DNA from: a virus
DNA: 57,037 nucleotides
IMG/VR virus record: IMGVR_UViG_3300021062_000017
Coordinates: 1-57,037 of that record
Strand: one strand, 5' to 3'
Positions within the stretch are counted from its first letter, which is position 1, and the number at the start of each line of letters is the position of its first letter. The notes below the pieces were generated by a model. It did not search any database, was not told where the DNA came from, and saw only the letters and a list, made by a program, of their open reading frames with translations. Positions 1 to 57,037 of the stretch are shown here, one piece after another. The position numbers and the translations under genes are program-made.

Positions 1-12
1 CCGCAACAGAGG
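1..12. other. Left terminal repeat, candidate cos end
   Basis: The first 12 bases, CCGCAACAGAGG, are identical to the last 12 bases of the window. A 12-base match at both ends is very unlikely by chance and is shorter than a normal assembly overlap. Lambda-type phages with a Nu1/GpA terminase, which is present at 54249-56980, make 12-base 5' cohesive ends. The cos reading is an inference. An assembly artefact would be the alternative. Confidence 0.6.
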
Positions 13-134
13 CGCACTCAATTCGACTCCGGAAGGACCCAAAATTTTTTCAGAGCCATTGCCGTGCTTTTCGAAATTGGAGTAATACCAATATGTATGG
101 ACGACGCCCATACAGGATTCATTGCGCCGCAGCA
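13..134. promoter_or_regulatory. AT-rich cos-flanking region with inverted repeats and possible late promoter
   Basis: This stretch is clearly more AT-rich than the rest of the window and holds no gene. It contains two inverted repeats, ATTGG-N7-CCAAT (76-92) and GTATGG-N7-CCATAC (94-112). On the minus strand an extended -10 motif, TGGTATTAC, covers 82-90. It would direct transcription through cos into terS in circular DNA, but no good -35 is visible. The repeats may be protein sites for packaging, comparable in role to cosQ or cosB, or parts of the late promoter. Only the sequence elements are seen; the roles are inferred. Confidence 0.35.
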
Positions 135-869
135 TTACCGCGACCCCCAATGCTCGGCCCACGACTTCTCGAACCCGCGGGCGAAGGACGCCGCGGCATG
201 GCGCTTGGCATACCCGAGCAGTTCGGTGCGCGGCCGATACGACACCGAGCGCACGAAGTAGAAGACCGCCACGGGCTTCTTCTGCCTGCGCTCGTAGATG
301 CCGCCAGGAAGGCCTTTGACGCTGGGCGGCATGGCGAAGTAGGCGCGCCCGAGCGAGGCTGCACGTGCTGCACGCTTCGCCGCACTGGGCGAGATCACGC
401 GCTGGTAGCCCGGGCTGAACTTGGCCCCGAGCTGCGCGATGACTTGGACGATCTGTGCGCGAGACACGTTGCCGAAGGCGTCCAGCTTGGCGGCCGGCCC
501 TGGCACCACGTAGTGGCCAGGCGGCAATGCGCCCTGGTTCTGCAGGGCCTGCTCGAACTTCTTCAGCCGGCGCGCACCACCGAACTCCTCGGGAGCCAGC
601 CACACGGCAGGCGGTGTGCCGCCGCCCTGGTCGCGGATGTAGACCTCGGCGGTCAGGTCGTTGACCTGGGCACGCTTGAAGCGCGGTGCATTGCGTGTCG
701 CCGAGGTCGGGCGATCGAGTCGCGTCTTCAGCTGCTCGCCCCAGCCCTTGGCCAGGTCGGCGACGGTCCGGTTCAGCGTGGCTGCGGCAACGGACGCGAC
801 CGCGCGCACGCTGAACTTGCCGCGCATCTTCGCCTGTGCTTCCTTCAAGCCGGTAACGGAGACGGTCAT
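135..869 (-). CDS. Phage protein, possibly minor tail Z/neck-like
   Basis: A 244-residue soluble protein with no signal peptide or membrane segment. The N-terminal third is a basic helical region rich in Ala and Arg. The middle has the pattern GGARRLKKFEQAL, followed by GNVSRAQIVQVIAQLGA near residue 140. This pattern resembles phage proteins often annotated as minor tail protein Z-like; I recognise it from memory only. The ATG at 869 overlaps the resolvase stop as ATGA, so I prefer it to the ATG at 875. It is the last gene before cos, far from the tail module, so a role in late control or head-tail completion remains open. Confidence 0.6.
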   Translation of the reverse strand: MTVSVTGLKEAQAKMRGKFSVRAVASVAAATLNRTVADLAKGWGEQLKTRLDRPTSATRNAPRFKRAQVNDLTAEVYIRDQGGGTPPAVWLAPEEFGGARRLKKFEQALQNQGALPPGHYVVPGPAAKLDAFGNVSRAQIVQVIAQLGAKFSPGYQRVISPSAAKRAARAASLGRAYFAMPPSVKGLPGGIYERRQKKPVAVFYFVRSVSYRPRTELLGYAKRHAAASFARGFEKSWAEHWGSR

Positions 870-1393
870 GCGCATGCAGCCTCCCCCATCAGATCCCGCT
901 GCGACTGCTCATCCCGCTCGATCCCGAGCACCGTGACCGCAACACCCAGCGCCGGCCATGCGTGGCTGCTTACGCCGTACAGCGGCCCCGGCTTGGCCTT
1001 CGTGCCCACCTGCGGTGTCGCGCCTCCGCCGGTGGCTGGGAACAGGTCCAGCAGCCCGCGGCGGATCTCGCTGTCGTTGGCCTTGGCCGACTTGCACACG
1101 TGCAGCTTCACGGTGCGGCGGTAGACCAGGCGCACGGCCTCGGGTGTGTTCCAGGCCTGCTGGAAGCGGCCGATCCACACGCAGGTCTCGAACACCTCGC
1201 GGCCGACGGCCATGCCGTAGCTGGCGATCATCTCGATGGCGAGCACCTGAGCTTCGAGGCGTCCGACTGCGCATTGCACCTTGCGCAGCATGTCGTCGTT
1301 CGGTAGCACGCCGGATTCGAGGACGCGCGCGCCGTCGAATCGCACGAAGCCGGACTGCGTGGTGCCGGGGTCGATCGCGAGGATGGCGCTCAC
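866..1393 (-). CDS. RuvC-like Holliday junction resolvase
   Basis: A 175-residue RNase H-fold nuclease. The first strand carries AIDPGTTQSGF with the catalytic Asp. A second acidic motif, VLAIEMIASYGMAVG, follows, and a C-terminal SSHAWPALGVAV stretch fits the last active-site helix of phage RuvC-like enzymes. The expected job is to resolve branched DNA before packaging, a common partner of cos or pac terminases. A GTG at 1393 overlaps the upstream stop as GTGA; another GTG at 1402 would add three residues. It sits in a chain of overlapping genes with its neighbours, so translation is probably coupled. Confidence 0.8.
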   Translation of the reverse strand: MSAILAIDPGTTQSGFVRFDGARVLESGVLPNDDMLRKVQCAVGRLEAQVLAIEMIASYGMAVGREVFETCVWIGRFQQAWNTPEAVRLVYRRTVKLHVCKSAKANDSEIRRGLLDLFPATGGGATPQVGTKAKPGPLYGVSSHAWPALGVAVTVLGIERDEQSQRDLMGEAACA

Positions 1394-1518
1394 GCCAGCC
1401 ACCCCAGCGCCTTAGCCAGCACCACCAGCAGGCCGACCATGACGACCGCGGACAGCGGCAGCGCGACGAAGAGGTAGACGGCGCAGGCTGGGTCGATGTG
1501 GGTGTTGCGGTCGTTCAT
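1390..1518 (-). CDS. Small single-span membrane protein
   Basis: A 42-residue protein with a polar N-terminus (MNDRNTHIDP) followed by one long hydrophobic stretch from about residue 13 to 39, so one membrane helix is predicted. Its ATG overlaps the upstream stop as ATGA, and its own stop overlaps the resolvase GTG as GTGA. Both features support real translation despite the small size. The function is unknown. Small membrane proteins in early phage operons can act in host takeover or superinfection exclusion, but nothing here shows that. Confidence 0.55.
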   Translation of the reverse strand: MNDRNTHIDPACAVYLFVALPLSAVVMVGLLVVLAKALGWLA

Positions 1519-1691
1519 GCGACTCTCCGCAGCGTGTCGCCGGTGCGCGTGAACTTCGCGTGCACCAGCTTCGAGGCGATGCTGGCCAGCGACTTGCCAC
1601 GGCCGGCGATGGTGATGGACTCGCCGATCTGCAGCAGGCGGATGGCGTGGGTGGTGTTGCGCGGGGCGGGTGCGGTGGTAGGCGTCGTCAT
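1515..1691 (-). CDS. Small basic protein of unknown function
   Basis: A 58-residue protein starting MTTPTTAPAPRNTTHA, then a basic stretch RLLQIGESITIAGRGKSLASIASKLVHAKF. The pattern could be a compact helix-turn-helix or a nucleic-acid-binding fold, but no family is recognised. The ATG overlaps the stop of the upstream Cys4 gene, and its stop overlaps the next start, so the frame is embedded in a coupled operon. Confidence 0.5.
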   Translation of the reverse strand: MTTPTTAPAPRNTTHAIRLLQIGESITIAGRGKSLASIASKLVHAKFTRTGDTLRRVA

Positions 1692-2032
1692 TCCGGGTCT
1701 CCGTGCTGGCGCAGTTCCGGGTAGGTCCTGCGGCCGGCGATGGTGATGAAGTCGAGTTGCGCCTTGCTCATTGCCTCGCCGCTCGTCTGGCGATCGAGCA
1801 GGCGCTGTACGACCTCGCGCGCCACCGGTTGCTTGCCGCCCTGGGCGTACCGGCGTGAGGGTTGGGGCTCGCGCTTGTAGGCCTCGTAGCAGCGCCGGCA
1901 GCGAGCCCCGAACGTGCTCAGCTCGCTGTGCGAGGCCGGGCCCTGGCAGCGCATGCAGGCATGCTCCTTCGGGTCGTCGCCGGCATCACCCATGGCCTCG
2001 GCGGTGCGGCGGCGGATGTCGGCGACGGTCAC
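1688..2032 (-). CDS. Small zinc-ribbon-like protein
   Basis: A 114-residue protein read from a GTG at 2032 that overlaps the stop of the replication gene (GTGA). Residues 20-60 hold two Cys pairs, CMRC and CRRC, spaced like a zinc ribbon, followed by the basic run YEAYKR. The C-terminal part, SKAQLDFITIAGRRTYPELRQ, is predicted helical. The position after the O-like protein suggests a DNA-related accessory role, comparable to nin-region genes of lambda. The open frame extends upstream to 2113, but that part overlaps the previous gene and is unlikely to be used. Confidence 0.55.
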   Translation of the reverse strand: MTVADIRRRTAEAMGDAGDDPKEHACMRCQGPASHSELSTFGARCRRCYEAYKREPQPSRRYAQGGKQPVAREVVQRLLDRQTSGEAMSKAQLDFITIAGRRTYPELRQHGDPE

Positions 2033-2952
2033 GATGCAGCTCCCTTGCGGGCAAGGCGTGCGGCGCGCTGCTGCTCGAACTCGCGGGCTCGCTCGGCCTG
2101 CTCGGCGAGCCATGCGGCAGCCGGGTTGTGCGGTGCTGGCGCAGGCTGGGATCCGGGCATTGCGCCGCGGTGGATGCTGCCGGCCAGTTCCTTCGCCCGC
2201 TCCCGCTCCGACGCGACCGTTTTCACGAGGTAGGCGAAGGGCTTGTCCATGCCGCGGGCCTTGTCGGCGTAGGCCAGGAACTCCTCGGCCGTCGCCCCGG
2301 CCTCGACCAGCGTTCGGAACCCGAGGTGCCCGGGGTTGGCCTCGATTCCGGCTCGGCGGATGGCCTGCGCGACCCGGCCGAAGGCGGTCGCAACGGGATT
2401 CGGGATCCGGACAGGGGGCTCCGGATTCAGGGCTCCGGATTCAGTAATACCGGTTACCGCACGGCTGACCCCCCCTTCCACCGGGGGGCTGGCCCCCCTT
2501 GCCAAGTCGCTTCTTGGGGGGTCAAGCCCAGGGCTTGCCTCGGGCTCGCCTGGGGCGTCACCCACTTGGGAACCCCCCCCAGCCCTGGGCTCTGGTGGGT
2601 TGCCATGGGGTGAAAGCCCAGGGCTTTGGGGTGGTGGCAAGTCGCTCGGCGGCTCGCGGTGGTGTGGATTCTGGTGGTCCAGGAACTTCAGCACCTGGAT
2701 CAGCGCACGCCCATCGGCGGCCGTGTAGCGCAGGATGAAGCGGTGCTGCGCGAGCTCGGCCAGCAGCGGCTCAACGTCCAGCGAGTCGAAGGCGAACAGC
2801 TCGCCCTTGATGCGCTTGGGCCGGTCTTCCAGGCGCCCCTCGCGGTCGGCGAGGGTCCAGAGGCCGGCGAAGCACAGCCGCGCCTCGAAGCAGCATTCGG
2901 CCAGGTCCTCGTTCTTGAAGAACCCGGGTTTGAGGTTGCGGGCTCGTGCCAT
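2029..2952 (-). CDS. Phage replication protein O-like / helicase loader
   Basis: A 307-residue protein. The N-terminus has the phage replication initiator pattern RNLKPGFFKNEDLAE, then LCFAGLWTLADREGRLEDRP and RIKGELFAFD, a winged-helix domain of the O/DnaD-like class. Residues about 100-170 are a Pro/Gly-rich linker. The C-terminal part (AFGRVAQAIRRAGIEANPG to AFAYLVKTVASERER) resembles the region that contacts or loads the replicative helicase. No helicase gene is seen, so the phage likely recruits the host DnaB; this is inferred. The ATG overlaps the upstream stop by one base (TGATG). Confidence 0.75.
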   Translation of the reverse strand: MARARNLKPGFFKNEDLAECCFEARLCFAGLWTLADREGRLEDRPKRIKGELFAFDSLDVEPLLAELAQHRFILRYTAADGRALIQVLKFLDHQNPHHREPPSDLPPPQSPGLSPHGNPPEPRAGGGSQVGDAPGEPEASPGLDPPRSDLARGASPPVEGGVSRAVTGITESGALNPEPPVRIPNPVATAFGRVAQAIRRAGIEANPGHLGFRTLVEAGATAEEFLAYADKARGMDKPFAYLVKTVASERERAKELAGSIHRGAMPGSQPAPAPHNPAAAWLAEQAERAREFEQQRAARLARKGAAS

Positions 2953-5495
2953 CAGGCGGCCTCCGCTTCCAGTGCATCGAACAGCGACGGCATCGACACC
3001 TCGCGCTCGGCCGCCTGCAGGTAGTGCACCTGGTCGGCGAAGTAGGCCCCGGAAAGCTCGCTGCCGCCGCCGCGCCGGCCCTTCAGGATCGCGCGGTAGG
3101 GCACCGTGCCGAGGCCGCAGAACGGGTCATAGACCAGCTCGCCGCGGTTGCTGAAGCGCTCGATCAGGCGGTCCACGATGTCGAACTGCAGGGGGCAGAC
3201 GTGCTGCTCGACGTTGCGCTTCGACTGCTCGCCGTTCAGCGTGATCATGCGGTTCACGTCGTGCCACACCAGCGGGTGATGCGAGCCGGGCGCGAGGCTC
3301 ATGAACGTGGAAGGCAGTGCGCCCCTCTCCTGCAGCGCCGCTCCGATGCGGACGTGGGCCTCGAAGTCATAGACGCCGCGCAGGCTCCATTCGGTGAACA
3401 GCTTGGCCAGCTTGTCGGGCCCGTAGCTGGCCAGCTCGTCGGGGGTCAGCTGTCGGTTGCCGCTGCTGCGCCAGAAGGCATGCGCATCGACCTGCCAGCG
3501 CGCCAGGCTGTACTCCTCGACCGTCTTCTGGATCCTGCTGTCGGCGTAGCCCTTCGAGCGATCGGTCTGCGGCTTGTGGAACAGCAGGACGTACTCAGGC
3601 GAGCCGACGCCCATCTTCGAGCCGTCCTTGCGCATCTCCGTGTACCCGAGGCGATAGGTCTGGTTGTTCTCCCGCACCACGTCGGTGACGACGGTGATCA
3701 TCCCGAGGTAGTCGAAGCCATGGCCGTGCAGGCCCAGCGCCGGCAGGCCGCTGTAGTGCGCAATGGCCTCGGCGTGGAATGGGCTGCTGGTGGGCAGGCC
3801 CTTGCCGGTGACGTTGCCGAAGTCGATTCGGTCCTTGACGTGGATCGCAGCGATGCGGCCGGGCTTCAGGATCCGCAGCAGCTCCGGGGTCAGGAAGTCC
3901 ATCTGCCGCCAGAAGTGGCGGTTGTCCTCGGTGTGGCCGAAGTCGTTGTAGCTCGGCGTGTACTCGTAGTGGTTGGCGAATGGGATCGAGGTCACCACCA
4001 GGTCGACCGAGGCCTCCGGCCGCCGGCGCGCTTCCAGCACGGCATCGTTGTGCGCGACCTGGAAATGCTGGCCTGCCACTTCGCGCCGTTCCACGCCGAT
4101 GGTCCGTTCCAGCGCCGTCTCCATCGACAGCCGATCGAGCCCGTATTCGCGCACGAGCGCCGCCATGCGGATCTGCTGCTCGTCGTGGCGCCGCCACTTC
4201 GCCTGCAGGCTGGCCACGATCTCGCGCTCGGCCTCGGTGTGCACGATGTCGATGCGTACCCGCTCGGCCTGGCCGAAGCGGTAGGTGCGGTGCACGGCCT
4301 GGATGAAGTCGTTGAACTTGTGGCCGATGCCCGAGAAGATCTCGCGATGGCAGTGCCGCTGAAAGTTGCAGCCGCTGCCGGCGATGATCGGCTTCGTGCT
4401 CAGCACGCGGTGTTGGCCGTCGCTGAAGCCGACGATGCGAGCCTCGCGCTCGTCGAGATCCTGGGCGCCCCATACGCTGACGGCCTCCGGAATTGCAGCC
4501 TGGATGGCGTGCCGCTCGTCCTCAAGGTCGTGCCACACGATGAAGTGCTCAGTCGGCGCCTCGTCGATCAGCGCCTTCACCTTGGCGACGCGGGCCGGCA
4601 GGCTGTCGCGCTTCTCGCGCGCCGCGGCCGGCAGGCTCATTGCGACGTCCTGGATAAGCAGGCCCTGACCATCGCGATCGGCGCCGGCGGCGCTGTAGTC
4701 GGACTCGATCTCGTGCCAGCGCACGTCCAGCGCGGGCAGCACGTAGCCGGCGTCATCGTGGCCGAGGTCACTGGGCTTCGTTATGAAGACGGCCCAGCTC
4801 GCCACCCACAGCCAGAACTCGCGTTCCTTGTGCGGGTACAGCGTCAGGTTGCCGGCCTGCGTGCTGTCGCGCTGGAAGAAGCGCGTCAGCGCCTGGCCGG
4901 TGTCCATCACGCCGAGGTAGCCGGCGTAGTGGATCAGCTCCTTGTACCGGTTCGGGTCCGGCGTGGCGGTGTAGACCGACTTGAACTCGACCGACGCGAA
5001 GGCGGGCAGGAATTCCTGGTAGGTCTTTGAGCCGAAGCTGCGCAGGATGCTGGCCTCGTCAAGCCCGGCGGCGCGAAAGCGTGACGGCGTCACGTTGCCC
5101 TCGCGCACGGCCTCGTAGTTCGTGAGGTAGATCGTCGACGGTGCGTCGATCTCACTGTCGCGGCGGATGAACCGCAGGTCGATGGCGCAGTCGCCGGTGA
5201 AGCGCTGCTCGACCTCGCGGAAGAACTCCTGCCGCACGCCGAGCGGAATCACGCCGAGGCGATACGCATCGGGGAAGCGGCGGCCGATCTGGCGCAGGAC
5301 CTCGAGGTGCGTGGCGGTCTTGTGCAGGCCGAAGCTGGCAAAGCAGGCCCGGCTGCCGCCCTTGAGGATCCAGCGCGCGATGTCGCGGGTGTGCGGCTTC
5401 AGCGCGGGGTTGATCTCGTCGGCCGGCACCTCGAAGCCGGTGTGCCGCGCGAGCTGAATCTTGTCGCGCAGGAACTGCAGGTAGGGGTCGCTCAT
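2952..5495 (-). CDS. SNF2-like helicase fused to DNA N4/N6-methyltransferase
   Basis: An 847-residue two-part enzyme. Residues 1-420 have helicase motifs: a Walker A-like FGLHKT at 55-60, LDEAS (DExx box) at 145-149, TATP at 176-179, STKPIIAGSGCNF near 366, and the motif VI-like QAVHRTYRFGQ at 399-409. Residues about 480-847 are an amino-methyltransferase with motif IV before motif I: TSIPF at 502-506 and DPFCGLG at 790-796. The canonical motif IV is (D/N/S)PP(Y/F/W), so SIPF is a variant. Such fusions occur in phages and plausibly modify phage DNA against restriction. The gene lies between an HTH protein and the O-like protein in one coupled operon. Confidence 0.8.
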   Translation of the reverse strand: MSDPYLQFLRDKIQLARHTGFEVPADEINPALKPHTRDIARWILKGGSRACFASFGLHKTATHLEVLRQIGRRFPDAYRLGVIPLGVRQEFFREVEQRFTGDCAIDLRFIRRDSEIDAPSTIYLTNYEAVREGNVTPSRFRAAGLDEASILRSFGSKTYQEFLPAFASVEFKSVYTATPDPNRYKELIHYAGYLGVMDTGQALTRFFQRDSTQAGNLTLYPHKEREFWLWVASWAVFITKPSDLGHDDAGYVLPALDVRWHEIESDYSAAGADRDGQGLLIQDVAMSLPAAAREKRDSLPARVAKVKALIDEAPTEHFIVWHDLEDERHAIQAAIPEAVSVWGAQDLDEREARIVGFSDGQHRVLSTKPIIAGSGCNFQRHCHREIFSGIGHKFNDFIQAVHRTYRFGQAERVRIDIVHTEAEREIVASLQAKWRRHDEQQIRMAALVREYGLDRLSMETALERTIGVERREVAGQHFQVAHNDAVLEARRRPEASVDLVVTSIPFANHYEYTPSYNDFGHTEDNRHFWRQMDFLTPELLRILKPGRIAAIHVKDRIDFGNVTGKGLPTSSPFHAEAIAHYSGLPALGLHGHGFDYLGMITVVTDVVRENNQTYRLGYTEMRKDGSKMGVGSPEYVLLFHKPQTDRSKGYADSRIQKTVEEYSLARWQVDAHAFWRSSGNRQLTPDELASYGPDKLAKLFTEWSLRGVYDFEAHVRIGAALQERGALPSTFMSLAPGSHHPLVWHDVNRMITLNGEQSKRNVEQHVCPLQFDIVDRLIERFSNRGELVYDPFCGLGTVPYRAILKGRRGGGSELSGAYFADQVHYLQAAEREVSMPSLFDALEAEAA

Positions 5496-6271
5496 GCCTC
5501 AGCGCCCTCCCCGCGCAGCCTCTGCCACTGCGCGCTGAAGCTCTCCGGGTCCTGCCCCAGCGTCTTCGGGTCGACATGGAACCGGGTGTCCACAGGCGTC
5601 GGCGCCCGGGTGATCTTCACGTCAGGCGGCACGATCACTTCTCCTGTTGCCTTCACCACAGGCGCAGGCGCGGCCACGGTGATCAGCTTGGTGTTCTCCT
5701 GCCAGCCGGTGAGCTTGCGCGGCGGCTTGGCGGGCTTGCGTTCTGCCGGTGGCGGCGGTGGCGCGATGACGGCCAGGGCTGCGGCGACGGCGGGTGCGTC
5801 GGCTTCGACCATGGCGGCGAGCGCCGGCAGTGCGACAGGATCCGCAGCGTCCGCCGCCGGTCCTTGTTCTGCGGCCCAGCTTTCGGCCCGCTCAGCCGTC
5901 GCGAAGTACCGCAGCGAGCCGTACTTGCTGTACTGCGAGCGCACCGCGACGAGCTTGCCGGTCTGCGCCAGGCGGTTGAGCCGGGCGGCAGCGGTCGAGG
6001 TGTTGGCCTTGAGTCCGTGGGATGCGGCCACGGCCACGACATCGGCGGCGGTGATGCCGCCTGATCGGCTGGCCAGCTGGAGCACCTCCAGGGTCACGAC
6101 GCCCGCTTCACGTCCTCGCCCGCGCGGCAGGGATGGCCTGGGCGTGCTGGGCGGTTCGGGCGCCGCAGCAGCCTCGTGCGCCGCTTGCTCGAACGCGACG
6201 ATGAACCGGTCGGCCGCCTCTCGCAGGCGCAGCGCAGCGGTGTGGAGCACATGAAGGGCTGCAGTCGCCAT
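5492..6271 (-). CDS. Winged-helix DNA-binding protein of unknown role
   Basis: A 259-residue protein starting MATAALHVLHTAALRL. The N-terminal 30 residues form an amphipathic helix. Residues about 55-125 form a winged helix (VTLEVLQLASRSGGITAADV, then STAAARLNRLAQTGKL and a Ser/Tyr-rich wing ending RYFATAERAESW). The rest is Ala/Pro-rich with a short C-terminal conserved-looking tail. The start at 6271 is preceded closely by the upstream stop, and its stop overlaps the next ATG. A regulator or DNA-binding partner of the adjacent methyltransferase is possible; nothing shows it directly. Confidence 0.6.
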   Translation of the reverse strand: MATAALHVLHTAALRLREAADRFIVAFEQAAHEAAAAPEPPSTPRPSLPRGRGREAGVVTLEVLQLASRSGGITAADVVAVAASHGLKANTSTAAARLNRLAQTGKLVAVRSQYSKYGSLRYFATAERAESWAAEQGPAADAADPVALPALAAMVEADAPAVAAALAVIAPPPPPAERKPAKPPRKLTGWQENTKLITVAAPAPVVKATGEVIVPPDVKITRAPTPVDTRFHVDPKTLGQDPESFSAQWQRLRGEGAEA

Positions 6272-6273
6272 GG

Positions 6274-6567
6274 TCAGATCTCCCCACCCTCGCTGTCGGC
6301 ATCCAAAGCGCGTGGCAAGGGCCGCGCGACGTCCTCGAACAGCGGGAATGCGCCCTCGGGCGTGCGGCATGTCAGGACGAACCGGTCGGCCCCTGGCAGT
6401 TCGACGCCGCGATACACCACACACCGGCCGCGCTTCGGGCAACACTCGCCGTAGCAAGCCGCAACCTGTTGGGTGCGCGATTTGCTGGCCGAGTTCGGCT
6501 CGGGCACAAGCCGGGCTGCCGCATGGGCGTTTGCAGCAAGCATTGCCGGTGATGGGGGTGTGGGCAT
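6274..6567 (-). CDS. Cys-rich small phage protein
   Basis: A 97-residue protein starting MPTPPSPAMLAANAHAAA. The centre holds a compact Cys cluster, ACYGECCPKRGRC, that could bind a metal ion. An acidic tail DADSEGGEI closes it. It fits the 17-base gap after the cytosine methyltransferase stop and ends two bases before the next ATG. The function is not recognised. Confidence 0.5.
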   Translation of the reverse strand: MPTPPSPAMLAANAHAAARLVPEPNSASKSRTQQVAACYGECCPKRGRCVVYRGVELPGADRFVLTCRTPEGAFPLFEDVARPLPRALDADSEGGEI

Positions 6568-6584
6568 GGTTTGTCGGCGTCTCG

Positions 6585-8546
6585 TCAGGCCGCGCGCTGC
6601 AGCTGCTGCTCGGCGTAGTTCGCGCGAACGAGCGCAGCCGCCACCGGCGGGCACACGCTGTTGCCGCACATGCGTACCTGCGCCGACTTCGAAAGCGCGC
6701 AGCCATCCGCGCCGCGGTCGATGGCGTAGGTGTCGGGGAAGCCCTGCGCTCGGTACAGCTCACGCGGCTGCAGCATCCGCATGCCGATGTCGGCGATGAG
6801 GTAGTCCTCGCCTGCGACCGTGACCAGCCCGAAGCGGTCCTTCGTGGTCACGGTGTGCAGCGGCTCACGCAGGTCCGGGTCCTGGTCGGTGCCGTAGTAC
6901 TTCAGCAGCAGCGCGCGGACCTCGGCGTGATGGCCGCCGGTGGTGATCGTGTGCAGCGGTGCTTCGGTGGCGCCGCCGGCATGGCCGGTGGTGTTCGTCA
7001 TCAGGTGCGACGACACGAGCGCGTGATGCTCGCCCTGGGCGCTGACGGTGTGCAGCGGCTGGTCCGGGTCGGCGCTGCTGCTGGTGCCGCGCAGCTTGGC
7101 CAGGCTCGCGGCGACGATTGCGGTGTCGCCCTTCGCGGTCACCGTGCGCGTGGGTCGATCGGCGCCGTAGGCAGGCGACTGGCCTTGTCCTTGCCGGCCG
7201 CCGACGCCGACCAGATGCGCCGCCACCACGCCGTGCTTCGCGCCGTCTGCCATCGCGGTCGGCATCGGGTGGCGCAGGTCCTGCGCGGTCCGTCCGGCCT
7301 GGGGCTCGCCGCCGTAGTGCTTGACCACGTGGGCAGCGACAAGATGGTGATGGTCCTGGGTCGTGATCGTGCTGACCGGACCGCTCAGCGGCACGCCGGG
7401 GCCTTCGTTGCCGCCGTAGTGCTTCGCCAGGAACGCGGCGACCAGCCCGTGCTTCTGTCCGTCGACCGCGGTGCCCAACGGCTTGTCCAGGCCCGGCACG
7501 CGCGGCGCCTGGCCGGGCCGCTCGCCGTAGCCGGTCTGCACCAGCGTGGGCGACACCAGCAGGTGCTCGGCCTTGCTGGTGATGGTCGACACCGGCTCTT
7601 CGACGCTGTTCGAGTACTTGCCGTTGCCACCGGTCTGGCCGATGCGGGCGATCGTGGGCGTGATGAGCGCCTTCTCGCCGCGGTTGGCGCCCGTGATGGT
7701 CCGCATCGGCTCGTCGATGTCGTTGATGCGAATGTCGCCGGGATGGGTGACGGGCGCGATGAAAGGCTTCGGCGCGTCGATGACATAGCGCTTGATGCCG
7801 TGCGCGATCCGCCGCAGCGTGGCCTCGGCCAGCGGCCGCTCGCGCTCGAAGATGGACGGGCACGGCAGCGACCAGTCGATGCAGTCGGCCGCGGTGCGCC
7901 AGGGCAGCAGGCCGCTACCCTTCGCGGGCTTCGCGGCGTGGGTCGGCTTCGGCCACACGATCGGCATGCCGTCGCGGCGCGCGACCAGGAACAGGCGCTT
8001 GCGGATCGTCGGTGCGCCGTAGTCGCACGCGCGCAGCTCGCGCCACTCGACGTGATAGCCGAGGGTGCGAAGCTGGGCCACCCAGCGCTGGAAGGTCTGA
8101 CCCTTGCGGCGCTGGCACGGCATGTTGTTCTCGTCGAGCGGGCCCCACGTCTGGAACTCTTCGACGTTCTCCAGGCAGATGACGCGCGGCCGCGCCAGCT
8201 TCGCCCACTTGATGACGACCCAGGCCAGGCCCCGGATCTTCTTCGACACCGGCTTGCCGCCCTTGGCCTTGCTGAAGTGCTTGCAGTCCGGCGAGGCCCA
8301 CAGCAATCCGACCGGCTGACCATCGGTCACCGCCAGGGGATCGACCTCGAACACGTCGGACACGAAGTGCCGGGTCTGCGGGTGGTTGGCCTGGTGCAGC
8401 GACACCGCTTCGGGGTCGTGGTTGACCGCGATGTCGACGTGCCGGCCTAGCGCCTGCTCGATGCCGGTACTCGCGCCGCCGCCGCCGGCGAAGAGGTCGA
8501 TCACGAGCTCGTGCGCGAGCGGCAGGATGAATTGGCGGGCCGTCAC
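6585..8546 (-). CDS. DNA C5-cytosine methyltransferase with nine internal repeats
   Basis: A 653-residue enzyme that transfers methyl groups from SAM to cytosine in DNA. Motif I is DLFAGGGGASTG (17-28), the catalytic Cys is C88 in ASPDCKHFS (usually PPC), motif VI is ENV (126-128), motif VIII ends IRKRLF (181-186), motif IX is QPRELYRAQGFP (593-604), and motif X holds GNSVCPP (628-634). The region from 279 to about 575, where the target-recognition domain should be, is made of nine repeats anchored on xPxxTxT at 279, 317, 355, 389, 426, 464, 496, 529 and 561. Normal family members are 300-450 residues. The GTG at 8546 overlaps the upstream stop. It likely protects phage DNA from restriction. 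Confidence 0.85.
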   Translation of the reverse strand: MTARQFILPLAHELVIDLFAGGGGASTGIEQALGRHVDIAVNHDPEAVSLHQANHPQTRHFVSDVFEVDPLAVTDGQPVGLLWASPDCKHFSKAKGGKPVSKKIRGLAWVVIKWAKLARPRVICLENVEEFQTWGPLDENNMPCQRRKGQTFQRWVAQLRTLGYHVEWRELRACDYGAPTIRKRLFLVARRDGMPIVWPKPTHAAKPAKGSGLLPWRTAADCIDWSLPCPSIFERERPLAEATLRRIAHGIKRYVIDAPKPFIAPVTHPGDIRINDIDEPMRTITGANRGEKALITPTIARIGQTGGNGKYSNSVEEPVSTITSKAEHLLVSPTLVQTGYGERPGQAPRVPGLDKPLGTAVDGQKHGLVAAFLAKHYGGNEGPGVPLSGPVSTITTQDHHHLVAAHVVKHYGGEPQAGRTAQDLRHPMPTAMADGAKHGVVAAHLVGVGGRQGQGQSPAYGADRPTRTVTAKGDTAIVAASLAKLRGTSSSADPDQPLHTVSAQGEHHALVSSHLMTNTTGHAGGATEAPLHTITTGGHHAEVRALLLKYYGTDQDPDLREPLHTVTTKDRFGLVTVAGEDYLIADIGMRMLQPRELYRAQGFPDTYAIDRGADGCALSKSAQVRMCGNSVCPPVAAALVRANYAEQQLQRAA

Positions 8547-8848
8547 GCTGCCGCCCTTCCCTCGCGCTGCAACTCAGCCAGCCGGGCCTGCAGCTGCGCC
8601 GGCTCGGCCGCGGGCATTCGAGCCACCAAGTCGTAGCCGAGCCGGTGGGCCATCCACCGCAAGGGCTCTACGCTCTTGGTTGCCATCATGAGCAGCACCA
8701 TGCGGATGGCCCACTGCTCGCCCAGGCGGCGCATGAGGCGCGAGAAGTAGCCCTGCGAGACCTGGACGAATTCGGCGATCTCACGATCGTCCAATCCGCT
8801 GTCGCGCGCGGCCTCGGAGAGGACCTGCGAAAGCGTCTTCTGCTTCAT
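8543..8848 (-). CDS. CII-like phage regulatory protein (HTH)
   Basis: A 101-residue protein starting MKQKTLSQVLSEAARDSG. A helix-turn-helix lies at about residues 20-42 (DREIAEFVQVSQGYFSRLMRR), followed by a helical region LRWMAHRLGYDLVARM. Length, fold order and position, downstream of Cro on the leftward early transcript and before the replication genes, match CII-type regulators of temperate phages (CP76 type rather than lambda CII). Activation of repressor or integrase promoters would be its expected role; target sites were not identified with confidence. Confidence 0.6.
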   Translation of the reverse strand: MKQKTLSQVLSEAARDSGLDDREIAEFVQVSQGYFSRLMRRLGEQWAIRMVLLMMATKSVEPLRWMAHRLGYDLVARMPAAEPAQLQARLAELQREGRAAA

Positions 8849-9225
8849 GCCGCAGCCCTCCGCTGCTCCAGCGTCGCATCCGCCTGCATCTGCTCAATCA
8901 CGGTGAGCTTCGCGGCGCGCGCGCGGAACTGCGAAATCGCCGTGTTGCCGTAAGCCTGCTCGACAGCATCGATGCTCTCGAATGGCAGATTGCGGCGGCG
9001 CGGCGCGTCGTCCGGGTGGAAGTAGTCGGTGCAGTGCTGGCTCACCAGGCCGGCCTCGTCGGCCAGCATCGTGAGCTTCAGCGCACGCCGAGGCGATAAC
9101 TGCCGGCAGACGCGGCACGCCTCACGGTAGGTCCTGATCGTGCGCATGATGGCGGTCGGCACTGTGGCCGGCGCGTCGATGCGCTGCATGAGCGGGAATT
9201 CCCGCTGCAGTGGGTGTTCTTCCAA
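8845..9225 (-). CDS. Conserved-looking phage protein before CII-like gene
   Basis: A 126-residue protein if read from the TTG at 9225, which has a strong Shine-Dalgarno GAGGAGG five bases upstream (9231-9237). An ATG at 9189 would give 114 residues, and the open frame continues upstream without stop to the ATG at 9360. The sequence has YREACRVCRQLSPRRALKLTML, then a His/Cys-containing HCTDYFHPDDAPRRRNLPF. No family is recognised. Its stop overlaps the CII-like ATG, so the two are translationally coupled, and an early regulatory or replication role is plausible. Confidence 0.55.
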   Translation of the reverse strand: MEEHPLQREFPLMQRIDAPATVPTAIMRTIRTYREACRVCRQLSPRRALKLTMLADEAGLVSQHCTDYFHPDDAPRRRNLPFESIDAVEQAYGNTAISQFRARAAKLTVIEQMQADATLEQRRAAA

Positions 9226-9253
9226 GGCTGCCTCCTCGAAGAAATTCAATCGG

Positions 9254-9276
9254 CCAACCAGTTGCCCAACCAGTTG
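9254..9276. repeat. Two copies of an 11-bp unit, period 12
   Basis: CCAACCAGTTG occurs twice with one base between copies. Each unit contains the near-palindrome CAAC-CA-GTTG. The pair lies 29-51 bases upstream of the TTG start at 9225 on its coding strand. A dimeric or tandem protein site upstream of the CII-like operon is possible, but no promoter elements could be tied to it. Confidence 0.4.
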
Positions 9277-9415
9277 GAACGGGGCGAAGCTGAAGGCATG
9301 AACTGCCAGACCACGCTCGCCTTTCTGCTGCGCCCGGAGACCGGCGCCCTGGCGAGCCATGGAGGCAGCCAGGACAACGCCAACGCGTCGGGCGGACGCA
9401 GCAGAAAGGGGATCG

Positions 9416-9538
9416 ATGGAACTCAGGAATCGCGACCTGGCCTGGAGCCAGTCGAAGGTGCGCGCGCTGCTGCGCGACGCAGTTGCGGCGCTGCTGCTGG
9501 CGCAACTGGCCAGGCTGGGCGTGAGGCCACGGAAGTGA
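9416..9538 (+). CDS. Possible 40-residue protein
   Basis: A short open frame starting MELRNRDLAWSQSKVRALLRD with AAAGGGG five bases before the ATG. An in-frame ATG at 9359 would give 59 residues. The protein is amphipathic and basic with an Ala/Leu-rich helix in the middle. It lies alone on the plus strand between the leftward CII-like operon and the tRNA region. The short length makes chance coding possible. Confidence 0.3.
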   Translation: MELRNRDLAWSQSKVRALLRDAVAALLLAQLARLGVRPRK

Positions 9539-9674
9539 AGGGGGTGGAACCGGCCGGACTCGACACCGGCTGTGCGGCCCGAATGGGCCTTGCCGCGCTC
9601 TGCTGCCTGCGCATACACGGCTTGCTCTCGGCTGGCGCCGGCACGTCCTTCCGTGCTGCGGTTCCGTTGATCGT

Positions 9675-9749
9675 TGGCACACCGTGCGGGATTCGAACCC
9701 GCGTTACCCGGGCGAAAACCGGGGTTCCTGACCACTGGAAGAACGGTGC
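9675..9749 (-). tRNA. tRNA-Glu (UUC)
   Basis: A full cloverleaf of 75 bases including an encoded CCA. The acceptor stem is GCACCGT paired with ACGGTGT (one G-U pair), the D-arm TTCC...GGAA, and the anticodon stem CCCGG/CCGGG encloses loop TTTTCGC, anticodon TTC. The T-arm is GCGGG/CCCGC with loop TTCGAAT, and the discriminator base is G. It lies inside the leftward early transcript between Cro and the CII-like genes. It may supply glutamate charging capacity to the phage. Confidence 0.9.
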
Positions 9750-9760
9750 ATTTGCGCGTT

Positions 9761-9835
9761 ACTGGCGCGCCCCAGCTGATCGACAAGGAATTGCGAAGAC
9801 AGACCTGTCGCTCTACCGACTGAGCTACCCCTGCC
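9761..9835 (-). tRNA. tRNA-like 5' half with abnormal remainder
   Basis: On the minus strand, bases 9835-9810 read as a perfect tRNA start: GGCAGGGG acceptor strand, TA, then a canonical D-arm GCTC-AGTCGGTA-GAGC. After this the fold is abnormal. GACAGG can pair with CCTTGTC across a 16-base loop, and 9761-9777 forms a five-pair hairpin with a GC-only loop instead of TTCGA. No downstream strand pairs with the acceptor strand. The matching acceptor strand lies upstream at 9845-9852 instead. It could be a decayed tRNA or the 5' half of a circularly permuted one. Confidence 0.4.
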
Positions 9836-9844
9836 ATCGAATTG

Positions 9845-9881
9845 GGCAGGGGGGTGGACTCGAACCACCGACCAGCAGTCC
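9845..9881 (-). tRNA. tRNA-like 3' half (T-arm and acceptor strand)
   Basis: On the minus strand this reads GACTGCTGGTC, then a canonical T-arm GGTGG-TTCGAGT-CCACC, then CCCCTGCC. The last eight bases pair perfectly with GGCAGGGG of the neighbouring 5' half, which begins after a nine-base linker (9836-9844). The order is therefore 3' half, linker, 5' half. No 5' half is found upstream of it, and the usual CCA is replaced by CAA. The anticodon stems of the two halves do not pair convincingly. Confidence 0.4.
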
Positions 9882-10150
9882 GAATGTAGTCCTCGCGGCA
9901 TTCGACCCGTATACCGCTCCCGAAAGCGGCATTTCGGCAGGACGCAACTGCCTCATCAGCGGGTGTGGAGTAGAAGACCCGGCCGAGCCGAAGCCCGGCC
10001 GGGTTGAAAGCCTCGCGCGCGCCAAGGGAGGAATGGCGCGCCGGGTGGGTTTCCGTCACCCGCGGGGCGAGGCTGGAGACAAGGGGCGGGCGCCCTGCCC
10101 GCGGATGCACACTGGTGATTCCCCAACCACCAGCCCGCGAGAGGGCGCCC
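9882..10150. other. Non-coding structured stretch upstream of the tRNA-like pieces
   Basis: No convincing gene is seen. Two strong stem-loops are present: CCGAAA-N6-TTTCGG at 9920-9937 and a long GC stem CCCGGCCG...CGGCCGGG around GCCGAAGC at 9978-10003. On the minus strand the second stem is followed by TCTTCT, so it could be a weak terminator or a processing signal before the tRNA region. A third inverted repeat, GCGCGCC...GGCGCGC, lies near 10016-10041. Confidence 0.4.
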
Positions 10151-10486
10151 ATGACCATGGAAAACATCGAGAGCAGGGACGGCGAGGTGACGTTGGCCAT
10201 CTCAGGCACCTACGCGCCGCAGGAACTGCGCGAGCTGTTCCGCCGCTTGAGCCAGGCGCATGCACAGGCGTCGGGCGAGGCGATGAACGGCGAGCCGCTG
10301 TACTCGGTGGGCGGCAGTCCGCTGCTGCAGGTCGGCCACGGCGACTCGATCGTCGGCATCGGCGTGCACCTGCCGTTCTTCGGCTGGGCTCAGGCCGCCA
10401 TCGACATCCCTCGCGCGCAGAAGCTGGTCGCCGACCTGCAGGCCGCGATCATGGCCGCGGCCAGCTCCCGAGGCACGAGGCACTGA
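10151..10486 (+). CDS. Unknown small protein on the opposite strand
   Basis: A 111-residue protein starting MTMENIESRDGEVTLAISG. The helix APQELRELFRRLSQAHAQA is followed by GGSPLLQVGHGDSIVGIGVHL and IPRAQKLVADLQAAIMAA, a pattern of alternating strands and helices typical of a real domain. An alternative ATG lies two codons later. It lies antisense to the leftward early transcript from Cro. Such lone reversed genes are often independently expressed cargo, but no clear promoter was found. The function is unknown. Confidence 0.5.
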   Translation: MTMENIESRDGEVTLAISGTYAPQELRELFRRLSQAHAQASGEAMNGEPLYSVGGSPLLQVGHGDSIVGIGVHLPFFGWAQAAIDIPRAQKLVADLQAAIMAAASSRGTRH

Positions 10487-10612
10487 GCCGGCACCCTCGG
10501 CGCCGATCACGGTCCAGCTCATGGCCGGCGCCGTGGAGCGCTCGACGTAGTGCGCTGGCTCCGCGCCGGGCTCGATGGGCACCTCGGTCCAGTGCACGAT
10601 GCGGTCACCCAT
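10202..10612 (-). CDS. Doubtful ORF coupled to the upstream gene
   Basis: Its ATG at 10612 overlaps the end of the 80-residue gene, and the first 42 residues (MGDRIVHWTEVPIEPGAEP onward) look like a real protein. The remaining 94 residues are antisense to the plus-strand gene at 10151-10486 and have the Arg/His/Gln/Ala composition typical of a shadow frame. Either a short real gene has lost its stop, or only one of the two strands is coding here. Confidence 0.3.
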   Translation of the reverse strand: MGDRIVHWTEVPIEPGAEPAHYVERSTAPAMSWTVIGAEGAGSVPRASGAGRGHDRGLQVGDQLLRARDVDGGLSPAEERQVHADADDRVAVADLQQRTAAHRVQRLAVHRLARRLCMRLAQAAEQLAQFLRRVGA

Positions 10613-10847
10613 GGCCGGGCTCCTGTGCCGCAGCGGAATTAGCCCACCGGACTACCGGCTGCTCAGCCCCGATCCCGATCGACACGCTGCGCAGCAGTTG
10701 CCTCCGCCGATCACCGATCGAGGTGATGTCCCGGTCGTACAGACAGAGGGCGGACACCTCGGTGCCCAGTTCGGTCTCCAGCGCCTGCAGCCGCGCCTGG
10801 ATGTCGGCCTCGGCGCGTGCGATGGCGGCACCCACGTCATGCGACAT
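10605..10847 (-). CDS. Small early protein with coiled-coil helix
   Basis: An 80-residue protein with a canonical ribosome site, GAGGAGGTGAGCC before the ATG. Residues 5-40 form a long helix (VGAAIARAEADIQARLQALETELG) suited to a coiled coil, followed by ICLYDRDI-like strand and RRRQLLRSVSIG. It is the second gene of the leftward operon, 57 bases after Cro. The function is not recognised; small coiled-coil early proteins often act in regulation. Confidence 0.5.
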   Translation of the reverse strand: MSHDVGAAIARAEADIQARLQALETELGTEVSALCLYDRDITSIGDRRRQLLRSVSIGIGAEQPVVRWANSAAAQEPGHG

Positions 10848-10904
10848 GGCTCACCTCCTCGCGCGCCGATTCGGCGGCCACGCCGGGCCCGATGCGGCCG
10901 GCCA

Positions 10905-11129
10905 TCACGCGGCCCTCGCGGGGGCGGGTTCGGCGACGACTCCGGTCGGCGCAGGGGGCGGCGCCAGAAAGAGGTCTGGGCGCTCCAGCTTCACCTTGGC
11001 CGGGATGCCTCGAGTGGTCCAGTTGTGGACCCGCTGCGTGCCGCCGTCCTTCTCGTACCCGAGCAAATCAGCAACTTTCGCGGGGCCGCCCAAGCGCTCG
11101 ATCAGCGCCCTGTCGTCGTTGATGTCCAT
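10905..11129 (-). CDS. Cro-like early repressor
   Basis: A 74-residue helix-turn-helix protein (LIERLGGPAKVADLLGYEKD, then QRVHNWTTRGIPAKVKLERPDLFL) with the pattern of small YdaS/Cro-like phage repressors. It is divergent from the CI-like gene, and 39 bases separate the starts. A promoter TTGCAA-N17-TAGTAT on the minus strand (11138-11166) ends eight bases before its ATG, so the mRNA should have almost no leader. Operator 1 lies in the spacer and operator 2 overlaps the -35. It should antagonise CI and set the lytic course. Confidence 0.75.
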   Translation of the reverse strand: MDINDDRALIERLGGPAKVADLLGYEKDGGTQRVHNWTTRGIPAKVKLERPDLFLAPPPAPTGVVAEPAPARAA

Positions 11130-11137
11130 GGCTTCGC

Positions 11138-11166
11138 ATACTAAACGACGCGTTTAGGAATTGCAA
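11138..11166 (-). promoter_or_regulatory. Leftward early promoter (pR-like) of cro
   Basis: On the minus strand, -35 TTGCAA (11161-11166), a 17-base spacer and -10 TAGTAT (11138-11143). The predicted start lies within a few bases of the cro ATG at 11129. The spacer holds the perfect palindrome CTAAACG-ACG-CGTTTAG, so repressor binding should block polymerase. Confidence 0.6.
11141..11157. promoter_or_regulatory. Operator 1 of the CI/Cro switch
   Basis: Perfect palindrome CTAAACGACGCGTTTAG with core AAAC-N5-GTTT at 11143-11155. It overlaps the spacer and -10 of the cro promoter and the -10-like TAGGAA of the repressor gene. The same core occurs 22 bp away at 11165 and twice near 12414-12448. 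Confidence 0.65.
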
Positions 11167-11178
11167 ACATGGCGTTTG
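11164..11178. promoter_or_regulatory. Operator 2 of the CI/Cro switch, overlapping the repressor start
   Basis: CAAACATGGCGTTTG, core AAAC-N5-GTTT at 11165-11177, exactly 22 bp (two turns) from operator 1. It contains the ATG of the CI-like gene, so binding could also control repressor synthesis. A weaker half-site (GTTT at 11197-11200) follows. Confidence 0.6.
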
Positions 11179-11666
11179 GGCCCTACTCCACATTTCGTTT
11201 AATGGAGGATCCGGTGTGGCATAGGCTTGACCAGGAGCTCGCGTCGCGTCGCGAGCGCCACCTCGTGCCCGGTTCTTGGGCTGAACTGGCTCGTGCGCTC
11301 GACACCAGCGAGCAACGGATCAACAACTGGAAGCGCCGCGGCGTGCCGCCCAAACAGCACGCGGCCGTCGCCGCAGCACTGGGGTGGTCAGTGGATCGCC
11401 TGATCGGCCTCGACGAACCCCAGCGGGCGCTCGCCACACCAAATGGCAATATTCCACTCACGGAAGTGGAAAAAGTCGCAGCGGCTTATGCGAACCTCAG
11501 TCCTGCTGAGCGGCGTCGCTTTCTCCATCTCCTTGCGGCAGCAAGAGACGACGCGCCAATGCTCGGCATCGACTGGGAGACGCTTTGGACTACACGGAGC
11601 AAGGAGCAGTTGATCGACGAGACGGCGCCGAGACGGGTGGGCAACAAGAAGCGGAGACTCGGGTGA
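11169..11666 (+). CDS. CI-like phage repressor
   Basis: A 165-residue DNA-binding protein with an N-terminal helix-turn-helix at about residues 36-72 (SWAELARALDTSEQRINNWKRRG, then PPKQHAAVAAALGWSVDRLIG). The C-terminal half is helical (LTEVEKVAAAYANLSPAERRRFLHLL) with a basic tail. No Ala-Gly cleavage site or Ser/Lys dyad of LexA-type repressors is seen, so induction by RecA-driven self-cleavage is unlikely from this sequence. The ATG at 11169 has AGGA nine bases upstream and overlaps operator 2; an ATG at 11202 has no ribosome site. It should hold both early promoters off in the lysogen. Confidence 0.75.
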   Translation: MAFGPYSTFRLMEDPVWHRLDQELASRRERHLVPGSWAELARALDTSEQRINNWKRRGVPPKQHAAVAAALGWSVDRLIGLDEPQRALATPNGNIPLTEVEKVAAAYANLSPAERRRFLHLLAAARDDAPMLGIDWETLWTTRSKEQLIDETAPRRVGNKKRRLG

Positions 11667-11908
11667 GGCCGCCGTTCCGCCTGGTCGCCCTTGATGGCGT
11701 ATCGCGCGACACGGTGTCGTGCTTGCGCGAGTTGCTGGCCCGGGCCGAGCGCGGCGAGGTGATCGGCGTGGCCTACGCGGCGATGCACCGGCGACGGAAG
11801 TACACCGTGCACGCGTGCGGCGAGGCCGATCGCAACCCGACGTTTGCGCGCGGCATGGTGGATGCGCTGAGCGACGAGCTCGCGAAGCGCGTGTGGGGCG
11901 ACAGCTGA
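11663..11908 (+). CDS. Small protein coupled to the repressor
   Basis: An 81-residue protein read from the GTG at 11663, which overlaps the repressor stop as GTGA. An in-frame upstream ATG at 11585 lies inside the repressor gene and is less likely. The sequence RLVALDGVSRDTVSCLRELLARAERGEVIGVAYAAM, followed by a short RRRKYTVHACGEA strand, looks like a compact alpha/beta domain. It would be expressed with CI in the lysogen. The function is unknown; accessory proteins at this position can modulate immunity. Confidence 0.6.
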   Translation: MRPPFRLVALDGVSRDTVSCLRELLARAERGEVIGVAYAAMHRRRKYTVHACGEADRNPTFARGMVDALSDELAKRVWGDS

Positions 11909-11923
11909 GGAAGGAGGCGGTTG

Positions 11924-12346
11924 ATGCGAACTCTCTTGGGGGCACTGTGGCTGCTCGCCGCGACAGCGGCCATTGCGCAGGCCCCAGTCGACCATCTGGG
12001 GCGATACCGTTCCCACACGGCGACAGCCATTTACCTCTGCCGTTTGGCGCTCGATACGGCCCTGCTGGAGGCTGAGGCCCAAGTGGCGGCAAGCGAGCGC
12101 CGCGACTGGAGGGGGTGTTTGCTGGAGCAGCGCACCGAGGGCAAGCGGCTGCTCGACGCGTCTCTGAAGGTGACGAAGAAGCCAGCGGTGCAGGCGGCAC
12201 TGAAGTCCTACCACGTGTCGTTCATCGCGGCCCTTGACGGCATCGAGCCAGCACCCGACGAGCGGCGCATCAGTTACCGCGCACGGCAGGCCGGCCTCAC
12301 GGACAAGGTCAATGAAGCATGGGCGCGCGTCGAAGTAGAACAGTGA
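11924..12346 (+). CDS. Exported protein of the immunity operon
   Basis: A 140-residue protein with a clear Sec signal peptide: MRT, a hydrophobic core LLGALWLLAATAAIA and a QA cleavage site near residue 20. The mature part is helical with two Cys residues (YLCRLAL and WRGCLLEQRTEGKR) that could form a disulfide in the periplasm. A strong Shine-Dalgarno AAGGAGG (11911-11917) lies six bases before the ATG. It is the third gene after CI, before the terminator at 12378, so it is probably made in lysogens. That makes it a candidate lysogenic conversion or superinfection exclusion factor; this is inferred from position only. Confidence 0.65.
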   Translation: MRTLLGALWLLAATAAIAQAPVDHLGRYRSHTATAIYLCRLALDTALLEAEAQVAASERRDWRGCLLEQRTEGKRLLDASLKVTKKPAVQAALKSYHVSFIAALDGIEPAPDERRISYRARQAGLTDKVNEAWARVEVEQ

Positions 12347-12377
12347 CCCGCTGACGCCGACGCCGGCGCCTGAGATC

Positions 12378-12402
12378 AGCCCGCAGCTCGCGGGCTTTTC
12401 TT
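12378..12402 (+). terminator. Intrinsic terminator of the immunity operon
   Basis: Seven-pair stem AGCCCGC/GCGGGCT with a five-base loop, followed by TTTTCTT. It lies 32 bases after the exported-protein stop and immediately before the second operator pair, so it isolates the lysogenic transcript from the rightward early operon. Confidence 0.75.
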
Positions 12403-12412
12403 CGTCCGCCAC

Positions 12413-12453
12413 TAAACATTCCGTTTGACAACACCAAACATGATGTTTAGGAT
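12413..12453 (+). promoter_or_regulatory. Rightward early promoter (pL-like) with two operators
   Basis: A strong promoter TTGACA (12425-12430), 17-base spacer, TAGGAT (12448-12453). Two AAAC-N5-GTTT operators overlap it: 12414-12426, which runs into the -35, and 12436-12448, which fills the spacer and touches the -10. Their spacing is 22 bp, identical to the pair at the CI/Cro switch. Repression by the CI-like protein is the expected control. The first gene starts 30 bases downstream. Confidence 0.7.
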
Positions 12454-12482
12454 TCCCTCCAACACGACGCACGGAGGGACAC

Positions 12483-12698
12483 ATGCACCCAGCCACCGCC
12501 ACCCCAGCAGCCGCGCCGCCCGACCACCCCTCCGGCTCGCTCGCCGCTCAGGGCTTCCGCTTCCTGCGCCGCAATGGCGTCTTCGCCTGGGCCATCCCCG
12601 AGGTGGTCGGCACCGACGCGCCCGACTTCCTCGACTGCACCGACATGGCTGAAGACGAGTTCGAGGCCGTGGTGCGCGCAACCCCGGGAGCCGCGTGA
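12483..12698 (+). CDS. First gene of the rightward early operon
   Basis: A 71-residue protein starting MHPATATPAAAPPDH with GGAGGG upstream of the ATG. After a disordered N-terminus it has GFRFLRRNGVFAWAIPEVVG and an acidic helix DMAEDEFEAVVRA. Its stop overlaps the next ATG (TGATG). It sits at the lambda N position, but no Arg-rich boxB-binding motif is seen, so an antitermination role is not supported. Confidence 0.5.
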   Translation: MHPATATPAAAPPDHPSGSLAAQGFRFLRRNGVFAWAIPEVVGTDAPDFLDCTDMAEDEFEAVVRATPGAA

Positions 12699-13129
12699 TG
12701 AGCCTCGCCCTCGCCCCGCGTTTCGACCGCGACCTCGGCCCCTACCTCGCCCACCCCCTCGACCCCCGCACCGACGACTTCGACGAGGTCTACACCCGCG
12801 ACCGCGCCCTCGACCAGGCCACCGACGAATGCGACGCCACGCCGGCGCAGTTCGCCGACTGGCTGGCCAAGGTCACCGACGTGCCGCCGAAGCGCGCCGG
12901 CTACGAGCCGCAGAACATCCGGCACCTCGAACGCCGGTTCGCCACCGGTGACGACCTGCAGCCCTGGGAGCTGGCCGCGCTGATGATCGCCGGCCGCGCG
13001 CAGCACGTTATGCGCGCGCGTCAGCTGCTGCTGGAGCTGTACCGCGAGGCGCACGGTGAGCAGATCCTGCAGCGCGCCCGGCAGCTGGTCGAGCAGTCCG
13101 GCGGCGATCCGGAAGCGGTGGTGCTGTGA
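12698..13129 (+). CDS. Early protein of unknown function
   Basis: A 143-residue protein with an acidic N-terminal half (DDFDEVYTRDRALDQATDE) and a helical C-terminal half (ELAALMIAGRAQHVMRARQLLLELY, then EQILQRARQLVEQSGG). The start ATG overlaps the upstream stop, and its stop overlaps the next ATG. No family is recognised. Confidence 0.5.
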   Translation: MSLALAPRFDRDLGPYLAHPLDPRTDDFDEVYTRDRALDQATDECDATPAQFADWLAKVTDVPPKRAGYEPQNIRHLERRFATGDDLQPWELAALMIAGRAQHVMRARQLLLELYREAHGEQILQRARQLVEQSGGDPEAVVL

Positions 13130-13350
13130 TGGCTGGCCAGCGCACACCCACACCCGGCCGCGTCGTCGGCGCACCCAGCTGCGCGCGCTTCGCTGTCGTC
13201 GTCGACCCCGGGACGCTGATGGAGCGGGTCGACGTCTACGCCAGCACCGCGAAGAGTGCCTACGAATGGGCTGCCGATCTCCGCGACGACGGCCTGCAGG
13301 TCGACGTCATGCGCATCACGCCCAGCGGCGAACTGACCACGGAGTTCTGA
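13129..13350 (+). CDS. Small early protein
   Basis: A 73-residue protein with a beta-alpha-beta look: RFAVVVDPGTLMERVDVYA, then the helix STAKSAYEWAADLRDDG and strand VDVMRITPSGEL. This could be a small ferredoxin-like fold. It is the third gene of the coupled operon. The function is unknown. Confidence 0.5.
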   Translation: MAGQRTPTPGRVVGAPSCARFAVVVDPGTLMERVDVYASTAKSAYEWAADLRDDGLQVDVMRITPSGELTTEF

Positions 13351-13352
13351 CG

Positions 13353-13682
13353 ATGTTCGGCACCACCGAAAGCGCCGTCGCCCTGGCCGCGACGATCCAC
13401 CAGGCGACAGCGCCGCGGTTCCTGCTGTACCCGGCCATCGTCAGCATCCGCCGCCGGCTCGAGCGATGCGAGTTGGACCATCTTCGCGAGCACGTCGCCG
13501 AGCAGGCCGAGCGCATCGGGCAGCTGGAGCGCGAACTGCGCTGGGCCGAGCAGAGCGCGGAGATGTGGCAGCACACAGCCGAGGCGGCGCAGGAGTATCT
13601 CGACGACGGCGTGCGCATCGGTATCACGGTCGACGGCGCGGTCGGCATCGTGGTCGACGACGCGGTTTGGAGCCCGTCGTGA
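13353..13682 (+). CDS. Coiled-coil early protein
   Basis: A 109-residue protein. Residues about 30-80 form a continuous heptad-rich helix (RRLERCELDHLREHVAEQAERIG, then LERELRWAEQSAEMWQHTAEAAQ), typical of a coiled coil. A short C-terminal strand pair (VRIGITVDGAVGIVVDDAVW) follows. Its stop overlaps the next GTG as GTGA. Confidence 0.5.
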   Translation: MFGTTESAVALAATIHQATAPRFLLYPAIVSIRRRLERCELDHLREHVAEQAERIGQLERELRWAEQSAEMWQHTAEAAQEYLDDGVRIGITVDGAVGIVVDDAVWSPS

Positions 13683-13945
13683 GCACGTGGCCCGCTCCGC
13701 AGCCCATCGAGTCGGCCGCCGGCCGCTCCGATTTCGCGCCATTGGTCGAGCACAGCCGCTTCCCGGTCTCGGTGCTCGACGACAGCTGCGCCACCGAGGG
13801 CGCCGCGCACGAGCCGATCAGCTACGAGGACGGCATCGCCGAGATGGAGGCCGACCCGCTGGTGCTGGTCGCGACCATCGTCGGCGCGGTGCTGGGCTAC
13901 CTGCTGTCGACGCTCTTTCCCAACGGATTCCAGGCGCTGCCCTGA
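13679..13945 (+). CDS. Small membrane-anchored early protein
   Basis: An 88-residue protein from a GTG that overlaps the upstream stop. The first 60 residues are soluble and acidic. A C-terminal hydrophobic segment (PLVLVATIVGAVLGYLLSTLF) forms one predicted membrane helix, so it is tail-anchored in the inner membrane. The function is unknown; lambda-like left operons often encode membrane factors such as exclusion or cell-division inhibitors. Confidence 0.5.
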   Translation: MSTWPAPQPIESAAGRSDFAPLVEHSRFPVSVLDDSCATEGAAHEPISYEDGIAEMEADPLVLVATIVGAVLGYLLSTLFPNGFQALP

Positions 13946-13965
13946 CGTTCAACCAAGGAACCCAC

Positions 13966-14508
13966 ATGCTGAGCTTCAACGAAGAAGACCTGAAGGCCGC
14001 CGTCGTCCAGAAGGCTGCGGACGAATTCATCCAAGGCGCCGACGACCTCGACGGCTTGGTGGCCAAGGAAGTGAAGCGTCGCCTCGACGCGATCTTCGTC
14101 GAGCGCGCCGAGAAGCAGATCGCCGACGCCATCGACGAGGCGGTGCGTGACGGCTTCAACCGCGAGTACCAGCGCGTCACGGCGTGGGGCGAGCCCAGCG
14201 GACCGAAGACGTCTATCCGCGCCGAGCTCGAAAAGACCGTCGGCGCCTACTGGAGCCAGAGCGTCGACAAGCGGACCGGCGCGGCCTCCACATCCGACTA
14301 CAACTCGGTGACCCGTGCCGAGTACCTGATGACGCAGATCTGCGCCAAGGACTTCACCGAGGGCATGAAGCAGTCCGTCGCCAACGTGCCTGGCGCCCTC
14401 AAGGATGGCCTGCGAGTGCAGCTCGCCGCGCAGATGGAGTCGATGCTGTCGAACCTCTTCCACGTCAAGAGCCTGGCGGACCAGGGCAAGGTCGAGAAGC
14501 CGTGGTGA
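13966..14508 (+). CDS. Conserved-looking phage early protein
   Basis: A 180-residue soluble protein starting MLSFNEEDLKAAVVQKAADEF with AAGGA before the ATG. It is helical and charged throughout (VAKEVKRRLDAIFVERAEKQIADAIDEAVRDG). The phrase IRAELEKTVGAYWSQSVDKRTG lies in the middle. No catalytic motif is seen. It begins a set of overlapping genes leading to RecT, so a role in recombination or replication support is possible. Confidence 0.5.
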   Translation: MLSFNEEDLKAAVVQKAADEFIQGADDLDGLVAKEVKRRLDAIFVERAEKQIADAIDEAVRDGFNREYQRVTAWGEPSGPKTSIRAELEKTVGAYWSQSVDKRTGAASTSDYNSVTRAEYLMTQICAKDFTEGMKQSVANVPGALKDGLRVQLAAQMESMLSNLFHVKSLADQGKVEKPW

Positions 14509-14702
14509 ACCGCCGCAATCCCAGCCCCGCCGCGCGCCGCATCGTCATCGGCGCCCTGCACGGCATGCCGCGGATCCACGCCTCAATGGCGGACGCGTTC
14601 CCGGACGAGCGCTTTCGCGCCGTCGAGCACCACCACGCGCCGGGCCTGCTGGCCATCCTCACCCGCGCACTTCGCGCGGTACTCACGAAGGGATCGAAGT
14701 GA
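14505..14702 (+). CDS. Small basic protein
   Basis: A 65-residue protein from a GTG overlapping the previous stop. It starts MNRRNPSPAARRIVIGALHGM and is rich in Arg and His, with a C-terminal hydrophobic helix LLAILTRALRAVL. Its stop overlaps the GTG of the coiled-coil gene. The function is unknown. Confidence 0.4.
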   Translation: MNRRNPSPAARRIVIGALHGMPRIHASMADAFPDERFRAVEHHHAPGLLAILTRALRAVLTKGSK

Positions 14703-15985
14703 CCACCGAAACGAAAGAGCGGCCCACCGAGGTCGCGTCCGAAGTCGTCGACCGCGCTGAAGTCCGCGACGGGAAGGCGATCGTCCGTTACGACCGCACG
14801 GCGGCGGCGCTGGCCGAGCTGAAGGCCCGCTACGCCGGCGCGAAGTTCGACTGCACCACCACGGCAGGCGATAAGGCCGCTCGCGCCGCGCGGCAGGAGC
14901 TGGTGCAATTGCGCACATCCCTGGACCGCAAGCGCCAGGAATTCAAGGCCCCTGCCCTGGCGTTCGGCAAGGCGATCGACTCCGAGGCCAAGCGGCTGAC
15001 GGCCGAGATCGAGGCGCTGGAACTGCCGATCGACGCGCAGATCAAGGCCGACGAGGCACGCCGCGAGCGCGAGCGCCAGGCGAAGGCCGAGGCCGAGGCG
15101 GTCCGCCTTGCCGCCATCCAGGACCGCCTGGAGGGCATCCGCGAGGGCCTGCAGGACGCCATGATGGCGAAGACCGCCGCCGACGTGCAGCGTGAGATCG
15201 ACCACCGCATCCAGAACTTCGGCCAGCCGAAGCGCGAACAGTTCGAGGAGTTCTACGACCAGGCTGTCGCCTTGTGGGAGCAGACCCTGGCCGGTATGCG
15301 CCGCGTGCTCGTGCAGCGCCAGGAGCAGGAGGTCGAAGCGGCCCGCGTCGCGGCCGAGCGCGCGGAACTGGAGCGCCTGCGCGCCGAGGCCGCCGCCCGC
15401 GAGCAGGCCGAGCGCGAGCGCATCGCCGCCGAGCAGCGCGCCGAAGCCGAGAAGCTGGCCAAGGCCCGGGCTGAGATCGAGGCCCGGGAGCGCGCCGTCC
15501 GCGAGGAGCAGGCCCGACTCGATGCCCTCGCCGCCGCCGAGCGCAAGCGTCTCGACGAAGAGGCGGCCGCCCGCCGGGCCGAGGCCGACCGCCAGGCCCG
15601 CGAAGCGCGCGAGGCCGAGGAGCGCCGGCTGGCCGCGGAGCGCGCCGAGCTGCAGCGCCAGCAGGCCGAGGAAGCAGCCCGGATCGCCGCCCAGCGCGCC
15701 GAAGCGGAGCGGGCCGAGGCTGAGGCCGCCGCGGCCCGACGGCGCGAGCAGGAGGCCGCGGAGGCGGCCGAGCGTCAGGTGCGCGACGCGGCGCCGCTGC
15801 TGCTGAAGTCGATGCAGGCCATCGTCGCCACGTTCGACGCGCTGCCCGAGGCGACGCGCGACGCGCTGGACAGGCTGCTGGCGCTGGCCATCGTCAATGG
15901 CCGCATGGCCATCGCTGTCGCGACCGAGAAGGACGGCGCGCCGCTCGAAGGCGGCCCGTTCGCCGACGAAGACATCCCCTACTGA
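14699..15985 (+). CDS. Long coiled-coil protein, DUF1351-like, before RecT
   Basis: A 428-residue protein. Residues 1-140 match the pattern of DUF1351-type phage proteins (AIVRYDRTAAALAELKARYAG, then LRTSLDRKRQEFKAPALAFGK). Residues about 205-355 are an almost unbroken Ala/Glu/Arg helix of heptads. The C-terminal 70 residues form a short domain (DAAPLLLKSMQAIVATFDALP). Proteins of this kind are commonly next to RecT, where they are thought to help single-strand annealing, though the mechanism is not established. The start is a GTG overlapping the upstream stop. The repetitive codons make this stretch a likely site for indels. Confidence 0.6.
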   Translation: MTTETKERPTEVASEVVDRAEVRDGKAIVRYDRTAAALAELKARYAGAKFDCTTTAGDKAARAARQELVQLRTSLDRKRQEFKAPALAFGKAIDSEAKRLTAEIEALELPIDAQIKADEARRERERQAKAEAEAVRLAAIQDRLEGIREGLQDAMMAKTAADVQREIDHRIQNFGQPKREQFEEFYDQAVALWEQTLAGMRRVLVQRQEQEVEAARVAAERAELERLRAEAAAREQAERERIAAEQRAEAEKLAKARAEIEARERAVREEQARLDALAAAERKRLDEEAAARRAEADRQAREAREAEERRLAAERAELQRQQAEEAARIAAQRAEAERAEAEAAAARRREQEAAEAAERQVRDAAPLLLKSMQAIVATFDALPEATRDALDRLLALAIVNGRMAIAVATEKDGAPLEGGPFADEDIPY

Positions 15986-16032
15986 TTCCCCACCCACGCC
16001 GACAGAGTCCCGGCACGCAGGAGAACGACCCC

Positions 16033-16980
16033 ATGACCACCGAAACTGTTGACCGCGCCACGGGCGAGATCACGACCGCCACGGCGCACGCCGAGGCGCA
16101 GGCGCTGCCCAACGGCCAGGCTGAGCTGCAGCGCCTGCTGGAACGCCAGCCCTTCAGCGTGCGCGACATGCTGACCCACGACACGCTCGACAAGGTGATG
16201 CGGCTTGCCGAGGTGATGGCCTCCAGCCGCATCACCGTCCCGAAGCACCTGCAGGGCAACGTCGGCGACTGCGCAGCCATCATCGGCCAGGCGATGCGCT
16301 GGGGCATGGACCACAACGCGGTGGCGCAGAAGACGCACCTGGTGAACGGCGCGCTCGGCTACGAGGCGCAACTCATCATCGCGGCACTGAACAACTCGCC
16401 GCTGCTGGCGACCCGGCTGAACTTCGAGTGGTTCGGCGACTGGACCAGCGTCAACGGGAAGGAAGACCGCAGCGCCGATCGCGGCGTGCGCGTGTTCGCC
16501 ACCCTTCGCGGCGAGCGCGAACCGCGCGTGCTGGAGGTCAGCATGGCCCAGGTCGGGCCGGTGCGCAATTCGCCGAACTGGGTAGCCGACCCGCGCCAGC
16601 AGATTGCCTACCTGGCCGCGAAGCGCTGGGGCCGCCTGCACGCGCCAGACGTGATCCTCGGCGTCTACACGCCCGACGAGATCGAGGAGATGGTGCCGGC
16701 CAACGCAGCTGGCCCGCACGCGCTGCCGCGCAATGCGCCGCCTGCCACCGTGGCCAAGGCCGCCGCGGAACAGACCCGCCCGGAGCGCACGCCCGCGCAC
16801 GTCAAGATCATCGAGACGCTGGAGCACACCGCCTTCAAGGAAGGCACCGAGGGCTTCCGCGTGGCCTGGGAGGCGCTGTCGAAGGGCGACCGGGCCGCCA
16901 TCGGCATCGAAGAGCGCGACCGCATCAAGGCCATCGGCGCCGAGACGGACGAGCGAGTCGCCAAGGGTGTCGCGCCGTGA
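16033..16980 (+). CDS. recT: RecT-family single-strand annealing protein
   Basis: A 315-residue protein. The core from about residue 55 to 230 has the RecT pattern: KVMRLAEVMASSRITVPKHL, then GDCAAIIGQAMRWGMDHNAV, then KTHLVNGALGYEAQLIIAALN, and AYLAAKRWGRLHAPDVILGVYT. It binds single-stranded DNA and anneals complementary strands. It is partnered by the YqaJ exonuclease, whose GTG overlaps its stop (GTGA). The pair corresponds to lambda Bet and Exo and should drive recombination-dependent repair and concatemer formation. Confidence 0.9.
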   Translation: MTTETVDRATGEITTATAHAEAQALPNGQAELQRLLERQPFSVRDMLTHDTLDKVMRLAEVMASSRITVPKHLQGNVGDCAAIIGQAMRWGMDHNAVAQKTHLVNGALGYEAQLIIAALNNSPLLATRLNFEWFGDWTSVNGKEDRSADRGVRVFATLRGEREPRVLEVSMAQVGPVRNSPNWVADPRQQIAYLAAKRWGRLHAPDVILGVYTPDEIEEMVPANAAGPHALPRNAPPATVAKAAAEQTRPERTPAHVKIIETLEHTAFKEGTEGFRVAWEALSKGDRAAIGIEERDRIKAIGAETDERVAKGVAP

Positions 16981-17597
16981 CCATCGAGCAGCGGACCGCC
17001 GAGTGGTTCGCCGCCAGGGCCGGCCGGATCACGGCCAGCCGGTTCGGCGACGTGATCTCGCGCACGCGCACCGGCCAGCCGACGTCGGAGCGCAAGCGCT
17101 ATCTCGCCGAGCTGGTCTTCGAGCGCACGGCGCAGGCTGCCCGGCACGAGATCAGCAGCCGGTCGCTGACGTGGGGCCAGGAGGTCGAGCCGTTCCAGAA
17201 GGAGGCCTTCGAGCTGGAGACCGGCCTGGTCGTGATGCCCGGCGGCTTCCACGTGCACCCGCGGTACCCGTTCATCGCGGCGAGCCCGGACGGCCTGATC
17301 GGCGCCGATGGCGGCCTGGAAATGAAATCGCCGCACTCGGAGGCGGTGCACGTGCAGACGCTGCTCGAAGGCATGCCGCCGGAGCACATGCCCCAGGTCC
17401 AAGGCGGCATGGCCTGCACCGGCCGGAGCTACTGGTACTTCAGCAGCTACGACCCCCGCCAGGCGCCGCACCTGCGCCTCTACGTCCAGCGCATCCCCCG
17501 GGATGACGCGTACATCGCGCGCTTGATCGCCGAGCTGCAGGCCTTCGAGGCCGAGGTGGCCGATGCCGTCGCGCGCCTGGAAAGGAAAGCAGCATGA
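16977..17597 (+). CDS. YqaJ-type viral exonuclease
   Basis: A 206-residue nuclease of the lambda Exo / YqaJ class. The N-terminus has the signature RTAEWFAARAGRITASRF. The catalytic core holds FIAASPDGLIG with the metal-binding Asp, then GLEMKSPHSEAVHV with the Glu-x-Lys motif, and MPQVQGGMACTGRSYWYF with the conserved Gln. It should digest one strand of linear duplex DNA 5' to 3' to feed RecT. The length matches the family. The start overlaps the RecT stop. Confidence 0.9.
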   Translation: MTIEQRTAEWFAARAGRITASRFGDVISRTRTGQPTSERKRYLAELVFERTAQAARHEISSRSLTWGQEVEPFQKEAFELETGLVVMPGGFHVHPRYPFIAASPDGLIGADGGLEMKSPHSEAVHVQTLLEGMPPEHMPQVQGGMACTGRSYWYFSSYDPRQAPHLRLYVQRIPRDDAYIARLIAELQAFEAEVADAVARLERKAA

Positions 17598-17809
17598 CCG
17601 CCGCCCTCCGCGACGCCCTGCAGCTGCGCCGCCTCAACGTGATGCGCCAGCGCCGCGCCGAGGCACTGGCCAGGCGCCCGGCCGGCCAGGAGTGCCAGTG
17701 CGCTGCCTGCACGTTCAAGCGCGGCGTTCTCGCGGCCGTCATGGACAGCGTCCGCGCCGACGCCGACCCGGCGGACCTCGCCAACACCGCGCCCGTCCGG
17801 GCGCACTGA
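17594..17809 (+). CDS. Small Cys-containing protein after the exonuclease
   Basis: A 71-residue protein whose ATG overlaps the exonuclease stop as ATGA. It is basic (LRRLNVMRQRRAEALARRP), then has CQCAACTF, a small Cys cluster. The C-terminus is Ala/Asp-rich. The function is unknown; expression is clearly coupled with RecT and YqaJ. Confidence 0.5.
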   Translation: MTAALRDALQLRRLNVMRQRRAEALARRPAGQECQCAACTFKRGVLAAVMDSVRADADPADLANTAPVRAH

Positions 17810-17816
17810 TCAACAC

Positions 17817-17903
17817 GGGGCGGCCGCGCGCGCGGTGAAGGCGGCTCTCTACCTCCTGAGCACAACGGACGCCCATAGCCCGGATTGCTTCCGGGCCGCC
17901 CCA
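17817..17903 (+). ncRNA. Candidate structured RNA with tRNA-like ends
   Basis: The 135-base gap between two operon genes contains a fold closed by a perfect seven-pair stem, GGGGCGG (17817-17823) with CCGCCCC (17896-17902). Next to its 3' strand lies CCCGG-ATTGCTT-CCGGG, a five-pair stem with a seven-base loop, the geometry of a tRNA T-arm. The loop is not TTCGA-like, the D and anticodon arms are not convincing, and the 3' end is ACCC. It could be a leader structure for the next gene, a processing site, or chance pairing in GC-rich DNA. Confidence 0.3.
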
Positions 17904-17944
17904 CCCTCATCCACCGCGGCCCGGCCGCACCACCTGGAGATCCA

Positions 17945-18712
17945 ATGATCCGCTTCGACCTCCCGCCCGGCACCCGGGCCAAGCTCACGAAGGTCACGCC
18001 GCGCAAGGAACAGCACGGCCCTGACCTGAAGCAGGCCGTGTCGCTGCGCCTGCGCCTCGAAGGCCCGGGCGAACTGCTCGACATGCTGGCGCCAGGCCTG
18101 CGCGACGCCTCGCTGCGCGTGCCGCCGCGCGACGACACGCAGGAGATGATCGAAGGCGTGCCGCAGATCCCGACGATGCTGCGCGTGCAGGGTGTTGACC
18201 AGGTGCGCAAGCTGCCGGAGCTGAAGCTAACCGGCTACACGCTGACCATCGACCACGGCATCGACGAATCGTCGGCCCTGGAGCTCTACACCTGCCACAT
18301 CGACAAGGTGACGGCCGAGGCCAAGCAGGGCGGCGGCAGCGTCATCGAGTGGTCGGTCGGCTCGAACCGTGAGATCACGAAGGAACTGGTCGGCGAGCTG
18401 TGCGACCTTGAAGGCACCGAGATCGAGTTCAGCCAGGTCGGGCCGGTGCCGGGTGAAGTCATCGACGGCACCACCGAAGCCTTCGAGCGCGATCACCCGC
18501 TGTTCGACCAGGCTGGCGAAGGCGACGACGGCCCAGGCGATGGCGACGACACCGGCGACGGCTTCGACCAGGACGCGGACAGCGAGTCCGCGGTGGCCGA
18601 AGACGACACGCCACCGGTCACGCGTGGGCGGCGCGGGCGCAAGGCGAAGACCGCCGACGCCACGGACGAGTGGGTGAAGCGCAACCAGGCCGCGGCAGCC
18701 GGGGCGCACTGA
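17945..18712 (+). CDS. Phage early protein with acidic tail
   Basis: A 255-residue protein. Residues 1-165 are beta-rich (MIRFDLPPGTRAKLTKVTPRK, then LKLTGYTLTIDHGIDESSALELY and CHIDKVTAEAKQGGGSVIEW), ending in FSQVGPVPGEV. Residues about 195-225 are almost all Asp, Gly and Glu, followed by a basic RGRRGRKAKTAD patch. A beta-rich core with an acidic tail beside RecT and exonuclease resembles the layout of single-strand-binding proteins, but the sequence shows no clear OB-fold signature, so this is only a suggestion. Confidence 0.5.
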   Translation: MIRFDLPPGTRAKLTKVTPRKEQHGPDLKQAVSLRLRLEGPGELLDMLAPGLRDASLRVPPRDDTQEMIEGVPQIPTMLRVQGVDQVRKLPELKLTGYTLTIDHGIDESSALELYTCHIDKVTAEAKQGGGSVIEWSVGSNREITKELVGELCDLEGTEIEFSQVGPVPGEVIDGTTEAFERDHPLFDQAGEGDDGPGDGDDTGDGFDQDADSESAVAEDDTPPVTRGRRGRKAKTADATDEWVKRNQAAAAGAH

Positions 18713-18713
18713 C

Positions 18714-18944
18714 ATGGGCGCCGCACCTGCTCGCTGCATCAAGCCGCAGTGCCCGCCGGACTGCTCTGGCTGCAACCACGCCATTCCGTCCGATGACGAA
18801 GCGCTGGTGCTGATCGCCGACATGCTCGACCACTTCGCGGTGGACGGGCACGGCGGGACGTTCGAGGACGGCGAGAGCGCGATGACCGATCGGGCGCGGG
18901 CGTTCCTGTGCCGCGCAGCCGGCGCGAAAAGGGCGCAGCGATGA
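18714..18944 (+). CDS. Small Cys-rich protein
   Basis: A 76-residue protein one base after the previous stop. The N-terminus holds CIKPQCPPDCSGCNH, four Cys and a His in a compact cluster that could bind zinc or an iron-sulfur centre. The remainder is acidic (DDEALVLIADMLDHFAVD). The stop overlaps the next ATG. Role unknown. Confidence 0.5.
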   Translation: MGAAPARCIKPQCPPDCSGCNHAIPSDDEALVLIADMLDHFAVDGHGGTFEDGESAMTDRARAFLCRAAGAKRAQR

Positions 18945-19141
18945 CCGCCGCCGACCGCGCCATGTGGCGCAATGCCGCTCACTTCTGGCGGCAGCAGGAG
19001 AAGGCGCGGCGCCGCGAGGGCCGGTGGCGTGCGGCAGCGGCTGCGGCCCGTGAGGCTGAGGCGGCCGAGGCGAAGGCGGCCGAGTGCGATCGGCAGATTG
19101 CGGCCGCACTCGATGCGGCAGCCCACTCGACGGCCGACTGA
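18941..19141 (+). CDS. Small Ala/Arg-rich helical protein
   Basis: A 66-residue protein, nearly all helix (AMWRNAAHFWRQQEKARRREGRW, then an Ala/Glu-rich stretch). Its ATG overlaps the upstream stop. It may be a small coiled-coil partner; no family is recognised. Confidence 0.4.
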   Translation: MTAADRAMWRNAAHFWRQQEKARRREGRWRAAAAAAREAEAAEAKAAECDRQIAAALDAAAHSTAD

Positions 19142-19162
19142 CGCTCACATCGGGAGCAAGCA

Positions 19163-19798
19163 ATGACCACCGACAAAGCACAGCCAGCACCAGCAGTGCC
19201 GAGCCTCCGTGAAGCGCTGGAGGCGGCCGTGGAGTACATGGCGGCAAATCCACCAGCCAACGGCTACGGAATGCTCGATCGAACCACTGACCGCGAACGG
19301 CTGGAAGTGCTTGAAATGGCCCGCGCCGCCCTCTCCGCATCTCCTCCAGCAGCAGTGCCGGTAGAGCCGGTGGCGTGGCTTCGGCAGTATCCGTGCGCGA
19401 TTCTTGGACGCGACATGACGGACAGCTATTGGTCCAAGAAATCAGCCCGTGCTGATGCCGCAAAGTTCGGTGGTGATGTGTTCCCGGTCTACGCCACCCC
19501 ATCCGCACCACCAGAGGTGGATGCGCTCGATGCTGCGCGCTGGCACCCCCTCACCCCCGAGCTGCTGGCGCAGATCGAGCGCGGCGACTTCCCGCGCCGC
19601 GTCTGGCTGTACTCACCTGGCTTTGACAGCGCCCACCCGTTCACAGGCCAGTACGAATGGCGCCAAGGCCGGCATCCGCACGGCTTCAACATCGACACCG
19701 GAGGCCGCATCGGCGCATCCGACATCACCCACGTCATGCCCTTCAACCCGCCAGCGCAGCCCAGCGCCATCGCCGCATCCAAGAAGGACCAAGCATGA
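19163..19798 (+). CDS. Mosaic early phage protein
   Basis: A 211-residue protein built from short segments joined by Pro/Ala linkers: a helical N-terminus (SLREALEAAVEYMAANPPANG), then the recurrent phage phrase VEPVAWLRQYPC...FPVYATP, then ALDAARWHPLTPELLAQIERG and a C-terminal WLYSPGFDSAHPFTGQYEWRQ. Similar pieces recur in the genes at 19964 and 20886, as in lambda Ea22-like mosaic proteins. The function is unknown. Confidence 0.55.
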   Translation: MTTDKAQPAPAVPSLREALEAAVEYMAANPPANGYGMLDRTTDRERLEVLEMARAALSASPPAAVPVEPVAWLRQYPCAILGRDMTDSYWSKKSARADAAKFGGDVFPVYATPSAPPEVDALDAARWHPLTPELLAQIERGDFPRRVWLYSPGFDSAHPFTGQYEWRQGRHPHGFNIDTGGRIGASDITHVMPFNPPAQPSAIAASKKDQA

Positions 19799-19983
19799 CC
19801 GACAGCATCCCCACAGGAGTGGCAGCCGGCACGTACTGCTGCGGCGATCGACTTCTCCCCTGCAAGAGTTGCGGCGCTGACGCATGGCAGTCGCTCGGCG
19901 ATACCGATTGCGGCGACTGGGAAGAAGAGTCTTTCAAGTGCACGAACTGCGGAAAGGTGATCCATGTCGAACTCCCGGACTGA
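19795..19983 (+). CDS. Small zinc-ribbon protein
   Basis: A 62-residue protein with two Cys pairs, CKSC and CTNC, 26 residues apart, plus an extra CC near the N-terminus, the layout of a zinc ribbon. The sequence between them is acidic (DTDCGDWEEESFK). The ATG overlaps the upstream stop. Single zinc ribbons in early phage operons can bind nucleic acid or host enzymes; no target is known. Confidence 0.5.
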   Translation: MTDSIPTGVAAGTYCCGDRLLPCKSCGADAWQSLGDTDCGDWEEESFKCTNCGKVIHVELPD

Positions 19984-20686
19984 ACCCACAGGAGCGGCAG
20001 TAGAGCCGACCGACCAAGACACGCGGCCGAAGGTGCCGGCGCATATCGTCGGGGCGATCCAGTTCTACGGTGACGCCCGCGCTGATGAGGGCGACAGCGG
20101 CGCCGCGCTGCGAACCGTGCTCGGCGATCTTCGCAATTGGGCCGCCGCTCTCGCCCCTCCTGCTGCTACAGCAGTGCCGGCACCGCTGACCGACGAGCAG
20201 ATCGGCGAGATTCAGCAGCGGCTTTCGCGGACCCGGTACGGCTGCACCTACAGGTCGCTCGCCCGCGCAATCGAAGCTGCACACGGCATTGGCGCATCCC
20301 CCGCAGCATCAACCGCAGCCCAAGACCTGGGCGAGGTGCTACGCGATCCGCTCCTCGATCCAGTGCGTCCCGGCCCCGAAAGTCTCGTTGCCAGCGTCCA
20401 TGACGATGGCAAGGATGCGGCGGTTCTCGGTGGTGTCAGGATGCCAAAGGCCAGCACCGGCGGTGCCGCCGGGAACCCCGCAGGACCAGTCGGATATGCG
20501 CCAGCGGCAGAGCCGCCGACAACACCCTACCCGGCACCACCTACGCCGCCGGCCGACTGGGACACTTGGGCACTCAATGCCGCCAAGGGCGTCGCGCTGG
20601 GCGACTTGGGGCTGCCGCTCTCTCAGCGGGTTGCGCGCATCCAAGTGGCGCTGATCGATGCCATGCGGTACGCAGCCGGCAAATGA
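19964..20686 (+). CDS. Mosaic early phage protein
   Basis: A 240-residue protein of short modules: an N-terminal VPAHIVGAIQFYGDARADEG, then VPAPLTDEQIGEIQQRLSRTRYG, a phrase that recurs as VVPLTDEQRQTLFRVL in the protein at 20886, then a Pro-rich linker and a C-terminal ALPLSQRVARIQVALID-like helix. It overlaps the previous gene by 20 bases in another frame. The function is unknown. Confidence 0.5.
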   Translation: MSNSRTEPTGAAVEPTDQDTRPKVPAHIVGAIQFYGDARADEGDSGAALRTVLGDLRNWAAALAPPAATAVPAPLTDEQIGEIQQRLSRTRYGCTYRSLARAIEAAHGIGASPAASTAAQDLGEVLRDPLLDPVRPGPESLVASVHDDGKDAAVLGGVRMPKASTGGAAGNPAGPVGYAPAAEPPTTPYPAPPTPPADWDTWALNAAKGVALGDLGLPLSQRVARIQVALIDAMRYAAGK

Positions 20687-20889
20687 GAGCCAGATACACC
20701 CAGCGCCACGACGGCGAAGGCTTCACCGTCCCGAGCGGCGAGCTGTACCGCATCGCCTGCTGTGACTGCGGCCTCGTTCATGACTTCGTGTTCGTGAGCG
20801 AGGACGGCAAGCCGATTGGGGTTGCGGCAAGGCGGAACAACAGGGCGACTGCGCAACGGCGCCGGTCGAAACGGAAGGAAACAGCATGA
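20683..20889 (+). CDS. Small protein with CCxC motif
   Basis: A 68-residue protein starting MRARYTQRHDGEGFTVPSG. It has IACCDCGLVHDFVFVSEDGKPI, a possible half zinc finger with a following beta hairpin, and a strongly basic tail (RRNNRATAQRRRSKRK). The ATG overlaps the upstream stop and its stop overlaps the next ATG. A nucleic-acid-binding role is plausible. Confidence 0.5.
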   Translation: MRARYTQRHDGEGFTVPSGELYRIACCDCGLVHDFVFVSEDGKPIGVAARRNNRATAQRRRSKRKETA

Positions 20890-22595
20890 ACACCGAAGGA
20901 CGCGCGAGGGATGGAAGCCGACAGGCCGAGACGCTTGCGGCTCGGGGCGAAGCCCGACAGCCCGGTGGCGAAGCCACGCGCCCAGAATCACCCGCCGGGG
21001 CACAGGAGGGGGTGCCGGCTGAGGTGCTGGATGCGCTTCGGGCCGCGCAGCCGGTGCTGGACGCCGTCTATCTCGCATTGAAGTCGGCGGACGGCATCCC
21101 GGCGTGGAGTTCCGGCACCCCAGTGTGGAGCCTCATCAACGCACGAAGCCTCGTGAATGCCGTCCTCGCCACCCACCCCACATCAGCACAGGAGGCGCCC
21201 GGCGCGGCGCGGCGGATCGCTGGCGCGGAGCCCGTCACCATGCCGGCCTACTGGCAGGTGCAGGTGATTGCGGACGGCGAGACGCTGCTTTCCATCGGCC
21301 ACGACTGGGTTTCGGGCGAGCGACCGCTTGAGCAGGCCGACGAGCGCACGATTCTCGGCGCAGCGCAGCACCTGCTGGCATTCATTGGGCACGGCCTGCC
21401 GGCGGGCAACTTCGATCCCGACGATGAAGCCGCGCCAGCACCCCAGGAGGCACCACAGGCCGAGACGCCGGCAGCGTGGCAGAGCCGGGTGAACCTGGGC
21501 GGCCGATGGACCGAATGGAAGGAGTGCGCACCGCTGGCCGACGATGAACCGCGCGAGCTTGTCAGCGACGGTCGCGTGGCCTATCAATTCCGCCCGCTGT
21601 ACGCCACCCCACAGGCTCCACAGGAGAGCGCAGGCCGGCACCTCCTTCCGGTCCAGCTTCCAGACGGCCGCATCGTCAAGATGCGCAAGTGCGATCTGAT
21701 CGGCACTGACCAGATGGCGTTCTGTGACTTCGATGCCCTGCCGCCGCAGAGGCCACAGGAGAGCGCAGGGGTAGTGCCGCTGACCGATGAGCAGCGACAG
21801 ACGCTGTTCAGGGTTCTGCGCGAGGCAGTGGAAATCGGCTGGATTCCTGCTGCCGAATACAGCGAATTGCGCGCCGCCCTCGCCGCTACTCGCGCAGAGC
21901 CGGCCGGATGGGATGTCCCGCACCTCCCTGGGACCACGGGTGATTCGCTGGAAGACGGCATGGCCGCACTGGCTCGCGCAGAGCCCGAGTTCACCGATAC
22001 CGCCCGGGCAGCGCTTCTGTGGGTTCTGTGGCACCACCAGGGCGGCAGCAGCAAGGTCGGCCAGCCGATCCGCTTCGCCCTGGGCATGGGTGCACACGAT
22101 CACCTGACCGAAGACCAGGTGGCCGAGGCAAAGCGGTGGGGCGAGCTTCAGGCTCGCGCAGAGCCCGCAGGCGGGCGAGATGAGCGCCGAGACTTCGAGG
22201 CGTGGGCCAGCGCTCGCCACCTCATTGGGCGCACCGGCTATTCGCCGTCAGGGAAGCTCGCGTGGGAAGTCTGGCAAGCCGCTCGCGCCACCCCTCCAGC
22301 ACCTGCACCTGAGCCGGCGCGGCTCCCGGAGCTTGGCGACGTGGTGGTCTTCGCCATCGACACCAGCAAGATCAATCACCTGATGCTGGCCGGGATGAAG
22401 GAATGTCTCGCCGCCGCGAAACGAGCCCGGTGGACCAACGTTGTGACCAGGAGGGATGGCGTCGAGCGGACCTGGGAGGCCGACTGGCTCAAGCACCTGC
22501 AGCGCGTGTCTCTCGAAGCGCTTCGGGAAGCGGCTGAGGCCGAAGTTCGACGCCTCGCCGCTGCCGCCCATCCCGCACCTGGTGGAGGACTATGA
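20886..22595 (+). CDS. Large mosaic early protein, Ea22-like
   Basis: A 569-residue protein made of short domains joined by Ala/Pro/Glu linkers. Modules in order: VLDALRAAQPVLDAVYLALKSADG, MPAYWQVQVIADGETLLSIG, AAWQSRVNLGGRWTEWKECAP with FRPLYATP, a hydrophilic KMRKCDLIG segment, VVPLTDEQRQTLFRVLREAV, FTDTARAALLWVLWHHQGG, RDFEAWASARHLIGRTGYS, and a C-terminal helix. Linkers repeat at DNA level: CTCGCGCAGAGCC near 21893, 21972 and 22153, and CACAGGAGAGCGCAGG near 21621 and 21761. These are likely points of module exchange. The function is unknown. Confidence 0.6.
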   Translation: MNTEGRARDGSRQAETLAARGEARQPGGEATRPESPAGAQEGVPAEVLDALRAAQPVLDAVYLALKSADGIPAWSSGTPVWSLINARSLVNAVLATHPTSAQEAPGAARRIAGAEPVTMPAYWQVQVIADGETLLSIGHDWVSGERPLEQADERTILGAAQHLLAFIGHGLPAGNFDPDDEAAPAPQEAPQAETPAAWQSRVNLGGRWTEWKECAPLADDEPRELVSDGRVAYQFRPLYATPQAPQESAGRHLLPVQLPDGRIVKMRKCDLIGTDQMAFCDFDALPPQRPQESAGVVPLTDEQRQTLFRVLREAVEIGWIPAAEYSELRAALAATRAEPAGWDVPHLPGTTGDSLEDGMAALARAEPEFTDTARAALLWVLWHHQGGSSKVGQPIRFALGMGAHDHLTEDQVAEAKRWGELQARAEPAGGRDERRDFEAWASARHLIGRTGYSPSGKLAWEVWQAARATPPAPAPEPARLPELGDVVVFAIDTSKINHLMLAGMKECLAAAKRARWTNVVTRRDGVERTWEADWLKHLQRVSLEALREAAEAEVRRLAAAAHPAPGGGL

Positions 22596-23062
22596 CGCGA
22601 GCCGATTTTCTGAGACAGCAGGCCATGGCGCGGCAGGAAATACAGGCCATCGCCAAGCCACGCGTCCGCGCGCGTGCAGCAGGCCTGCTATTCCTCTGGC
22701 ATGCCCCGCAGCTGCTCAATGTCGGCCAACACGTGCACCGTCTCGGCCTCATCACACGTCACATTGCCGCCGACGAAGATGGGCAGCGTTTCATCCTTCA
22801 ACACCTTCCCGTTCAGAGCAATCGTGTAGTGGTTTCCCTCGATCGTGATGTCGTACGTGCGGCGCTTCCCGGCCGACCGGGTGTGCTGGAACTGCTTCAT
22901 CGGGCACCTTCGAAGTGGCCCTCCAGTATGCGGGTGGAGCGTGATGACGGCGACGTAAAGGCGGCGATGTTGGTTGCCGGCTTGGGCGGGCTCACTCTCG
23001 GCATCAACATGGCGATCGGAGCGTGGCCCCCACTGGCCACTCGGCGCAGGGGGTCGCGATGA
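22592..23062 (+). CDS. Doubtful ORF spanning a reversed gene
   Basis: The ATG overlaps the stop of the mosaic gene and the stop overlaps the next ATG, as in a coupled operon. The first 28 residues (MTRADFLRQQAMARQEIQAI) and the last 44 (with hydrophobic AAMLVAGLGGLTLGINMAIGAW) look plausible. The middle is antisense to the minus-strand gene at 22688-22900 and has a shadow composition. Perhaps only the terminal pieces are coding, or the reversed gene was inserted into an older gene without breaking its frame. Confidence 0.35.
   Translation: MTRADFLRQQAMARQEIQAIAKPRVRARAAGLLFLWHAPQLLNVGQHVHRLGLITRHIAADEDGQRFILQHLPVQSNRVVVSLDRDVVRAALPGRPGVLELLHRAPSKWPSSMRVERDDGDVKAAMLVAGLGGLTLGINMAIGAWPPLATRRRGSR
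22688..22900 (-). CDS. Small protein reversed within the early operon
   Basis: A 70-residue protein (MKQFQHTRSAGKRRTYDITIEG, then ALNGKVLKDETLPIFVGGN and ETVHVLADIEQLRGMP) with balanced composition and alternating strands, unlike the antisense frame. AAGGT lies upstream of the ATG. It is the only minus-strand gene between 11169 and 25011. It could be an independently expressed lysogenic gene. No family is recognised. Confidence 0.5.
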   Translation of the reverse strand: MKQFQHTRSAGKRRTYDITIEGNHYTIALNGKVLKDETLPIFVGGNVTCDEAETVHVLADIEQLRGMPEE

Positions 23063-23640
23063 TGGCCGAACCCCTGTTCCTCGACGACGACGCTCTGCGA
23101 AAGCTCACCGGCTTCGCCCACAAGGGCAAGCAGGTCGCGCAGCTGCGCAAGATGGGCATCCCGTTCTGGGTCAACGGCCGCGGCCAGGCCGTGGTGGCCT
23201 CGAGCGCTGTCGTGCAGTGGCAGGCCAAGAAGGATGCGCACCGGGGAGCCGTCGAGGCGGAGGCATCAAGACTCATCGCAGCGCACGAGCGGTTCGCGGC
23301 GCACGAGGCCGCCAAGCGTGAGCGCGCCGCCCAGCGGCAGACTGAGCGCGCGCAACGGCGCGCCGAGACTCGGCCCGCGCTGGTTCGGCACCACACGGCG
23401 AAGCGCCGAGCCGCGAAGCTGCGCCGCACCCCGCCTTGGGCCGACATGGCCGCGATCGAGGCCTTCTATGCCGAGGCGCGCCGCCTCACCGTCGAGACCG
23501 GCGTCCCGCATCACGTCGACCATGACATCCCGCTGCAGAGCGAGCTCGTTTCCGGCTTGCACGTCCACAACAACCTGCAGATCCTGACCGGCAGCCAGAA
23601 CAGTCGGAAGAAGAACCGATTCGAGGTGTGCGATGGCTGA
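23059..23640 (+). CDS. DUF4224-like domain fused to HNH nuclease
   Basis: A 193-residue protein. Residues 1-55 have the DUF4224-like pattern FLDDDALRKLTGFAHKGKQVAQLRKMGI with PFWVNGRGQAVV. A long basic helix (about 75-125) links to a C-terminal HNH fold: HHVDHDIPLQSELVSGLHV, then HNNLQILTGSQNSRKKNRF. The His-His and Asn residues fit metal-dependent DNA cleavage. HNH proteins can assist packaging or act as homing nucleases. DUF4224 proteins are often found beside integrases, as here. The ATG at 23059 overlaps the upstream stop; a second ATG follows at once. Confidence 0.65.
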   Translation: MMAEPLFLDDDALRKLTGFAHKGKQVAQLRKMGIPFWVNGRGQAVVASSAVVQWQAKKDAHRGAVEAEASRLIAAHERFAAHEAAKRERAAQRQTERAQRRAETRPALVRHHTAKRRAAKLRRTPPWADMAAIEAFYAEARRLTVETGVPHHVDHDIPLQSELVSGLHVHNNLQILTGSQNSRKKNRFEVCDG

Positions 23641-24061
23641 GCGTCCACAACCGCGCCTCATCCGACACCGCGACGCGCCGGGCTACCTCGGCATGGACCG
23701 CAACCGTTTCGACGCCGAGGTGCGCCCCGGCTTGACCGAGATCCCGCTGGGCGAACGCGCTCTGGCCTTCGACCGCCTGGAACTGGACGCCTGGGCCGAG
23801 GCGTACATTGCCGCCCGTGGGCGCCCTGGTCGCACGAAGAAAGGAGGCATGGAAACATGCGAACCAGGACGAAAGGAATCCAGCTCACCGACGACGGCGA
23901 GCGGATCGTCGACAAGCTCTACCGCGGACAGCGGCTCTTTGAACGCCTCGGGCGAGTCTCCCAAGACGAGGCCGAAGCGTGGGTCCGCAAGCAGCAAGCC
24001 ATCATCGACACCCAGCGGCAGCAAGGCCTTCAACAAGGCGATGACCAGCTGTTTCGGGTAG
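23633..24061 (+). CDS. AlpA-like DNA-binding protein, candidate excisionase
   Basis: The first about 70 residues have an AlpA/MerR-type winged helix (IRHRDAPGYLGMDRNRFDAEV, then LTEIPLGERALAFDRLELDAW). Its ATG overlaps the HNH stop, and it precedes the integrase, the usual place of Xis. The frame stays open for 142 residues. The last 69 overlap the integrase gene in another frame and are a Ser/Pro/Lys-rich low-complexity tail. A nested xis-int overlap is known in lambda, but here it is unusually long, so the true end may matter. Confidence 0.55.
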   Translation: MAERPQPRLIRHRDAPGYLGMDRNRFDAEVRPGLTEIPLGERALAFDRLELDAWAEAYIAARGRPGRTKKGGMETCEPGRKESSSPTTASGSSTSSTADSGSLNASGESPKTRPKRGSASSKPSSTPSGSKAFNKAMTSCFG

Positions 24062-25011
24062 CGGCCGGGAAGTACCTGCTGGAACTGCAGCAGGCGACCG
24101 ACGTGCGCACCCTGGACACCATCAGCGGCCACGTGGCGCTGTTGAACGGCTGGGTCGGGCATCTGCCGCTGCGGCAGGTCTGCAACGACAGCTTCGCCAA
24201 GTTCAGGGCCGACCGGCTCGCGGGGCGCGATGCCAGCGGCAAGCCCGCGCGCAAGGTGAAGCCGGCGACGGTGAACCGGGCGCTCGAGGTGGCCCGCACG
24301 GTGATGAACCGGGCGGCGCGGGTCTGGCGGACCGATGACGGCAAGCCCTGGCTGGGCGCGCCGCCGCTGATCGAGATGCTGGATGAGCAGGCGACGAAAC
24401 GACCGCCGCGGCCGCTGAGCTGGGCCGAGCAGGCCGCGCTATTGAAGGCGCTGCCGGACCACCTTGGGAGCATGGTGCTGTTCGCCGTGAACACCGGTGC
24501 GCGCGACGAGAACGTGTGCGGGCTGCGGTGGGACTGGGAAGTGCCGGTGCCGGAGGTGGGCCGCAGTGTCTTCGTGGTGCCGGCGAAGGCGTTCAAGAGC
24601 AAGCGGGACCATGTGCTGATCCTGAACGATGTCGCCTGGCGCATCGTCGAGGCTCAGCGCGGCAGGCACGCCGAACACGTCTTCGTGTACCGACGCGAGC
24701 GGGTGAAGCACATCGAGAAGGAACCGGCGATGAAGTACCGCCGCATCGTCACGATGAACAACACCGGCTTCCAGGCGGCGCGCGAGGCGGCGGGCCTGCA
24801 GGTGCGTGTGCACGACCTCAGGCACACGTTCGCACAACGGCTCAGGGACGCAGGTGTTTCGGCAGAGGATCGTTCGCTGCTGATGGGGCATGCCGTCGAA
24901 GGCATGGCCCAGCACTACGCCTCGGCCACCGTCGCGCGGCTGATCGAGGTGGCGAACAAGGTGCAGGAGACGCGCGACCGGACCACGCTGCTGCGGGTGG
25001 TCAACGGATGA
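23857..25011 (+). CDS. int: Tyrosine-family integrase
   Basis: A 384-residue recombinase. The N-terminal 180 residues hold the arm-binding and SAM-like core-binding domains. The catalytic domain has Arg216 in NTGARDENV, His319-x-x-Arg322 in VHDLRHTFA, His345 in LLMGHAVEGM and the nucleophile Tyr354 in QHYASAT. AAGGAGG lies nine bases before the ATG. It ends 94 bases before the attP core, the typical arrangement. It should integrate the phage at a host tRNA-Arg gene. All catalytic residues are intact. Confidence 0.92.
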   Translation: MRTRTKGIQLTDDGERIVDKLYRGQRLFERLGRVSQDEAEAWVRKQQAIIDTQRQQGLQQGDDQLFRVAAGKYLLELQQATDVRTLDTISGHVALLNGWVGHLPLRQVCNDSFAKFRADRLAGRDASGKPARKVKPATVNRALEVARTVMNRAARVWRTDDGKPWLGAPPLIEMLDEQATKRPPRPLSWAEQAALLKALPDHLGSMVLFAVNTGARDENVCGLRWDWEVPVPEVGRSVFVVPAKAFKSKRDHVLILNDVAWRIVEAQRGRHAEHVFVYRRERVKHIEKEPAMKYRRIVTMNNTGFQAAREAAGLQVRVHDLRHTFAQRLRDAGVSAEDRSLLMGHAVEGMAQHYASATVARLIEVANKVQETRDRTTLLRVVNG

Positions 25012-25053
25012 AGCCCGGCGGGAAAGTCACGCTGCGGGTCACGCAGAAAGAGA

Positions 25054-25086
25054 AACGGGCTACGTGCTCTGAACACGTAACCCGTT
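25054..25086 (+). terminator. Hairpin after integrase
   Basis: AACGGG-C-TACGTG pairs with CACGTA-A-CCCGTT around a seven-base loop, with one C-A mismatch. There is no immediate T-run; TTTCTTGTTTTTC follows 6 bases later (25092-25104). It may end the integrase transcript or form part of the attachment region. Confidence 0.4.
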
Positions 25087-25105
25087 GATCCGTTTCTTGT
25101 TTTTC

Positions 25106-25150
25106 TGGCGCGGCTGGCAGGATTCGAACCCACGACCCCTTGGTTCGTAG
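25106..25150 (-). other. attP core: 3' part of a tRNA-Arg(ACG) gene
   Basis: On the minus strand this reads from the anticodon loop CTACGAA (anticodon ACG) through stem CCAAG, variable loop, T-arm GTGGG-TTCGAAT-CCTGC, acceptor strand CAGCCGC, G and CCA. The 5' half of a tRNA is absent: bases upstream of the loop do not pair with CCAAG. This is the expected form of a phage attachment site that restores the 3' end of the host tRNA gene on integration. It sits next to the integrase inside the genome, so the sequence is not an integrated prophage cut at att sites. Confidence 0.8.
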
Positions 25151-25247
25151 GCTGACGATCCTCCAGCAAATCAACAACTTAGGTCCGGGGCGCCCACCGT
25201 TTCGGCCATCGTAGCGCCTGGGAGCGTGAGCAGGACTCACGCAGAAG

Positions 25248-25592
25248 TCACGCACCCGGTTCCGGTAGAGAGATGGGTACGACGAACTTCAAGCGGCTTA
25301 CCGACTGATCGGTGTCCTTGATGCCGCCGCCACCGCCGATCTTCACCACCTTCAGGAACTCGATGCTCCCTTCGGCGTGGCCAGTCCCCTCCGAGGTGAC
25401 AGTAACGGCGACGTCGAACTGCACGTCCCGGATCAGCTGTCCGTTCACCGAGGTCATCAGCTTGTGCTCGCGCGCGGAGTGCGCGCCGCCGCTCTGCGAA
25501 GGGTTGACGAGATCCCCGTGCTTCCCCTGTGCGTCCTTGACGCCCTCGATGATGGAGATAAGGCTGTTGGAAATGAAGGTCTTGAGATCCAT
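25248..25592 (-). CDS. Trypco2-like domain protein next to attP
   Basis: A 114-residue protein starting MDLKTFISNSLISIIEGVKDAQ. The second half has the pattern IRDVQFDVAVTVTSEGTG, then SIEFLKVVKIGGGGGIKD and SRLKFVVPISLP. A helical head followed by a V-T strand, a Gly-rich turn and a final R-L-x-F-x-V-P strand fits the trypco2 domain, known from predicted biological-conflict systems that contain trypsin-like proteases. No protease gene is adjacent. It faces the integrase across attP, a common cargo position. The family assignment is by eye and the role unknown. Confidence 0.55.
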   Translation of the reverse strand: MDLKTFISNSLISIIEGVKDAQGKHGDLVNPSQSGGAHSAREHKLMTSVNGQLIRDVQFDVAVTVTSEGTGHAEGSIEFLKVVKIGGGGGIKDTDQSVSRLKFVVPISLPEPGA

Positions 25593-25720
25593 GGCCGGCG
25601 ATCCTACCCGCCGGAACCGCCCGGCCGGCCCTCCCGGCCGCTTGGCCTCCGCTCCCCACCCGGCCCACGTGGGCGGCCCAGGCGGGATCGGGCGGCGGCC
25701 TCGCGGCGTATCCTCGGCCA

Positions 25721-25921
25721 ATGGACCGCACCGAGTGGATCCTCCGATTCGTCGAAGAGTTGCAGCGCCTTCGGTCCCATCTGAAGCCCAAGTACGGAAG
25801 CTCGCGCATCGCGCATGCCCACGCAACCCAGGCCTATGCGACCGGGGAGCCAGACCCCGAGAAGGCCGCGCGAGCGGTGCACGCGCGCATGGGCACACCA
25901 CCTGCCAAGCGGGAGCCATGA
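25721..25921 (+). CDS. Small helical protein
   Basis: A 66-residue protein starting MDRTEWILRFVEELQRLRSHLKP, all helical, with AHAHATQAYATGEPDPEKAARAV in the second half. No Shine-Dalgarno is seen; a TATCCT element ends six bases before the ATG, so a near-leaderless transcript is possible. Its stop overlaps the next ATG. It starts a plus-strand trio between attP and the end of the late operon. Confidence 0.5.
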   Translation: MDRTEWILRFVEELQRLRSHLKPKYGSSRIAHAHATQAYATGEPDPEKAARAVHARMGTPPAKREP

Positions 25922-26163
25922 CGTGCCCCCTCTGCCGCCGATCGAAGGAGCCCGGCTGGCTCTGCGCGGATCACCCTGGCCTGCCCTGGGAGCACGACGG
26001 CTGCGGCGCCGAGGGCGCGCCCTGCGCATGCAACCCCAGCGGCCTGGTGCGCTGGCGCGAGGTCTACGCCGACGCCGGCACTGGCGCGCGTGAGACGACC
26101 GAGGCGATCCACCGCATGCTGGCCTCCGCACCACGGCGGCCGATGCGCCGGCTCAGCCGGTGA
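25918..26163 (+). CDS. Small Cys/His-rich protein
   Basis: An 81-residue protein with a zinc-finger-like N-terminal half: CPLCRRSKEPGWLCADHPG, then HDGCGAEGAPCACNPSG. Six or more Cys with two His could bind two metal ions. The ATG overlaps the upstream stop as ATGA. No family is recognised. Confidence 0.5.
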   Translation: MTCPLCRRSKEPGWLCADHPGLPWEHDGCGAEGAPCACNPSGLVRWREVYADAGTGARETTEAIHRMLASAPRRPMRRLSR

Positions 26164-26189
26164 GCGACTTGGCCTGATACCGTGGTGCG

Positions 26190-26726
26190 ATGGACTGGTA
26201 CCGGATCACCTGCTGGCGCTGCCGTTGCGACTTCCTGGACACCGACCCCAGCGGCCGCTGCTGCTCAGGCTGCGGCGCACCTCGCATCGGCATGCGGGGT
26301 GATGGTCAGTACGTGCGTCATGCCTCGGTGCTGGTCGGGCCGTTGCCTGAGCCTGTGCCGCCACCCCGGCTCGGCGCCCCCTCGGCTCAGCAGCCTCCAG
26401 CGCGGGACGAAGACGGGCTGTTGCGCATCTACCAGTGGCGCCTGCGCAGCGCGACCACAGGCAAGCTCTACACCACGAGGCACAAGCTCACGGAGGCGAC
26501 TGCACGGGCGATAGACCCTGATGCGGTGCCGGTTGGCGAGCCCGAAATCATCCGTGGCGCAGGCGGGACACGCAGTACCGGGGACCTGATTCGACCGATG
26601 CCAGAAGCCGACGCACCACCGCGCACGCACGTCGAAGACTCGCCGGGAGGGCCGCTGGCTGGCTGGCGCGACGGGTCGCGGCACCAGTGGAGCCGGGATC
26701 CGGGGCGCGGCCGGCGTTACCGGTGA
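26190..26726 (+). CDS. Protein with N-terminal zinc ribbon
   Basis: A 178-residue protein. The first 35 residues hold CWRCRC and CCSGCG, the two knuckles of a zinc ribbon. After a Pro-rich linker a second segment (LLRIYQWRLRSATTGKLYTTRHKLTEATA) looks like a small beta-alpha domain, and the C-terminal 60 residues are disordered and basic. It lies 26 bases after the previous stop. Role unknown. Confidence 0.5.
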   Translation: MDWYRITCWRCRCDFLDTDPSGRCCSGCGAPRIGMRGDGQYVRHASVLVGPLPEPVPPPRLGAPSAQQPPARDEDGLLRIYQWRLRSATTGKLYTTRHKLTEATARAIDPDAVPVGEPEIIRGAGGTRSTGDLIRPMPEADAPPRTHVEDSPGGPLAGWRDGSRHQWSRDPGRGRRYR

Positions 26727-26853
26727 CTCCCCCTTCGGAGGGATAGCGCCCGCCGCCGCCTGCCGGCACAGTGCACCCCGGCCGGCGCAGTCGCAGCTAC
26801 GGCGCGCGGGATGGGCTACGGGCCCGATCGCGCCGGCTCACCCGTCCCTACGA

Positions 26854-27051
26854 CTAGTCATATTTGCCCGGGGCGGCAACCTCATGAGGCTCGACCGCGG
26901 ACCGCGAATCCTTGCCCGTGACGAAATCGATGGCCGACACGAGCACGGCCGCCAGGCACGTCAAGGCGGAGGCGGCGACCGCGAAGACCAGCACAACCAG
27001 GAGCAAGACCCCGCCAATGCACTGGCCGCTCAACTCCACTGCACGCTTCAT
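26854..27051 (-). CDS. Small two-span or one-span membrane protein
   Basis: A 65-residue protein starting MKRAVELSGQCIGGV with a hydrophobic stretch LLLVVLVFAVAASALTCLAAVLVSAI, long enough for one extended or two short membrane helices, and a soluble tail with SAVEPHEVAAPGKYD. No Shine-Dalgarno is seen; TACAGT lies seven bases before the ATG on the coding strand. It follows the spike gene by 62 bases at the end of the late operon and may be separately expressed. Confidence 0.5.
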   Translation of the reverse strand: MKRAVELSGQCIGGVLLLVVLVFAVAASALTCLAAVLVSAIDFVTGKDSRSAVEPHEVAAPGKYD

Positions 27052-27113
27052 GGCGGTAACTGTAGGTTGCGAACTGTGACAGTGTACGGCCGATGCGGGC
27101 AGAACGTTGCGCA

Positions 27114-30100
27114 CTATGCAGTGCGGATGAACCGGACGGGCCCATCCTGGTGGGCCCAAATCAACCCCCCCAGGCGCGCGGAGTGTGCAAACCGACCGTA
27201 CGCCCCTGGGCGGGCATCCGTGCCGCCGGTCATCGCGCCCGTGATGGGCTGGGGCTGAACGGTCATCGTCCCCGCATCCACCCGGTAGAGGCTGGGCGTG
27301 GCCGTGCGGAGCAGGCACCAGAAGCAGTCCAGGGTCGAGTCGTACACCACCTCCTTGCGCATCCTGATTGCAGCGACGTGGGCTGGCTCGCCCTGCAGGA
27401 TCAGGGGCGAGGCCTTCGCGCTGTCGTTGAGGTCGAACGTCCACGACCTTCCAACGCCATTGTCGATGCACACCAGGCGGTTGCGACGGGTGTCCACCAC
27501 GTAGGCCGTCTCGTAGATGGCCTGCTGCCCGCGGTAGCCGAAGTCCGTGATAACGCCCGGCGCACCGTCAGGCGTGGGACTCGGCGACCACCGGCGGATC
27601 GTGCCGCTTGTGGTGTGCTGCCAGACGTTGCCGCGCCCGTCCTTGGCCGTGGGAATCGCGAACGAACCGCTCATGCCGCTCGCGTAGGTGCCGGCGGGAA
27701 GGTAGAGGCCGGCCGCCGGGTCGAAGGCATCCACCGTGCCGAAACCGGAGTTGCCATTGCCGTAGACTGCTGCTGCCCCCATGAACATCAGCCGCCCAAT
27801 CTGGTCGATGTACTGGATGTGCCAATAGGTGTGGCGGCTTGCCGGGCGGCCGTCAAGGTAATGCGAACGACCAACTTCGCTCGGACCCCAGCCAATCCGA
27901 TCGAACGGAGTGCGATCGGCGATGCGCTCCCACGCCGGCGTGTCGGCCCACAAGCGGAGACGGTAGATGTCGTTGCCCCAGCCGTCGTTATGGCCCCCAC
28001 CGGCCGCGTAGAGATCGTCATCCTCGCTCTTGGCGCCGCCGCTGTAGGCGTAGAAGCCCAGGCCGACCGACCCGGCCCCGCCCTGGAAAATGGGCAAGGT
28101 GCGCAGCTTCGTGCCTGGCAGTTCCAGCACATCGAAAGGACGTGCAGGGACGCGCCACGCAGGCAGGAGCCCGCTGGGGGGTGGTGGGGCGGGCACGGAC
28201 GTTGGCGCTGGTGCCGGCACGGGTGCGGGTGGAGCGGGCACTGGCACGGGTGTCGGCGCAGGCGCAGGGGTGGGCGTTGGCGCCGTGGCTGGGCTGGTCA
28301 CGGCCCACACTGGGTAAGCGCTGAAGGCGGCGGCCAGTGACGCAAAGTTCGCCGCGCCGCGGAAGCGCCGCACAGCCGCTTCGGCGCCCGGCATGCCGGC
28401 CTGGTGGGCCATGGCCAGCGCGCACGAAGCGATGCCCCAGTAGCCTGTGGCCTCCGTAGGCGCAGCAGCGCTCGTGCCACGCAGTCCGCTGTCCGTGCGG
28501 GTCCAGCGGCCGCGCGAAGCAGCCGCCCACAGGTCGCCCCAGGTGGAGTACCAGGGGCCGGCCCCGGTCACGAAATTCGGCGAATCGCTGGGCGCCACCG
28601 TCATCTCGTACTGCGCGGCGTCCATGTACGGGAAGGCCGTCGGGTCTGCCGGGTCGCCGAAGCGGCCGACGATGGACCGGGACTTCCACACGGCCAGCGC
28701 GCGCAGCTTTGGGTCGCCCGGCGCATTGGCAGCCATCCAGCACATGGCTGCAGTCACGAAGTCCTGCATCCAGATCGCTTCGTGGTACTCGCCGTCGCCG
28801 CTGGCGGTGTAGTCGCTGTAGGGTCGGACGAAGCCCTGCGGGTTGTTCGGCTGGGCCACGTACTGTGTGTGATAGGCATCCACGTTCTCACGCAGTGCCT
28901 GGGTGTACTGACTATCAGGGCCGCTCACGAGTGCGGCCTGCATCAGTGTGCGCAGCGCCCAGCCGGCGCCACGGGTGGTGTTCGCGCCAACGTGCGTCCA
29001 CAGCAGGCCACGCGCGAAGCCGCGCACGTGATCGACCTGTGCGAAGTGGTTGTAGGTCGCCGCGGCCAGCACATGGTCAGCGAAGAACTCCCAGCCTGTG
29101 AGAAGGTGCGCTAGGTATCCGACCGAGGGGTGGTGGCTGATGCGCCACCCCGCCCCGCCACCGCGGATCAGCTGGTTCTTGCTGCTGGCCTCGCTGGAGA
29201 GATGCGGATAGGTTGCGAAGGCTGGCTGCTCGCCGGTCGTCTCGTCGCGGTAGTGGATGCCGTACCGGCCCGCGGCCAATGCATGCAGCACGACTGCGCG
29301 CAGAGCACGTGGGTCGCGCGACGCGAGGTATGCCATGTCCCACTCGGGCAGCAGACCGATGGACGAGTGGTAGCCGGCGGTGCCCATCGCGCTGGGGTAG
29401 CCGGCTTGCATCAGCGGCACGTACTGCTGAGGCAGGCGCGCGAGCACCGCCTCGCTCACTGTCACGTTGACCGGCGGCACCAGCGGCCACGCGACATCGC
29501 GCACCGTTAGCGGAGCCTCCCCGCCGCTGATCCGCTGCGGCCACAGTGCCGCGCGGCAGTGCGGTTGCAGCGTGATGTCGTGAGCCGTGCGCTCGCCGCC
29601 GCCGATGACCAGTGCTAGCCGGCCCGTGGCGGCGGCCTTGCCAGGTTTCAGGAGGTAGCCGTTCTCGACCCAGGCGAGCACATCCTCGCCGTGGACCTCG
29701 AACCAGGCGACAAGCTGGTCCGTCAGCGGCTTGCGGTAGGTGGCGTGACCAGGTGCATGCTGCCGGTGCAGCGTGGCATCTGCCAGCGATGCCGCGCCGT
29801 GCGGCGCGAAGGACAGCACCACGCTATCGGGCGCAGGCGGCGGCGGTGGAGCGGGGCTCGGCTTAGGTGTTGGCGGCGGCGGGCTCGGTTCAGGGGTTGG
29901 GGCCGGCGGGGCCGGTACAGGATCAGGAACTGGCGCCGGCGCGGGCGCATTGGCCGCTCGGATCGCCTCCTCGGCCGCTGCGATCTCAGCCTGGGCCGCG
30001 TCGATGATGGCGATCTCGTCCTGCTCCGCCGCGTCGACCTCCTTCACGGCTTGGTCGGCAGCCGCGGCGGCGCGCGCCGCTTCCTCCGCTCGGGCGGCTG

Positions 30101-30203
30101 CCGCGGCGCGCGCCGCCTGTGTGGTGGCCTGGGCGGCATCGATCGCCGCGCGGGCCCGGGCCATGCGCTCCAGCTGCGCGGCGATGATGTCAGCGGCGGC
30201 CAT
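27114..30203 (-). CDS. Large modular spike-like protein, candidate depolymerase
   Basis: A 1029-residue protein. Residues 1-80 are an Ala-rich coiled coil. A Pro linker (about 85-125) leads to module 1 (about 125-625), helical with GWRISHHPSVGYLAHLLTGWEF and YHSSIGLLPEWDMAYLAS, suggestive of an alpha/alpha-toroid as in polysaccharide lyases. A second Pro/Ala linker (about 630-670) leads to module 2 (to the C-terminus), a Gly-rich beta repeat domain resembling a kelch-like propeller. This architecture suits surface glycan binding or cleavage. It is the last large late gene, five bases after an exported protein. No trimeric tail-attachment domain is recognised, so virion location is inferred. 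Confidence 0.55.
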   Translation of the reverse strand: MAAADIIAAQLERMARARAAIDAAQATTQAARAAAAARAEEAARAAAAADQAVKEVDAAEQDEIAIIDAAQAEIAAAEEAIRAANAPAPAPVPDPVPAPPAPTPEPSPPPPTPKPSPAPPPPPAPDSVVLSFAPHGAASLADATLHRQHAPGHATYRKPLTDQLVAWFEVHGEDVLAWVENGYLLKPGKAAATGRLALVIGGGERTAHDITLQPHCRAALWPQRISGGEAPLTVRDVAWPLVPPVNVTVSEAVLARLPQQYVPLMQAGYPSAMGTAGYHSSIGLLPEWDMAYLASRDPRALRAVVLHALAAGRYGIHYRDETTGEQPAFATYPHLSSEASSKNQLIRGGGAGWRISHHPSVGYLAHLLTGWEFFADHVLAAATYNHFAQVDHVRGFARGLLWTHVGANTTRGAGWALRTLMQAALVSGPDSQYTQALRENVDAYHTQYVAQPNNPQGFVRPYSDYTASGDGEYHEAIWMQDFVTAAMCWMAANAPGDPKLRALAVWKSRSIVGRFGDPADPTAFPYMDAAQYEMTVAPSDSPNFVTGAGPWYSTWGDLWAAASRGRWTRTDSGLRGTSAAAPTEATGYWGIASCALAMAHQAGMPGAEAAVRRFRGAANFASLAAAFSAYPVWAVTSPATAPTPTPAPAPTPVPVPAPPAPVPAPAPTSVPAPPPPSGLLPAWRVPARPFDVLELPGTKLRTLPIFQGGAGSVGLGFYAYSGGAKSEDDDLYAAGGGHNDGWGNDIYRLRLWADTPAWERIADRTPFDRIGWGPSEVGRSHYLDGRPASRHTYWHIQYIDQIGRLMFMGAAAVYGNGNSGFGTVDAFDPAAGLYLPAGTYASGMSGSFAIPTAKDGRGNVWQHTTSGTIRRWSPSPTPDGAPGVITDFGYRGQQAIYETAYVVDTRRNRLVCIDNGVGRSWTFDLNDSAKASPLILQGEPAHVAAIRMRKEVVYDSTLDCFWCLLRTATPSLYRVDAGTMTVQPQPITGAMTGGTDARPGAYGRFAHSARLGGLIWAHQDGPVRFIRTA

Positions 30204-30207
30204 GGCG

Positions 30208-30801
30208 TTAGCTCCCCGGCCGCGGCGCGGTGGCGCCGACCTTCGCGTCGCCGGCCCGCGTCTTCGGCTTGGGTGTCGGCGCGGGCGCCGGATCGGTGGC
30301 ATTGACGACCCCGCAGGTCTGCGCAGCCAACACCCAGCGGCCCTGCTCGCACCGCCAGTCTTGCACGCCCAGGCTGTTGCCGAAGAGGTCGTAGATCGGC
30401 CGGCGCGCGCCGTGGGGCGCCGCAGGCAGGATGTGCAGGTCAGGCGCCGACGACACGCCGGGCGGCTGGCTGCTGCAGAGGTCGCCCTGCGCACCGCCCC
30501 AGCGCTCGTAGGTGCTGCGCGCACTGCATGGCACGGCCGGCGGCGGCTCCGGCATGTAGGGGTCGCCACCATCGGCCACCCAGTCGCGGCACACGGCCCA
30601 GACGCCCTCGCGGCTCACGAAGCGCCGGTGGCACGAGTTGAACTGCGTGCGGTCGGCCACGCACGTCACCGCCTCGCCCTGCCACATGCCGATCGTGCCG
30701 GCGGGCGGGCTGCAGACGGATGGCGGCGGGGCGGCGCTCGCGACGGCCGCGGACAGAACGGCCGCGAGGACCGCAAAGGTCTTGCGCAGGAAGGCGCTCA
30801 T
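30208..30801 (-). CDS. Exported Cys-rich protein
   Basis: A 197-residue protein with a signal peptide (MSAFLRKTFAVLAAVLSAAVA, cleaved after ASA). The mature protein has about ten Cys, several in short runs (SVCSPPAG, VTCVADR, NSCHRR, VPCSARS, DLCSSQ), so disulfide-rich periplasmic folding is likely. The Pro/Lys-rich C-terminus (APAPTPKPKTRAG) looks like a linker. AAAGGA precedes the ATG. It lies between a lipoprotein and the spike-like gene in the late operon. The function is unknown. Confidence 0.55.
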   Translation of the reverse strand: MSAFLRKTFAVLAAVLSAAVASAAPPPSVCSPPAGTIGMWQGEAVTCVADRTQFNSCHRRFVSREGVWAVCRDWVADGGDPYMPEPPPAVPCSARSTYERWGGAQGDLCSSQPPGVSSAPDLHILPAAPHGARRPIYDLFGNSLGVQDWRCEQGRWVLAAQTCGVVNATDPAPAPTPKPKTRAGDAKVGATAPRPGS

Positions 30802-30850
30802 GGTGATGGTCCTTTCAGGGTTGCGGCCGTCGCGGGCGGCCGGGTGGCGA

Positions 30851-31117
30851 TCAAGGCTTGACCCGCTCCAGGCCGACCGGCGTGCGAGCCGTCGCACTCA
30901 GCACCTGCTCGGCGAACCGCGCTTTCTCGCGCATCGCCATCAGCTCGCGCACGTCCTCAGTCCGCAGCTCGGCGGTGACGCCGATGGGTCCGTACAGGCT
31001 GGTGACGAATGCGCGGTCGCCGCTCAGGCTGAGCGTCAGCAGGTTGCCGAATTGGCCTGGGCTGGTACCGCAGGCGGTGAGCGCCGCGCAGGCGGCCAGG
31101 GCAAAAATGGTCTTCAT
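30851..31117 (-). CDS. Small phage lipoprotein
   Basis: An 88-residue protein with a lipoprotein signal, MKTIFALAACAALTAC, with a lipobox LTAC at about residues 13-16. The mature part includes LLTLSLSGDRAFVTSLYGP and a helical stretch EDVRELMAMREKARFAEQVL. The ATG at 31117 overlaps the upstream stop as ATGA; another ATG at 31129 is less likely. Following the endolysin and DUF1353 genes it could act in lysis (outer-membrane spanin part) or exclusion. A spanin pair is not otherwise seen. Confidence 0.6.
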   Translation of the reverse strand: MKTIFALAACAALTACGTSPGQFGNLLTLSLSGDRAFVTSLYGPIGVTAELRTEDVRELMAMREKARFAEQVLSATARTPVGLERVKP

Positions 31118-31560
31118 GGCGCGATCCATTCAGCGGTGGAGGGATAGGTGACCGGCGCCGGCGCAACGAGCACCGGCCGTGCGTGGATGGGGTTGACGAA
31201 CCTCTCGCCGAACGCCCGGACAGCGCCGTGCGCGATGCCGGCCATGAGCGGGTGCATGCCGTCCTCGACGAACATCACACGCAGGAGGTCATCGGCCGCC
31301 TCCCGCCAGGTCGTCGACAGCCCGCACTCGCGCATCAGCTGGTAGAGCGCGTCGTGCACCAAGCTGCCGCGGACGATCTCGGGGCCTTGCGCGATCGGGC
31401 CCGACGCGCCGTCCCAGGCGTAGCCGGCGGCGATGGTCAGCGTGCCGTCGGCGGCCAGGCCCACGAACTTGCTGCCGGCGCAGGCCTCGGTGATCGGCGT
31501 CGCGCACTGAAAGGGCTCGGCGAGCTGGAAGCGGTAGCCGGCGCGGTAGTGGACCGTCAT
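31114..31560 (-). CDS. DUF1353 phage protein
   Basis: A 148-residue protein with the DUF1353 pattern: TIAAGYAWDGASGPIAQGPEI, then RGSLVHDALYQLMRECGL and a conserved C-terminal helix AGIAHGAVRAFGERF. The fold is common in tailed phages near lysis genes; its function is not established. The ATG overlaps the endolysin stop, so the two are translated together. Confidence 0.75.
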   Translation of the reverse strand: MTVHYRAGYRFQLAEPFQCATPITEACAGSKFVGLAADGTLTIAAGYAWDGASGPIAQGPEIVRGSLVHDALYQLMRECGLSTTWREAADDLLRVMFVEDGMHPLMAGIAHGAVRAFGERFVNPIHARPVLVAPAPVTYPSTAEWIAP

Positions 31561-32174
31561 GGCAGCACCTGCAGCAGCTCGTCGGTGATGCTGCGCCGCT
31601 CGGCTCGCTTCAGCATCCCAGGGCCGTTCACCGCCTTGGTGATGGCGTCCCATTGCGCCGAGTCCGCCAGCGCGTTGCAGCGGTTCGTGTGCCAGTACCA
31701 CGCCGCGGTAAGGCAGGCATCAGGCGGCAGCGCGACCAGCTCCGGCGACTTGACGTAGGGCCGTCGCAACGCCACCGCAGCGTCGGCGTAGTTGCCGCGG
31801 CCGGTCAGCATCTTCAGCCCGCGCCCGCGGTATCGCCAGCCGTCGCCGCTGGCCTCGTCGCCGTTGCCGTTCACGTGCGCATAGGCCGCGTTGGCCAGCG
31901 CCCGCGGGTTGCGCGCCAGCTTCGCCACCTCGTTCATGCCGCGTTGGCGCAGGCGGTGGAAGACCTCCCAGATGCGTTCGGCCCTCCGGTAGTAGAGGCG
32001 CTCTTCCAGGCTCACGAAGTGCTCCGACTCCACGATGCATTGCGCCAGGAACCCGGCCACGCGGGCCCGCGTGGTGATGTCGAAGCGCTCGCACGCGATC
32101 GACAGCGGGACGGCGAAGGTGCGCGCCTGCGAGGGCGCCACCTCCGCGGCGATCAGGGCGGCGACGGTGATCAC
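31557..32174 (-). CDS. GH19 chitinase-like endolysin
   Basis: A 205-residue muralytic enzyme. The N-terminal half has FLAQCIVESEHFVSLEERLYY with the catalytic-type Glu, followed by ANAAYAHVNGNGDEASGDGW and YRGRGLKMLTGRGNYADAA, the signature of phage GH19-like lysozymes. The C-terminal half has ACLTAAWYWHTNRCNALAD and ITKAVNGP. It should cleave the glycan strands of peptidoglycan. There is no signal peptide, so it needs the holin. The GTG at 32174 overlaps the holin stop. Confidence 0.85.
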   Translation of the reverse strand: MITVAALIAAEVAPSQARTFAVPLSIACERFDITTRARVAGFLAQCIVESEHFVSLEERLYYRRAERIWEVFHRLRQRGMNEVAKLARNPRALANAAYAHVNGNGDEASGDGWRYRGRGLKMLTGRGNYADAAVALRRPYVKSPELVALPPDACLTAAWYWHTNRCNALADSAQWDAITKAVNGPGMLKRAERRSITDELLQVLP

Positions 32175-32584
32175 GGCTTTTCCCCATCCAGCGGCGCCGG
32201 CCCGGTGGGGCCGAACTTGCGCAGGATCCGCGCCTGCAGCAGCCGCTCGGCCAGGTCGACCGCTCGGCCGCCCATGTAGCCGGCCATGCCGGTGATCGCC
32301 GCCGTGACCCCCAGCGGGACCTGCACGTGGTCGCACAGGAAGAACGCGCCCAGCCCAGCCAGCGCGCTGGTGGCCATTTCGCCGATCAGCGAGAACAGGC
32401 TTGCCGATGACAGCTCGCCGCGGCGGACCTTCGCGTACCAGCCGGCGAAGCCGCCCAGCAGCGACATGCCGAGCACCAGCGCGTACTGCTTCAGCGGCAG
32501 GCTGAGCACGTCGCGCGCTGCCTCGGCGGCATGCACGACGTGGGGGACGATGGAGAGGATCAGTGTGGTGAGGCGGCGGCGCAT
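32171..32584 (-). CDS. Putative holin
   Basis: A 137-residue protein with three hydrophobic segments (about residues 35-52 YALVLGMSLLGGFAGWYA, 70-88 MATSALAGLGAFFLCDHV, 92-107 GVTAAITGMAGYMGG) and a charged C-terminal tail. AAAGGAG precedes the ATG. Position directly before the endolysin and size fit a class I holin-like protein that controls lysis timing. The hydrophobic N-terminal segment (LTTLILSIVPHVVHAA) may be an extra membrane helix. Confidence 0.7.
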   Translation of the reverse strand: MRRRLTTLILSIVPHVVHAAEAARDVLSLPLKQYALVLGMSLLGGFAGWYAKVRRGELSSASLFSLIGEMATSALAGLGAFFLCDHVQVPLGVTAAITGMAGYMGGRAVDLAERLLQARILRKFGPTGPAPLDGEKP

Positions 32585-32607
32585 CTTGGCTCCTTTGTTT
32601 CGATGGT

Positions 32608-33033
32608 TCACAGCGCCGCCGCCTGTACGAACATGGCGTCGCGTTCTTCGTCGGTTATCCCGGCTGCCTGCTGCAGCAGGACGGTCAGCGGCGACAGGCG
32701 CCGCACCGTCGGCCGGAACTCGAACTGCGCGGCCGTGATTGCGCGCTGCACAGGGTCTGGAATGGCAGCAATAGCGTCGAGCACCGCTTGATGCTTGCCG
32801 GCGGCGATCAGCACGCACCTGGCGCGCCACATCTCGACCTCGTCCGGCACGACCGGCGGCGGCTGAGCAGTCCACGGCTCCAGCACCCACGCGGTGCGCT
32901 GCCAGCGTGGCCACGGCTCGCCGTCGACGCGCTCCTCGGCGTGCGCCGGCGGCGCGATCGGCGTCGAGCGCGGCGTGTCGTCCTCGACTTCGCCGTCGTA
33001 CCAGCGCTGCGCGTCGTAAGCGAAAGCCGTCAC
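32608..33033 (-). CDS. Tail fiber assembly / XkdW-like protein
   Basis: A 141-residue protein from a GTG that overlaps the stop of the tail protein upstream. The C-terminal half has EMWRARCVLIAAGKHQAVLDAI, then FEFRPTVRRLSPLTVLLQQ and ITDEERDAMF, a pattern typical of small proteins that follow phage tail-tip or fiber genes. It may help assemble the tail tip or act as a chaperone. Confidence 0.55.
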   Translation of the reverse strand: MTAFAYDAQRWYDGEVEDDTPRSTPIAPPAHAEERVDGEPWPRWQRTAWVLEPWTAQPPPVVPDEVEMWRARCVLIAAGKHQAVLDAIAAIPDPVQRAITAAQFEFRPTVRRLSPLTVLLQQAAGITDEERDAMFVQAAAL

Positions 33034-34940
33034 AGCAGCTGCTCCGCGGTGAATGCCTTGGTCCAGTAGCCCTTGGCCATGGCGCGCAGCTTCTCCATGT
33101 CGGCCACCGTGGCAAGGAACGTGTGCCGCGGCAGGTTGCGCGCGTCGTCGGGGTCGAGCGACACGAGAACTTCGCCGGTCGCCCCCTGCGTGCGCATTAG
33201 CTCGTAGATGGTGTCCCAGGCCTCGGCATCGGCGAGGTAGTGGAAGGTGAAGTCGAGACACTTCGGCGCCGGCAACTCGTCGAAGTAGCGCGCGCCGCTG
33301 GCCGTCGTGACGGTCGTCGATCGCGGCTTGAAGTAGATGCCCAGGCCGCAGGCTACGTCACGCTCACTTTGGAAGGCATTCCAGGCCATCATCGGGCGGC
33401 CGTACTCGATCCAGCCATCCGCGTTCGATGTGTCGTTGATATCGACACGCCAATACGGGTAGCTTTGCGCCGCGCCTGGGCGGTACAACGCCGGAGTCTG
33501 CTCCCCGCGACGCATTCGCTCGGTAGTCGCCGCCACGTACGCAGCAGGCCATGCATCAAACGTTCCGCTATCGAAGTCAGCAGGAGTCTCCAGTTCGCTG
33601 CCTGAAAGACCCTGAAGCTGCGCATTGGTCATCGCAGCGGCATAGACGCGCACCCTCTCGATGTATCCAACGTGGTTAACCGAGCCATCGCGAGAGCCGA
33701 GATTCAGGTGGAAAGAACTGCCGGTAGGCACCGCGGCCGTTGTGTCCTGTGCGGCGGCGCTGCCATTGGACGAGTAGCGCACGTTGTTCGTCGCCCACGC
33801 CATTGCGAAGGTGCCAACATCGCCAGCCACCAAGGTGGGCCCGTTCGCCCCTACCTGCTCCGACAGCCTCACTACGCTGAAGAAGATTCGCGTTCCGTCA
33901 TGGCTGATTCCGGCTTGATCGGCTGCCGCTCCGTATAGCGTGCAGATTCCGGTCACACTCGCGGGAATTGACATGAGCTTCGCCTTGACAACAACCGTAC
34001 CTGTCGCAAAGGACAGCCCGGCGGACTCGGCGTTCAGATACCGAGGCGAGTCCTGTTGCCGCGTGACTGTTGCCGTTGTCGTTGGTATCGGCGTGGTCGG
34101 CACCGAGCCACCCTCCAGCTGCACAAAGTCGACAGCGACGGCATCGCCGCTAGTGGCGAGGCGAATCCCGATCACCGGGTTCGTGCCGCTGACGGCGATA
34201 TCGAATCTCTTGTACTTGGTCGAAGGCGGAACGATGGCCGTACTCGTGGCGAAGTTGTCGCCGCTAATGGTGACGGTCCCCGAGCCGACGACGCGCCTGA
34301 CGTACATCGACAGTCGGCGCGCGGCAGAGGCCGCGGTGATCGACTGCGTCATTTGACCGTTGGAGCTCGTAGCAGTCAGCGTCGTCGCCGCGTTAGCCAC
34401 GCCGTCCAGCCCAGTCGAAGTCAGTGCGGCCGTCGCACTCGACTTGGTCCAGGTGGCATTGCTGCCGTCGCGCGAGCGGAGGGCGAGGTTCGTCGCGCTG
34501 GGTTCATATATCAGGCCCAGCGGCAGGCCGGTATCCAGATCCCAGCCGACGCGGGCGACGCCAGATCCGGCGCTGGCGAGCACGCCTTGTCGGTTGATGT
34601 AGTAGGCGGTGTCGGTGCGCGCTGTGGTGATGCCGGAAGGTGGCGAATCGCCAGTGCATACGAGGTCGATGGCAGCGATTGGGCTGCTCGTCCAGGCGCG
34701 TAGACGCAGTTGTGCGGATGTGCTGAAGTTGCCGCCCAGCGCCGCAAAGGCGGCCATCGTGATCGCCGATGGCGCGGAGATGTAATGCCACGTGTTGCGC
34801 GTATCGGTTCCGGCGGTGCGCGCTCTTTGGTCAAGTTGGCGGGTCTGAAGGTACGGCAGCGGGAGAGTGGCAGTCCATGCGCCGCCGCTGAGCGTGCACT
34901 CGTCGATGGTGTTGTCGTAGCAGAGGAGGAGCTTGCCCAT
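33030..34940 (-). CDS. Tail tip protein with inserted carbohydrate-binding-like region
   Basis: A 636-residue protein. The first about 100 residues (LCYDNTIDECTLSGGAWTATLPL) and the last about 170 (PYWRVDINDTSNADGWIEYGRPMM...) look like two halves of one domain. Between them lie beta-rich LamG/CBM-like segments (about 150-290 and 300-460; WTKSSATAALTSTGLDGVAN, then FHLNLGSRDGSVNHVGYIERVRVYAAAM). This suggests a tip protein that carries glycan-binding insertions for host recognition. The order after the tape measure is consistent with a distal tail location. Confidence 0.55.
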   Translation of the reverse strand: MGKLLLCYDNTIDECTLSGGAWTATLPLPYLQTRQLDQRARTAGTDTRNTWHYISAPSAITMAAFAALGGNFSTSAQLRLRAWTSSPIAAIDLVCTGDSPPSGITTARTDTAYYINRQGVLASAGSGVARVGWDLDTGLPLGLIYEPSATNLALRSRDGSNATWTKSSATAALTSTGLDGVANAATTLTATSSNGQMTQSITAASAARRLSMYVRRVVGSGTVTISGDNFATSTAIVPPSTKYKRFDIAVSGTNPVIGIRLATSGDAVAVDFVQLEGGSVPTTPIPTTTATVTRQQDSPRYLNAESAGLSFATGTVVVKAKLMSIPASVTGICTLYGAAADQAGISHDGTRIFFSVVRLSEQVGANGPTLVAGDVGTFAMAWATNNVRYSSNGSAAAQDTTAAVPTGSSFHLNLGSRDGSVNHVGYIERVRVYAAAMTNAQLQGLSGSELETPADFDSGTFDAWPAAYVAATTERMRRGEQTPALYRPGAAQSYPYWRVDINDTSNADGWIEYGRPMMAWNAFQSERDVACGLGIYFKPRSTTVTTASGARYFDELPAPKCLDFTFHYLADAEAWDTIYELMRTQGATGEVLVSLDPDDARNLPRHTFLATVADMEKLRAMAKGYWTKAFTAEQLL

Positions 34941-34943
34941 GTG

Positions 34944-36515
34944 TCACTGCCCCCAGAGCAGAAGGTCCGCCGTGCCGGCGGCCAAGTTCTTCGTGTAGGC
35001 GAACACGCGGCGCAGCGTGCCGGCCTCGCGGCTGAATCCGTAGCGGTCCCAGCGCAGTTCGACCACGCTGCCGATGTCGACGTCCAGGAGGGTGGCGTCA
35101 TCGAGTTGCACGCCGCGGGCCCAGTGCATGCGGTGCGGCACGCCCAACAGCGCGGCGCGGCGCGCAGCCTCGGCGTCGGCGTCGGCCTTGAAGGCGAACA
35201 GCGTGTCGAGCTCCAGCGTGGTGGTGCGCTTGTACGGATTCGGGCTCGGCGTGGTCGTGCCCTCGGACACGCGCCATTCCTCGCCTAGGTCGGCGCGGTC
35301 GGCGGCCGAGACGGTGATGTCCACCTCAGGGCCGGCCAGCGGCCGGTAGTACCGCGCATGTCGGATCAGCACCTTCGTGGCCGGCACATCCTCGCTGCTG
35401 GTGTCGCCTTCGAGCGTGGCCTCGTTCCAGGGCGCGATCACTGCCGCCGCGGTGCCGCTGGGCTCCTCGACCCGCTGCATGGTGAGCACGCCGAGGCGAT
35501 TGAACCCGTATGCGGCGCCCACGGTGCGCGCGACGGCGTCCATGATGTCGAGCGTGCTGCGTCCGTCGGCGACCCAAATGCCGAGCACAGCGCCGTTGGC
35601 GGTGTCGAGCGCGGTGACGTGGCTGCTGCTGATGTCCGCTGCGTCGATGCCTCGCGCAAGCGCCAGGCGTTTCAGCAACGTCCCGGCCTTGCTGTTGGCC
35701 GTGGTGTCGGCCGTCGCATCGCAGGTGAAGAGCGTAGGCAGCGCGCCGCCCACGCGCAGCATGCCGCCCGCCGGCCAGACGCGGTACTGGCCGCTGCTGG
35801 GCGCGTTCGTCTCCATGTCGGACTGCGACGTGTAGTCGGCGCCCTGGGTGTACGGAGCGCCCTTGTCGTAGGCAGCGTCCACGGACTGGATTGCGCCGTC
35901 GCTGACTTGGTAGATGCCTCGCGTGGTGTTGACGCACGGGGCCGGAATCTGGAACGCCTTGCCGTAGAGGCGCGGGATGATCTTGCCGGCCAGTTCCGGG
36001 CCGCCGTCCACGCCGGCCGGCAGCACGTTGGTGCCGCCGTAGGTCGCGGTGAGGTGCGGGGTGTTCAGCTCGTAGAGGCGGTCCTTGCCGTGCAGGACCA
36101 CGCTGCCCTGCTTCGGCTCCGGCTGGCTGATCGTCGCCTTGATGACGGTCACCGCCGTCGAGAGCGCCGCCCCGGGCTGCACCTGCAGCAGACGCATAGG
36201 GCGCTCGCGGAAGTTGATGGTGTCCGGGTTCTCGAACACGGCATCAAGCGCGCCGTCGATGTTGGCGAGCTCCGCGACGATGACGCCGACGTCAGCGCGA
36301 GGGTTCGGCGCGGTGATGGCCACGCCATCCCTGAACATGCTGCGGCTGATCGTGCCCGCGCTGATCAAGCGATCCAGATAGACGGTGTTCGCCGGGGAGT
36401 CCGCGCTCTTCGTGCGGTAGCCCTCGCGCCCCTTCATGCTGTAGCGGTGCGTGACGTAGGTGGAGACGTCGGTGTAGCCGTCGATCTCCAGCAGGATCAG
36501 CGCGCTACTGGACAT
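34944..36515 (-). CDS. Tail hub-like protein
   Basis: A 523-residue protein starting MSSSALILLEIDGYTDVSTYV. It is beta-rich with repeated strand-turn patterns and a central Asp/Asn-rich region (YDKGAPYTQGADYTSQSD). The C-terminus has LDDATLLDVDIGSVVELRWDRYGF, a beta barrel-like end, and TADLLLWGQ. Its position directly after the tape measure gene fits a siphovirus tail hub or distal tail protein. It overlaps the tape measure stop by 11 bases. Confidence 0.55.
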   Translation of the reverse strand: MSSSALILLEIDGYTDVSTYVTHRYSMKGREGYRTKSADSPANTVYLDRLISAGTISRSMFRDGVAITAPNPRADVGVIVAELANIDGALDAVFENPDTINFRERPMRLLQVQPGAALSTAVTVIKATISQPEPKQGSVVLHGKDRLYELNTPHLTATYGGTNVLPAGVDGGPELAGKIIPRLYGKAFQIPAPCVNTTRGIYQVSDGAIQSVDAAYDKGAPYTQGADYTSQSDMETNAPSSGQYRVWPAGGMLRVGGALPTLFTCDATADTTANSKAGTLLKRLALARGIDAADISSSHVTALDTANGAVLGIWVADGRSTLDIMDAVARTVGAAYGFNRLGVLTMQRVEEPSGTAAAVIAPWNEATLEGDTSSEDVPATKVLIRHARYYRPLAGPEVDITVSAADRADLGEEWRVSEGTTTPSPNPYKRTTTLELDTLFAFKADADAEAARRAALLGVPHRMHWARGVQLDDATLLDVDIGSVVELRWDRYGFSREAGTLRRVFAYTKNLAAGTADLLLWGQ

Positions 36516-39500
36516 CGCGCGACCTCGCCACGGCGGCGTACGCCAGCTGCTGGGCCGTCATCTTGTTGCCGGTGTCCAGCGCGTCGCTGAGTGCCACGCC
36601 GGACGCGGCGGTGACTTCGGCCGCCGTCCTGGTGTTCCCCTTGATGGCCGAGAGCTCGGCCTGCACGCGCTTCAGCTCGGCCAGCACCTCATCGAACACG
36701 GGCGCGTAGGTCGCGGCCCCGGTCAGTTCCTTCTGGAGGTTCAGGAAGGTGGCCGCGGCATCGTCGATGCGCTCCATGGCGCCGAGGTCGCCGCCCAGCG
36801 CCAGGTCGCGCGTCTCCTCGAACTGCGATCGCGCTTCGGCGAGTCGATCCTCGGGCGACAGTGCCGACAGGGCGCCGGTCAGGAGCGAGTCCATGAAGCT
36901 GTTGAAGCTGCCGTCGAGCCGCGCGATGGTCGCGTTCAGCTCTTCGAGCGCGCGCAGCTCGTCGCGAGCCATGTCCTCTTGGCGTCGGCGCGCCTCTTCC
37001 GCCGCCTGGTCCATCGCGCTGCCACTGCCGGCGGCGGCCGCCTCGGCTTGCTCGCGCCGGAGCCGGTCGGGCGAGACGACGTCGCTGTTCTGCGGGCCTT
37101 CCATTTGCATGGCGTACTGGTTGAAGAGCCCCGCGCGTGTCGGCCCGGGCACGTTGCCCTTGCCGCCCCAGAAGTTGTCGACGTAGTCCTGCAGGTTTTT
37201 CGGCAGCGTGCCGCCTTCGAAATCGGCGTTGAACTGCTCGCTGCGCACGGACATGCCTAGCCAGTCGCGATAGGCAGCATCGCCGGCGGACACGCCGGCT
37301 CGGGTCAGCGGACCCATCATCGGGATGCGCGCGTTTCCGGCTGCCTTGGCCGCCTCCTCGCTGCTTTCGGCCAGGTCGCCGAGCGCGCCCGCGGCGGTGA
37401 GCACGGCCAGCTCGAGCTCACTAACACCGTCGGCGAGGTTGACGAAGGACTGCACGAACTTCAGCACCTCCTCCTTCGTCGCATCGGCCAGCTGCTTCGC
37501 GCTCACGGAGAGACCCGCGGCCTGTAGGTCCTCCGCGATGCGACCGTATTGGTAGCCACGCAGTTGCGCCGGGCTCACGAACTTTCCGATGTTCTGGTCG
37601 ATCAGCTGCGTGGCCCGGTTGGCCCGCGCGGCCGCCTCCTCAGCACGCGCTGCAGCCTCCTCTTCAAGCTGCTGCGTCGCCTCATCGGAGGCATCGATCA
37701 GTGCATCGAAGGCGCCGGCGACGCGCATCAGTGCCGCGAACGCCTCCCGATCGGCCTTGCTGCCGAGGTCATCGAGGGAGTCCACCAGCGCCCGGAACTC
37801 GCCCTTCGTTTTCGGGATCGCGGTGATACCGACGTCGTTGAGGGTCTTTGTGATGCCCGCCCAGGCGTCTTCGGTGCGCTCGGCCTCGTCGTAGAACTCT
37901 TGGTAGTAGGTGCCGATGCTTTGGCCCAGGGCGTCGAAGCCACCGGCGGCTGTGGCCAGCTTTTCGAAGGTGTCGACGCTGAGGGCGCTGAACTGGGTGA
38001 AGACGCCGCCCAGGGGCTCGAAAGCGTCGGTGAGCTGCGCGACGGCCGTGGCGGTCTGCAGCATCGCCTCGGCGGCATCGCTGTCGAGCTTGGCTGCGCT
38101 GACGGAATCGAAATACTCCTCGAAGCGTGCGTCCAGGTCGGACTGCTGCAGGCCCTGGATGATGAGGACCGGCATCTGCTCGCTGATCCAGCCCTCCAGC
38201 TCGTCGGCGGCGATCTTGCTGGCTGCTCGGCCTGGCCCGCCGGCGCCGAACGCACCGGAGCCCGTCTGCGTGCCGGCGATCAGCTTGTTGTCAGCGCCGA
38301 AGAAGCCCAACAGCGCGGCGACCTCGTTCTCGCGATCGCGGTCGGTGAGCGCCCCGACGCGCAGGCCCTGCGTGAGGCCGCCACCGAAGAGGCTGGCCGA
38401 GAGGGTCACGCTGCCGGCGAGCCGGCTGGCCAGGTCCTGCAGGCCCTCGTCCGCGCCGCCGCCCATGATGTTGCGACCGAACTCGAAAGGCGCCTGGGTG
38501 CCCTGCACGAAGTCGCCGTCGACGACGGAGCCGATGCCGAACCCGCTGACCGATGGCTTGTGCCCCAGAAGGCGAGCGACCAGTGGCCGCGCCGAGAGGA
38601 TGTTGGCCCACTTGTCGCTCATGCCGAGCGCCTGGAAGGCCTTCATGTGCGTGAGCGAGATCGTGCCGCCTGGCGTCGCGTGGTTCGCCTTGTCGTCGAT
38701 CAGCGTGTCGTTGTACCCGGCCTTGTAGGCCGAGCTCGACGCCATGTAGGCGGCGATGATCCAGCCGATGATGGGGATCGCCGCGGAGATGCTGCTTCCG
38801 CCGCCAGCGGTGGCGGCGGCCGCGCCTTCGGACGCCACGATGCCCTGCTGCGCGGCGACCGCGTTGTAGTACGCCGGCCCCGTCATGCCGGCTGCGCCGG
38901 CTGCGCTTCCGCCCATCGCAACGGTCCCGGCGCCGCCCCCGAGCCCCACCCACCCGCCGATGGTGTTCGCGATGTTGCCCCAGCCGCCGCCCATCTGGCC
39001 GGCCGTGCCGAGCATGCTGAGCCAGTTGTTCCCGCCGCCAGCCACTGCGCCAGCGCCGCCTGCCGCCTGGGCCATGCCGAGCCACTGACCGACGCCGCTG
39101 ACCCCGTACTGCACCAGGGCCTGGATCGCGTTGGACTTGATGTAGTCCTGCACGTAGTCCCAGCCCTCTTCGCCGCCCATCTGGATGGCGTTGGTGATCA
39201 AGCCGGTGATGGTGTCGGCGGTGCGCTCCCACTGCTGGATCGATTCCTTGCCGGCCTCGATGGCTGCGGCGCGTCCGGCCTGGGCTGCGGATTCGCGGAG
39301 GGCGGCGGCCTGCTTCCGGTACTCGGCGGCTATCTGCGGGTCGATGTTGTCGAAGAGGACCGCGCGGCGCTCCTTCGCGGCGGCGGCGGCCTGCAGCTCG
39401 GCGCGCTCGACCTCCCGCAAGGCTGACGCAGACAGCAGCGTCTGGTCGTTGTCGCGCTTCGCCGCGGTAGCGCGACCCTCCAGCGCAGCGGTCGCATCCT

Positions 39501-41205
39501 GCAGGCGGGCCAGCGACTGCGCGTTCTCGTCGGCACCCTCGCGCTGCCAGCGCACTTCCTCGCGCAGCGCCTCGCCTCGCTTCACGCTGGCGCGCGACGC
39601 GGCCTCGATGGCCGGAGTCATCACCAACAGGCCCTTGGCGAGCTTCTCGTCCAGTTCCAGCAGTTGGCGCTCCGACTCGGTGAGCGGCCGCCGCAACTCG
39701 AGCTCCTTCTCCAGTGCGGCGTTCGTCAGGTCGATGGAGCGCGCCCACTCGCGCCCGGCCTTGGACAAGTCGTTGAACGCCTTCACGGCGTCGTCCATGG
39801 CCTCGGCGTCCTTCTTGGTCGCCGCGGTCTTCTTGAACGTGGCCGCCGTGAGCTGCTGGACGGTCTCGACGTACTGCTTCTCGGTGATGTGGCCCTTCTG
39901 CCGCGCCGCGTTCAGCTCGTTGATCTGCTTCAGGTAGTTCGCATCGATGCCAAGCGCCTTGTTGCGGATGTCGGCCAGCAGCTTCGTCGCCGCGGCCTGC
40001 TCCTCCAAGCCCTTCTTGGCCAGGGCGTCGATGGCGGAACTGGCCTGGCCGAATTGCTGCGACTGGCTGGTGCCGCGCTCCGCCTTCAGGTCGTCCTGCG
40101 CCTGCTTCGCCTCACGCAGCCGCTTGGTCAACTCCTCAGCCTTGGCCACTTCCATTGCGAGATAGGCGCCGCCGCGTTCGGAGAACCGCTGCTGCAGAAC
40201 CGCGAGCTCCTTCTCAGCCTCCGCCAGGCGCCGGGCGATGTTGGCTGCGCCGGTGTCGACCTGACCCAGCGCCTCCGCGATGCCCATCACCTGCGCGGCG
40301 GCGATCGAGCTGAAGAAGCCGAGCCCGGCCTCGCGCGCACGAGAGAAGCGGTCGGACACGTCGTCGATGACGCCGGACAGCGACTGCAGGCCGCTCGCGA
40401 TGGATGAGGTGGCGCCGGCCGCCTTGTCGAGCTCGCCGATGGCCTTGGTGGTCGCGTTCGACAGCTGCGTCATCGCCTGGCCGACGGTGACGACGCTGTT
40501 GCCGACTTCCTTGGCCAGCACCGCGGACTGCGACTCCAGGGCCTGCAGGATGGCTTCGGCGGTGAGCTGACCTTCCTTGCCGAGCTCGCGCAGCTTGCCC
40601 ACCGTGACACCCATGCCGTCGGCAATGGCGCGGGCGAGGCGCGGGGTCTGCTCGAGCACGCTGTTCAACTCGTCCCCGCGCAGCGTGCCGCTCGCGAGGC
40701 CTTGGCCAAGCTGGTTCAGCGCGGCCTGCATGCCCTCGGCGCTGCCGCCGCTGATCGCCATCGCGTTGCCGATGGCCTCGGTGACCTTCAGCAGCCGCTG
40801 CTGACTGACGCCGAGCCCGTCCGTCGCGCGTGCGATTGAGGCGTACGTGGCGCCCAGGTCGGTGAAGTTGGTCCGCGAGCGTTGGGCGATGCCGTACAGG
40901 GCCTCGTAGGCTGTGGAGGCGGCTGACGCGCTGCCGGTGGCCAGCGCGAGCTTGTTGTTGAGGACGGTGACCGCATCGGCCGTGCGCACGGCGGCAGTCG
41001 CGGCCTGGGCCAGCTCCTGCGCGATGGCAAGACCGGCCACCGCCTTGGCGGCGCCGGCGATGCTGGAGAACGTCCCGGACGCGCGCTGCTCGGCCGCCGT
41101 GCTGGACTGCCCGATGCGGTCCATGCTCGACGCGACCTGCGCCGCGCCCTGCTGGACCTGCTGGACGCCGTCGATGCCGACGCGGAAGCGGATGTCTTCG
41201 GTCAT
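36505..41205 (-). CDS. Tape measure protein
   Basis: A 1566-residue protein that sets tail length. The N-terminal 270 residues match the tape-measure N-terminal domain (VQQGAAQVASSMDRIGQSS, then ALNQLGQGLASGTLRGDELNS and EQTPRLARAIADGMGVTV). Long Ala/Glu/Arg helices follow (residues about 320-640). A Gly/Ala-rich hydrophobic stretch near 730-850 (IPIIGWIIAAYMASSSAY) could enter the membrane. By the rough siphovirus rule of 0.15 nm per residue the tail would be about 230 nm; this is an estimate. It starts three bases after the GT gene. Confidence 0.9.
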   Translation of the reverse strand: MTEDIRFRVGIDGVQQVQQGAAQVASSMDRIGQSSTAAEQRASGTFSSIAGAAKAVAGLAIAQELAQAATAAVRTADAVTVLNNKLALATGSASAASTAYEALYGIAQRSRTNFTDLGATYASIARATDGLGVSQQRLLKVTEAIGNAMAISGGSAEGMQAALNQLGQGLASGTLRGDELNSVLEQTPRLARAIADGMGVTVGKLRELGKEGQLTAEAILQALESQSAVLAKEVGNSVVTVGQAMTQLSNATTKAIGELDKAAGATSSIASGLQSLSGVIDDVSDRFSRAREAGLGFFSSIAAAQVMGIAEALGQVDTGAANIARRLAEAEKELAVLQQRFSERGGAYLAMEVAKAEELTKRLREAKQAQDDLKAERGTSQSQQFGQASSAIDALAKKGLEEQAAATKLLADIRNKALGIDANYLKQINELNAARQKGHITEKQYVETVQQLTAATFKKTAATKKDAEAMDDAVKAFNDLSKAGREWARSIDLTNAALEKELELRRPLTESERQLLELDEKLAKGLLVMTPAIEAASRASVKRGEALREEVRWQREGADENAQSLARLQDATAALEGRATAAKRDNDQTLLSASALREVERAELQAAAAAKERRAVLFDNIDPQIAAEYRKQAAALRESAAQAGRAAAIEAGKESIQQWERTADTITGLITNAIQMGGEEGWDYVQDYIKSNAIQALVQYGVSGVGQWLGMAQAAGGAGAVAGGGNNWLSMLGTAGQMGGGWGNIANTIGGWVGLGGGAGTVAMGGSAAGAAGMTGPAYYNAVAAQQGIVASEGAAAATAGGGSSISAAIPIIGWIIAAYMASSSAYKAGYNDTLIDDKANHATPGGTISLTHMKAFQALGMSDKWANILSARPLVARLLGHKPSVSGFGIGSVVDGDFVQGTQAPFEFGRNIMGGGADEGLQDLASRLAGSVTLSASLFGGGLTQGLRVGALTDRDRENEVAALLGFFGADNKLIAGTQTGSGAFGAGGPGRAASKIAADELEGWISEQMPVLIIQGLQQSDLDARFEEYFDSVSAAKLDSDAAEAMLQTATAVAQLTDAFEPLGGVFTQFSALSVDTFEKLATAAGGFDALGQSIGTYYQEFYDEAERTEDAWAGITKTLNDVGITAIPKTKGEFRALVDSLDDLGSKADREAFAALMRVAGAFDALIDASDEATQQLEEEAAARAEEAAARANRATQLIDQNIGKFVSPAQLRGYQYGRIAEDLQAAGLSVSAKQLADATKEEVLKFVQSFVNLADGVSELELAVLTAAGALGDLAESSEEAAKAAGNARIPMMGPLTRAGVSAGDAAYRDWLGMSVRSEQFNADFEGGTLPKNLQDYVDNFWGGKGNVPGPTRAGLFNQYAMQMEGPQNSDVVSPDRLRREQAEAAAAGSGSAMDQAAEEARRRQEDMARDELRALEELNATIARLDGSFNSFMDSLLTGALSALSPEDRLAEARSQFEETRDLALGGDLGAMERIDDAAATFLNLQKELTGAATYAPVFDEVLAELKRVQAELSAIKGNTRTAAEVTAASGVALSDALDTGNKMTAQQLAYAAVARSRDVQ

Positions 41206-41208
41206 GCG

Positions 41209-41547
41209 TCAGTGCCGCCGGCGCGCAGCTGCGGCCTCGGCTTCCTCTCGTCGCTTCTTGAGCTTGGCCGCGCGGTCGGCCAGGATGACGTGCCGCGCCG
41301 ACTTCGCGCAGGCGCAGACGCCGTCATAGATGGAGCGGCGCTCAGCTTCGTCGGCGACCACGAACTGCAGATGCGCGAGTACCTCGCTGCGAGGAAGCAC
41401 GCTTTCCTGCCACTGGTCCTGCAACCCCAGGAACGCGTCCCACGCCGGCACGCACTCGGGCCACAGGTAGGCTGGCCAGTCCGGCTGCTCGACCGTCTCG
41501 ACGTTGGCGCCAGAGGCCTCTGCGGCCCGCGCGATGAGCAGCGCCAT
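41209..41547 (-). CDS. Tail assembly chaperone GT-like C-terminal part (DUF1799-like)
   Basis: A 112-residue segment (LIARAAEASGANVETVEQPDW, then YLWPECVPAWDAFLGLQDQW) with a charged helical end. The ATG at 41547 has no clear ribosome site. A -1 shift at 41661-41667 joins the upstream gene to this frame without a stop: after the slip the reading goes CTC GTA GCG and 38 codons later reaches this ATG. The full product would be about 269 residues, as in lambda G-T. GT helps assemble the tail tube around the tape measure. Confidence 0.75.
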   Translation of the reverse strand: MALLIARAAEASGANVETVEQPDWPAYLWPECVPAWDAFLGLQDQWQESVLPRSEVLAHLQFVVADEAERRSIYDGVCACAKSARHVILADRAAKLKKRREEAEAAAARRRH

Positions 41548-41654
41548 GGATGTGCCCGACGTGCCAGCAGGCTGGGCCGGCTGGGCATCGGGGTCGACCT
41601 GCGGCTCATCGTCGTCATCGCGCAGTCCTTCGCGCGCCCACCGAGCGGCGAGCG

Positions 41655-42017
41655 CTACGAGTTTTTTTCCTTCACCCCGACGGCGGCGATGTAGGCGTGG
41701 AAGGCCAGCGCTGCCATGCCGGGGCGGTTGAGGAGGTCACGGCAGTTGTCCTGCGTGAAGGCGGCCGGCTTGCCGTCCTCGGCCAGCGGGCCGGCCCAGT
41801 CGCGAACCTTCGGGAGCAGCGCCGACACGATCGGCGTTTTGTCACCGGCGATCTCGCGGTCGCGCACGTCCTGGCGCAGCGCGATCACCTCTTCGGAGGT
41901 CGCAAGCCGCTCGGCGGTGAGGAAGAAATCGAACGGCACGTCGCTGCCGTCCTCGGCGGTCTCTTTGCCCTCGACCTTGAAGCGCACGAGGGGGGAGACG
42001 ACGATTCGAATGCTCAT
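41655..42017 (-). CDS. Tail assembly chaperone G-like
   Basis: A 120-residue protein starting MSIRIVVSPLVRFKVEGKE with DVPFDFFLTAERLATSEEV and a helical centre. It ends KEKNS at TAG, but a slippery A-AAA-AAC just before the stop allows a -1 shift into the DUF1799-like frame. Gene order, between tail tube and tape measure, matches the G/GT pair of long-tailed phages. Confidence 0.75.
   Translation of the reverse strand: MSIRIVVSPLVRFKVEGKETAEDGSDVPFDFFLTAERLATSEEVIALRQDVRDREIAGDKTPIVSALLPKVRDWAGPLAEDGKPAAFTQDNCRDLLNRPGMAALAFHAYIAAVGVKEKNS
41661..41667 (-). promoter_or_regulatory. Programmed -1 frameshift site A-AAA-AAC
   Basis: On the minus strand the end of the G-like gene reads GAA AAA AAC TCG TAG in frame 0, so A-AAA-AAC is in the right phase. 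After a -1 slip the frame stays open to 41209. The fixed G-to-GT ratio in long-tailed phages depends on such sites. Confidence 0.8.
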
Positions 42018-42052
42018 GTGGGTGCCCGATCAGATGGCCCGATAGGAGAGGA

Positions 42053-42114
42053 GCGCGCGGCCGCGTTGGCTCGGGCGAAGACCGCGCGGCGTTTCCGCCG
42101 CCGCGGCCGCGCGC
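42053..42114 (-). promoter_or_regulatory. Large stem-loop before the G gene
   Basis: The 107-base gap between tail tube and G gene holds a perfect 13-bp inverted repeat, GCGCGCGGCCGCG (42053-42065) and its complement (42102-42114). Inside lies a second hairpin on the transcript: GCGGCG-GAAA-CGCCGC, a six-pair stem with a GNRA tetraloop (42086-42101). There is no U-tract. It could protect or attenuate the mRNA so that tail tube is made in excess over the chaperones. Confidence 0.6.
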
Positions 42115-42124
42115 AAACGGCTGG

Positions 42125-42772
42125 TCAGGTCGACCAGAAGCTGGGGAAGTTCTGCACCTCGATGGCCAGGGCGGTCTGTACGACGCCCTGCGCCTGGCCG
42201 CGGGCGGTGCCGGGCGCGGACACGAATCCGTTGAAGCACATCTTTGCGGTGGTGCCGAAGCGCAGCTTGAAGACGCGCTTGCCTTGCGCCTTGTATGCGC
42301 GGTTCGCCTCGATGTAGCCGGCGTCCGACGGATCGAAGATCGCGTTGGAGGTGATCGACATCGGCGAAACAACCGTCGGAGCGCGCTTGCGGATCGAGTC
42401 GTGAATCGTCGTCACGTCGGCATACTCCGGGTCGCCGCCGCTCACATCGAACGTTTGCAGAATGCCGAACGAGGAGCCGAAGGTGACGACCTGGAAAGAG
42501 CCGGACGTGAAGGTGTTGTAGTCGGTCGTGTTCTCGCCTTCCAGCTCGAACGTGTTTGCGGCGGCATTGACGTTGGCGACGCGGAAAGCGCGGTCATTGA
42601 CCTCGGTCATGCCGCTGGCCGTGATCAGCACGTAATCGCCGTTGGTCGGGTCGGTACCGGTGTAGGTGACCACACCAGGGCTCGCCTTCGAGATCGCGCT
42701 GATGGTGATTGCTGATGCGAGCGCCGTCTGGATGTCGACGCCCACGTTCTTCCAGAAAATTGGGTTTGCCAT
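42125..42772 (-). CDS. Major tail tube protein
   Basis: A 215-residue protein starting MANPIFWKNVGVDIQTALAS, beta-rich with GVVTYTGTDPTNGDYVLITAS, FGSSFGILQTFDVSGGDPEY and a C-terminal QGVVQTALAIEVQNFP. Size and position, directly before the G/GT genes, fit the tail tube subunit. Many copies form the tube; the following stem-loop may help high expression. Confidence 0.75.
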   Translation of the reverse strand: MANPIFWKNVGVDIQTALASAITISAISKASPGVVTYTGTDPTNGDYVLITASGMTEVNDRAFRVANVNAAANTFELEGENTTDYNTFTSGSFQVVTFGSSFGILQTFDVSGGDPEYADVTTIHDSIRKRAPTVVSPMSITSNAIFDPSDAGYIEANRAYKAQGKRVFKLRFGTTAKMCFNGFVSAPGTARGQAQGVVQTALAIEVQNFPSFWST

Positions 42773-42793
42773 GTCTGGCTCCTAAGTGGCGCG

Positions 42794-43234
42794 TCAGAGC
42801 GCTGTGGATGGATCGCCCTGCGAGGTGACGTAGATCACCTCGAAGAGCTGGTGCCCGATTCGGATTCGCTGCTGCCCCTCGTCCCGCTGCGCGGGCTGGT
42901 AGGAGAGCGGACGGATGGACTGCACGCCCGGCAGCGAAGTGGCTGCGAGGCAGGCCTCGACGTCGGCCAAGAGCTGGTCCCGGGCGCGCGAAGCGTTGGT
43001 GTTCTGCACGATCTGCGCCGTGACGATGAAGCGGTAGGAGCGCTGCAGCAGCGGGTCGCCGTGCACGGTCAGCGGCTCCTGCGCCTCGCTGTCGTCGTCG
43101 ACCGAGAGGTGCGGGCAGTCGGCGGCCTCGACGAGGTCGTAGGGCTCCTCGTCCACGCGGCTGCCGGCAGACGTGTTCGCCGCGATCAGCGCTGCGACCA
43201 CTGCCTCGCGGATGACGTGGCGCTGATGGTTCAC
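42794..43234 (-). CDS. Tail terminator / minor tail U-like protein
   Basis: A 146-residue protein starting MNHQRHVIREAVVAALIAAN. It has LVEAADCPHLSVDDDSEA, RSYRFIVTAQIVQNTNAS and QLLADVEACLAATSL, an alpha-beta layout as in lambda U-type tail terminators that cap the tube. The ATG overlaps the stop of the head-tail joining gene. Confidence 0.6.
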   Translation of the reverse strand: MNHQRHVIREAVVAALIAANTSAGSRVDEEPYDLVEAADCPHLSVDDDSEAQEPLTVHGDPLLQRSYRFIVTAQIVQNTNASRARDQLLADVEACLAATSLPGVQSIRPLSYQPAQRDEGQQRIRIGHQLFEVIYVTSQGDPSTAL

Positions 43235-43521
43235 GGCTGCTTCTCCAGCGGCAGCACGACCAGGCCAGTGCCGTCGGGCTCTGGCGTGCGGACGCGCCAG
43301 GTGCCGGCGCCAGGGCCTGCCGCGATCACGAGCACGCTGTTGCGCGCCACGCTGGGCGCCGCGCTGTGCGGCAGCGTGAACTGCGGGTCGCGTGAGGCGA
43401 TGCCGGAGAGGTCGACGAACGGCGCGTCGTAGTTGCCCACGACCGAGACGCCGTCAAGCGTCGCCTCGGTGGCGAACTCGTCCGCGTCGAAGAACGCGGT
43501 GAAGTCCTCGGTCATGGGCAT
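43231..43521 (-). CDS. Head-tail joining protein, FII-like
   Basis: A 96-residue protein starting MPMTEDFTAFFDADEFATEAT with GVSVVGNYDAPFVDLSG and a C-terminal VLVIAAGPGAGTWRVRTPEPD. The pattern (FDAxEFA, then NYDA) resembles short head-tail joining proteins of lambda-like phages. Its stop overlaps the U-like ATG. Confidence 0.6.
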   Translation of the reverse strand: MPMTEDFTAFFDADEFATEATLDGVSVVGNYDAPFVDLSGIASRDPQFTLPHSAAPSVARNSVLVIAAGPGAGTWRVRTPEPDGTGLVVLPLEKQP

Positions 43522-43545
43522 GGCCGCTCGTCTTTCGCGCCAGCG

Positions 43546-43938
43546 TCAGACGTACTTCTTCTTGCCCGAAGCCACGACGCTCACGGCAGCCGGGCCGGTG
43601 GCGATCGTGCCGACGAAGCCGAGGAAGCCCCCGGTCACCTTCTTCGGATCGACCACGACCGTCTGCGTGCTGAGGTCGGTGGAGGTCGTGACCTGCGTGA
43701 ACGTGTAGCCGCTGATGTCGGCGGCGCCGGTGCCGTTGGCATCGGTGGCCGACTGCAGCTTGCCGGTGATCGTGCCCGCGGTGACGACACCGACGTTCAT
43801 GGTCACCAGGATCTCGCCGTCGTACGGGCGCACGTCGAGCCACATGCCGGTGCCGCTGGTGGCGGCGGCGGTGTTGGCGGCGTCCACCGCATGGAGCAGC
43901 GCGGTCGAGGTCGCTGCGGAGGCTTGGCTGTTCAGCAT
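43546..43938 (-). CDS. Small capsid-associated protein, possibly decoration
   Basis: A 130-residue beta-rich protein starting MLNSQASAATSTALLHAVDA with GMWLDVRPYDGEILVTMNVG, TITGKLQSATDANGTG and TGGFLGFVGTIATGPAAVSVV. It follows the capsid gene and a 90-residue protein. Proteins like this are often listed as structural in HK97-type phages; a head decoration or neck role is possible. Confidence 0.5.
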   Translation of the reverse strand: MLNSQASAATSTALLHAVDAANTAAATSGTGMWLDVRPYDGEILVTMNVGVVTAGTITGKLQSATDANGTGAADISGYTFTQVTTSTDLSTQTVVVDPKKVTGGFLGFVGTIATGPAAVSVVASGKKKYV

Positions 43939-43939
43939 G

Positions 43940-44212
43940 TCACTTCTCCTTCTTGCCGGCCTTCACCGGCGCGTGTGCGGGGTCGGCAGGCGCCGGCGTG
44001 GGGGCGAGCTTTTCGGCCGGCGGCTCCGGTGCAGGCGAAGGGCTGGGCGCGGGGTCGGCGGGCGCCGGCGTGGCCGGTACCTCCTCGACGGCGCCGATGG
44101 ACGTCAGGAAGGTGGCCGTGCCCTTGTCCAGGGCGAACGGCTCGCTGTCCGGCGTCACGTGCCGCTCGGGGCCGATGCAGACCCCGCGCAGGGCGCGGTA
44201 GAGGCTGCTCAT
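43940..44212 (-). CDS. Small protein with Pro-rich repeats after the capsid gene
   Basis: A 90-residue protein. The first 45 residues (MSSLYRALRGVCIGPERHVTPD, then ALDKGTATFLTSIGAV) form a compact domain. The rest is a low-complexity tail with two copies of PAPADPA and a basic GKKEK end. It starts 12 bases after the capsid stop. Possibly a minor head protein. Confidence 0.5.
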   Translation of the reverse strand: MSSLYRALRGVCIGPERHVTPDSEPFALDKGTATFLTSIGAVEEVPATPAPADPAPSPSPAPEPPAEKLAPTPAPADPAHAPVKAGKKEK

Positions 44213-44223
44213 GGCGGCGCGCC

Positions 44224-46341
44224 TTACGACAGGTTCGTCGAGACGACGAAGGCCTGCGGGTAGCGCACCAGCACGTCGACCATCCACATCGCGCGGATGC
44301 CGACCTGCGCCTGGTTGAAGCGCGTGCCGCCGTTGTCCATGGCCAGCTCCAGCACGCCCCACTCGCCGATCACGACCTCGTCCCACGAGCCGAAAATCAG
44401 GTTGCCGGAGGCCAGCTGTTCGGACGACATGGCGTTGAAGCCGCACAGCGTGCCGTCGAGCATGTTCCCTTCCCACACCGGGGTGTCGGTGCCCGAGAAG
44501 CGCTGCACGGTCATCAGCTTCGCCGCGCCGGCCGTGTTGGTCACGAAGCCGGGGTTGCCGCGGATGGCGTTCGATGCGCCGGCCGTCGAGACGAAGGCCA
44601 GCAGCTTCGCGTAGGTCGCGGACGCGGCGTCCTGGCCGGACGTGATGCCGGTCGTGTTCTTGATGCCGAGCGGCTGCGCGCCGCCGGTGCCGTTGATGGC
44701 GACGTAATCGACGCCATCGATCGCGATGTCGGCGGCGAGGTCAGCCATGATGAAGGCCTCGGCGCTCGGGGTGGCTTGGCGCAGCAGCTGCTCCGACGCG
44801 TCCGTGATCGCAATGGCGGTCTTCGGCGTCATCGACAGCTGGCCCAGGGCCTGGTCGGTGGCCGTGACGCTGGTGCCCTCGCCACCCTGCCAGGTCACCG
44901 TGCCCTTGCCGGTCTGGCGGGGAATGGTGACGTTGCCCACCAGGCCCGGCAGGCGACGGGCGCCCATGCGCATCGTCACGCTGCGGTTGCGCAGGATGTC
45001 GATGAAGCCCATGTTCTCGACGTTGACCATGAAGCCGCCCTTGCTGCCGGGCGTGGTCGACATCGCGCGCTGCGCGGCCTCGCCCAGCGGGCGCTGCAGC
45101 ACTTCTCCGGGAATGAAGATGCTGTTGCTGTCTTCGCGCTGCAGCCGCTTAGCCAGCGTGCGGGAGCACTCCAACTCGTAGGCGGCGAGGTTGATGTTCT
45201 CCTGCGTCGGCGTGCGCATCGCGCGGATGGCGCGGAACAGGCTGAAGCGCTGGGTTTCGGCGCGCGTCAAGCCCAGGTCAGAGGCTGCGGTGGGGCGCTC
45301 CTTGCCGCGCTCTTCCATCACCTTCAGGATCTTCTCGGCGACCTCTTCCAGCGTGGCGCCATCGCGCACCCACTGGTCCTCGACGCGCGGGTCGATCTTG
45401 CTGGCGCGGCACATGTTGCCGATCGCCGCCTTGCGGTTCTTCTCGACCTCCAGCGGGTCGTGACGGGTTTCCGCGGCACCCGCGGCGGCTTGGGCTTCTG
45501 CCATGGTGGCTTTCTCCTGATGGGTCGCCGGGACGGCGGGGGTGGTGACCTTGGTGACGCTTGCGGCTGTGGCGGGCGGCGCGCTGGCTGCGCGCTCCTG
45601 CTCGGTCGCCGCCGGCGGCTGTGCGCCGCCTTCGGTGATCTGCACCGTGGAGCCGCCTGGCGTCTGCACGGTGGTTGTGACGGGGGCTGCCGCGTGCGAG
45701 CGGCCGACGCCGACGGTGTTGTCGGCAGGCACGGTCACAAGGGAGTCTTCGAAGGGCTCCCAGTCGACGACCTCGTAGACGGGCACGTCGTCGGCGGCGC
45801 GGTCCAGCGGGCCGGCCGCGGCATCGAGGTCGCGGCGGAAGGCCTGGACGTCGCCGTCGCCTCGATCGCCAACCCGGGTGACGCCACGAGATTCGAGTGC
45901 GCGGCGGAACGTGGCTCCGTCGATGGTTCGCTCGATCGGCCCGCCACTCTTGCTGGTGGTGCGCTCGATGACCTTGTGGATCTCGTAGCCGACGCTTGCC
46001 TTCGTGAGGATGTCGCCCTCGACCAGGCCGATCGCGTCTCGGCCTTCCTGCGTGGCGCTGGTGATGCGCACCTTGCCGCGCAGCACGCCGTCGTCATCGC
46101 AGCGCACGCTGCCGGGCACGTGCGTGCCGCGCAGGTCGCGCCAGTTGTGATTGAAGAGCAGCGGCGCGCCGTCGTTCAGGCGGCCCAGTCGGACGGCCTT
46201 CTCGTTGCAGCGGAGGATCTCGATCCCCCACCAGCGCTCATACGGCACCTCGCTGGCGAATGCCATATCGACCACCAGGTCGCCGCCATCCTTCTCGCGG
46301 CGCGCCTTGGCGCGGTCCAGCTTGAATGAACGTGTCGTCAT
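44224..46341 (-). CDS. Prohead protease fused to HK97-type major capsid protein
   Basis: A 705-residue fusion. Residues 1-215 are the HK97 prohead protease: LFNHNW with His65, then GDILTKASVGYEIHK with Ser116. Residues about 220-330 are Ala/Thr/Pro-rich then a charged helix (DPLEVEKNRKAAIGNMCRASK), like the scaffold/delta region. Residues about 380-705 are the capsid (GGFMVNVENMGFIDILRNRS, MRMGARRLPGLVG and ASEQLLRQATPSAEAFIMADL). Fusion of the two is known in some phages and implies self-processing in the shell. The ATG overlaps the portal stop. Confidence 0.85.
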   Translation of the reverse strand: MTTRSFKLDRAKARREKDGGDLVVDMAFASEVPYERWWGIEILRCNEKAVRLGRLNDGAPLLFNHNWRDLRGTHVPGSVRCDDDGVLRGKVRITSATQEGRDAIGLVEGDILTKASVGYEIHKVIERTTSKSGGPIERTIDGATFRRALESRGVTRVGDRGDGDVQAFRRDLDAAAGPLDRAADDVPVYEVVDWEPFEDSLVTVPADNTVGVGRSHAAAPVTTTVQTPGGSTVQITEGGAQPPAATEQERAASAPPATAASVTKVTTPAVPATHQEKATMAEAQAAAGAAETRHDPLEVEKNRKAAIGNMCRASKIDPRVEDQWVRDGATLEEVAEKILKVMEERGKERPTAASDLGLTRAETQRFSLFRAIRAMRTPTQENINLAAYELECSRTLAKRLQREDSNSIFIPGEVLQRPLGEAAQRAMSTTPGSKGGFMVNVENMGFIDILRNRSVTMRMGARRLPGLVGNVTIPRQTGKGTVTWQGGEGTSVTATDQALGQLSMTPKTAIAITDASEQLLRQATPSAEAFIMADLAADIAIDGVDYVAINGTGGAQPLGIKNTTGITSGQDAASATYAKLLAFVSTAGASNAIRGNPGFVTNTAGAAKLMTVQRFSGTDTPVWEGNMLDGTLCGFNAMSSEQLASGNLIFGSWDEVVIGEWGVLELAMDNGGTRFNQAQVGIRAMWMVDVLVRYPQAFVVSTNLS

Positions 46342-47972
46342 TGCATGAGTCCTGTTGCGGGAACCGGGCGAAGCGGCGGCACGCTGCGGCGCGCCGGCTG
46401 CGCAGGGGCGCCCTCGTCGTCATCTGCCTCAAGATCCGCCGCGGCCTTCGGTTGGGCGGCGGCCTGCTCGGCGGCCACGTCGGTGTCGACCGTGATGCCG
46501 GCCTGCGCGAAAAGCTCGCGCTCGCGCTGCAGTGCGCCGATGACGTCTTCGATGTCGCGGCCGTCGGCGGTGGCAGCGATAACGTCCGTTGCCGATGTCA
46601 GGCCAGCGCGGATCGCTTCCTTGTAAGCCTTGACTTCCTTGGTCGGGTCCACCCACGACCAGCCGCGCGGCTTCCACACGACGGCTTCGAACTTCGCCGG
46701 GTTCAGCGCGTACTGCTCGACCGAGATGCTGGTGATGGCCCGCGCGTAGACGGCCTGGCGCAGCCATTCGGCATGCAGCGGATCGCGGAATGCCCGGATC
46801 CACCACTGCTGCAGCGTGCGCCAGAGGTCGCGGTCATCGAGCAGCGCAAGGCGCGAGCTGCTGTAGTTCGACTGGCTGTAGTCGCGCGACAGGCTCTCGT
46901 AGCTGACGCCCACGCCGGCCGCGACTTCGCGCAGCATGTAGCGCATGAATGGGTCGAGCGCGGTGTTCGGCCGGTTCGGCGCGTGCCATTCCAGCTTCTC
47001 GCCGGGATTCAGCTGCTGAATCGTGCCGTCCTCGATGTCGAAGACCGGCGTGCCGTCATCCTCTTCATCGGTTGCGAGCGGAGCATCGCCCTCGGGGGTC
47101 TCGATGGTCCCGAAGACCCGAGCGGATGCGCGAGCGGCCTGGACCTCCGAGCCGCTGTACTGGTCCATGTCGTTGAGCTTGCGGACCGCGGTGTGCAGCC
47201 AGGGCTCGCCGCGGGCCTGCGGCCATCGATCGATGATGCGCAGGTGCAGGATGTATTCCGCCTCGACGCGCTCGTAGAGGTCAGCGGTCGTGCCGGGCGA
47301 GCGCAGATCGCCGGGGTGCTTCTTGCGGATCCAGTAGGCGATGGCGCGGCCGTACTCGTCCTGCTCAATCCCCATGCGGGTCTCGGTCGTCTTGCCGTCT
47401 GCGCTGGGTAGCGCGATGTCGAGCGGAACCCGCTCCGACTCGATCACCTCCAGCGCCAGAGGCACAGCGCTGGCGCCGAAGGCGCGCCGGTGCTTGCGAA
47501 TGAAGACCTCGCCCGCCTCGAACACCTGGCCTAGGGCCATGCGCTCAAGGTCATGGAAGTGCACGGCGCCGCCGGTGTGGCAGGTGTCGGCCTTGCACCA
47601 AGCACCGAACACCGCTTCGATGTCGGCGTTGATGCGGCTGTTTGCACCGGCGCGGTTCGTTCCGACCTGGGCCTGCATGCCGACGCCGGAGCCGATGACG
47701 TTGTTCTTGACGATGACCTTTGCGCGCTTCGCGTACGAGCTGTCGCGCACCATCTGCCGCGAGCCGGCGCGCAGGCGCGACAGACTCATCGACAGTTCGG
47801 CGTCGGCACTGGAGTCGCCCCCGTTGCCGAAGCTGCCGGACATCCGACTGCCGCGGGCGGCGGCGTACATGCGGGCACCGACCCGGCGTGCAGGGTCCGG
47901 TCGACGCACTTCCGCCGGCGCGCGGAACGCGTCGACGATGCGGCCCAGCAGCGAGAGGCGCGGCCCAGCCAT
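46338..47972 (-). CDS. Portal protein, lambda family
   Basis: A 544-residue portal that forms the DNA entry ring. It has the lambda-family pattern SLSRLRAGSRQMVRDSSYAKR, then VKNNVIGSGVGMQAQ, EAGEVFIRKHRR and VSYESLSRDYSQSNYSSSRL near residue 370. The C-terminal region is acidic then basic. The ATG at 47972 overlaps the upstream stop as TGATG; the ATG at 47981 would add three residues. Confidence 0.9.
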   Translation of the reverse strand: MAGPRLSLLGRIVDAFRAPAEVRRPDPARRVGARMYAAARGSRMSGSFGNGGDSSADAELSMSLSRLRAGSRQMVRDSSYAKRAKVIVKNNVIGSGVGMQAQVGTNRAGANSRINADIEAVFGAWCKADTCHTGGAVHFHDLERMALGQVFEAGEVFIRKHRRAFGASAVPLALEVIESERVPLDIALPSADGKTTETRMGIEQDEYGRAIAYWIRKKHPGDLRSPGTTADLYERVEAEYILHLRIIDRWPQARGEPWLHTAVRKLNDMDQYSGSEVQAARASARVFGTIETPEGDAPLATDEEDDGTPVFDIEDGTIQQLNPGEKLEWHAPNRPNTALDPFMRYMLREVAAGVGVSYESLSRDYSQSNYSSSRLALLDDRDLWRTLQQWWIRAFRDPLHAEWLRQAVYARAITSISVEQYALNPAKFEAVVWKPRGWSWVDPTKEVKAYKEAIRAGLTSATDVIAATADGRDIEDVIGALQRERELFAQAGITVDTDVAAEQAAAQPKAAADLEADDDEGAPAQPARRSVPPLRPVPATGLMQ

Positions 47973-48532
47973 CACCGGCACCTCACCATGATCTGGCGCC
48001 GGTTCTTCAGCCCCATGGCCATGCCGGCCGCGTTCTCTTCGCGGGCAACGTCGCGCGACAGCTTCTGCTCCAGCGTGATCAGGTCCGGGATGGAGTAGTG
48101 CTCCAGCGACCGGCCGTTGATCTCGTACTTCAGGACGTTCTTGCTCGCGACGCCCTGGATGACTGCTCGCACGTTGGCCAGCGCGATCGCCGCATCGGTG
48201 CGCGTGTCCAGGCCCTGCGCGCTGGTGGCCGGGTCAGGCGCGACCGTGATCTCGCCGCTCTCCAGCGTGATCCGCTCGCCGGTCTTCTCGACCCAGCTGG
48301 ACCAGCCGTAGATGCCGGCCGTCCACAGTGCCGTCGTGCCAGGCGCCACCATGACCTGATAACCGCTGGTCTGGTAGGTCGTGGCGGTTAGCGTGATCGG
48401 CGCCTGCACCGGCGACGTGAAGCGCGGCACGAGCCGGTATTTCAGCGTCCAGCCCTGATCGGCCGGATAGGCTGAGACCGTGGTCTCGAAGCTGAGGGAG
48501 TCGCCTGCAATGAGGCGCGGCACGCTGCGCAT
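47972..48532 (-). CDS. Head-tail connector, gpW-like with extra N-terminal domain
   Basis: A 186-residue protein. The C-terminal 80 residues have the gpW-like helix-loop-helix pattern (AIALANVRAVIQGVASKNV, then YEINGRSLEHYSIPDLITLEQ). Lambda gpW is only about 68 residues. The N-terminal 100 residues are beta-rich (LSFETTVSAYPADQGWTLKYRL, then VMVAPGTTALWTAGIYGW) and may be a separate Ig-like or connector domain. It directly precedes the portal, as W does in lambda. Confidence 0.6.
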   Translation of the reverse strand: MRSVPRLIAGDSLSFETTVSAYPADQGWTLKYRLVPRFTSPVQAPITLTATTYQTSGYQVMVAPGTTALWTAGIYGWSSWVEKTGERITLESGEITVAPDPATSAQGLDTRTDAAIALANVRAVIQGVASKNVLKYEINGRSLEHYSIPDLITLEQKLSRDVAREENAAGMAMGLKNRRQIMVRCR

Positions 48533-48558
48533 GGCGGCGCACTGTCAGCGCCGCGGCG

Positions 48559-48587
48559 TTCCAAAACTAGAGCCCCGAGTTTTGGAA
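48559..48587. repeat. Inverted repeat, cassette boundary copy 1
   Basis: TTCCAAAACT and AGTTTTGGAA pair perfectly over 10 bases around a nine-base centre. A second, less perfect copy lies at 52786-52814, and similarity extends to about 75 bases including CGCATGRCGGCG upstream on the plus strand. It stands between the cassette gene at 48599 and the gpW-like gene. Confidence 0.65.
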
Positions 48588-48598
48588 CTCGGAGCGCT

Positions 48599-49042
48599 TC
48601 AAACCCCGCTGGTCGGGATGATCTTTCGGCCTATGCGCCACCGCGATCGGGTCAGGTCGCCGACCAGTTCGAACGTCGGTGAGAAGGCTGGCGAGCCGAA
48701 CGCCTCGCTGCTGGCAATGCCTCCTGCGCCGCTGACGCTGCTCGTGAGGTTCGAGCTGACCGCGGCGGTGCCGAATGCCTCTTCGGAGGCGATGCCGCCC
48801 GCACCCGTCACGCTGGCCAGGGTGCTCGACGAGACGGCGGCCGTCCCGAATGCTTCACCGCTCGCGATGCCGCCGGCATCCGTCACCGTGGCCGTGCCAC
48901 CGGCAGCTGCATCTGCCCACCAATGACGCACGCGGCCGCCATGGCGAGACAGCAGTTCCCACAGCGCGGCCGCAACCACCGGGGCCGACGAGGACGCCCG
49001 CTCCCATTCGATGATCGCGCCGCGTGCGCGGTAGATGTGCAT
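48599..49042 (-). CDS. Cassette protein with three GAGGIAS-EAFG repeats
   Basis: A 147-residue protein. After a helical N-terminus (IEWERASSSAPVVAAALWELL) it has three tandem repeats of about 28 residues, each with (A/T)GAGGIAS-x-EAFGTAAVSS or a variant, at about residues 52-137. The C-terminus is basic (RSRWRIGRKIIPTSG). Such repeats suggest a beta-solenoid or structural linker. It is the last gene of the repeat-flanked cassette. Confidence 0.5.
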   Translation of the reverse strand: MHIYRARGAIIEWERASSSAPVVAAALWELLSRHGGRVRHWWADAAAGGTATVTDAGGIASGEAFGTAAVSSSTLASVTGAGGIASEEAFGTAAVSSNLTSSVSGAGGIASSEAFGSPAFSPTFELVGDLTRSRWRIGRKIIPTSGV

Positions 49043-49054
49043 CGCCGCCGACGA

Positions 49055-49780
49055 TCAGGGCTCAAGCCGCAGCGTGACGCCGTGGGTCTTCGCGCCGGTG
49101 GCACTGAAGACCAGCGTCACCGTGTCGCCGTTCAGGTCGGCCTGCGGAATGTTGAGCTTGTAGTAGCCGCTGCCGATCTCGCTCACCGCGCCCAGCGTGC
49201 CGGCGCCGAAGGCGCCGCCGTCGATCGAGCGCGTGGCGGTGACCGTGAGGCCCGTCGCGGGCACCTCGGTCGTGTTGTCGACCATCAGGAATGTGAAGTT
49301 GTTCCAGGCCTGGTTCTTCTTCAGCCCGGTCTGAATGCCGACGTCGTTGGCGGAGTCGACCGTCGGCAAGCCGCCGCTGGCTGCCGCGGCTGCGTTGGGA
49401 AGCGCGGTAAGGCCCAGGCGCACCGTGTCCTGCGGGTCATAGTCGACCAGCGGCACAAGCGCGCCGAGCACGACCATTCCAGTGACGGTCCCGCCGACGA
49501 GCACGCTGTTGGAGCCGGCGGCCAAAGCAGCGTCTGGCAGGTCCAAGCGGTAGTAGCCGTCGCCGACGTGCAGGAAGCCGCCGTCGCTGTGCGCATCGGT
49601 CAACGCGGAAAGCGTGGCCTCCGTGATACTGACCTTGGCCGCTCCATCCCGGCGATACCAAAGGTCAATCCCCGACGTGTTGAACACCACACCAGTCTCC
49701 GGTGTGCCGTCGGTCGAGTCCACGATGCGCAGATACACACTGCGGTCGGTAGAGCCCTTCTTGATCGCGGGGTGGAGCAT
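49055..49780 (-). CDS. Cassette protein with two related beta domains
   Basis: A 241-residue protein with an internal duplication: residues about 1-115 (AIKKGSTDRSVYLRIVDSTDG, then VGDGYYRLDLPDAALAAGS) and about 150-241 (NNFTFLMVDNTTEVPATGLTV, then IGSGYYKLNIPQADLNGDTV). Each ends in GYYxLxxPxAxL followed by strands, typical of Ig-like or carbohydrate-binding-like folds in phage structural proteins. Probably a virion surface component. Confidence 0.55.
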   Translation of the reverse strand: MLHPAIKKGSTDRSVYLRIVDSTDGTPETGVVFNTSGIDLWYRRDGAAKVSITEATLSALTDAHSDGGFLHVGDGYYRLDLPDAALAAGSNSVLVGGTVTGMVVLGALVPLVDYDPQDTVRLGLTALPNAAAAASGGLPTVDSANDVGIQTGLKKNQAWNNFTFLMVDNTTEVPATGLTVTATRSIDGGAFGAGTLGAVSEIGSGYYKLNIPQADLNGDTVTLVFSATGAKTHGVTLRLEP

Positions 49781-49790
49781 GGTCGGTCCT

Positions 49791-51065
49791 TCAGTTCATG
49801 AGCTGCATGAGCTTCGGCAGCAAGGTGGAGCCACCGCCACCGGCGGCCGTGTTGAAAGCGGTCCCCGTAGACCACGCGGAGTCACCGCCTGCATTCGAGG
49901 CGCGCACCCGCGGCCGGTACTCGGTGCTGCTGGACAGGCCGCCGATGGCAAGGCTCGTCGCGTTGGCCGCTGCGGGGCTGGTGTTGGCGTTCGTCCAGTT
50001 GCCGGCGCCGCTCGGCGTCTCGACCTGGATCTGGAAACCGGTTTCGTCCGAACTGTTGTCCGTCCAGTTGATGGTCGCGCCGCTGCTAGTGATGCCGGTC
50101 GTTGCGCCAATCGTTGGAGCCGTCGGCGCGTTGGGCAGCGTAGTGAATTGGCTGGTGCTGAGCCGGTTGCTGTCGTTGTTCGCGGCATCGCGGTGCACCA
50201 TATGCCCGTAGTACGCGGTCGCCGCCGTCAGACCTGTGGCGTTGAACGTCTTGGCCCCGGTGCTGCTGATGGCCTGGTTGCCGGCGAAGACCGCCGCGCT
50301 TCCGGTGTGGTCCTGGCCGGCCACGATCTGCGCCACGCTCGGCTGGGTTGCGCTGGTCGTGACCACCGCATACATGGTGCCGTTGGCCTCGTCGGTGGTT
50401 GCGCCAAGAGTGGCCGTGGTCTGCCCCGTCACATTGGACGTTGCACTCGTGAGGATTGGCGCCGTGGCATCGAGAAAGGCGCCGTCGGCCGCGACCAGGT
50501 TGTCGAGATGCAGTCCAACCGTGTCACTACCGGCCGCGGAGCCGCTGAACCGCACGCCCGCAACCCCGGCTGCGGTGATGTCGGCGTTGGTGATGCTGAT
50601 GACCTCTGCGCCGGCCGCATAGACCTTGATGGTGGACCCTATCGCCTGTAGCGCCATGCGGAAGCTGCCACCGACCGATAGCGAATACGCGGCGTTCGTC
50701 AAGAGCGTCGGGGTGCCGCTTACTACCTTGTATAGCTCGAACTCCTGCCCTGTCGCCTCGTATCGCACGAAGTAATATGAGGCGGTCGCGTCTGGTCCGC
50801 TGATCCGCACCGCAATGCCGGCCTCCGTCGAGCCAGCGCCTACATAGTGGACATCAGCTGCTACGTGATAGTCCGCTGACGCAGGCGCGCCTGAGTTCTT
50901 GTAGGCAAAAGTCCCAGTGCTGCTGTGCCTCAGTCTGCCCGCATTGCTGATGCGGCCGGCCGCCGCAAACCCGCCGATCGTTGACCATGCGGCGTTGTAA
51001 GCCGACAGCTCCGTTCCGGAGGTGCCGCCGAACTGCTCGTTGACGAATTCCGCCATCTCAGGCAC
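49791..51065 (-). CDS. Cassette protein with LamG-like and fibronectin-type domains
   Basis: A 424-residue protein. Residues 1-200 look like a LamG/CBM domain (VGAGSTEAGIAVRISGPDAT, then IKVYAAGAEVISITNADI). Residues 205-300 form a beta sandwich (LTSATSNVTGQTTATLGAT). Residues 310-405 are fibronectin type III-like (TINWTDNSSDETGFQIQVE, then YRPRVRASNAGGDSAWS). This is a typical surface-adhesion layout. It overlaps the upstream gene by eight bases. An alternative ATG lies at 51056. Confidence 0.6.
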   Translation of the reverse strand: MPEMAEFVNEQFGGTSGTELSAYNAAWSTIGGFAAAGRISNAGRLRHSSTGTFAYKNSGAPASADYHVAADVHYVGAGSTEAGIAVRISGPDATASYYFVRYEATGQEFELYKVVSGTPTLLTNAAYSLSVGGSFRMALQAIGSTIKVYAAGAEVISITNADITAAGVAGVRFSGSAAGSDTVGLHLDNLVAADGAFLDATAPILTSATSNVTGQTTATLGATTDEANGTMYAVVTTSATQPSVAQIVAGQDHTGSAAVFAGNQAISSTGAKTFNATGLTAATAYYGHMVHRDAANNDSNRLSTSQFTTLPNAPTAPTIGATTGITSSGATINWTDNSSDETGFQIQVETPSGAGNWTNANTSPAAANATSLAIGGLSSSTEYRPRVRASNAGGDSAWSTGTAFNTAAGGGGSTLLPKLMQLMN

Positions 51066-52284
51066 CTGCAGCGCGAATAGCCGTGTCGTAATCGAGGTAG
51101 TCCACTTGCGTGCCGGAGTACCAGCTCACCGTAAGATCACCAGCATGCCCCTCGGGACTGCGCGGCGTGAATGCATGAACGCTGCTACCGCTCGTGATGT
51201 CAGCCGTCTTGCTCCAGGTCGCGCCACTGTCGCTGGTCTCCCAAAGCTGAATCTCATTCCATGAGCCAACGCGCTTTGAGAGGTAGGCCTTCGTCGGGTC
51301 GTTGCCGTCGAAGCAGGCCTGGCCATCGCTGTACGTCTGCGTGTCGATGCTGCCGCCAGAGGGTGTGATCTCGGTGTGCACCCACGCTAAACCAGTCCAA
51401 CGGCTGAACATATGCCTATGGTCGGTCCCAGGCGTCACGTACTTGACCCACAGCACCCAAGGATGGCCATCCGGACCGGTCGCAATGTCCCAGGCCCAGC
51501 CGTCCTGCGACGTGCCGTCATAGACGAGCGTGGCATTCGCTGGCGTCAGCGGAGCGGCACCAATCAGCGTGCCGTCTGACTTGTAGTAGGTTTCCGTGCC
51601 GCCCGCGTCTGAAATCATGTACCCGTGGTACAGGGAGTTCGCGACCTGGGCGGGATTTCCAGTCGAGAAAACGAAGTCGACACGTGACACCCCGTCCGAA
51701 TACACCTGTGGGTACGGGCGCTGCGAGCCATTGCTGATCACCACCCTGTCCGTGTCCCAGGTTGAGCCATCCACGGTGGCACGCATGCGCTGCGCCCAGC
51801 TGCCAGCGCGATAGAGCATGTAGGTCTTGCCGGTGACGCTCAACTGGAACGTCAGGTTGTAGGCCATCCCGCCGCCCGAGTTCAAGACATCGACGGTCGT
51901 CTGCGGACTCCATGCACTGATGTCGTAGGCGGAGGTGCTGATCCTCATGCGCATCTCGCCTGTGTCGTTGTGCTTGCAGTACAGGCACATGATTCGGCCA
52001 TCGGGCAGGATGCTGATGGTTGCGTTGTCGTGCCCGTTGACCTCGAAAGCTGCCGCCAGCGTGAAGCTGGTCAGCGCCTGCGTGGCGTGGACGTACTTGG
52101 TGATGCCGACATCGCCGCTGGAATTCACCCAGCCGAAGTACGTGGCACCGTTCCTGTACACCACACTGGGCCCGGAGCCGATCGTTCCATTCCCGTCTGC
52201 GATGACCTGGAAGGGCGCGAGCGGATTGACCACCGCCGGCTTGCTGAAGCCGTATGCCCTGGCGCGCTGCGGGATTGCTCGCAC
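51058..52284 (-). CDS. BNR-repeat sialidase-like cassette protein
   Basis: A 408-residue protein with a propeller pattern: GSGPSVVYRNGATYFGWVNSS, then TISILPDGRIMCLYCKHND, GWAWDIATGPDGHPWVLWVKY and ETSDSGATWSKTADITSG, the last an Asp-box-like motif (SxDxGxTW). This resembles BNR/sialidase-type proteins that bind or cleave sugars. Catalytic Arg triad and Tyr were not assigned. In a head-proximal gene position this is unusual for a receptor-binding enzyme. Confidence 0.6.
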   Translation of the reverse strand: MRAIPQRARAYGFSKPAVVNPLAPFQVIADGNGTIGSGPSVVYRNGATYFGWVNSSGDVGITKYVHATQALTSFTLAAAFEVNGHDNATISILPDGRIMCLYCKHNDTGEMRMRISTSAYDISAWSPQTTVDVLNSGGGMAYNLTFQLSVTGKTYMLYRAGSWAQRMRATVDGSTWDTDRVVISNGSQRPYPQVYSDGVSRVDFVFSTGNPAQVANSLYHGYMISDAGGTETYYKSDGTLIGAAPLTPANATLVYDGTSQDGWAWDIATGPDGHPWVLWVKYVTPGTDHRHMFSRWTGLAWVHTEITPSGGSIDTQTYSDGQACFDGNDPTKAYLSKRVGSWNEIQLWETSDSGATWSKTADITSGSSVHAFTPRSPEGHAGDLTVSWYSGTQVDYLDYDTAIRAAGA

Positions 52285-52298
52285 GAGGAACCCCGGCG

Positions 52299-52700
52299 TT
52301 AGAGCTTGAAGATCTTGTTGGCGCCGTTGCTCCAGGCCACGTCAACCTGCGTGGCGCCTGCGCTCACTGGCAAGCCCGTAGCGGTGTCGATGTAGCAGAG
52401 GAAGCGCGAAGTCGCCTCCACGCCGGTGTCAACGCAGATGGCGACTGCCTCGATCGTGGGGGCGGCCACCAGGCCGGTGAAGCTGACATCGTCGGCGTCG
52501 AGAACGCCGTCGGTGGTCGTGACGTTCTGCAGCGTGACCGCGGAGCCGATGCGGGCGCCGCTCGGGATGTCAGCAAGGAAGTCGTGCGCGGAACTGTAGG
52601 TGTAGACCGCGGTGTCGATCAGGTAGGCCTTGGCCGTGCCCGTCGCCAGGATGGCGTCGAGCGCGGCCTTCTTGGTGGCCGGGAGGACTGCATTCGCCAT
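52299..52700 (-). CDS. First gene of the cassette, small structural-like protein
   Basis: A 133-residue protein starting MANAVLPATKKAALDAILATG, then YLIDTAVYTYSSAHDFLADIP and RFLCYIDTATGLPVSAG. The beta-rich C-terminus and TYSSAHDFLxDI phrase resemble small proteins next to phage fiber genes. It starts 86 bases after repeat copy 2 and ends 14 bases before the BNR gene. Confidence 0.5.
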   Translation of the reverse strand: MANAVLPATKKAALDAILATGTAKAYLIDTAVYTYSSAHDFLADIPSGARIGSAVTLQNVTTTDGVLDADDVSFTGLVAAPTIEAVAICVDTGVEATSRFLCYIDTATGLPVSAGATQVDVAWSNGANKIFKL

Positions 52701-52785
52701 TTCGAGGGCTCCTTCGGGCGCGCAGGACCACGAAGGAGCCCAGCCGCGTCATCGCATGACGGCGGCCACTTTCGGCGCGGGATCA

Positions 52786-52814
52786 TTCCAAAACTAGGGC
52801 CCCGAAATTTGGAG
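52786..52814. repeat. Inverted repeat, cassette boundary copy 2
   Basis: TTCCAAAACT followed by AGGGCCCCG and AATTTGGAG, so TCCAAA and TTTGGA still pair. It shares TTCCAAAACTAG and GCCCCGA with copy 1 at 48559-48587 in the same orientation. It lies directly after the stop of the HTH gene at 52816. Confidence 0.6.
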
Positions 52815-52815
52815 A

Positions 52816-53187
52816 TCAGACCTCTATTTCTGCCGCCACCGCGACATCTGGCTGGGCTGCCGCGGTCTGGTCACGCGCCCGAATCGAGTAGACGTGCGAC
52901 AGCGAGCACTTCGCCCGGTCGGCCACTTCAGCCGGCGCGACCCCATCGCCCAGCAGCTTGCGCACCAGTTCGTCGCGCTGCCTGCGCTGTCGAACAGGCC
53001 GCTTCCGCGGATAGATCCGGAACCGGTATTCGCCGGCGTCCGCCATGTCCGACAGCACCTCCTCGAGGATGCCGGGCAGCTCTTGGCGGACGACAGACCA
53101 GACCGCGGTCTGCAGCCCTTCGTGGCTGGACGCGCGCTCGGCCAGGCGGCGGATGATCGAATCGCGCTTCAGGGTTGCCATTTGCAC
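52816..53187 (-). CDS. HTH protein, Mor-like
   Basis: A 123-residue protein. The middle is basic (YRFRIYPRKRPVRQRRQRDEL) and is followed by a helix-turn-helix VRKLLGDGVAPAEVADRAKC with SLSHVYSIRAR, like the C-terminal DNA-binding part of Mor-type activators. The N-terminal helix SSHEGLQTAVWSVVRQELPG may mediate dimers. It lies just before repeat copy 2 on the transcript, so it could act on that repeat; this is speculative. Confidence 0.5.
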   Translation of the reverse strand: MQMATLKRDSIIRRLAERASSHEGLQTAVWSVVRQELPGILEEVLSDMADAGEYRFRIYPRKRPVRQRRQRDELVRKLLGDGVAPAEVADRAKCSLSHVYSIRARDQTAAAQPDVAVAAEIEV

Positions 53188-53236
53188 CTCGGGTGGTTTC
53201 CAATCGGGCTCTCCCTTCTCCGATTCACCACCACCC

Positions 53237-53273
53237 AGGCCCCGCGGCGCGTCAACGCTGCGGGGCCTTTTTC
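53237..53273 (+). terminator. Terminator-like hairpin facing against the late operon
   Basis: GGCCCCGC (53238-53245) pairs with GCGGGGCC (53260-53267), followed on the plus strand by TTTTT. All genes here are on the minus strand, where the hairpin has no T-run after it. It would stop plus-strand, that is antisense, transcription. Confidence 0.65.
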
Positions 53274-53473
53274 ATCGCGTCAGGTTCTCGATCAACAGCA
53301 CGTTGAGGTAGAGGCTGAGCATCGGCGGCGACATCGAGCGCACGTCGGCCTGGCCGCCGAGCGCCATCACCATGTTCTGCAGCTGATGCACATGCCAGTC
53401 CTGCAGTTCACCGCGCTCGATGGCGCCAGCGCACGTTGAAGGCGGCGGGGTTGATGTTGGTCGGGATGAGCAT
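53272..53473 (-). pseudogene. Small late gene interrupted by a frameshift
   Basis: The ATG at 53473 opens MLIPTNINPAAFNVRW, which stops after 21 residues at 53408. In another frame the sequence continues GAIERGELQDWHVHQLQNM, then ALGGQADVRSMSPPMLSLYL and ends IENLTR at 53272. Joining them at about 53430 needs a one-base change and gives a coherent 66-residue protein. This may be a sequencing error, a mutation or recoding. Confidence 0.5.
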
Positions 53474-53475
53474 GG

Positions 53476-53817
53476 TCAGGCTCCGGCGTTGTTGTCGCGA
53501 GTTGGCTCGGCCGCCGCATTGACGATCCGCCCCACCTCGCGACCGTCCTGCATGAGCAGCACGATGCCGGGCGGCAGCTTCGGGTCCAGTGCCTTGTAGA
53601 CCGGTGACGGCCACAGCGGCGGTTCCGTGTGGAGCAGCACCTGCAGTTCGGTCAGCCTGTCGATGTAGCTCTGCCTGTGGCGCCGACCCATCGCGTCGTC
53701 GCCGAGCGCATCGGGGTCTTCCATCGCCTCCAGCATGCGGGACACCGCGGCTCGCAGGGCAATGGCGTGGCCTTGGCCCATCAGGGTGCCGTTGATGGTG
53801 ATGATGGGTTCGGTCAC
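53476..53817 (-). CDS. Small late protein of unknown function
   Basis: A 113-residue protein starting MTEPIITINGTLMGQGHAIAL, then helix RAAVSRMLEAMEDPDALG and PPGIVLLMQDGREVGRIVN. It lies between the terminase-linked gene and the frameshifted gene. No family is recognised. Confidence 0.5.
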   Translation of the reverse strand: MTEPIITINGTLMGQGHAIALRAAVSRMLEAMEDPDALGDDAMGRRHRQSYIDRLTELQVLLHTEPPLWPSPVYKALDPKLPPGIVLLMQDGREVGRIVNAAAEPTRDNNAGA

Positions 53818-53820
53818 TCA

Positions 53821-54252
53821 TCACCCCTTGGCGTCAAGCATTGCGTCCACGCGGGCGGCCGCGCGACGCAGTTCTTCGCCGAACGCGCGCAGTTGCTGCC
53901 TCGAGCCGCTTTCGCTGATCTTGGCGCCCTTGAATTCAGTGAACAGGTCGATGATGCTGTCCAGTTTGACGGCGACCGTGCCGAACTCCAGCCCCTCGGA
54001 AAACGGCGGCAAGTCGGGCGCATCCCCAGGCTGCCCGCCAACGTGCTCCAGGACGCACACGCGCAAGGCGCCGGCATCACCGATCTCGACCACGAGGTCG
54101 AAGCCTTCGATCTGCCCAGCAATGGACCAAGCGCGGTCCAGCGCCGCCGATGCCTTCTCCTGGAGGGCCTCGAACTCGGCCATCGATTCCTGTAGGCGCT
54201 GCTGGGCGCGGTTCGTGGCGACGCGGAGTGTTGATGTGCGTGTGATGCTCAT
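53821..54252 (-). CDS. Coiled-coil protein after terminase
   Basis: A 143-residue protein starting MSITRTSTLRVATNRAQQRLQ, with a helical first third, then LVVEIGDAGALRVCVLEHVGG and a C-terminal helix SRQQLRAFGEELRRAAARVD. The ATG overlaps the terminase stop as ATGA. Role unknown; it is coupled with packaging genes. Confidence 0.5.
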   Translation of the reverse strand: MSITRTSTLRVATNRAQQRLQESMAEFEALQEKASAALDRAWSIAGQIEGFDLVVEIGDAGALRVCVLEHVGGQPGDAPDLPPFSEGLEFGTVAVKLDSIIDLFTEFKGAKISESGSRQQLRAFGEELRRAAARVDAMLDAKG

Positions 54253-56519
54253 GGGGTCCATCCTCCAAATCGGCCGCGCACTCGGCGGCCCTTCCGTGCG
54301 GCAATAGGCCGCGGGGCCGGCGCATCGAGCGCTGGCTGCGTTTTTTCGGGAGCGGCGGTGTCCGCGGCTGGGCCGGCCGGTTTCGCGGGCTCCTGCACGG
54401 GTTGTGCGGTGGACGGCGCTGCTGGGGCGGCTGGCGGCGCGGCGGTGGCGCGCTTCGGCGCCGACGGGGCGCGTTTCGTCGCCACGATGACGGCTTCCGT
54501 CGCGTCCGAGGCGGCCCGGCGCAGCGCGGCGCGCTGCAGGATCCGGCTCTCGATGGCATCCCACTGCCGGGCGGTGCGCAGGTGCAGCTTCAGCTCGCGG
54601 CTCAGCCACAGGCAGCCGACGGTGCAATCCAACGCCTCGTTCCGCCGGTCGGTGCGCTCCTGCCATTCGCGGACCCGCGGGTTCTTCTTGCTGGGCACCT
54701 TCATCTCGCCGAGCAGTTGCTCGAAGAAGTCGTCGCGGACACCCTCATACCAGTGCATGCGGCCCGGGCCGGTACCGGTCAGCCGCACCCGGCCGCCGTG
54801 CTGCGCCCAGCCGAGGATCAGGTCCTTCGCCTTCGCGGCGCCGATGGTGCGGACGCGGACGCCGTACTTCGCCGCCTTCGTCGGCTTCTTTCCGGGGTCG
54901 ATCGATGTGCGCGCCGGGGTCCAGATCTCGACGCGGCCGACGCCATCGGATGCGCCCTTGGTCGCCCTCACCGGCCGGCCGTCGCGGTTGTGCTTCCGGA
55001 CGAAGGCGTAGACGGCGTCCGAGGTCTGGCCGTCGCCGGAGTCGATGCCGATGGCAGCGATGGAAAGCGGCTCGCCGCTGGCGTGCAGCACGGCGCGCTC
55101 CATCAGTTGCTCCAGCTCGAGCCAGGCGCCGGCATGCTCGACCACGGTCTTGCCGTAGACCTCGCCCCAGTGCGCGAGCCACGCCTCTTCGCCGCGGCCG
55201 ATGACCCACGCCGTGATGGCCAGGCGGTCGTGCTGGACGTCGACGAACATCACCGGCACCAGGGCGGCGGCCGGGCAGGTCCATTCGGCATAGGGCTCGG
55301 CGCGCTCGCGGAGTTCGTCCTCCTGCGGCAGGTCGCCGCGGAACTCCCACGGGAGGCCGCGCGTGCTGTTCCAGAACGCGACCATCAGCGTCGCGTCCCC
55401 CTGCTCCAGCGCGTGGTGGGCCACCAGGAACTTGCGGGCGAGCTCGGGCACGCGGCTGCCGTCGAAGGTGCTCAGGAGCTCCGACAGGAAGAAGCCCGGC
55501 GTGCTGCTCTCGGCCGTCGGCTCCCAGCCGTAGAGCGGCGGCACCCGGGCGGCGCGGCGGATGTTCTCGATGCGATCGTCGTCGCTCCAGATCGAGCCGC
55601 AGTGCGGGCAGGCGTAGTAGGCGTCCTCCCACCTGGCGCGTCCGTAGACCTCGCGCTCGGGCCACTTCGCATCGAGCTCGGCGCGCGGCAGCGCGAGGTC
55701 GTCCTCGCTGAGGCGGAATCCCGGGATGGTGACGTGATCCCAATCCGGCGTGTGCAGGCCGCCGCAGTCCTGGCAGGCCGCCTTGAACACGCGGCGGTCT
55801 GTCGACCGCATCTCCGCGACGATGAGCGACGTCTCCTTCGCCGTCGGCGTGCCGCCGATCAGCTGCAGGTCATCGGGCGCGTAGGTCTTCGTGCGCTCGC
55901 CCAGCAGCGCAATCGCGTTGCCCTGCCCCTTCACGTTGCGGCTGGTGTCGTCGGGTTCCTCGACGATGCCGACGCGGCCCGAGGTCGACTTCACGTCGCT
56001 GGGGCTGTTCGAGGCCACCAGCTTCAGCAGGCCGCCCGGGAACTTCCGCCTCGTCGTGCCGGTGCCGGGCGCCCGGGTCTTAAGGTTCACCCGCTCGGCC
56101 AGCGCCGGCGTGGCGCGGATCATCGGCTCGAGCTTTTCGGCCGCAAAGTCCTTCGCCGATTTCTCGCGAGGGAACATGGCGACGATGGTGCTCGGCCGCC
56201 AGTGGATGTGGTACCCGATGACGTTGCACGCCACGCCGGCGGTGTAGCCGACCTGCGCGCTCTTCTGCACGATGATGCGGCGCACGTCCGGGTCGCTGGC
56301 GGCCATGAGGATGCCGCGCAGGGCCGGGGTCTCCTCGAGGCTGTAGTCGCCTGGGCGCGCGGTCTCCTCCTCCGACATCTTCCGCCGCGTCTCCGCCCAT
56401 TCGACGATCGACAGTTCGCGCCGCGGCGCCAGAGCCGCCAACGCGCGGCCGCGGGCGGCCCGTATCGACGCCTGGGCTTCGGCGGTGCTGAGGACGCCCT
56501 GCGGCACGCGAGCGTTCAC
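54249..56519 (-). CDS. terL: Terminase large subunit, GpA family
   Basis: A 756-residue packaging motor. The ATPase half has VQKSAQVGYTAGV (Walker A-like, about residues 83-95) and GRVGIVEEPDD (Walker B). A Cys4 zinc module follows (CQDCGG, CPHCGS, about 248-306). The nuclease half has VMFVDVQHDRL and IGIDSGDGQTSD, both with catalytic-type Asp, and NEALDCTVGCLWL. The C-terminal 100 residues are an Ala/Pro-rich tail. GpA enzymes cut cos to give 12-base ends, matching the terminal repeat. Its ATG overlaps the small subunit stop. Confidence 0.9.
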   Translation of the reverse strand: MNARVPQGVLSTAEAQASIRAARGRALAALAPRRELSIVEWAETRRKMSEEETARPGDYSLEETPALRGILMAASDPDVRRIIVQKSAQVGYTAGVACNVIGYHIHWRPSTIVAMFPREKSAKDFAAEKLEPMIRATPALAERVNLKTRAPGTGTTRRKFPGGLLKLVASNSPSDVKSTSGRVGIVEEPDDTSRNVKGQGNAIALLGERTKTYAPDDLQLIGGTPTAKETSLIVAEMRSTDRRVFKAACQDCGGLHTPDWDHVTIPGFRLSEDDLALPRAELDAKWPEREVYGRARWEDAYYACPHCGSIWSDDDRIENIRRAARVPPLYGWEPTAESSTPGFFLSELLSTFDGSRVPELARKFLVAHHALEQGDATLMVAFWNSTRGLPWEFRGDLPQEDELRERAEPYAEWTCPAAALVPVMFVDVQHDRLAITAWVIGRGEEAWLAHWGEVYGKTVVEHAGAWLELEQLMERAVLHASGEPLSIAAIGIDSGDGQTSDAVYAFVRKHNRDGRPVRATKGASDGVGRVEIWTPARTSIDPGKKPTKAAKYGVRVRTIGAAKAKDLILGWAQHGGRVRLTGTGPGRMHWYEGVRDDFFEQLLGEMKVPSKKNPRVREWQERTDRRNEALDCTVGCLWLSRELKLHLRTARQWDAIESRILQRAALRRAASDATEAVIVATKRAPSAPKRATAAPPAAPAAPSTAQPVQEPAKPAGPAADTAAPEKTQPALDAPAPRPIAARKGRRVRGRFGGWTP

Positions 56520-56980
56520 GGCGCGGCCTCGTCGGCCTGGGCCCAGTCAGCCATCGTGCGCAGGAACTCGTCGTGCACTTCGCCGATCAGGCGCTCGCGG
56601 GCCTTGACGTCGGTCGCCTTCGCCAGCTTCCGAGCCAGCGCGCGGCGCGAGCGCTGCAGCTGCTCGCGCGCGGCGACGCAGGCCGCCGTCCACATCGGCT
56701 CGACCTCGGCGGCCGGGATCAGAAGCTTCTGCTTCTCGGCCAGGCGCATCGCGATCTCGTCGCCCTGCAGGCGGAACACACGATCGCGCTGGGACTCGCC
56801 CTGGACCTTGCCGACCTCGCGCTTCACGAGCCAGTCGATGCAGGCCGGGAGGTCGTATTCGCTTGGGATGCCGCGGGAGCCGCGCACGGCGATCGGAAAG
56901 CCGGCCTCCTGCCACTCGACGATGGTCTTGGGCGCGACGCCGAAAGCCTCCGCGATGCGTTCCTGGCCGACCACGCGCAT
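56516..56980 (-). CDS. terS: Terminase small subunit, Nu1-like
   Basis: A 154-residue DNA-binding protein. The N-terminal winged helix VGQERIAEAFGVAPKTIVEWQ, followed by PIAVRGSRGIPSEYDLPACIDW, is the Nu1-type cos-binding domain. The C-terminal part is helical (REQLQRSRRALARKLAKATD) for contact with GpA. It is the first late gene after cos, as in lambda. AAGTAAGG precedes the ATG. Confidence 0.85.
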   Translation of the reverse strand: MRVVGQERIAEAFGVAPKTIVEWQEAGFPIAVRGSRGIPSEYDLPACIDWLVKREVGKVQGESQRDRVFRLQGDEIAMRLAEKQKLLIPAAEVEPMWTAACVAAREQLQRSRRALARKLAKATDVKARERLIGEVHDEFLRTMADWAQADEAAP

Positions 56981-57025
56981 CCTTACTTACCCCCGGGGAC
57001 CCGGCGGAACTGGACACAGATCGCG

Positions 57026-57037
57026 CCGCAACAGAGG
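57026..57037. other. Right terminal repeat, candidate cos end
   Basis: The last 12 bases repeat the first 12. The cos cut would lie 45 bases before the terS ATG. If real, the window is the linear virion genome with both cohesive ends written out. Confidence 0.6.

Follow-up and report, generated by a model that had tools for sequence, protein, structure and literature searches.

A shared AAAC-N5-GTTT operator at two early promoters of a predicted lambda-type phage immunity region

Arrangement of the locus

The window, which is the whole stretch of DNA that was analysed (57,037 nucleotides, IMG/VR virus record IMGVR_UViG_3300021062_000017), contains a leftward gene for a Cro-like protein and a divergent rightward gene at the position of cI, with an operator region (OR) between them, and the cI gene is followed by two small genes, a terminator and a second operator region (OL), from which an early operon with RecT and an exonuclease leads away (Table 1). 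The order is the same as in lambda, where cro, OR, cI, accessory genes, OL and an early recombination operon follow each other. The start of the 140-aa ORF was reassigned from the sequence; the ORF list gave TTG 11921.

Table 1. Features of the locus, with positions in the window and predictions as discussed in the text.
Feature	Position	Strand	Remarks
Cro-like protein, 74 aa	10905..11129	-	PHROG 8008 'DNA binding protein', E 8e-21; weak YdaS_toxin match
Leftward early promoter PR (cro promoter), predicted from sequence	11138..11166	-	TTGCAA (11166-11161), N17, TAGTAT (11143-11138); geometry as in PL and in relatives with 22-bp spacing
Operator OR1, CTAAACGACGCGTTTAG	11143..11155	.	exact motif; PWM rank 4; overlaps PR spacer and -10
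Operator OR2, GCAAACATGGCGTTTGG	11165..11177	.	exact motif; PWM rank 3; overlaps two bases of PR -35
Probable degenerate third operator OR3, CI-proximal, TAAACGAAATGTGG (minus strand)	11188..11200	.	PWM rank 5 in the whole window; adjoins CI ATG 11202
CI-position repressor, 154 aa (165 aa from ATG 11169)	11202..11666	+	HTH with QRINNWKRRGVPP; short C-terminal region
81-aa ORF	11663..11908	+	start overlaps CI stop; conserved beside differing HTH repressors
140-aa ORF, ATG 11924	11924..12346	+	signal-peptide-like N terminus; between CI and OL
Terminator-like hairpin and T-rich tail	12378..12396	+	ends CI operon
Operator OL, distal site, CTAAACATTCCGTTTGA	12414..12426	.	exact motif; PWM rank 2; overlaps PL -35
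Rightward early promoter PL, predicted from sequence	12425..12453	+	TTGACA-N17-TAGGAT
Operator OL, proximal site, CCAAACATGATGTTTAG	12436..12448	.	exact motif; PWM rank 1; overlaps PL spacer and -10
Rightward early genes	12483..17597	+	RecT 16033-16980; RecE/YqaJ-type exonuclease ORF within 16428-17597

On the other side of the locus, a 101-aa leftward ORF (8543-8848) has weak CII-like matches (PHROG 101, 2345) and lies on the strand of cro and downstream of that gene, where a CII would be expected. The sole RNA gene found is a tRNA-Glu (TTC) at 9675-9749 on the minus strand, and the ORFs next to it resemble translated tRNA sequence. At 6585-8546, a 653-aa DNA methyltransferase is encoded, the PHROG match of which spans both ends with a long insertion in the middle of the protein.

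The operator motif and its conservation

An earlier note on this DNA had reported four copies of AAAC-N5-GTTT, beginning at 11143, 11165, 12414 and 12436, and all four are found at these positions, with 22 bp between the copies of each pair and 1271 bp from pair to pair (given there as 1.27 kb). The pairs had been called identical, which holds for their geometry but not for their sequences. Many further copies elsewhere had been named as an argument against an operator function; the entire 57,037-base record contains no exact copy besides these four, and at one mismatch there are two further matches only, both isolated. The comparison with random sequence that had been proposed gives about 0.1 expected copies against the four observed: 0.08 copies are expected from dinucleotide shuffles, none of 100 of which reached four, and in a Markov control of 400 sequences the mean was 0.11, with no close pair in any of them.

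As the search with the CI-position protein gave almost no relatives (only one, L001, in viral contigs, and none in genome contigs or annotated phages at E 1e-5), the survey was seeded on the Cro-like protein, homologs of which were gathered among viral contigs, in GTDB genomes and in phage records, and 77 CI/Cro gaps remained after removal of near-duplicates. These Cro relatives are 50-77% identical to that of the window. When one mismatch is allowed, 75 of the 77 non-redundant gaps contain one site or more, whereas for random stretches of 270 bp a rough hand estimate gives about 0.1 per locus. A PWM that was built from 86 sites of the relatives, with the window left out, ranks the four sites of the window first to fourth (scores 20.2, 19.7, 15.6 and 15.2), followed by OR3 with 5.0 and a next match with 1.9. 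Where both flanks were available, 45 of 57 relatives have a second pair in the direction of CI and none has one in the direction of Cro, and the two clusters are 0.9 to 3.8 kb apart.

Palindromes of this kind might arise by chance in promoter DNA, as the gaps have a GC content of about 50% while the phage has 68.5%, but shuffling of the two AT-richer gaps alone produced one copy or more in just 0.1-0.2% of the shuffles, and never two copies among 20,000. Together with the conservation among the relatives, these controls make the probability of a chance origin practically negligible, and it was rejected.

The family comprises the PHROG 8008 phages and prophages (for example Shewanella phage vB_Sb_QDWS and prophages of Cupriavidus, Burkholderia and Acinetobacter), which share with the window a homologous Cro-like protein and, at OR and in most cases also at OL, the TAAAC-N5-GTTTA operator; the window for its part has the Cro homology, the motif in the CI/Cro gap and the second cluster on the CI side. 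It differs from most of these relatives in its spacing, as they have mostly 24 bp and TTTAAT as -10, and about half of their CI proteins look S24-type (some 39 of 77, as judged from a simple G-x-S-M-x-P motif), which that of the window does not. The immunity relatives being proteobacterial, it is unusual that at 3100-5140 the DNA of the window matches methylase/helicase genes of numerous mycobacteriophages at about 75% identity.

Two promoters with nested operator pairs

The TTGACA-N17-TAGGAT promoter that had been described around the second pair is indeed present, and what had been overlooked in the CI/Cro gap, where only the pair was noted, is a leftward promoter and a probable third site. 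Both pairs are nested in the same register in an N17 sigma70 promoter, with the distal site on the -35 hexamer and the proximal one on the spacer and the -10.

The distance of 22 bp had been explained as two helical turns that suit cooperative dimers. It is found in both pairs, but it is not constant in the family: neighbouring OR1-OR2 sites are 20-24 bp apart in the relatives, most often 24 bp, and the sites of OL pairs 23-25 bp. It is the 17-bp spacer of the surrounding promoter that tends to be kept, rather than the spacing of the sites, and it is likely, though not proven, that the nesting explains the 22 bp at least as well as helical-turn cooperativity. That the promoter holding both sites sets the spacing, and protein-protein cooperativity does not, is the somewhat more probable view. 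The geometry is common to both pairs of the window, and the -10 begins 12 bp past the start of the proximal core at loci with 22 bp and 10 bp past it at loci with 23-24 bp, a shift of two bases between 22-bp and 24-bp loci among relatives that were scored with a mild preference for N17. With this preference, an N17 spacer is obtained in 48 of 54 relatives, but without it in only 36 of 54, and most 22-bp loci then take another hexamer. Lambda operators, moreover, bind cooperatively at a spacing of 23-24 bp, and thus both constraints may hold at once.

No clear PRM was found. The -35 hexamer of PR, TTGCAA at 11161-11166, is its own reverse complement and could also serve a rightward PRM, but the resulting TTGCAA-N17-TACTCC has a very weak -10 and is only a weak candidate.

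A probable third site at OR and the start of the repressor

Like in many of its relatives, OR of the window probably has three sites, not two. OR3 carries two mismatches, and in most of 20 simple shuffles the best match over 57 kb exceeded its PWM score, which alone is therefore not significant, and so the weight of this site rests on its position. The 75-bp gap that contains it is also where the third site of relatives is found, usually with a degenerate outer arm, although the OR3-OR2 spacing is 23 bp in the window and mostly 14-15 bp in the relatives.

The position of OR3 bears also on the repressor start codon, which had been placed within one of the operator copies. ATG 11169 does fall within the second copy, but translation probably does not begin there. 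In all of 70 relatives, an in-frame start follows the OR3-like site towards CI at a distance of no more than 36 bp, in a search that covered this side only, so that earlier starts may exist as well; and in L001, ATG 4734 immediately follows the third operator site (4716-4729). This placement of starts favours ATG 11202, directly after OR3, as the probable start of the window repressor.

Comparison with known switches

The arrangement as such is well known, being lambda-like and common to dozens of related phages. In lambda, repeated operators about 22-24 bp apart overlap PR and PL, three at OR and three at OL, and the CI protein has an S24 autocleavage domain. Like there, divergent genes for CI-type and Cro-type HTH proteins flank a shared operator array in the window, and a second promoter past the CI operon (OL/PL) carries the same operator motif and drives early genes; two clear sites and a degenerate one at OR and two at OL stand against the three plus three of lambda, the operator sequence is unrelated and the clusters are closer together. 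The switch of the window would thus work like that of lambda, but its CI differs with regard to RecA-dependent autocleavage, as no S24/LexA-type domain was found in the CI-position protein by domain and profile searches including PHROG.

The closest experimentally tested precedent is PaaR2/YdaS of CP-933P in E. coli O157:H7, where both proteins footprint the same overlapping intergenic repeats and both repress PL (PMC8630535). This PaaR2/YdaS/YdaT system has divergent CI-type and YdaS/Cro-type regulators, several palindromes over PRM and PR, similar operators at PL past the CI operon, and a CI analogue that shows no similarity in sequence to the CI of lambda (PMC8630535), all of which resembles the window. 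The CP-933P palindromes have been described as 18-bp with GTTTA outward and a half-site consensus GTTTAGTAA, and their binding has been shown (PMC8630535), whereas the sites of the window are predicted from sequence. The CI operon of CP-933P also contains the toxin-antitoxin pair paaA2-parE2 (PMC8630535), which has no counterpart in the window operon, where neither the 81-aa nor the 140-aa ORF has such matches. RacR/YdaS of the Rac prophage in E. coli K-12 is similar in its divergent regulators, its palindrome array in the gap and its YdaS-type HTH, but the palindromes are TTAGGC-N3-GCCTAA and the recognition segments PPSIYDW and PPSVNQW, and AAACN5GTTT is absent from the racR-ydaS gap even at two mismatches. 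In the open-access literature, the operator of the window was not found described for any phage switch.

The two regulators and a natural swap

Matches to PF15943 (YdaS type) are below the curated cut-off for both regulators (E 0.008 for Cro, 8.5e-06 for CI), and a PDB search gave only weak matches, to the Cro proteins 3bd1 and 1rzs (E 0.02-0.5), and nothing useful for the CI-position protein. Cro homologs carry the recognition segment QRVxNWxxRGIP, of which xNWxxRG is common to CI and Cro, and the profiles of the two proteins align with 96.5% probability. It is this shared segment and profile match, along with the CP-933P precedent, that argue for binding by both proteins.

L001 (IMG/VR contig 3300049049_000085) resembles the window DNA only at 11484-11901 in the stretch compared (79.6%). 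The C-terminal region of its CI is 71% and its 81-aa ORF 86% identical to those of the window, but its CI HTH does not align with the window HTH, and its divergent Cro-position protein has no similarity to the window Cro. Its clusters carry ATCGG-N4-CCGAT, with three copies at OR (4672, 4695, 4716) and a pair at OL (5777, 5801) that surrounds TTGACA-N17-GATACT after a hairpin. One mismatch is present in two of these five copies, and AAACN5GTTT is absent from the 26-kb contig. As the HTH, Cro and both operator clusters differ while the CI C-terminal region is kept, the motif evidently goes with the DNA-binding domains, but as they all change together, CI and Cro are not separated as binders by this comparison.

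The sites could be operators of the Cro-like protein alone, with the CI-position protein binding elsewhere or acting otherwise. Conservation strictly tracks Cro in a survey that was seeded on Cro homologs, and the CI of the window is a diverged representative, the C-terminal region of which is short, but the recognition pattern is common to both proteins, the HTH of the L001 CI has been replaced along with Cro and both operator clusters, and in CP-933P the two proteins bind the same region (PMC8630535), all of which makes an exclusive role of Cro improbable. The four palindromes, predicted from sequence, are almost certainly binding sites of both small regulators, which would choose between dormancy and lysis.

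The 81-aa ORF (also at L001:5204-5449, L126:3001-3237 and L127:3001-3189) is conserved at 52-86%, while the HTH of the preceding repressor differs each time. L126 and L127 have other HTH repressors, and AAACN5GTTT is absent from the stretches examined near their 81-aa relatives. The 81-aa protein could be a partner or an antirepressor of non-S24 repressors.

Model of the switch

It is very likely that the window contains a temperate phage's immunity region, organised as a lambda-type switch in which the TAAAC-N5-GTTTA palindromes would be bound by dimers of the CI-position repressor (11202-11666) as well as of the Cro-like protein (11129-10905), and the earlier idea that a CI/Cro-type switch shares its operators at two early promoters gains support from the relatives. 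The sites themselves, their nesting, the order of the genes, the conservation in the family and the covariation of the operator with the DNA-binding domains are what the sequences show; that each of the proteins binds, in which order the sites are filled, and whether cooperativity and looping take part is inferred from them. As a site pair covers the -35 as well as the spacer and -10, an occupied pair would block RNA polymerase. In a lysogen, CI would keep both early promoters silent, the leftward one of cro and the rightward one of the recombination operon, the weaker third site against the CI start may let either protein limit CI synthesis, and Cro would favour the lytic state.

An OR-OL loop through CI octamers, as in lambda, may be added to this but is rather doubtful as an essential part of the switch. 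The two clusters are at a distance that would allow it, their layout is conserved, and PaaR2 of CP-933P has been reported to octamerise (PMC8630535); but the window CI has no recognizable S24-type domain, two promoters that share an operator need no loop, and the separation of the clusters varies several-fold among relatives.

Significance

A wider and rather unlikely scenario, put forward as speculation, is that TAAAC-N5-GTTTA defines a widespread immunity class of proteobacterial phages, in which repressors that differ in their C-terminal regions have their operators in common, while the C-terminal region and the 81-aa gene recombine as a cassette with other HTH/Cro/operator sets and thereby give rise to heteroimmune phages; a CI without S24 would then be induced by a non-SOS route, possibly via the 81-aa protein. 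The window and L001 form a natural swap by which DNA specificity and the function of the repressor C-terminus could be studied separately. For the Cro family of PHROG 8008, the members of which are mostly annotated as hypothetical or antitoxin, the motif provides a concrete operator code, and with such a code immunity groups may be predicted directly from sequence.
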